Part shown: piece after piece, positions 1 to 23,463 of the stretch
How the letters are laid out: the number at the start of each line of letters is the position of its first letter
Position numbering within the stretch: the first letter of the stretch is position 1
From: a virus
DNA length: 23,463 nt
Strand: one strand, 5' to 3'
Virus record (IMG/VR): IMGVR_UViG_3300022868_000099
Coordinates: 1-23,463 of that record
Made by a program: the position numbers and the translations under genes
Notes under the pieces: model-generated
The model's input: the letters and a program-made list of their open reading frames with translations, nothing else
What the model was told of the DNA's origin: nothing
Databases searched by the model: none

Positions 1-1011
1 TTTGCCTATTTGTTGTGTTATTTCTTCATTTGAAATATAAATATCATCAATATTATATTTATTTACTAATTTTTCTAATACATAATCTTCATATCCTTGT
101 AAATAAAAAATTTTTTCATTTAATTTATATTCTTTATAAGATGATTTATTTGCTTTTTTAAAAAAATTATCAAAAAATTTTGAATTTTTCATATAATGTG
201 TTTCACCGTACTTTTTTAAACAAGTTTCCACAAATTTTTGATAAATAATCTTTGATTTTAATGGTGAAGTAACATTAAAATTTTTCATTAATGTATTTTG
301 AGATTTCTTTTTTATTTTTTCATTCATCATAGGAGATTTATAACCATATTTTTTTATATTTGTTTCAATTGCTTTATCAATATTTAATTGATGTTTCATA
401 GGATTATTTTCTCCAAAATTATTAATCCATGTTTTAATAATTTTTTCTTTCATTCCATTTATTTTAAAATTATGTTCAACACCATATCTTTTTTTTAATG
501 TTTCTTTTGATTTTTTGTGAGTTTCTTTTAATTCAAAAGGAGATACATATCCATATTTTTCAATCATCATTTTTTTATATTCATTAGTTTTTGTATATGA
601 TATTTCTCCATATTTTTCTAAATTAGTTTTTTGTTGTTTTTTTATGTTATTATATTTTTCATCACCATATTTTTCTAATTTAGTTTGTTTTATTTTTTTT
701 GTTTTTTCTATAGTTTGTTTTTTTGATAACTGTCCTTTTATTTTTGATAAACAGTTTAAATCTCCACAACTTTTATTATAAAATCTTTTTTTGTTCCAAG
801 TTAATTTTGTCCCACAATCACATTTTTGAATTTCGTTATAATTATTTTTAATATTAAAAATTCTTTCAGAAATAGTAACATTATTTAAAAACTTTGTTTT
901 TGATATAATTATTTCTAAAAAATCATTATTTTTTTTGATTGATTTCATAATTTGTCCTGTACTTTTTGATTTTTTTATTCTTTCAATTAAATTTTCTTTT
1001 GTTAGTTGCAT
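1..1011 (-). CDS. Homing-endonuclease-like protein, partial (3' end off window)
   Basis: The frame is open for 337 codons from the ATG at 1011 to the window edge, so the C-terminus is missing. Residues about 64-87 hold four cysteines (CDCG then CGDLNC), a zinc-ribbon-like module. From about residue 110 to 290 come eight copies of a short module built around KYG or a variant (EKYGD, EKYGE, EKYGY, KRYGV, NNFGE, KKYGY, KNFNV, KKYGE), like the modular DNA-binding repeats of phage homing endonucleases. Near the edge is LQGYEDYVLEKL, resembling the start of the EDxHD/Vsr-like nuclease domain of I-Bth0305I relatives. It lies 64 nt downstream of a uvsX half-gene ending in a split-intein half, the arrangement described for 'fractured' genes with free-standing endonucleases. 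Its own promoter-like motif is at 1032-1042. The family call is from recalled motifs. The catalytic residues are mostly outside the window. Confidence 0.7.
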   Translation of the reverse strand, partial: MQLTKENLIERIKKSKSTGQIMKSIKKNNDFLEIIISKTKFLNNVTISERIFNIKNNYNEIQKCDCGTKLTWNKKRFYNKSCGDLNCLSKIKGQLSKKQTIEKTKKIKQTKLEKYGDEKYNNIKKQQKTNLEKYGEISYTKTNEYKKMMIEKYGYVSPFELKETHKKSKETLKKRYGVEHNFKINGMKEKIIKTWINNFGENNPMKHQLNIDKAIETNIKKYGYKSPMMNEKIKKKSQNTLMKNFNVTSPLKSKIIYQKFVETCLKKYGETHYMKNSKFFDNFFKKANKSSYKEYKLNEKIFYLQGYEDYVLEKLVNKYNIDDIYISNEEITQQIGK

Positions 1012-1031
1012 AAATGATATTTCTTTTTTAA

Positions 1032-1042
1032 TTATATATTAA
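1032..1042 (-). promoter_or_regulatory. Promoter-like motif before the endonuclease gene
   Basis: The minus strand reads TTAATATATAA, ending about 20 nt before the ATG at 1011. The same motif at the same distance precedes the genes starting at 13594, 13733 and 18901. It suggests the endonuclease is transcribed independently of the uvsX half upstream. Confidence 0.45.
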
Positions 1043-1075
1043 TTTAAAAATACCATTTATTACTACTAACCAAGT

Positions 1076-2008
1076 CTATTCACTTATAGCTAAAATAATT
1101 TGATTTTCTTTCAAATCTTCTGCTGCAATCCAACAAGAAGAATTTTCATCTTCATTCCAATCTTCATTAATCAAAAATTTATGATTTTTTGTGCATTTCA
1201 TGATTTCTCCATCATCTAAAATTATTTCCATTATTGTTGAATTATTAAATTCAACAATATCTTCAACAGGTTTATCACCATCTAATGTTTTAACATATTC
1301 TCCAATATTAATCAAATTAATATATTTATATGTATCATCAGACATTAAAACTTGGGTTTCTTTTGTGAAACACATATAAACATGATTTGTTGCAACAAGA
1401 GGAATATTTAAAAATCCTAAATCGGAACTAATAATTCTAAATAAAGATTTAATTGCTTTTGCTCTTGACATATCAACTTTATTTTTTCCTTCTTTTGCAT
1501 CTTCAACTTCTTTTCTTGAAGCTAATTGTCCAATAGAATCTAAAAATATAATAGTTTTTCCAATATCAACACCTGCTAATTTTTTTTCTTTTAATTCATC
1601 TAATAATTGAGTTAACATAATTTTAATATCTTCAACTTTATTTGAACGAATTAACATAAATTTATTATCAATATCAATTCCAAAATCTACTAAATCTGAT
1701 AATTCTATTGATTGTTCAGTATCAATATAAATAACATTATATCCAATTTTTTGAGCATTTCTTGCAATATTATAACAAATATATGATTTACCAACTGATT
1801 CAGGCCCAGCAAATACTGTAAATCTATTATCTGGCACACCTCCATTTAATATGGATTTTGTTAATAGTGCATTTAACATATAAACCCCTGTATCAATATA
1901 TTGTTTTTCTTTTAAATTATCATCTATTAAAATTGCTGTTTTTTTGGAAATATTTTCCATCATTGTTTTTATATCTTTAAAAGATAAATCGGGACTTTTT
2001 TTTGCCAT
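1076..2008 (-). CDS. uvsX: UvsX/RecA recombinase N-terminal part fused to split-intein N-half
   Basis: Residues 1-212 are the N-terminal part of a phage RecA-family strand-exchange ATPase. They show Walker A GPESVGKS at 68-75, the YIDTE catalytic glutamate at E98, Walker B IIFLDSIG at 153-160, and the conserved ATNHVY at 206-211. At C213 the RecA homology stops and an intein begins. Block A is CFTKETQVLM (213-222) and block B is CTKNH with T273 and H276. The frame ends with a TAG after residue 310, giving an intein piece of 98 residues, the usual size of a split-intein N-half. The rest of UvsX and the C-intein are not between here and position 1 and should lie past the endonuclease gene. The N-exon should be made separately and joined to the C-exon by protein trans-splicing. 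All elements are visible except the partner half; trans-splicing is inference. Confidence 0.9.
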   Translation of the reverse strand: MAKKSPDLSFKDIKTMMENISKKTAILIDDNLKEKQYIDTGVYMLNALLTKSILNGGVPDNRFTVFAGPESVGKSYICYNIARNAQKIGYNVIYIDTEQSIELSDLVDFGIDIDNKFMLIRSNKVEDIKIMLTQLLDELKEKKLAGVDIGKTIIFLDSIGQLASRKEVEDAKEGKNKVDMSRAKAIKSLFRIISSDLGFLNIPLVATNHVYMCFTKETQVLMSDDTYKYINLINIGEYVKTLDGDKPVEDIVEFNNSTIMEIILDDGEIMKCTKNHKFLINEDWNEDENSSCWIAAEDLKENQIILAISE

Positions 2009-2028
2009 TTAGGATGGATTATTTTTTA

Positions 2029-2046
2029 AAGATTTTTTAAAATCTT
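2029..2046 (-). promoter_or_regulatory. Hairpin in uvsX leader
   Basis: AAGATTTT and AAAATCTT form an 8-bp perfect inverted repeat with a 2-nt centre, ending 21 nt before the uvsX start at 2008. It could be a leader hairpin affecting uvsX expression. All-A/T hairpins arise easily at this base composition, so the function is uncertain. Confidence 0.3.
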
Positions 2047-2178
2047 AACATATTTTAGTTCATTCTTAATAAAAGTTTTAATAAATATTTAAAAAATATA
2101 AATATTTTGATCTTTTTTATTAATGACCTAACATCTTTGAATATATACAAATATCTGAAACATTATATATAAATATAT

Positions 2179-2186
2179 TATATTTG
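2179..2186 (+). promoter_or_regulatory. Possible host-type -7 box (TATATTTG)
   Basis: TATATTTG fits the Bacteroidota primary-sigma -7 consensus TAnnTTTG and lies 34 nt before the ATG at 2221. No convincing TTTG -33 element is found at the right spacing, so this is tentative. Confidence 0.3.
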
Positions 2187-2220
2187 TTTATAAAAAAGTT
2201 AAAAAATAAAAGAGAATTAT

Positions 2221-2622
2221 ATGAATTTTTATATCACATTAATTAAACAAAGAAGAAAATTCGATAAATATATTAAAATAAACAGAGTTAGAAACAAAAT
2301 AATTGTTGATATCAATGAATTGATGAATGATTATGAAATTGAAAATGATTCTCAAAAACATAAAGATTATTTCAATTTAATGGTTTATACAAGAATAAAT
2401 CATGGGTTAAAAAGAGGTAAAGATATTTATTATATTCCAGATTTTTCAACAAATGAAATAAAAATAGAACAATTATTTAAATTAAAAGAAATGGTAGAAT
2501 TTGATATAAATTTTAATGTGTTACTTTTTTATGATGAATTTATTGATGATAAAGAAATATTAAATGAAGTATTTGATAATTTATCAAATTTTAATTCTTC
2601 TCAAATTATAAAAGATTATTAA
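2221..2622 (+). CDS. Conserved-looking phage protein, function unknown
   Basis: A 133-residue soluble protein with no membrane segment. The middle (about 57-80) reads VYTRINHGLKRGKDIYYIPDF, and the end has LLFYDEF followed by LSNFNSSQIIKDY. This IYYIPDF...LLFYDEF...SQIIKDY layout looks like a conserved large-phage family resembling P-loop or kinase-like proteins, but no Walker A motif is present and no function is assigned. It begins at the only plausible ATG. The leader holds AAAGAGAAT just before the start, and a possible host-type promoter lies at 2179-2186. It is the first plus-strand gene after the uvsX region and is followed by a 28-codon ORF. Confidence 0.75.
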   Translation: MNFYITLIKQRRKFDKYIKINRVRNKIIVDINELMNDYEIENDSQKHKDYFNLMVYTRINHGLKRGKDIYYIPDFSTNEIKIEQLFKLKEMVEFDINFNVLLFYDEFIDDKEILNEVFDNLSNFNSSQIIKDY

Positions 2623-2654
2623 TAATATATATATAAAATAAATAAAAAAATATT

Positions 2655-2741
2655 ATGACAATAAAAATACCAACAATAAAAGAATTAAACAATAATCAAA
2701 AATTAAGGGTAAAGATGTTGTTAATTTTTTATAAAGATTAA
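2655..2741 (+). CDS. Possible 28-residue small ORF
   Basis: ATG-initiated frame encoding MTIKIPTIKELNNNQKLRVK and eight further residues, ending in TAA. It starts 32 nt after the preceding gene and overlaps the end of the convergent gene by 4 nt. The lysine- and asparagine-rich composition is like that of phage proteins, but at this length it could be chance or the remnant of a longer gene. Confidence 0.3.
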   Translation: MTIKIPTIKELNNNQKLRVKMLLIFYKD

Positions 2742-3079
2742 TCTAAATATTTTTCAATATCGAAATCTTCATTTTCTAATTGAATCTTAGATAAAACTTC
2801 TTCATAATTTAAATTTATTAATTCTTTGAGTTCTTCTTCAGTTGTGATGTAAATCCAACCATCTAACCCATCTAAACAATCACTTTTGCATGGTTCATTA
2901 TTACAAACAAATAAAGTTGTTAGAATTATACCATTGGGTAATGTATATTCATATCCTTTATCATCATAATCTGGGGTCCATATTTCTTTTGGTAATTTAT
3001 ATTTGTTAATAATTTCTAATGTGAGGTTCATATTTTTTTTATAATAATTATTTTTTACAAAGATATAATATTTTTTCAT
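2738..3079 (-). CDS. Small phage protein of unknown function
   Basis: A 113-residue protein with a basic N-terminus (MKKYYIFVKNNYYKKN) and an acidic C-terminus. A central NGIILTTLFVCNNEPCKSDC contains three cysteines (CNNEPCKSDC) and is followed by GWIYITTEEELKELI. The start could instead be the methionine at residue 17, because the first 16 residues are poorly conserved in character. It is divergent from the 3139 transcription unit, sharing the intergenic segment, and convergent with 2655-2741. Function not recognised. Confidence 0.65.
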   Translation of the reverse strand: MKKYYIFVKNNYYKKNMNLTLEIINKYKLPKEIWTPDYDDKGYEYTLPNGIILTTLFVCNNEPCKSDCLDGLDGWIYITTEEELKELINLNYEEVLSKIQLENEDFDIEKYLD

Positions 3080-3123
3080 AAAAACAAAATTTTAATATTG
3101 AATGATATATTTTAATATATAAA
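3071..3123 (+). promoter_or_regulatory. Late-promoter-like cassette, copy 1
   Basis: This block is almost identical to 5771-5821. Both read TTTTTT, an AT stretch, ACAAAATTTTAATATTGAAT, GA, one variable base, ATATTTTAATATATAAA. It ends 15 nt before the ATG of the 540-residue structural gene. It contains TTTAATATATAA at 3111-3122, the motif found before many genes here. Two near-identical copies before two structural units point to a promoter. Confidence 0.55.
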
Positions 3124-3138
3124 AATAAAAATTAATAT

Positions 3139-4761
3139 ATGTCATTTTACTCAGTAGATGGATATTCTTGTGAATTAAATTTCTTAACTCATATCCCAAC
3201 ATTATATAATAATGAAAATAAAGATACTATTTGGAATCAATTACAAGGGGAACTTAGTATTGAAAAATCAGCCGATGGTAAAATTATTCGTAAAAAAACC
3301 GCAGAACAAAAAGATCCAAAAAGAATAGTTGTTTTTAAAGGTAATAAAGATGGTAATATTAAAAATTATTATAAAGAAAATATTTATCAACATAATGATT
3401 ATTTAAATCCTTATTTAAGATTATTAAAAGATTTTGAAGTTAAAGGGTTTGAAAGTGTTAGATTAGTTGCTGCTGATTTTACATATTTAACTAATTTGGG
3501 AGTTTATCCTATAAATCGTTTATGGATATTAAGAAGATTTAAAGAAGGAGATGTGGTCCCAGATAATTTATTAGATTGGAAAGATGGAACAAAATATCCA
3601 ATGGCAACAGTTGCTGGGTGGATCACACCAGATAAAGAAGATTTTTTTAATATTGATTTTCATGAAGAATGGAAAATAACAACTGATAGAGTTGATGAAG
3701 TATTGATGAAAATGATGGAAAAAGAATTTAAATTTAAAACTGCAAGTATTATGTCATTACCAGGATGGTCACAAGGATTATTAATGGGATTTCTTAAAGA
3801 AATGGGAATAACTAATGATTTTGGTTTTGATAAAATACCATTTGGTAATCCTGATGTATTACAAGAAGCAGCAACAAGAGCAATTAGTCCAGATACAGGA
3901 TATGGGTTAAAATCAACGATGACAATGACTTTAAAAACAGGGTATGAACAAAAATATATTGGAGATATTGATCCAGGTTCTGCAATGCAAGATATTATAA
4001 GAAATTTAACAAGAATGGGAACCTCTGATACTGTTTTTTTTGGTAATAAAGACTCAGATGTATTAAATGAATTAAGAAATGCAACAACGAAAAATACTCT
4101 TGATGCTTGGTGGACATTTATAATGTCAGTAATGACTGCATTTATTAATGCAATATCTAATTTATTTAAACAATTAAAAAGTGCGTTTGAAAAAAAAACT
4201 GATGAAGAAAAAACTGAAGAAAAAAAAACTGATGAAGAAATATATGAAGAAAGAATGGGTAGAAATAAAACAAAAACAGATAAAACAAAAACAGATAAAA
4301 CAACAGATAAAAAATTAGATATAGTTACAAGTATAGGAAATAAATTTAAAAATATACCAAAAGAAGATAGAAAAAAAGATGATGATGGTAATTTAATTGG
4401 AGTGGCAATTCAAACTATTTTAGCAAGTACTGTAGCTAAATGGAAATGGCCTCTTAAAGGTGGTTTAGGTGTTATTACAGGAGAGAATACAACACCTTGG
4501 CATCTGACTATTGGAAACCCATATTCACCATTTGTAAGTTTAGGAAACATTAAAGTTGACGATGTTAATATTAAATTTAAAAATGAATTAGGATATAATG
4601 ATATACCAACAAGATTAGAAACTGAAATAAAAATTTCATTAGGTAGAAATTTAGGAGGACAAGAAATTTTTGCAATGTTTAATAATGGTTATAAAAGAGT
4701 TTATGATAAAAAAGCAAATTCTGGAAAAGGGGCAAATATATCAATAAATAAAGTTATATAA
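3139..4761 (+). CDS. Tail/baseplate structural protein, possibly tail-tube initiator (gp48/gp54-like)
   Basis: A 540-residue protein opening the tail module. Residues about 1-310 form a globular region with LWILRRF and AGWITPD segments. A hydrophobic helix (WWTFIMSVMTAFINAISNLF, about 324-343) is followed by a highly charged Lys/Glu/Thr linker (about 350-400). The C-terminal part (about 450-530) reads IGNPYSPFVSLGNIKVDDV, then ELGYNDIPTRLETEIKISLG and QEIFAMFNNGYKRVY, resembling a tube-fold domain of phage tail or baseplate proteins. Position just ahead of a LysM/gp53-like protein and the gp27/gp5-like hub supports a role at the baseplate-tube junction. The exact T4 counterpart is not certain. 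It could also be another large baseplate component. Confidence 0.6.
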   Translation: MSFYSVDGYSCELNFLTHIPTLYNNENKDTIWNQLQGELSIEKSADGKIIRKKTAEQKDPKRIVVFKGNKDGNIKNYYKENIYQHNDYLNPYLRLLKDFEVKGFESVRLVAADFTYLTNLGVYPINRLWILRRFKEGDVVPDNLLDWKDGTKYPMATVAGWITPDKEDFFNIDFHEEWKITTDRVDEVLMKMMEKEFKFKTASIMSLPGWSQGLLMGFLKEMGITNDFGFDKIPFGNPDVLQEAATRAISPDTGYGLKSTMTMTLKTGYEQKYIGDIDPGSAMQDIIRNLTRMGTSDTVFFGNKDSDVLNELRNATTKNTLDAWWTFIMSVMTAFINAISNLFKQLKSAFEKKTDEEKTEEKKTDEEIYEERMGRNKTKTDKTKTDKTTDKKLDIVTSIGNKFKNIPKEDRKKDDDGNLIGVAIQTILASTVAKWKWPLKGGLGVITGENTTPWHLTIGNPYSPFVSLGNIKVDDVNIKFKNELGYNDIPTRLETEIKISLGRNLGGQEIFAMFNNGYKRVYDKKANSGKGANISINKVI

Positions 4762-4779
4762 GAAAATATAAAATTAAAA

Positions 4780-5241
4780 ATGAAAAGTTTTACATTAGAT
4801 AATTTAAAAAGAGATATTAATCAAGATAATTTATTCAATATATTTAAACAAACATATGTTGATAAAACTAATAAATTAACTATTTTTAAAACTTATGTTG
4901 AAAGAAATGAAGAAATGAGATTAGATAAATTATCTGAAAGAATATATGGTTCAATTATTTATGAAGAAGAATTAATGATAATGAATAATATTGTTAATAT
5001 GTATTCAATTAAAGAAGGAGATGAGATTAAATATACTTATCTTGAAAATATAGGAATATTAAAAGAATTAGAAAAAGAATTAGAAACAGTTTATGATAAA
5101 TTAGCAAAACCAAATAAAAATACAAGAATTGATTCAAATAGGAAAAAAGGTGTTCCACCAACAATAAAACCAAAAGGATTAGAAAATTTAACAGTTAATA
5201 AAAAAACTAAAAAAATACAAATAAGTTCAAGAATATCATAA
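4780..5241 (+). CDS. Baseplate protein with LysM-like segment (gp53/gpX-like)
   Basis: A 153-residue protein 18 nt after the previous gene, so cotranscribed. The core RLDKLSERIYGSIIYEEELM, then MNNIVNMYSIKEGDEIKYT (about 47-85) fits the LysM-like pattern 'D.ls.riYGs..y...lm..NNi.....i..Gd.i' shared by T4 gp53-type wedge proteins and gpX-type tail proteins. The second half is coiled-coil-like, then a basic tail rich in Lys and Thr. In contractile-tail phages such proteins sit in the baseplate. The call rests on this motif and the neighbours. Confidence 0.55.
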   Translation: MKSFTLDNLKRDINQDNLFNIFKQTYVDKTNKLTIFKTYVERNEEMRLDKLSERIYGSIIYEEELMIMNNIVNMYSIKEGDEIKYTYLENIGILKELEKELETVYDKLAKPNKNTRIDSNRKKGVPPTIKPKGLENLTVNKKTKKIQISSRIS

Positions 5242-5340
5242 TTCATTGGAAATAAATTAAGTTGTAGTTTCATTCAAAGTATGGTATATCAAGTAAAAAG
5301 TACATTGAATAACCTCTTCATTTTATAGTTTCATATAGTT
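5242..5340 (-). repeat. Decayed partial copies of the 3' end of the 5341-5694 gene
   Basis: The minus strand at 5304-5332 matches the coding stretch at 5387-5415 at 24 of 29 positions. There ETTKWREYS corresponds to ETIK-stop-RGYS. A second match, TTGAATGAAACTACAA, occurs near 5260-5275 and near 5408-5424. The region has no ATG-initiated frame that continues the homology and looks like degraded tandem duplication downstream of the gene. Confidence 0.45.
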
Positions 5341-5694
5341 TCATTTTGTCAAATCAAAATGAGCTTTTGAATATGGAGTAATAATAATTGAGTATTCTCT
5401 CCATTTTGTAGTTTCATTCAACCACTCTTCAATCATATTTTTGGTTTCATAATAATTATCGCCATAAAAAGGGTGATAATAATTTATCCATAATATTTTA
5501 TTTTTTAATTCTTGTTCAAATAATATATCTTTCTTTTTTTCATCTAAATTAATATTAATTTCTTTTTTTTGATTTAATAACTTATTTAATTTTAATTGTC
5601 TATCAATATTTTTATTATAATAATAAAATATTGAATTATCAGATTTCATTTGAATACAATTATTTAATAATTTTAAAAATTTTTCTTTATTCAT
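5341..5694 (-). CDS. Small unknown protein inserted in the tail module
   Basis: A 117-residue protein rich in Lys, Asn and Leu, on the strand opposite to the structural genes around it. The first half is charged and helical (about 25-65). The second half is aromatic: LWINYYHPFYGDNYYETKN, then EEWLNETTKWREYSIIIT. It ends in TGA, unlike the TAA of most genes here. No family recognised. It separates two blocks of the baseplate module and is bordered by decayed repeats of its own 3' end and by the second promoter-like cassette, so it looks like an accessory insertion. Confidence 0.6.
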   Translation of the reverse strand: MNKEKFLKLLNNCIQMKSDNSIFYYYNKNIDRQLKLNKLLNQKKEININLDEKKKDILFEQELKNKILWINYYHPFYGDNYYETKNMIEEWLNETTKWREYSIIITPYSKAHFDLTK

Positions 5695-5770
5695 TTTCTT
5701 TATATAAAAATATTTTTATATTGTTGTAAGATTATTTTTAAAATCTATTATTTTATCTATAACAAATAAA

Positions 5771-5821
5771 TTTTTTATAAAACAAAATTTTAATATTGAA
5801 TGAAATATTTTAATATATAAA
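5771..5821 (+). promoter_or_regulatory. Late-promoter-like cassette, copy 2
   Basis: Near-identical repeat of 3071-3123, ending only about 4 nt before the ATG at 5825, against 15 nt for the first copy. The core TTTAATATATAA is at 5809-5820. If it is a -10 type element the transcript would be nearly leaderless, so the exact promoter geometry is open. Confidence 0.5.
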
Positions 5822-5824
5822 TTT

Positions 5825-7267
5825 ATGATAGAAATAAAAAGAAGATCATTAATTGAAACAAAACCATTAGAATATGATTTTGGAACAAATGAGGATAAAA
5901 AAAATAGATTAGAAGCTGCAGGACAAACAGTAAAAGATATTAGTGATGAAGATGCTGATTATCAAACAGGTGAAGTTGGAAAATATCCTTTAGTTTATAT
6001 TGATGGTGTTCAAGTTGAAAATGAAAATATTAAATATTTAAAAATATTTAATGATGCTATGTATCCTTCAATTGAAATTGAGTTTTCAGATCCAACATCT
6101 CATTTAATTGATGAAAATTATCCATTAGATGATTCAATAGTTTCTGTTTATAAAAAATCTACTTCAAAAGGATTTATGGATATTAAAATGGATTTCAAAA
6201 TAATGGATTTCAAAACAATAAAAGGGACAAGTGCAAACACAATATCATTAAAATTAACTGGTATTTTAAATATAGATGATTTATTTCTTTGTAAATTTGA
6301 AAGTTATAAAGATACAAGTTATAATGTATTAGATAATATGACAAATTTAATGAAACTTGGATTTGCATCTAATATAACTGATACTAATGATTCTATGACT
6401 TGGATTAATCCAGCATATTTTAAACATGAATTTATTAGAGATATTGTAAATCATTCTTATTTGGATGATACAACATTTTTATTTGGATATATAGATTTTT
6501 ATTATAATTTTAATTATGTAGATATTGAAAAACAAATAAATTCTGATATATCAACTCAAATGACTATTAATGATACTGAATCAGTTTTAAAAGATGATAA
6601 AGAAGAACCAATACCATTAATATTATCTAATAATGAAGATAAAGCAGATACAACATTATATATTGAAAAATACACAGTTATAAACAAATCAACTGAAATT
6701 AATGTTGAATATGGATATAGATATAGATTTACATCTTATAATATTTCTGAAGATAAAATAAATAAATATTTATTAGATTCAATTTCTGAAAGTGGACCAA
6801 ATGGGATTATTTTAAAAGGTAATCCAGATAATAATACTTTATACAATGAATCTATTCGAGGACATTGGATGGGAAAATTAGATAATGATAATGTACATAA
6901 AAATTATTTACATTCTTCATTACAAAATACTAATAATTTAAAATTTTTACAAAAATTAAAAATATCTATAAAAATGAAAAAACCAAATTATGGTTTATAT
7001 AGATTTCAAAAAGTGTTGGTTGAATTATATAATTTCGGAAAACCTGATAATGAAGAAGAAGTTTATGGTAAAAGACCAGAAAATATTGAAGATGAAGGGC
7101 AATATGATAATAAGATTATAAATAAATTATCTGGTGAATGGTTAATTACTGCAATTAATTTCACATTTTCAACAAAAGAAGGTAATGTTCAAGAATTAAC
7201 ATTAGTAAAAAGAGAATTAACTGATGTGTATAATTTTCCTAGAAGAGAATCAAAAAATAAAAAATAA
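5825..7267 (+). CDS. Baseplate hub protein, gp27-like
   Basis: A 480-residue protein directly before a tube-like protein and the gp5-like spike. After a charged leader it has PLVYIDGVQVENENIKYLKI, then YPSIEIEFSDPTSHLIDENY (about 80-95). It ends with LSGEWLITAINFTFSTKEGN followed by QELTLVKRELT (about 440-466), a pattern typical of gp27/gpD-type hub proteins, whose barrel domains form the adaptor between tail tube and spike. The middle contains a long insertion. The T4-type order, hub next to the OB-fold spike, supports the call. It follows the promoter-like cassette at 5771-5821 and ends 5 nt before the next gene. Confidence 0.65.
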   Translation: MIEIKRRSLIETKPLEYDFGTNEDKKNRLEAAGQTVKDISDEDADYQTGEVGKYPLVYIDGVQVENENIKYLKIFNDAMYPSIEIEFSDPTSHLIDENYPLDDSIVSVYKKSTSKGFMDIKMDFKIMDFKTIKGTSANTISLKLTGILNIDDLFLCKFESYKDTSYNVLDNMTNLMKLGFASNITDTNDSMTWINPAYFKHEFIRDIVNHSYLDDTTFLFGYIDFYYNFNYVDIEKQINSDISTQMTINDTESVLKDDKEEPIPLILSNNEDKADTTLYIEKYTVINKSTEINVEYGYRYRFTSYNISEDKINKYLLDSISESGPNGIILKGNPDNNTLYNESIRGHWMGKLDNDNVHKNYLHSSLQNTNNLKFLQKLKISIKMKKPNYGLYRFQKVLVELYNFGKPDNEEEVYGKRPENIEDEGQYDNKIINKLSGEWLITAINFTFSTKEGNVQELTLVKRELTDVYNFPRRESKNKK

Positions 7268-7272
7268 ACATA

Positions 7273-8748
7273 ATGGCTAATTTAACAGGTGGTAATATTG
7301 CTTCAAATTTAAAAGATACTAAAAATAATATAACTAATGATATTAGAAATATTAAAAGTAATGATATTGTTGCAAATTCAGAATATAATAGTGATGATGT
7401 GAATGATGATTTATTTCAGTCAAATGCTACAAATTTTGGATATGTTCAGGGTTATTTAGAAGTTGATGAAAATGGAATATTAAAACAACCAAAAACTATA
7501 AATAAAGATGGCACTCTCCAAATTATAGGAAATAAAGATCAAACTACTACTTTTAATCAAGATTACGCATATGATTTAGAACAACATAATATTAGACAAA
7601 CAGATGCAGAAGAAACATTTTTATATAATACTGATGATTATGAAGATCCTACATATTTAGGATTTGAAGTTTTATTTTTATCAAATGAATCTCCATTATT
7701 TAATTATGATAATGGGAATATTGGAGTAAAAAATTCCGCTTTACAATTTATTCAAAAATATTCAAATATTCCAGAAATTGCACAAAGAGAGAAAATATTA
7801 ATTTTATTTTTACAAAGTTTAAAAGATATTTTTTCTATTTCTATGGATTCATCATTAGGACATAAGAATACAAAAAATAAAAAACATTATGTTGAAACTA
7901 TTATAGGTTTAGAAAAATTAAATAATAAAATGGTTGAATATGAAAAAAATTTAATCACTATCACATTAACTGAAGATGTATCTTTAAGAACATATTATTT
8001 AGCAGAATTATATAATAATTTAATTTATTCTTATAAAAATCAAAGAAAATTAATTCCAGATAATTGTTTAAGATTTGATATGATAATTAAAATAAATGAT
8101 ATTCGAGCATTTAAATTTCATACTAATAATCAAAATAAAGTAATTGATACTAAGACATATATTATGTATAAATTACATGATTGTAATTTTGATTTTGTTG
8201 AAAGTCAATCACATAAACAAGCTATAACTATGGCAGGTCAATCAAAATTTGATACTGCTGCAAATAATTTAAATTTAAAAATTTCTTATAAATCAATATC
8301 TAAAACATTTTCATCAAATTTAATAGATGAAAATTATGCAAGAATTATTAAAAATAAATCAGAGAATATTTTTAGAGCTGGAAATTTAAATCCATCTATA
8401 TTTTTTGAAAATAAATCTAATAAAGAATTAAAATTTAGTAATATAAGTAAATCTAATAAGAAAATAAAAACATTTGATAAAATTTCTGGTAATTCTTTAA
8501 CTGATAATCTTAAAAATTCTATTATTAATAATGTAGATATTTTTGGAGATCAATTAATTAATAGATTTGAAGAAATAAGAGGAACATTAATTGGTGGGTT
8601 AATTAATCAAATTAGAAAAACAACAAATTTACCAATAATAAATCCAGATAATGTTTATAGTGAAGATTTTAGAACATTATCTTTAGAAAATTTTGGAAAA
8701 GGTTTATCATCAGATTTATTAGGTGATGTAATAGCAGAAATATTTTAA
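7273..8748 (+). CDS. Baseplate/tail-tube-like structural protein
   Basis: A 491-residue protein placed between the hub and the spike genes with 5- and 19-nt gaps, so in the same operon. Residues about 225-320 read ITITLTEDVSLRTYYLAELY, NNLIYS, then PDNCLRFDMIIKINDIRAFKF and YIMYKLHDCNFDF. This recalls tube-fold proteins such as the tail-tube protein and its baseplate homologues gp48 and gp54. The N-terminus is Asn/Asp-rich and low complexity. The C-terminus (about 400-491) contains helical segments and a GLINQIRKTTNLP stretch. Likely a structural part of the tube-baseplate junction. The precise T4 equivalent is unclear. Confidence 0.5.
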   Translation: MANLTGGNIASNLKDTKNNITNDIRNIKSNDIVANSEYNSDDVNDDLFQSNATNFGYVQGYLEVDENGILKQPKTINKDGTLQIIGNKDQTTTFNQDYAYDLEQHNIRQTDAEETFLYNTDDYEDPTYLGFEVLFLSNESPLFNYDNGNIGVKNSALQFIQKYSNIPEIAQREKILILFLQSLKDIFSISMDSSLGHKNTKNKKHYVETIIGLEKLNNKMVEYEKNLITITLTEDVSLRTYYLAELYNNLIYSYKNQRKLIPDNCLRFDMIIKINDIRAFKFHTNNQNKVIDTKTYIMYKLHDCNFDFVESQSHKQAITMAGQSKFDTAANNLNLKISYKSISKTFSSNLIDENYARIIKNKSENIFRAGNLNPSIFFENKSNKELKFSNISKSNKKIKTFDKISGNSLTDNLKNSIINNVDIFGDQLINRFEEIRGTLIGGLINQIRKTTNLPIINPDNVYSEDFRTLSLENFGKGLSSDLLGDVIAEIF

Positions 8749-8767
8749 AATAAATAAAAAATAAAAA

Positions 8768-10810
8768 ATGATTTTTAATCAATTAAATTTAAAAGATGTA
8801 ATATTTGTTGGAATAGTTGAAGATGTAAATGATGAAAAACGTATAGGAAGAATAAAAGTTCGAGTACAAAATGTTTTTAATGAAATTCCATTAGAAGATA
8901 TTCCTTGGGCAGAACCACAACGTAGTTTAAATGGTAAATCATTTTGTGTTCCTGCTATTGGAAAATTAGTTAATGTTATTTTTGTACATGGAAATGTTTA
9001 TGAACCACAATATATTTATTCTGAAAAATATAATACAAATTTACAACAAAAATTAAATGACCTAGATGATAAAGAATATGCTAATTTTACAGCATTATTA
9101 ATGGATCATAGAACACAAATGTATGCTGATGATACAAATCTAAGATTAGATTATAAATTTAATCAATTATCAATAAAAGATGATGGTATAGATATACATT
9201 TAAAAGATAATAATCAAGAATTACATTTAGGTCATAATTATTCAAATCAAAGTGCGATGTTAGGTGATCATTTTTTAGATTGGTTTGATGGATTTATGAA
9301 TACATTATTAAAACCAATATCATTAATTGGTAATACTGGTGTGCCTATTGTAAAACCATTAGTTGATATTGAAATTCAAAAATATCAGGTATTGAAAAAA
9401 ACATTTTTAAGTCAACATGTAAAAATTGTTGATAATGGAAGTTGTAAAAATGTTGGTGAAAATAGAAAAGATTCACCAGCACAAGATGATGTTATTGATA
9501 TTAATGATGATAAAATATTAAATTCTCCACAAATTAAACCAGAAATTAAGAAAAAAATTACTGAAAAAAGAGAAGAAGATAATACTGAAGTTCAAACAAG
9601 TAAACCTAATCCAGCAGATAAATTAGTTGATGATGGTAAAATTGTTGGAGGAGGAGAAGATCAAACTGGGGATGCACCAGAAATTAAATATATTGAACCA
9701 GAAATTTTAAATAATAGTGAATGGTTAAATAAAAATCTGTCTGGAGATGAAAAATATAATTTTGAAACAACTGAAAATGTAGAAGAAAGAAAAATATTTA
9801 TACCAGAAATAGAAACAGAATCAACACCAAGTGATCCTTATGATAATTTTTGGGTTGGTAGAAAAGGTAGATCTGCAGATTCATTTGAAGCACCACCAGT
9901 TGAAAATGAAACTTATGGATCATATACAACAACTTCTGATTCCCCTGTTGGATATACTTCATCAGGTAAAAAAGGACCAACAAAAACATTAAAAAGTGGA
10001 AAGATATTAGAAAATGGAAAAATTAATGCTAGTGATTTAACTGAAGTTGAAGGGTTTACAGTGAAGGGAAAAGAGATGATAATTTTATTAGAAAAAAATG
10101 CATCAAAAGAATTTATAAAATTAAATAATGCTTGGAAAGCTGCATCAGAAAATAAATCTGGAAAACCACTAGATATTTCCGGAGAAGATTCTGCATATAG
10201 AACTGTAGCACAACAAATAGCTTTGCAAATCTCTCAAGGAAAAGATGTTGCGGCATCCGCAGGATCAAGTCCTCATGGTTGGGGTATTGCCATTGATATT
10301 AATGGCACAAGAAGAATTGATAGTCAACATAAAGGGGGGACTGGCTTATATAAATGGTTAAAAAAGAAATCACAAGAAAAAGAATGGAAAATTCAAAGAA
10401 TTAAATGGGGTGGTCCATCATCTGAAAGATATGCAAAAAGAAATAATGTTGTATCTGAAAATTGGGAAAGATGGCATTGGATGTACACCGGACCTACTGT
10501 TTATAACGAAGAATCACCAGTAAAAAAGAAACAATTATCATATACTCTTGTTTCTTATAAAAGTTTTGCACAAAAATTATATGATGCGATGAATAAATCT
10601 AATGATGATGAAGATGCTATTTATGTTGTTATAAAAAAAATGAAAACTGATGATGATGTTCATGAATTAAATACCGCTTTTGGAATAAAAATTTTAAAAA
10701 AGAAAAAAAGAAATTTAACTCAATGGTTTAAAAAAGAATTAAAAACTTCAGAACTTGAATTTCTTAATCAAATATTAAGAGACAAAAATATAAAGACACT
10801 TTTTATCTAA
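8768..10810 (+). CDS. Hub spike protein: gp5-like OB fold with M15 peptidase and annexin-like C-terminus
   Basis: A 680-residue multidomain protein. Residues 1-90 form a gp5/VgrG-type OB fold (VGIVEDVNDEKRIGRIKVRV, then IPWAEP and NVIFVHGNVYEPQYIYS). About 100-175 include a region reading LRLDYKFNQLSIKDDGIDIH. A long charged linker (about 225-410) follows. About 420-580 is a zinc D,D-peptidase domain of the M15/LAS type. It has AYRT at 476-479, S501-P-H503-G-W-G-I-A-I-D510 fitting SxHxxGxAxD, and WHW at 569-571, so the zinc ligands H503, D510 and H570 are present. Residues about 600-680 resemble a repeat ending in a LTQWFKKEL...LNQILRDKNIK pattern seen at C-termini of other Bacteroidota-phage proteins. 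It should sit at the tail tip and cut peptide cross-links of peptidoglycan during entry, replacing the gp5 lysozyme. Confidence 0.8.
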   Translation: MIFNQLNLKDVIFVGIVEDVNDEKRIGRIKVRVQNVFNEIPLEDIPWAEPQRSLNGKSFCVPAIGKLVNVIFVHGNVYEPQYIYSEKYNTNLQQKLNDLDDKEYANFTALLMDHRTQMYADDTNLRLDYKFNQLSIKDDGIDIHLKDNNQELHLGHNYSNQSAMLGDHFLDWFDGFMNTLLKPISLIGNTGVPIVKPLVDIEIQKYQVLKKTFLSQHVKIVDNGSCKNVGENRKDSPAQDDVIDINDDKILNSPQIKPEIKKKITEKREEDNTEVQTSKPNPADKLVDDGKIVGGGEDQTGDAPEIKYIEPEILNNSEWLNKNLSGDEKYNFETTENVEERKIFIPEIETESTPSDPYDNFWVGRKGRSADSFEAPPVENETYGSYTTTSDSPVGYTSSGKKGPTKTLKSGKILENGKINASDLTEVEGFTVKGKEMIILLEKNASKEFIKLNNAWKAASENKSGKPLDISGEDSAYRTVAQQIALQISQGKDVAASAGSSPHGWGIAIDINGTRRIDSQHKGGTGLYKWLKKKSQEKEWKIQRIKWGGPSSERYAKRNNVVSENWERWHWMYTGPTVYNEESPVKKKQLSYTLVSYKSFAQKLYDAMNKSNDDEDAIYVVIKKMKTDDDVHELNTAFGIKILKKKKRNLTQWFKKELKTSELEFLNQILRDKNIKTLFI

Positions 10811-10847
10811 TTTCTAAAAAATACTTATTAATTTTTATATATAAGAT

Positions 10848-11399
10848 ATGAAAAATATAAAAACATATGGAGAAATCCAATATTATCTTTATGATGGAGA
10901 TAAAAAAGAAAAAAAAGTATCTAAAAAAACATTCTTAAATTCTAAAGGGGCATCTGTCAAACATTATCATAAAATTCCTAAGAAAAAATTAACAACATCA
11001 TTAACTGGTAAAGTTATTGAAAAATTAAATCATGTTTTAACATTTGAAAAATATAGTGATATAGATTATAATAAAAAAGGCACATTTGGTATTGATAGTC
11101 ATCAAGGACCTAATATGAGAATTAATAATAATCCTAATCAACCAACTTTTGATGGTGGAGATGGTCCAAGTGGAACATCAGTTCCAGATACAACTAAAAG
11201 TGTAGTTAAATCTGTGAAAAATAAAAGAGGCAATAATGCAAAAGTTATGCAAAAGAAAAGAAAAGAGAAAATTAAAAAATATTCTGATGATGAAAAAGAT
11301 GCTAAAATGATGACTTATCAAACAAGTGATGATTTAACTAAATATGCTCCAAATCGTAAACCTACAACAAATGCAGGAGGGTCTTCACAATGGGGATAA
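10848..11399 (+). CDS. Basic phage protein of unknown function
   Basis: A 183-residue, strongly basic protein, 37 nt after the spike gene. It has a T4-internal-protein-like start (MKNIKTYGEI), a Lys-rich segment with HYHKIPKKK (about 39-47) and LTFEKYSDIDY (about 64-74). A Gly/Pro/Asn-rich middle (GPNMRINNNPNQPTFDGGDG) is followed by KVMQKKRKEKIKKYSDDEKD. The hexapeptide KDAKMM also occurs in the protein encoded at 12462-13007. No fold recognised and it looks largely disordered. A variant TTTATATATAAG at 10834-10845 may be its promoter. It could be a virion or DNA-binding head protein, but this is only suggested by charge and neighbours. Confidence 0.6.
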   Translation: MKNIKTYGEIQYYLYDGDKKEKKVSKKTFLNSKGASVKHYHKIPKKKLTTSLTGKVIEKLNHVLTFEKYSDIDYNKKGTFGIDSHQGPNMRINNNPNQPTFDGGDGPSGTSVPDTTKSVVKSVKNKRGNNAKVMQKKRKEKIKKYSDDEKDAKMMTYQTSDDLTKYAPNRKPTTNAGGSSQWG

Positions 11400-11414
11400 A
11401 AATAAAAATTGATA

Positions 11415-12053
11415 ATGTTAAATTATTTAAAAACATATAAATTATTTGAGAATAATGAAAATATATATGAAATTATTCAATTATTTAAAGATAATTGTAA
11501 AGAATTTTTATTTGATGATACTAAAATATTTCGTTCTGTTAATATTAATAAAAAATGGTTAAAATGGAATAAATCTTTAACTAAATCAACATATTTATAT
11601 AAAGGAAAAAAATTTAGAAATTCTGCTTATATGAATGGAGAAAATACATACACATTTATTATAAATCATACAGAACCTTGGAAAAATTATCCAAAAAGAG
11701 AATTAATTTGCAGTTTAAATACTATTAGAGCATTTAGTAATTCTTTTTATCGAGTTATACCATATGATAATACAAAATGGGGAGTAGTGCCATCAAATGA
11801 TATTCAAGATACAAAATTTTATGAGATACAAAATTTTAATAGATTTGATGTAGAAGATTATTTGAATCATATAGAAGAATATGAACAAGAACTTTTAAAA
11901 GATTATACTCCTGAAAAATTAGGATTTAAAATATGTAATAATAAAAAATTAAATAATATTTCTAAAAATTTAGAAGTTTGGACAGATTCCCCGGTTCTTT
12001 TAATAAATATAAATAATATTGATGAATTTGAAGAAATTGTAAAGAAAATTTAA
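11415..12053 (+). CDS. Putative ADP-ribosyltransferase-like phage protein with capsid-targeting-like N-terminus
   Basis: A 212-residue protein starting at the ATG at 11415; a TTG at 11409 is in frame but less likely. The N-terminus MLNYLKTYKLFENNEN resembles the capsid-targeting peptide MKTYQEFIAE of T4 internal proteins, and LFE-N would suit an LxE-type prohead protease site. Downstream come IFRSVN, then RNSAYMNGENTYTFIINHTE, PWKNYPKRELICSLNTI, FYRVIPYDNTKWGVVPSND. This (R)...PW..YPKR...YRVIPY pattern is one I associate with phage proteins of ADP-ribosyltransferase-like type, but a complete R-S-E triad cannot be pinned down. If right, it could be packaged and injected to modify host proteins, like T4 Alt. 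It forms an operon with 10848-11399. Confidence 0.45.
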   Translation: MLNYLKTYKLFENNENIYEIIQLFKDNCKEFLFDDTKIFRSVNINKKWLKWNKSLTKSTYLYKGKKFRNSAYMNGENTYTFIINHTEPWKNYPKRELICSLNTIRAFSNSFYRVIPYDNTKWGVVPSNDIQDTKFYEIQNFNRFDVEDYLNHIEEYEQELLKDYTPEKLGFKICNNKKLNNISKNLEVWTDSPVLLININNIDEFEEIVKKI

Positions 12054-12060
12054 TATATAA
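12049..12060 (+). promoter_or_regulatory. Promoter-like motif TTTAATATATAA
   Basis: A perfect copy of the recurrent motif overlapping the stop codon of the preceding gene and ending 5 nt before the ATG at 12066. The short distance is unusual compared with the ~20 nt seen elsewhere, so it may be coincidental. Confidence 0.3.
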
Positions 12061-12065
12061 ATTAT

Positions 12066-12470
12066 ATGGAAAAATACACAGAAAAATATAAAGATTATCT
12101 TTATGAAAGTTTAGATGACAAATTAAAAGATAAATTAAAAGATGATTATATAACATTAAAAAGAGGGATTTTATTACTATTAGAAGAATCCATTGAAAAT
12201 ACTGAAGAATTAGTTGATGTTCAAAATTTTATTAATAAATCTGCTGGAAATTTAAATGATAATCCATTAATTGGTTTTGTTGAAGATGGTGAGATTTTTG
12301 ATTTTTATCTTAAATATCAAAATGATATTAATCAAATATGTAATAATAATGGTTGGTTTGGGAAAGTACCAAAAGAAGAAAGTATATTTAGTTTATATGG
12401 ATATGTGATAAATGGGTCTAAATTTGGAGTTACTCAATGTTTAAAAATAATGGAGAAAGAATTATTTTAA
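12066..12470 (+). CDS. Small acidic phage protein of unknown function
   Basis: A 134-residue acidic protein, 12 nt after the previous gene. Its N-terminus (MEKYTEKYKDYLYESLDDKLKD) is helical. The rest has a conserved-looking set of segments: LKRGILLLLEESIENTEELV, NFINKSAGNLNDNPLIGFVE, IFDFYLKYQNDINQICNNNG and FSLYGYVINGSKFGVTQCL. The second half looks like a compact helical domain. It was not matched to a known function. Its last 9 nt overlap the end of the convergent gene at 12462. Confidence 0.65.
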   Translation: MEKYTEKYKDYLYESLDDKLKDKLKDDYITLKRGILLLLEESIENTEELVDVQNFINKSAGNLNDNPLIGFVEDGEIFDFYLKYQNDINQICNNNGWFGKVPKEESIFSLYGYVINGSKFGVTQCLKIMEKELF

Positions 12471-13007
12471 TAATTTTTTAATATTTTCACTAATCATATC
12501 TCTAATTTCTAAATTAGGAATATTTTTTATTATAGCATATGTTTCTGTACCAATAATTTCAATATTTTTCATTATATTTTTTAATTTTTCATTTTTATTA
12601 TAATAATCTAATAATGTTTTTGAAAAAATGTTTAATTTAATATCTGTATCAATATTATATTTAAGTACAACCAATGAATTATTTTGTTCTGTAATTATAT
12701 AATGTAGTTTTTCTTTTGAAATATTTTTTGATTCTAATAATTTTAAAGTATCAGATGGTTTAATTAATTTTTTAAAATTCACAACTTTACCATCAAAAAT
12801 ATATTCTAAATTTTCTTCTAATTTTGGTTCTTCAACTTCTGCTTTAGGTTCTTTAGGTTTTTTAGAAATAGGTTTCATCATTTTTGCATCTTTTGATATA
12901 GAAACTTTGGGATTTTTGATAACAGGTTTCTCAATAGATGGGATTTTAATACTATCTTTTTTATCTTTACATTCATTAGAATTAAAATTACTATATTTTT
13001 TTAACAT
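12462..13007 (-). CDS. Unknown protein with disordered N-half
   Basis: 181 residues. The first ~65 are a Lys/Pro/Glu-rich, probably disordered segment (KPISKKPKEPKAEVEEPKLE). The rest is a small helical domain with YIFDGKVVNFKKLIKPSDTL and LLESKNISKEKLHYIITEQN. It shares KDAKMM with the product of 10848-11399. The motif TTAATATATAA at 13066-13076 is 59 nt upstream, and the terminator hairpin at 13031-13067 lies between, so this gene either has its own promoter within that leader or is read through from the 13594 gene. No function recognised. Confidence 0.6.
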   Translation of the reverse strand: MLKKYSNFNSNECKDKKDSIKIPSIEKPVIKNPKVSISKDAKMMKPISKKPKEPKAEVEEPKLEENLEYIFDGKVVNFKKLIKPSDTLKLLESKNISKEKLHYIITEQNNSLVVLKYNIDTDIKLNIFSKTLLDYYNKNEKLKNIMKNIEIIGTETYAIIKNIPNLEIRDMISENIKKLLK

Positions 13008-13030
13008 GGTATTTAGTTATTTTATAAATA

Positions 13031-13067
13031 AAAAAAATCTCAATCTCGATCAATTGAGATTTTTTTT
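13031..13067 (-). terminator. Rho-independent terminator after the 13082-13594 gene
   Basis: ATCTCAAT (13037-13044) pairs perfectly with ATTGAGAT (13053-13060) around an 8-nt loop. Flanking A and T runs extend the stem and provide a U-tract in either direction. It lies 15 nt past the stop of the minus-strand Gln-rich gene and should end that transcript. Confidence 0.75.
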
Positions 13068-13076
13068 ATATATTAA
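13066..13076 (-). promoter_or_regulatory. Promoter-like motif upstream of terminator hairpin
   Basis: TTAATATATAA on the minus strand between the stop of the Gln-rich gene and the terminator. If used for the 13007 gene, its transcript would start next to or inside the hairpin. Confidence 0.3.
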
Positions 13077-13081
13077 TTTTT

Positions 13082-13594
13082 TTATATTTCTTGACTATTA
13101 GCTGTTGTTTGAATTTGTCCTTGTCCTTGTCCTTGAGGTTGTAATTGTCCTTGAGGTTGTACTTGTCCTTGAGGTTGTACTTGAGTTTGAATTTCTTGTG
13201 CAGGAATGTCTTGTGCAGTTTCTTGTGCTTGAGGATTCTGTGATTGAGTATCTTGCATTTGAATTTGTGGTTGTTGTATCTGTGTTTGCATTTGTGGTTG
13301 AACACTTGTACTTACATCACCAAGAACAATAGATGTTGGGAAATTTTCAATATTTAAATAATTAGTTGTCATAAAATCCACCAACATTTCAGCGATTTCT
13401 TCTTTACCAAATCTATCTTCTAATTTTTCCCCAGTTTCATCTTTAACTTTTTTCATATAACTTGCAATTAAAGATTTAGGTATATCAATTGAATTTCTAA
13501 CTTTAAATGTGTCTCCTAATGTAATAGTTGATTCATTTACAGTTTTACTATTTTTCAAATTTTTGAAATCTTTCATATTTTTCATATTTTCCAT
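13082..13594 (-). CDS. Protein with Gln/Pro-rich C-terminal tail
   Basis: 170 residues. The N-terminal ~95 form a small charged domain containing DIPKSLIASYMKKVKDETGE, EEIAEMLVDFMTTNYLNIEN. From about residue 97 the chain is low-complexity, with repeats of QPQ, QTQ, QAQ and a tandem QPQGQ (QPQGQVQPQGQLQPQGQGQG). At the DNA level the tail is GC-richer and repetitive, and the antisense frames remain open only because of this bias. The N-terminus MENMKNMKDFKNLKN is hydrophobic-charged and could be a processed leader. It is bounded by a promoter-like motif at 13615-13625 and a terminator, making it a single-gene unit. Function unknown; possibly a structural or scaffold-like protein. Confidence 0.65.
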   Translation of the reverse strand: MENMKNMKDFKNLKNSKTVNESTITLGDTFKVRNSIDIPKSLIASYMKKVKDETGEKLEDRFGKEEIAEMLVDFMTTNYLNIENFPTSIVLGDVSTSVQPQMQTQIQQPQIQMQDTQSQNPQAQETAQDIPAQEIQTQVQPQGQVQPQGQLQPQGQGQGQIQTTANSQEI

Positions 13595-13614
13595 AATATA
13601 ATTTATTTTTTCTT

Positions 13615-13625
13615 TTATATATTAA
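13615..13625 (-). promoter_or_regulatory. Promoter-like motif for the Gln-rich gene
   Basis: TTAATATATAA on the minus strand ends 20 nt before the ATG at 13594, the spacing seen for several other genes. Confidence 0.45.
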
Positions 13626-13699
13626 TAAAAAAAAGCCATTTTTTAAATTAAAATAGTTTTGAAATTATTATTGTAAAAAATTGTTTAGAACACTATCAG

Positions 13700-13711
13700 T
13701 TTAATATATAA
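13700..13711 (+). promoter_or_regulatory. Promoter-like motif for the spanin-like pair
   Basis: TTTAATATATAA ends 21 nt before the ATG at 13733. The upstream minus-strand gene is divergent, so this segment must hold the start of this transcript. Confidence 0.45.
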
Positions 13712-13732
13712 AGAAAATAAATAAATATAAAT

Positions 13733-14098
13733 ATGGTTGAATCATCAGAAAAAACAAACAAGAAAAAACAGATAATATTTATTATAATATACACAATAAT
13801 TATTTTAATAATTGGATATGTTGTGTTTAATAATAAAACAAATACTTATAAAAATAAAATTGATTCAATTGAATTAAAACATAAAAATATAGAAGATAGT
13901 TTAAATAACCAAATTCAATTAAAAAATAATAAAATAGATTCATTATTTGGTAAAAATAAAGAAATTACATTAAATATTGATTCAATAAAAAATAAACAAA
14001 ATGATAATGAAAAAGCTACGTATATACCTTTTACTAATCTTAAGCCTGATAATGTTGTCAGCTTATTCTCAGGATACAATACCAACAGAAATTACTAA
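13733..14098 (+). CDS. Inner-membrane spanin-like protein (Rz-like)
   Basis: A 121-residue protein with a short cytoplasmic Lys-rich N-terminus, one transmembrane helix (about 13-32, IIFIIIYTIIILIIGYVVF), then a coiled-coil periplasmic part with LDSI/IDSL-type heptads (about 38-90) and a C-terminal tail (FTNLKPDNVVSLF). This N-in, C-out helix plus coiled coil is the layout of an i-spanin. Its last 98 nt overlap the next gene in a different frame, as in Rz/Rz1 pairs. In lysis it would span the periplasm and help fuse the membranes. No holin or endolysin gene is recognised next to it, so the function rests on topology and overlap. Confidence 0.55.
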   Translation: MVESSEKTNKKKQIIFIIIYTIIILIIGYVVFNNKTNTYKNKIDSIELKHKNIEDSLNNQIQLKNNKIDSLFGKNKEITLNIDSIKNKQNDNEKATYIPFTNLKPDNVVSLFSGYNTNRNY

Positions 14099-14480
14099 TA
14101 AAGATTCAATTACTAATATTGATTTAACCCCAAAAGTAATTAAGATGGGAGATAGTACATATTATTGTTTTTATACTGAACAAACAGCATATTTATTTAA
14201 TGGATTAATACAAAGAGATTTTTATTTTGATAAATATCAAGAAAAAGTAATTGATTTTAATAATATTTCAATACAATATGAAAATAAGATTGATAATTTA
14301 TATACAATTATTGAAACTAAAAATGAAATCAATAAAGATGAACAGGGGAAAACTCAAAATTGTAAATCTGAAATGGAAGAAAAAGAAAAAGTTTATAAAA
14401 AAGAAATCAGAAATCAGAAAATACAAAAATATGTTTCTTGGGGAGTTGGTGTAGGATTAATAGTATTATTATTATTTTAA
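14007..14480 (+). CDS. Secreted/anchored spanin-partner-like protein
   Basis: The ATG at 14007 (MKKLR) is preferred over the in-frame ATG at 14001. It gives 157 residues and a classic signal peptide (KKLRIYLLLILSLIMLSAYS, probable cut before QD), then IPTEITNKDS, a folded portion (VIKMGDSTYYCFYTEQTAY), a coiled coil (about 70-130), and a C-terminal hydrophobic helix (YVSWGVGVGLIVLLLF). There is no lipobox cysteine, so it is not a standard o-spanin lipoprotein. The C-terminal helix could anchor it instead. It overlaps the upstream gene by 92-98 nt in another frame. It may be the outer partner of that protein or another envelope protein of the phage. Confidence 0.5.
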   Translation: MKKLRIYLLLILSLIMLSAYSQDTIPTEITNKDSITNIDLTPKVIKMGDSTYYCFYTEQTAYLFNGLIQRDFYFDKYQEKVIDFNNISIQYENKIDNLYTIIETKNEINKDEQGKTQNCKSEMEEKEKVYKKEIRNQKIQKYVSWGVGVGLIVLLLF

Positions 14481-14493
14481 AAAAAAATATATT

Positions 14494-14697
14494 ATGGGAA
14501 AAATGAATTATGGGGAACATAACATAGTTATGTGTATAAAAGATTATTTTTTAGATTGTTATGATGGTGATGAACCTGTTTATGAAAAAAATCAATGGTA
14601 TTTAGTAGATAAAATTAATGATAGATATAAAATATATAGAAAAATAAACAATAAAATATTTACAGAAAAAGAATTTAAAATTTATTTTGCTTTTTAA
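14494..14697 (+). CDS. Small phage protein of unknown function
   Basis: A 67-residue protein 13 nt after the previous gene. It has IVMCIKDYFLDCYDGDEPVY, then NQWYLVDKINDRYKIYRKIN and ending FTEKEFKIYFAF. The spacing of hydrophobic residues suggests a small beta-barrel with alternating strands, a shape common among small phage proteins of unknown role. It could start at the second ATG (MNYGEHN). It ends 16 nt before the convergent fibre gene. Confidence 0.6.
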   Translation: MGKMNYGEHNIVMCIKDYFLDCYDGDEPVYEKNQWYLVDKINDRYKIYRKINNKIFTEKEFKIYFAF

Positions 14698-14713
14698 AGA
14701 TATAAAAAAATAT

Positions 14714-17700
14714 TTAACTTCTATATTTATTAGGTAATTTTATTGAAATAATTTCAGATTTCTTTTTATTTGCATCATCCCAAGGAGCAATATCATAATA
14801 TAAATCTTTCTTTTTTAAATGATTATAATTTTCATAAAATTGTGTTACATTTAAAGCATTAGTAATATTTATTGCTATTGGTGATTGAAGATGTTGACTT
14901 GATCCTGAAGTCGTAATTGTTGTCGCAGAATTCCAACCTTTAAATTCTCCATTACCCCATTTACCATCATGCCATTTACCATAAAACACCCCGTTATAAA
15001 AATTGCCATTATAAAAATCATCTTTATATGAATCAATTATTGGTGAAGGAACATTTACAGTTTTCATTTGAATTCCACAAACTCTATTAAAATTAATCAT
15101 ACTTGTTTGAATATTTGAATTCCAAGTTTGAAATTCAACTTTTTCATCAGTAGTAAATACAACATCAGCAACATTCCCAGTTGAACCATCATCATAATAA
15201 TCTTCATTATAATAATTAGAAAATACTGATTCTGTTGAATTTAATAAATAATATTCAATTTTATTATTTTTAATCAAATTCTTTTTAAATTTCCAATATG
15301 ATTCAAATATTATTGTTTCCTGTGAATTATAATTATATATTGAAGATGCAGATGTAATCATTTGATCATCATTATAATTTATATTTTGATCCACCATTGG
15401 AACACCATACCAACTTAATCCAGTATTTGGTATAATATAATTACCATCAATTTCAGACAAATTATATTTTCTATACATTTCAACAGATTTCACAACAGAA
15501 TATGCATTATTAGCAATAGAAATCCAATGCGCATTTGCAGGTATATTATCAAATAAAAATTCAACATTATTATTAATATTAGTTGATGTTTTAGATATAG
15601 ATTTCATATATGATGTCACTCCACTTGGTTGTTCAGAATGAAATGCAATACTTATATCTCCAGTAAAATTCACAAGTATTTGATAAGTATTTGCAGTATT
15701 TGTTAATCCAGTCCAAATTATACCACCATCATCACTACTTATAGGGGTATATCCATTATATGAATTATATCCACCAATATTATGAACAGGAATCCAAGTT
15801 TCATTAGTAATTCCAGTATAATCCCAATGTAAAATATTACTTGTTATGTTAGATGTTGTTTCATATTTACTTGTTAATCCAGATGTTATATGACCACGAG
15901 AATTTTTAAATCCAATATGATATTTCATCCATTCATAAAAATTATTACCAAAGGGTGTTTGTAAAGTTGAATTAAAAAATTCTTGTTCTTTACTTAAGAA
16001 ATTATTTGAATCTTCAATTAAATATTCAAGTCCTGTTGTTGATGCACCAGAAATTGCAATATTATATTCTTCAACAGAATCATCAGCAAAAGATTCAGGT
16101 GTATCAAAACTTAATCCTGTTGCACCAGTTATTAAACCTTCCCAATTCACATAATGGGTTGATGTGCCAGTATTAATATCACACCACCATGGTGGAATTG
16201 GTGAACCATAAATCCAATTTGTTCCAGAAGTTTGAGGAACTCCCGCATCATCATAATTCATTTCATAAGTCGTTACTCCTGAAACATTATCAGTACCACC
16301 ACTATTAATAGTAGTTACGGCACTTAAAACAGGTAATGGATGTGTATAATAACCAGAATTTGCGATAGACCAGGCATTTTTAAAATTTTTATCATATGCA
16401 TATTTTTCATTTTGAGATGCATTAATATAAATATCATTAATAATATCTGATTTAAAAATAAGATAAACATAATCTCCTGAATCATAAGTATAACCATCAT
16501 ATATATAATCATTACTACCATATAAATCATTAAATGATTGATAAATATCAGTTGATCCAGTATCCGGATTAACTATTGTATAATTTGGATCAATTATATC
16601 TAAACTTTTACTTGATTCTTTTAACCAACTCAACATTAATAATTTATCTATTCCACAATTAACTTTAAAAACTATTTTAGCTGGATTTATTGAATAAGTT
16701 CCTCCTTGTGGAGATGTTGTTGGTAAAATTTGTTCATCTTCCCAAGCTAATGAATTTAAGAAAGTAGTCATATAATTATTTGAAATATCTTCAGAAACTT
16801 TATTCTGAGTATATATTATCAATGGATAAATTTCTTCTATAACAATATTTGTTGTGGCTGTTGTATTAGTAATTAATTCTGTATGATCAGAAAACATTGA
16901 AACGTGGATAGTTGGATAATCATTAGTTAATGTTCTACCAAAATTCCCATTATGAAAATTCCCATTAATCCAAATATTTTCAGAATCTTCTATTGTAGAA
17001 CTAAAATTACCTCCTTTAAATTCACCATTATAAAATGTTATTCCACTTCTCATTGTTGTGGAATTAAAAACACCATTATAAATATTAGCATTTCCTATAA
17101 ATTCATCAGAATTAAACAACCCATTATTAATTGTTGTTGTTGCAGATGGTATATTTTCTAAATCATATATTGAAATAAATCCACTTATTCCTTGATAATA
17201 ATCTTCCATTGTTTCCTCGACTAAAATATAATTATCTCCAACAGAATTAAATACAGTTGTTGTTCCAGGAATTTTATATTTTGTATATGGTGAAATTGTA
17301 AATCCTGTATTTAAATTTAATACTTCGAATCCACATAAATATATTGTTTTTCCTGAATCAGCAGATGTAAAATAATGACCATTTTCAAATTCAATATAAA
17401 TAATTTCTTCAATTGTACTTGCACTTGTTAAATATTTACTTCTAACTGTTCCTTTTAAGCCAGATTTCACATCTAATGAAAATATATTACTAGTAAAATT
17501 TCCATTATTTACTGTTGTGGGATTTACAAAATAACTATTAGAAATTGTTGCATAATTTATTGTATTTTTAAATAAAAATACAGATTCATCAATTATTGAA
17601 TTTAAATTTTCAAAATTATTATATGATAAATCACTATTTAATAATGAACCATTTGATATTGATGAATTAAAAACTGTACTTCCCGAAACTTGACCACCTG

Positions 17701-18901
17701 TAATTACAGAATTTTTAATAATTGATGTATTAATTTCTCCTCCATTTATTATAGAATTATTAATTATTAAATTATATAGTGAACCATCATTTATATTAAC
17801 ATTTCTAAAAATTAATTCATTAGTATTTCCAGAAGTTTTCCCAGATAAAACACCACCATTCACAATACCATTTTCCCAAATTGATGAAAATTCTTGACCA
17901 CCTGTAGTCCAATATGACCCAATATAATTTCCACCTTGAAAATTTCCATCATTCCATAAAGATCCTTTATAAGTACCATCAACAAAATATCCATTACCCC
18001 AAGTATGAGATGAAGTTCCATCAAAACCAAATTGACCATTTAAAAATAACCCATTACCCCAAGATAAAATTGTAAATATATTTCCATCCCATGTTCCGTT
18101 ATTCCATATAATATTATCTGCTAATGATATCGTATTTTTAAAATAACCATCATTAATTATATAATTATCAATTGTACATTGTTCAAAATATCCCCCATTG
18201 ATTATTTTTTGAGTTGTAGATGATAAATTACAATTATAAAAAACCCCAGCATATATTACACTATTTGTGATTGATGATGTTAAATTATAATAGAATGAAT
18301 ATCCAAATGAATTATTATTTAAATTAATATATTTAGTATAATTATATGTTGTATCAACATATTCTAATTTTTGAGTAATATAATTAGATTCATATTTATT
18401 TGTTAAATCAACATTATTAATATCACCATTTAATACAACCCCTTGAATCCAAGTTACATCATCAGTTACACCATCATTATTTAAATTTACATTTTTAAAT
18501 AATGTAGAATCTATTTGACCTTTTTCTATTGTCATATCTTTTACAACAACTTTACTAACATAATGATTATAAATTTCATCAGTTTGTATTGTTAATATAC
18601 TTCTATCAATAACAAATGAATTATTATTTTTATTTACATAAATAACTTTATAACCTGTTACATAATCAGAATAGATAAAATCTTCAGATTTTATCATATA
18701 AATATAATTATCTAAATCTATACTTGAATCTGGATAATTTGCAGTATCTCCACTAAATGTAATAAATACTGTATCCCCTTCTTCTATATGAGAATCTAAT
18801 TCTGTATAAAGTTGAATATATCCATTGTATTTATCTATTTTTGGTATTAATTTAACTGCATTTATTGTTCCTAAATCATCATATCTTAATGGTATTGACA
18901 T
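14714..18901 (-). CDS. Giant solenoid-repeat tail fibre/virion protein
   Basis: 1395 residues on the strand opposite to its neighbours, transcribed alone. The N-terminal ~130 residues are a non-repetitive region that could attach to the virion. Residues about 200-430 and 600-660 consist of solenoid-type repeats in which NG(x)F, GGxF/I and WxNGxW recur about every 10 residues (WNNGTWDGNIF, WGNGYFVDGTYKGSLWNDGN, INNSIINGGEINTSIIKNSV). About 730-1250 is a large non-repetitive part with MSWL..., STHYVNWEGL and similar beta-rich sequence. Near the end (about 1300-1325) is another burst, FYNGNFYNGVFYGKWHDGKW. Such repeats form right-handed beta-solenoids, typical of fibres and other surface proteins. 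Receptor binding is the likely job. The chance of a different large virion role remains. Confidence 0.65.
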   Translation of the reverse strand: MSIPLRYDDLGTINAVKLIPKIDKYNGYIQLYTELDSHIEEGDTVFITFSGDTANYPDSSIDLDNYIYMIKSEDFIYSDYVTGYKVIYVNKNNNSFVIDRSILTIQTDEIYNHYVSKVVVKDMTIEKGQIDSTLFKNVNLNNDGVTDDVTWIQGVVLNGDINNVDLTNKYESNYITQKLEYVDTTYNYTKYINLNNNSFGYSFYYNLTSSITNSVIYAGVFYNCNLSSTTQKIINGGYFEQCTIDNYIINDGYFKNTISLADNIIWNNGTWDGNIFTILSWGNGLFLNGQFGFDGTSSHTWGNGYFVDGTYKGSLWNDGNFQGGNYIGSYWTTGGQEFSSIWENGIVNGGVLSGKTSGNTNELIFRNVNINDGSLYNLIINNSIINGGEINTSIIKNSVITGGQVSGSTVFNSSISNGSLLNSDLSYNNFENLNSIIDESVFLFKNTINYATISNSYFVNPTTVNNGNFTSNIFSLDVKSGLKGTVRSKYLTSASTIEEIIYIEFENGHYFTSADSGKTIYLCGFEVLNLNTGFTISPYTKYKIPGTTTVFNSVGDNYILVEETMEDYYQGISGFISIYDLENIPSATTTINNGLFNSDEFIGNANIYNGVFNSTTMRSGITFYNGEFKGGNFSSTIEDSENIWINGNFHNGNFGRTLTNDYPTIHVSMFSDHTELITNTTATTNIVIEEIYPLIIYTQNKVSEDISNNYMTTFLNSLAWEDEQILPTTSPQGGTYSINPAKIVFKVNCGIDKLLMLSWLKESSKSLDIIDPNYTIVNPDTGSTDIYQSFNDLYGSNDYIYDGYTYDSGDYVYLIFKSDIINDIYINASQNEKYAYDKNFKNAWSIANSGYYTHPLPVLSAVTTINSGGTDNVSGVTTYEMNYDDAGVPQTSGTNWIYGSPIPPWWCDINTGTSTHYVNWEGLITGATGLSFDTPESFADDSVEEYNIAISGASTTGLEYLIEDSNNFLSKEQEFFNSTLQTPFGNNFYEWMKYHIGFKNSRGHITSGLTSKYETTSNITSNILHWDYTGITNETWIPVHNIGGYNSYNGYTPISSDDGGIIWTGLTNTANTYQILVNFTGDISIAFHSEQPSGVTSYMKSISKTSTNINNNVEFLFDNIPANAHWISIANNAYSVVKSVEMYRKYNLSEIDGNYIIPNTGLSWYGVPMVDQNINYNDDQMITSASSIYNYNSQETIIFESYWKFKKNLIKNNKIEYYLLNSTESVFSNYYNEDYYDDGSTGNVADVVFTTDEKVEFQTWNSNIQTSMINFNRVCGIQMKTVNVPSPIIDSYKDDFYNGNFYNGVFYGKWHDGKWGNGEFKGWNSATTITTSGSSQHLQSPIAINITNALNVTQFYENYNHLKKKDLYYDIAPWDDANKKKSEIISIKLPNKYRS

Positions 18902-18922
18902 ATCAATTTGTATAATTTTAAA

Positions 18923-18934
18923 TTATATATTAAA
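18923..18934 (-). promoter_or_regulatory. Promoter-like motif for the fibre gene
   Basis: TTTAATATATAA on the minus strand, 21 nt before the fibre ATG at 18901. It gives this isolated minus-strand gene its own start. Confidence 0.5.
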
Positions 18935-18967
18935 ATTGAACTCTTCAAAAAAAATATATAATAAAAT

Positions 18968-19318
18968 ATGAATTTAAATATTATTAAAGAAAAAATTGAA
19001 TACATATTTGTTGAATATTATAAAGAATTAAAAGAATTTATGAATAATATTAACAAATTATTAAAACAATTAAAAATAGATGAAAGGTATATTTTATATG
19101 ATAATTTTTGTCTTGATATTGAACTTCATGTATTATCTGTATTTAAAAATAAAAATATAAATTATTCAAATATAACTTCTTCTATTTTAGTTAATGCTTT
19201 AAATAATATGATTAAATACAAAATTATGAAAGATCCTAATTATGAAAAAAAAATTATGAAAAATTTTAAAAATTATGAATCTATTTTGACTGAAATAAAA
19301 AATTTAAAAATAATTTAA
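18968..19318 (+). CDS. Small helical protein of unknown function
   Basis: A 116-residue, Lys/Asn/Ile-rich protein, all-helical in appearance: IIKEKIEYIFVEYYKELKEF, INKLLKQLKIDER, then VNALNNMIKYKIMKD. No cysteine pair, membrane helix or known motif. It is divergent from the fibre gene, with AAATATATAATAAAATATG at its start. It precedes the 420-nt leader region of the gp32-like gene, so might be an early gene, but no function can be given. Confidence 0.55.
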   Translation: MNLNIIKEKIEYIFVEYYKELKEFMNNINKLLKQLKIDERYILYDNFCLDIELHVLSVFKNKNINYSNITSSILVNALNNMIKYKIMKDPNYEKKIMKNFKNYESILTEIKNLKII

Positions 19319-19485
19319 TTTTTTTTAAAATCTTAAAAATCAAGTTATTATCTAATTTGTAATATATTGATTATCAATCATTTATCAAACTTTCTAAAAT
19401 TCATTTTTTATAATAAATATATATGTTATATAATTTATAACTTAAATTGAAAAGATTAAAATTATTTTAAAACTTTTATTTGATG

Positions 19486-19531
19486 TTATAATATATAAAC
19501 AAATTTAATATTTAAAGCGCTTTAATATTAA
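19486..19531 (+). promoter_or_regulatory. Promoter-like motif with adjacent palindrome upstream of gp32
   Basis: TTATAATATATAA (19486-19498) is followed by the perfect 14-bp palindrome TTAAAGCGCTTTAA (19512-19525). With one bulged base the arms extend to about 19505-19531. The central GCGC stands out in a stretch otherwise almost free of G and C. It could be an operator for a dimeric regulator or a leader hairpin of the gp32 transcript. The rest of 19319-19597 shows no gene, apart from AATCAAGTTATTAT at 19338-19351 which recurs after the gp32 gene. Confidence 0.4.
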
Positions 19532-19597
19532 TTTTTAATAAGTTAAATATAAAAGAAAAAATTAAAAACTTTTTTTAAATATTTAATATATTTATAT

Positions 19598-19711
19598 ATG
19601 GTTAGATTTCCATATTTAAAAAATCATTATGAAGGATTTAAAAGATTTAACAGAATTAAAGGATTTAAAAGAATAATAAATTTAAAAGATTTTAAAGATT
19701 TAATGGATTAA
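19598..19711 (+). CDS. Possible 37-residue leader ORF before gp32
   Basis: ATG-initiated frame for MVRFPYLKNHYEGFKRFNRI plus 17 residues, with an internal repeat (EGFKRFNRI / KGFKRIINL) and net positive charge. It ends 27 nt before the gp32 start. A TTTAATATATTTATATATGG stretch surrounds its start. A second frame in the same DNA reads MKDLKDLTELKDLKE from 19629. Because the DNA is itself repetitive, the ORF may be a by-product of a regulatory repeat rather than a gene. Confidence 0.35.
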   Translation: MVRFPYLKNHYEGFKRFNRIKGFKRIINLKDFKDLMD

Positions 19712-19738
19712 AACAATTATCCTCATATAAAAAATATT
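19614..19738 (+). promoter_or_regulatory. TTAAA-rich gp32 leader, candidate translational operator
   Basis: The ~125 nt before the gp32 start contain about seven TTAAA tracts, mostly as GATTTAAAAGA and TTTAAAGA variants, with little predicted structure. T4 gp32 represses its own mRNA by cooperative binding to an unstructured leader with UUAAA-type repeats. The likeness in sequence and in position is clear; the mechanism here is inferred. Confidence 0.4.
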
Positions 19739-20695
19739 ATGAAAAATATGAGTGAAAATTTAAATGAAAATTTAGCAGATGATTTTTTGTTTTCCGGAGT
19801 GAAAGCAGATGATGAAACAATGTCAGTTTTTGACAACAAACCAACCATCAATGATGGAATTTACAGACCAAAATTAACTGATGCAAAAGATAAAAAAATA
19901 GGATATCGTGCAACTTTAAGATTTCTTCCTAACATTTTAGAAAATGGGAAAATTGGACCAAGTGCCATAGAAAAACATGTACATTATGTGGATATTAAAA
20001 ATGTTTCTGGTATATCTGGATATTATGATTGTAAGAAAAATTATGATAAAGATTGTCCATTATGTACTGAATATTGGAAATTATTTAATTCTAAAAATGC
20101 AGCAGACAACGCAAAAGCACAATTATTAAATAGAACAACTAAATATTATTCTTATGTATTAATTGTTGAAGATGAACAATATCCAGATTTAGTAGGAAAA
20201 GTTTTAGTATATCCTTATGGTTATACTATTAAAAATAAAATTAATTCTGAAAGACAAGGAGAAGTGTCGGGGAAAAGTGTAAATGTTTTTGATATAATTT
20301 ATGGGAAAGATTTTAAATTAATTATCAAAGAAAAAGCAGGATATCAAAATTATGATACGTCTGCATTTACGGATACAGAACCACTTAGACTTTATGACGA
20401 AAAAAAAGAAATATGGAGATCTGTACCAATTGATGAAAATGGTAAAATTTCAAATTCAAAAGTACAAATAAAAATTAAAGAATTTTTAACTGTAAAAGAG
20501 GTGAATTTAGATGATTATAAACCTAAAATATGGGATGATGAAATGCTAACAAAAATTAATTCAATATTCGCTAATTTGAATGGAGAAGAAGTTTATGTTG
20601 CAAATCAACAAGCTACATCAACCGAGAAAAAAGAAGTTGAATCATTTCAAAATGATGATGTTACTGCTGCAGATGATTTCTTTTCAATTGATTAA
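19739..20695 (+). CDS. Single-stranded DNA-binding protein, gp32-like
   Basis: 318 residues with the gp32 plan. A short N-terminal part is followed by the core OB region (IGYRATLRFLPNILENGKIG, about 54-73). The zinc-binding subdomain has H82, C98, C106 and C109 (HYVDIKN ... CKKNYDKDCPLC), close to the H-C-C-C ligands of T4 gp32. Then come TTKYYSYVLIVEDEQYPDLV, GKVLVYPYGYTIKNKIN, and an acidic C-terminal tail (NDDVTAADDFFSID) of the type that contacts replication and recombination proteins. It would coat single-stranded DNA during replication and work with UvsX, present in the same window. The start at 19739 is followed by another ATG three codons in (MSENLNE), equally possible. It is a single-gene unit between the repeat-rich leader and the terminator at 20723-20757. 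Confidence 0.9.
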   Translation: MKNMSENLNENLADDFLFSGVKADDETMSVFDNKPTINDGIYRPKLTDAKDKKIGYRATLRFLPNILENGKIGPSAIEKHVHYVDIKNVSGISGYYDCKKNYDKDCPLCTEYWKLFNSKNAADNAKAQLLNRTTKYYSYVLIVEDEQYPDLVGKVLVYPYGYTIKNKINSERQGEVSGKSVNVFDIIYGKDFKLIIKEKAGYQNYDTSAFTDTEPLRLYDEKKEIWRSVPIDENGKISNSKVQIKIKEFLTVKEVNLDDYKPKIWDDEMLTKINSIFANLNGEEVYVANQQATSTEKKEVESFQNDDVTAADDFFSID

Positions 20696-20722
20696 TTAAT
20701 AATCAAGTTATTATAGAAAAAT

Positions 20723-20757
20723 AAAAAGAGCCATTAAAAAATTAATGGTTCTTTTTT
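20723..20757 (+). terminator. Bidirectional terminator between gp32 and the clpP operon
   Basis: AGAGCCATTAA (20727-20737) pairs with TTAATGGTTCT (20742-20752) with one G-T wobble, around an A4 loop. Runs of T follow, and A precedes on the other side. It lies 32 nt after the gp32 stop and can also end the minus-strand operon. Confidence 0.8.
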
Positions 20758-20883
20758 ATTATTTTTTGATAAAAAATCAATCCAACCTTCCCAACCAGTA
20801 TTTTTATGGATAATATAAAATCTTTCTTTTACTTCAGTTAATGTTAATTCTTTTTTTCTTTTAATTTTAATATTATTTTCTTT
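20734..20883 (-). other. Start-less reading frame after clpP (+1 frame)
   Basis: A frame of 49 codons without ATG, GTG or TTG runs from just inside the clpP 3' end to the stop at 20734-20736. It encodes ENNIKIKRKKELTLTEVKER, then FYIIHKNTGWEGWIDFLSKN and NKKEPLIF. The last ~35 residues look like ordinary protein. It is in +1 relative to clpP and overlaps its last 11 nt, at an A-rich stretch. It could be reached by +1 frameshifting at the clpP end (AAA AGA AAA TAA), by an AUU start, or be a decayed gene. Confidence 0.35.
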
Positions 20884-21562
20884 TTAAAATATCATCAATC
20901 AAACCATATTCTTTTGCTTCCTGAGCAATCATCCAATAATCTCTGTCTGAATCTTTTTCAATCTTTTTATATGTTTGTCCAGAATGAGAGGATAAAATTT
21001 CATATAATTCTTTTTTAAGAATATTGATTTGTTTAACTACAATTTCCATATCAGATGCTTGACCTTGGGTTCCACCCATTGGTTGATGTATAAGTATTCT
21101 TGAATGTGGTAATGCAAATCTTTTACCATCTTGACCTGCAGTTAATAATATAGCTCCCATTGATGCTGCCATTCCTGTACAAATTGTGCTTACATCAGGT
21201 TCAATTAATTGCATAGTATCATAAATTCCTAATCCTGCATGAACACTACCACCAGGACTATTAATATAAATTGTTATATCTTTTTCTGGATCAGTTGATG
21301 TAAGAAATAATAATTGTGCTTGAATTACATTAGCAACATAATCATTAATATCAGTTCCTAAAAAAATAATTCTGTCCATTTGAAGTCTGGAAAATACATC
21401 CATTTGTGCAACATTCATTTGTCTTTCTTCAATAATTGTTGGAGAAATATAATTATTGTTTTTAATTTGTTTACTTACAATACTATTGTAATTATGTAAA
21501 TTCATACTTGATATTCCTTGACTTTTTGCAAATTTTGTAAAATCTTTATTCATATTATTCAT
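20873..21562 (-). CDS. clpP: ATP-dependent Clp protease proteolytic subunit
   Basis: 229 residues with a complete serine-protease triad: S134 in GMAASMGAIL, H159 in SRILIHQPMGG, and D208 in DSDRDYW. The Gly-rich oxyanion segment INSPGGSVHAGLGIYDTM is intact. The N-terminal ~38 residues are a variable extension, followed by PTIIEERQMNVAQMDVFSRL, then QMDRIIFLGT. This wording is characteristic of Bacteroidota ClpP. It would form tetradecameric barrels that degrade substrates fed by a host Clp ATPase, or replace or modify host ClpP. No ClpX or ClpA is encoded in the window. It is the last complete gene of the minus-strand cluster. Phage-encoded ClpP is known from several large phages, where it can act in prohead processing or host takeover. 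Confidence 0.93.
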   Translation of the reverse strand: MNNMNKDFTKFAKSQGISSMNLHNYNSIVSKQIKNNNYISPTIIEERQMNVAQMDVFSRLQMDRIIFLGTDINDYVANVIQAQLLFLTSTDPEKDITIYINSPGGSVHAGLGIYDTMQLIEPDVSTICTGMAASMGAILLTAGQDGKRFALPHSRILIHQPMGGTQGQASDMEIVVKQINILKKELYEILSSHSGQTYKKIEKDSDRDYWMIAQEAKEYGLIDDILKRK

Positions 21563-21610
21563 ATTTTTAATTTAAATTAATTATTTATTATTGTTTTTCT
21601 ATTTAATTAT

Positions 21611-21843
21611 TTATTTAATTTGGTTATTTTTATTTAAATAATTGGTTATCTTGGGTGCTTGCCATAATATTGAAAATATCATTAATCCACATATAATAAA
21701 AGCATAAAATATTAACGGAGTTAGCCGGTGCTTATTCGTATGGTACCAAATGTTATGACAAATAACCCAATAGTTCCCAAAATAGCTATTATTAAAGGAG
21801 TTATTATCATATATTTATCAAAAAAATCTTCTCTTTTATTCAT
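21611..21843 (-). pseudogene. Small two-helix membrane protein gene, frame broken by a 32-nt insert
   Basis: From the ATG at 21843 the frame reads MNKREDFFDKYMIITPLIIA then ILGTIGLFVITF (32 residues, one membrane helix), then enters the 16S-like 32-nt segment and stops in it. After that segment another frame gives LIFYAFIICGLMIFSILWQA then PKITNYLNKNNQIK, a second helix with a basic tail, ending at 21611. Removing 21716-21747 rejoins both frames exactly into a 66-residue, two-helix protein. The start overlaps the stop of the upstream gene by 8 nt, as in an operon. So the intact gene was a small membrane protein and the insert disrupts it, unless the assembly is wrong. Confidence 0.65.
21716..21747 (-). 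other. 16S rRNA-like 32-nt insert
   Basis: On the minus strand this reads GGTACCATACGAATAAG then CACCGGCTAACTCCG. That matches, from memory of the gene, the conserved stretch of bacterial 16S rRNA ending at the first base of the 515F primer site (E. coli about 484-515). It is ~53% G+C while surrounding sequence is ~20%. On the plus strand it would be antisense to 16S rRNA. The homology stops abruptly on both sides: upstream is TTTGTCATAACATTT, downstream TTAATATTTTATGC, neither 16S. Confidence 0.7.
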
Positions 21844-22237
21844 TTTTAATTTTATATGTTTCTTTTAATAATTTGATGATATTCTTAAATTTCTTATTTA
21901 ATCTATTATTTGTTCTTAAATCTCTATTTAAATACGCATTAACATCTGCATCTTTTTCTAAATAATCAATAATCAATTGAGTATTTATATTATAATTTGA
22001 AATATTATAAAATGTATTCATTCCATCAGCTTTATATGCAATATATAATAATCCCAATTCATTCATTAAATCAAATGTCTTATCAAAACCAGTTTTATTT
22101 TCTTTAGAATATTTAATATTTCTAAAATCAAAATGAACAACATCATCAACATGTGATAAAAAAATCATAAATTTTCTATATGAATCTTTTTCTATTATTT
22201 GTTGTATTTTAATTATTTTTTCTTGAATTTTTGTCAT
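21836..22237 (-). CDS. Unknown protein in the clpP cluster
   Basis: A 133-residue protein with KIQQIIEKDSYRKFMIFLSH, VDDVVHFDFRNIKY and YIAYKADGMNTFYNISNYNI, then YLEKDADVNAYLNRDLRTNN and a basic tail. No known family identified. The ATG at 22237 lies 3 nt after the upstream gene's stop, and its 3' end overlaps the membrane gene start by 8 nt, so it belongs to one operon with its neighbours. It may be a small regulatory or host-interaction protein, but the sequence gives no direct clue. Confidence 0.6.
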   Translation of the reverse strand: MTKIQEKIIKIQQIIEKDSYRKFMIFLSHVDDVVHFDFRNIKYSKENKTGFDKTFDLMNELGLLYIAYKADGMNTFYNISNYNINTQLIIDYLEKDADVNAYLNRDLRTNNRLNKKFKNIIKLLKETYKIKNE

Positions 22238-22240
22238 AAT

Positions 22241-22429
22241 TTAAATATTTCTAAATTCTATTCTTACCTCTTGTTCTGAATTAAAATATTTTTTATTAGG
22301 ATGTTTATCATGATTTTTTTCACTTTCATGATTCCAGAATGAACAAGTTATACAGTCATTTTCAATAGTCCAGTAAGGTTCTCCTTCATTAAAAGGATAT
22401 TTTTTCTTTGTATTATTTTTTTCTTTCAT
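22241..22429 (-). CDS. Small phage protein, PFNEGEPYWTIE family
   Basis: I prefer the ATG at 22429 (MKEKNNTKKKYPF..., 62 residues) over the one at 22465, which adds 12 residues and overlaps a possible host-type -7 box TATATTTG. The core YPFNEGEPYWTIENDCITCS then FWNHESEKNHDKHPNKKYFN resembles a small protein widespread in Bacteroidota genomes and phages (PFxxGdxYyTIE...Sv.d..SE..hd..P.k.YF). No function is known to me. It sits 3 nt before the next gene, in the same operon. Confidence 0.6.
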   Translation of the reverse strand: MKEKNNTKKKYPFNEGEPYWTIENDCITCSFWNHESEKNHDKHPNKKYFNSEQEVRIEFRNI

Positions 22430-22487
22430 AATTTTATTATTTTTATTAATTTTACAAATATACACAAAAATTATTTAAATAAAAAAA

Positions 22488-23390
22488 TTATTCTACATTA
22501 AATGTTAAATCATCATCTTTTTTCTTATGAATATTACCAATATTTATTTTTTTCTTGGTATTCATTTCTTTTTTCTTATCTTCTAATAATTTATTAATTT
22601 GTTCTTGAGAAATTTGTTCTTTAAATATTTTTTCTTTTGGTAATTTTTTAACTTCTTTTAAATTTGGGAATTTTTCTTTTACTTGAATTTTACTTAATTT
22701 TTCAAGAAATTTTGATTTTGGAAATGATGCATCAATATAAACTAATTGATCTGCAATTAAATTTTTTTCATATTTAATATTTGGTTTATGTTTAATAAAA
22801 TTTTTATAATATTTTTTATTATTTTTAAAATAATGGTCATGAATTTCAAAATTTTTCATTGTAAAATCTTCAGAATTAAAATATACAGAAGATTCAATAT
22901 AATCAAACATAACATAATCTGTTGGAAATCCAGTTGTAATCATATGAAATTTTAATTCAAAAAAATCAAATATTTCTTTTAAATTACTGGTTAGTTTTAT
23001 TTTTTTATTATCATAAATATATTCTAAACCAAATCTTGTATAATTTAAATTAAAATTTGATGCTAAAATATTAACTAAAATATTAATAATATTCCAAGAA
23101 TAATAATATAATGTATAAATCCATAATTTTTCACTTGTTAAAATAAATCTAACATCAAAATTATCTATTGTAGTATAAACAATTCCAGATTTTTCTTTAA
23201 TTTCTGTTGCATTAAATATTCTTGAAATATCATATGATATAACATAATCTGGGATAATTATATCTATATAATTAAATTTTATTTTATCAATATGACAAAA
23301 TGGGATTTCGTGTTTAATTTCTTCTTCATCTAAAATATCTGATAATTTTTTTAGAACTTTTATGAAATCTGGTTTTTTATATTCTTTCAT
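22488..23390 (-). CDS. Putative phage nucleotidyltransferase-like protein
   Basis: A 300-residue protein at the head of the minus-strand cluster. The first ~210 residues form a globular part with IPFCHIDKIKFNYIDIIIPD, VISYDISRIFNATEIKEKSG, NLNYTRFGLEYIYDNKK, EIFDFFELKFHMITTGFPTD and YIESSVYFNSEDFTMKNFEI. This resembles phage proteins often labelled nucleotidyltransferase-like, but the diagnostic GS...DxD motif is not obvious. The last ~60 residues are a Lys/Glu-rich, likely disordered tail. It could act on RNA or DNA. The call rests mainly on remembered pattern, so treat the function as uncertain. Confidence 0.4.
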   Translation of the reverse strand: MKEYKKPDFIKVLKKLSDILDEEEIKHEIPFCHIDKIKFNYIDIIIPDYVISYDISRIFNATEIKEKSGIVYTTIDNFDVRFILTSEKLWIYTLYYYSWNIINILVNILASNFNLNYTRFGLEYIYDNKKIKLTSNLKEIFDFFELKFHMITTGFPTDYVMFDYIESSVYFNSEDFTMKNFEIHDHYFKNNKKYYKNFIKHKPNIKYEKNLIADQLVYIDASFPKSKFLEKLSKIQVKEKFPNLKEVKKLPKEKIFKEQISQEQINKLLEDKKKEMNTKKKINIGNIHKKKDDDLTFNVE

Positions 23391-23428
23391 TTATTATAGT
23401 TTTTAATTTTCTTTCTCTAATATGAACT

Positions 23429-23454
23429 ACACACAAACTAAAGAATTTGTGTGT
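23429..23454. other. Perfect 9-bp hairpin
   Basis: ACACACAAA (23429-23437) and TTTGTGTGT (23446-23454) form a perfect inverted repeat with an 8-nt loop, CTAAAGAA. It lies 39 nt before the ATG of the 22488-23390 gene and close to the window end. It has no T-run on either side. It could be a leader hairpin or belong to a terminator of a gene outside the window. Confidence 0.45.
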
Positions 23455-23463
23455 TTCACGTTT

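What the first reader, a model, noticed from the sequence alone, without database searches (positions are those of the whole stretch)
1..2008. Fractured uvsX: split-intein N-half plus free-standing homing endonuclease
UvsX stops at C213 (after ATNHVYM), where an intein N-half of 98 residues begins with block A CFTKETQVLM and block B with T273/H276. It then ends with a real stop codon, and a separate endonuclease-like gene follows. This is the 'fractured gene' arrangement known from other phage genes: two half-genes joined only by protein trans-splicing, with an endonuclease between them. A recombinase made in this way could use its own repair activity to spread the element. The C-half (IntC plus UvsX C-part) should lie directly past position 1.
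Basis: partly seen in the sequence, partly recalled or inferred. Interest (0 to 1): 0.8.

Follow-up and report, generated by a model that had tools for sequence, protein, structure and literature searches.

The report
Phage recombinase split by an intein
A large phage makes its recombination enzyme UvsX from two separate half-genes whose protein products should be stitched together by a split intein, with a DNA-cutting enzyme coded in the gap; this arrangement is known from other phage genes, but relatives show the same insertion site empty, uninterrupted, split and half-decayed, which makes the making and unmaking of such broken genes testable.

Summary
UvsX in the window breaks at C213 into a 98-residue N-intein ending in a real stop. 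The predicted C-half exists: IMG/VR contig L002, identical to the window over all 12,708 overlapping bases compared, continues past window position 1 and encodes IntC (ending HN|T) plus UvsX-C. Together the halves give a 403-residue UvsX. Intein-free relatives have the exact empty site.

One correction: as assembled, the endonuclease is not free-standing in this phage. Its frame runs without a stop into IntC-UvsX-C, through a 12-A run. One A fewer would restore the stop/start overlap (ATGA) seen in two relatives, so the fusion needs read-level proof.

The endonuclease is a DUF7487 protein with a probable PD-(D/E)XK nuclease domain. Its start codon sits in a strong RNA hairpin whose loop carries a promoter-like AATATATAA, resembling the known late control of T4 homing endonucleases.

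The same UvsX site is empty, contiguous, split with an endonuclease, or split with an endonuclease remnant in related phages. Intein and host-gene similarities conflict, which suggests mobility. Fractured uvsX genes at another site are already in cultured T4-like phages. Verdict: a genuine new member of a known kind.

The parts
1373..2008 (-). UvsX N-part (residues 1-212, N-extein)
   Evidence: phrog_97 UvsX-like recombinase E 1.4e-48; Pfam RecA E 6.4e-10; ends ATNHVYM, exactly at the junction seen empty in L003 (NHVYL|TQDMF)
1076..1372 (-). N-intein (IntN, 98 aa, C213 to E310) plus TAG stop
   Evidence: Intein_splicing E 2.2e-6 and Hint 1.6e-5; C213, T273, H276 invariant in site-a relatives; joined IntN+IntC matches Pho RadA intein E 3.5e-7, DnaE inteins and gp41-1 (E 0.004) in the PDB; stop conserved in position in relatives
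1001..1070 (-). RNA hairpin that buries the endonuclease start codon in its 3' arm
   Evidence: MFE -23.8 vs shuffles -12.7 +/- 2.5, z -4.4, 0 of 200; AUG pairing probability 0.93-1.0 with the 5' arm, 0.07-0.5 without
1032..1040 (-). promoter-like AATATATAA in the hairpin loop
   Evidence: TATATAA lies within 60 nt upstream of 12 of 25 ORFs in the window; for TATATA, 13 of 25 against 9% of random 60-mers; ATATATA invariant in all five site-a loci that carry the endonuclease
1..1011 (-). endonuclease (DUF7487), first 337 residues; the frame continues beyond position 1 (647 aa in L002: endonuclease ~1-415, IntC 416-456, UvsX-C 457-647)
   Evidence: DUF7487 E 1.4e-34, 7e-47 for the whole frame; phrog_3339 homing endonuclease E 6.9e-14; continuation L002:6998-8941, no mismatch to the window

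Best explanation
This is a fractured uvsX gene. The first gene makes UvsX-N-IntN and the second makes IntC-UvsX-C. The two intein pieces associate and splice in trans, releasing a seamless 403-residue UvsX with Thr as the +1 residue (inferred from intact catalytic residues; not shown). Between them lies a homing-type endonuclease (DUF7487, probable PD-(D/E)XK nuclease domain) that would cut intein-free uvsX alleles and be copied in by recombination (inferred). On read-through early mRNA its start codon is buried in a hairpin; a promoter in the hairpin loop would give late mRNA that lacks the 5' arm and lets it be translated (inferred from sequence and folding). Because UvsX is needed early, IntC-UvsX-C is most likely started at its own ATG. 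The endonuclease-IntC-UvsX-C fusion read in this assembly would then be an additional, late product, and a one-base change in the A12 run can switch it on or off.
For: C-half found in L002, identical to the window over the 8,008 and 4,700 bases compared. IntC recognised above the family's cut-off (TIGR01443, 22.5 bits against 15.6). Joined IntN+IntC matches solved inteins. Extein halves sum to 403 aa against 402 and 414 in intact relatives, with an exact empty site. Five further phages carry the split form at the same site with the stop in the same place. Four have a stand-alone endonuclease 45-46% identical to this one. Endonuclease C-domain resembles PD-(D/E)XK enzymes: TnsA Z 7.6, I-Bth0305I Z 6.1, Vsr Z 6.0. 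Hairpin and promoter-like motif, with the same logic described for I-TevI, segB and Aeh1 mobE (PMC2988022). Mobility: L052's host gene is closer to L002 (64% vs 60% to L054) but its intein is closer to L054 (70% vs 49%); intein carriers as one clade are rejected for the host gene (AU p 0.00024).
Against: No splicing, cutting or expression data. The endonuclease-IntC fusion, if real and obligatory, would not fit a separate C-half. The hairpin is strong only in this phage; in relatives z is -0.6 to -1.8 and covariation is weak (19 of 500 shuffles reach it). Best PDB matches to the nuclease domain are at middling Z (under 8) and Foldseek gave none at E 0.001.
Confidence: 0.88

Rival explanations
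1. A nicked full-length intein: in this phage the only C-precursor is endonuclease-IntC-UvsX-C made as one chain, so the endonuclease stays attached to IntC, as in an ordinary full-length intein except that the chain is broken between IntN and the endonuclease.
For: The L002 frame runs 647 aa without a stop, with the endonuclease in the place it has in full-length inteins; the IntC frame is open upstream for 424 codons.
Against: The fusion depends on the length of an A12 run in one contig; 11 or 14 A restore a stop at the IntC ATG. L014 begins exactly at the A12 run, which may mean an assembly branch there. Stand-alone endonucleases in all four relatives with a full-length one. The endonuclease start is buried on early mRNA, so early UvsX would be starved of its C-half.
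Confidence: 0.1
2. Decaying element: the intein no longer splices and UvsX is lost or replaced.
For: Related elements do decay: L055 keeps only a 57-residue endonuclease remnant.
Against: Catalytic residues are intact on both halves, both exteins align end to end with intact UvsX, and neither half has a frameshift.
Confidence: 0.04
3. Genes-in-pieces without splicing: the two UvsX parts work as a non-covalent complex, as reported for Aeh1 NrdA split by mobE (PMC2988022).
For: Such split enzymes are known in T4-like phages.
Against: Both halves carry intein sequence with Cys1, TxxH, HN and Thr+1, unneeded for simple association; a contiguous intein at the same site exists in L053.
Confidence: 0.03
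4. Assembly or read error created the break.
For: AT-rich sequence with homopolymers; the window ends inside the endonuclease.
Against: The same break, with endonuclease or remnant, in five other phages; TAG at the same codon in L054; TAA soon after and a different frame downstream, so one error cannot explain it.
Confidence: 0.01

Closest known systems
Fractured genes with split inteins (Dassa et al. 2009, NAR 37:2560; paper not held here, content recalled from its abstract)
   Same: Enzyme of DNA metabolism broken in two, IntN and IntC at the broken ends, endonuclease gene between, mainly in phages, control elements with the endonuclease
   Different: Host gene uvsX at the NHVY|T site; endonuclease of the DUF7487 type; endonuclease frame joined to IntC in this assembly. 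Whether uvsX was among the eight published enzyme types could not be checked.
Fractured uvsX of cultured Straboviridae (Yersinia phage vB_YenM_TG1, Proteus phage Pm5461, Salmonella phage CF-SP2, Vibrio phage EniLVp02)
   Same: uvsX in two CDS with an ORF, annotated as a homing endonuclease in TG1, Pm5461 and EniLVp02, between; endonuclease stop overlaps IntC ATG by 4 nt in TG1, CF-SP2 and EniLVp02
   Different: Intein sits about 14 residues further on (GG|C ... HN|TG) and is only about 30-38% identical; GIY-YIG-type endonuclease in TG1
Contiguous UvsX mini-intein of L053 (IMGVR_UViG_3300009502_001249)
   Same: Same insertion site, intein 50% identical to this one and 77-80% to the split ones of L010, L012, L055
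   Different: One 567-aa ORF, no endonuclease, no break
I-TevI / segB / Aeh1 mobE late control (PMC2988022)
   Same: Hairpin hides the start region on early mRNA, promoter placed so that late mRNA lacks the 5' arm
   Different: Here the start codon itself is paired and the promoter-like motif is AATATATAA; no RNA data

Membership tests
Fractured gene with split intein | Host enzyme coding region broken into two ORFs that together cover it | tested here: met
   212 + 191 = 403 aa against 402 and 414 aa in intact relatives; exact empty site
Fractured gene with split intein | IntN with Cys/Ser 1 and block B TxxH at the end of the first ORF | tested here: met
   C213, T273, H276; Intein_splicing E 2.2e-6
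Fractured gene with split intein | IntC ending HN followed by C, S or T at the start of the second half | tested here: met
   SHN|T in L002; TIGR01443 22.5 bits, cut-off 15.6
Fractured gene with split intein | Endonuclease gene between the halves | tested here: met
   DUF7487 / phrog_3339 homing endonuclease
Fractured gene with split intein | Endonuclease free-standing | tested here: inconclusive
   In frame with IntC in L002 through an A12 run; separate in L010, L012, L052, L054
Fractured gene with split intein | Trans-splicing | not testable with these tools
   needs co-expression
Full-length (bifunctional) intein | IntN, endonuclease and IntC in one uninterrupted ORF | tested here: not met
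   TAG after IntN, conserved; endonuclease starts in another frame
DUF7487 PD-(D/E)XK homing endonuclease | Pfam DUF7487 above cut-off | tested here: met
   160.6 bits, cut-off 27
DUF7487 PD-(D/E)XK homing endonuclease | PD-(D/E)XK fold and motif | tested here: inconclusive
   YYPDFYI...EVKS conserved; TnsA Z 7.6, I-Bth0305I Z 6.1, Vsr Z 6.0 over about 80-104 residues; no Foldseek match at E 0.001
DUF7487 PD-(D/E)XK homing endonuclease | Cuts intein-free allele and homes | not testable with these tools
   only indirect: intein/host-gene conflict
I-TevI-like late control | Hairpin that hides the endonuclease start on early mRNA | tested here: met
   predicted fold z -4.4; AUG pairing 0.93-1.0 vs 0.07-0.5; weak in relatives
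I-TevI-like late control | Active late promoter inside the element | not testable with these tools
   AATATATAA motif only

The most novel reading that the evidence does not exclude
The phage makes a nicked full-length intein: UvsX-N-IntN plus an endonuclease-IntC-UvsX-C chain, so that splicing releases an endonuclease still joined to half an intein. The A12 run acts as a length switch (or a transcriptional slippage site) between fused and stand-alone endonuclease. Together with L053, L055 and the separate-ORF relatives, it would show live transitions between contiguous, split, fused and decayed states of one intein.
Probability: 0.2. Interest if true: 0.7.

Novelty: new member of a known kind. 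Interest (0 to 1): 0.5.

Why it matters
How a contiguous intein becomes two genes, and whether it can go back, is an open question in intein evolution. Here one insertion site in one gene of related phages is seen empty, with a contiguous mini-intein, split with a full endonuclease, split with an endonuclease remnant, and with the endonuclease frame joined to IntC. That is a natural series for testing order and reversibility. It also adds a group of split inteins, at a UvsX site distinct from the one used in cultured T4-like phages, that could be tested as protein-ligation tools. The host protein is itself the recombinase that T4 homing depends on.

Tried and rejected
Recoding of TAG as an amino acid: rejected, because TAA follows 15 codons later and the next ORF is in another frame. 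A promoter-less endonuclease: unlikely given the motif. Tree order of contiguous L053 against the split forms: L053 falls inside the split group (83/96), but placing it outside is not rejected (AU p 0.08), so gain or loss of the break is left open. Other contigs covering the A12 run: none besides L002, and L014 starts exactly there. Cellular genomes carrying a relative of the query protein: none found. The 2009 fractured-genes paper is not held, and full-text searches brought up no title or abstract on a UvsX intein; the listed papers were not all read. Foldseek with the whole endonuclease-IntC model gave no match at E 0.001. No structure of the joined intein was predicted, because joined sequences are not accepted.

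Full report
WHAT IS IN THE WINDOW. The window is a 23,463-base virus record. On the minus strand, 1076-2008 encodes 310 aa. Residues 1-212 are UvsX (phrog_97 E 1.4e-48; RecA E 6.4e-10). Residues 213-310 look like the N-part of an intein. The frame ends in TAG, then a TAA 15 codons later. A stretch of about 65 nt leads to a second ORF, 1-1011 (-), a DUF7487 protein (E 1.4e-34) that runs off the end of the record.

THE MISSING HALF. IMG/VR contig 3300035698_007621 (L002) overlaps the window with no mismatch over the 8,008 bases and the further 4,700 bases compared, and it continues past window position 1. There the endonuclease frame does not stop where expected. L002:6998-8941 is one ORF of 647 aa: endonuclease (about 1-415), IntC (416-456, MKFINKRVISVKELTEKDTTYDMKVKDSHHYILKNGIVSHN) and UvsX-C (457-647, beginning TQDLF). 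IntC passes the curated cut-off for C-terminal splicing regions. Joined IntN+IntC matches solved inteins (Pho RadA 3.5e-7, DnaE inteins, gp41-1 0.004).

IS THE ENDONUCLEASE FREE-STANDING? In four relatives it is. In L010 and L012 its TGA overlaps the IntC ATG (ATATGA). In L052 it overlaps out of frame, and in L054 a short gap separates the two. In the window's phage the IntC ATG is in frame with the endonuclease, downstream of an A12 run at L002 8218-8229. With 11 or 14 A the endonuclease would stop at ATATGA, as in L010 and L012. The only other contig found that reaches this place, L014 from another dataset, begins exactly at the A12 run. So the fusion is what the assembly says, but one indel decides it, and an in-frame join would occur about one time in three by chance. 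I treat it as unproven. The stop after IntN is different: it is conserved in position across five other phages, with TAG at the same codon in L054.

ONE SITE, FIVE STATES. At this UvsX site, related phages are: empty (L003-L008); interrupted by a contiguous 142-aa mini-intein in one 567-aa ORF (L053); split with a complete endonuclease (L010, L012, L052, L054); split with a 57-residue endonuclease remnant (L055); and split with the endonuclease frame joined to IntC (L002). The intein and its host gene do not share one history. L052's UvsX is 64% identical to L002's and 60% to L054's, but its intein is 49% and 70% identical. Intein carriers as a single clade are rejected for the host gene (AU p 0.00024). 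This is what a mobile element would leave behind. Whether L053 is ancestral or a rejoined split intein is open (AU p 0.08).

THE ENDONUCLEASE AND ITS CONTROL. The endonuclease C-domain was modelled with confidence of about 84-93 over residues 301-400. Its best matches are PD-(D/E)XK enzymes (TnsA Z 7.6, I-Bth0305I 6.1, Vsr 6.0), at middling Z. The conserved YYPDFYI...EVKS fits such a nuclease. Between IntN and the endonuclease an RNA hairpin (window 1001-1070) forms with z -4.4 and pairs the endonuclease start codon with probability 0.93-1.0. If the mRNA begins just after the AATATATAA motif, the pairing falls to 0.07-0.5. That motif is common just upstream of the window's genes, and its core ATATATA is invariant in all five site-a loci that carry the endonuclease. 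The review of T4 mobile elements describes this arrangement for I-TevI, I-TevII, I-TevIII, segB and Aeh1 mobE (PMC2988022). In relatives the hairpin is weaker. If UvsX is early, as in T4, early IntC-UvsX-C must start at its own ATG, so the fusion would be an extra late product (inference).

KNOWN OR NEW. Split uvsX genes with an intervening ORF are already deposited in cultured T4-like phages, without being described as inteins in most annotations. Those inteins sit about 14 residues further on and are about 30-38% identical. The general arrangement was described in 2009 as fractured genes (abstract recalled; paper not held). The same phage carries a second fractured gene, a ribonucleotide reductase. 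I therefore file it as a new member of a known kind, with an unproven variant feature (the fusion) and an unusually complete set of related states.

Noticed in passing
L002:11055-11945, L066:291-3358, L014:2868-5124: A second fractured gene in the same phage: ribonucleotide reductase large chain with IntN, a Vsr-like endonuclease (331 aa), and IntC-RNR-C, the endonuclease stop overlapping the IntC ATG by 4 nt.
   Followed up: partly
L007:7178-10164, L010:6908-8802, L055:6229-9198, L053:3335-6213: gp41-type helicase fractured right after the P-loop GETNVGK, with a very short IntN (about 35 aa) and a long IntC (about 120 aa), an atypically split intein; an endonuclease ORF between.
   Followed up: partly
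L037 (Prevotella phage Lak-B2) 4293-7427: uvsX of Lak-B phages is also split by an intein under TAG=Q reading, near the site used in Straboviridae, with endonuclease-like pieces between.
   Followed up: partly
L036:3270-3340 (Yersinia phage vB_YenM_TG1): Before the endonuclease of this fractured uvsX, an inverted repeat AAGTCCAG...CTGGACTT encloses an exact T4 late promoter TATAAATA, a cultured parallel of the window's hairpin and motif.
   Followed up: partly
L014:2129-2839 against L002:10346-11026: Otherwise near-identical ORF differs by extra NNEEI repeat units between two datasets (236 vs 226 aa).
   Followed up: no
L010:4463-4840: An unrelated 125-aa ORF sits between IntN and the endonuclease in L010 only; absent from L012, L052, L054 and the window's phage.
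   Followed up: no
window 20873-21562 (-) and 19739-20695: A phage ClpP-type protease (PF00574, E 8.7e-78) and a gp32-type single-strand binding protein.
   Followed up: partly
window 8768-10810: Baseplate spike-like protein with an OB domain and a VanY-type peptidase domain in one chain.
   Followed up: partly
window, whole: UvsX is 61.6% identical to that of an uncultured 735-kb phage (LR756501), so the window may come from a relative of the largest known phages.
   Followed up: no
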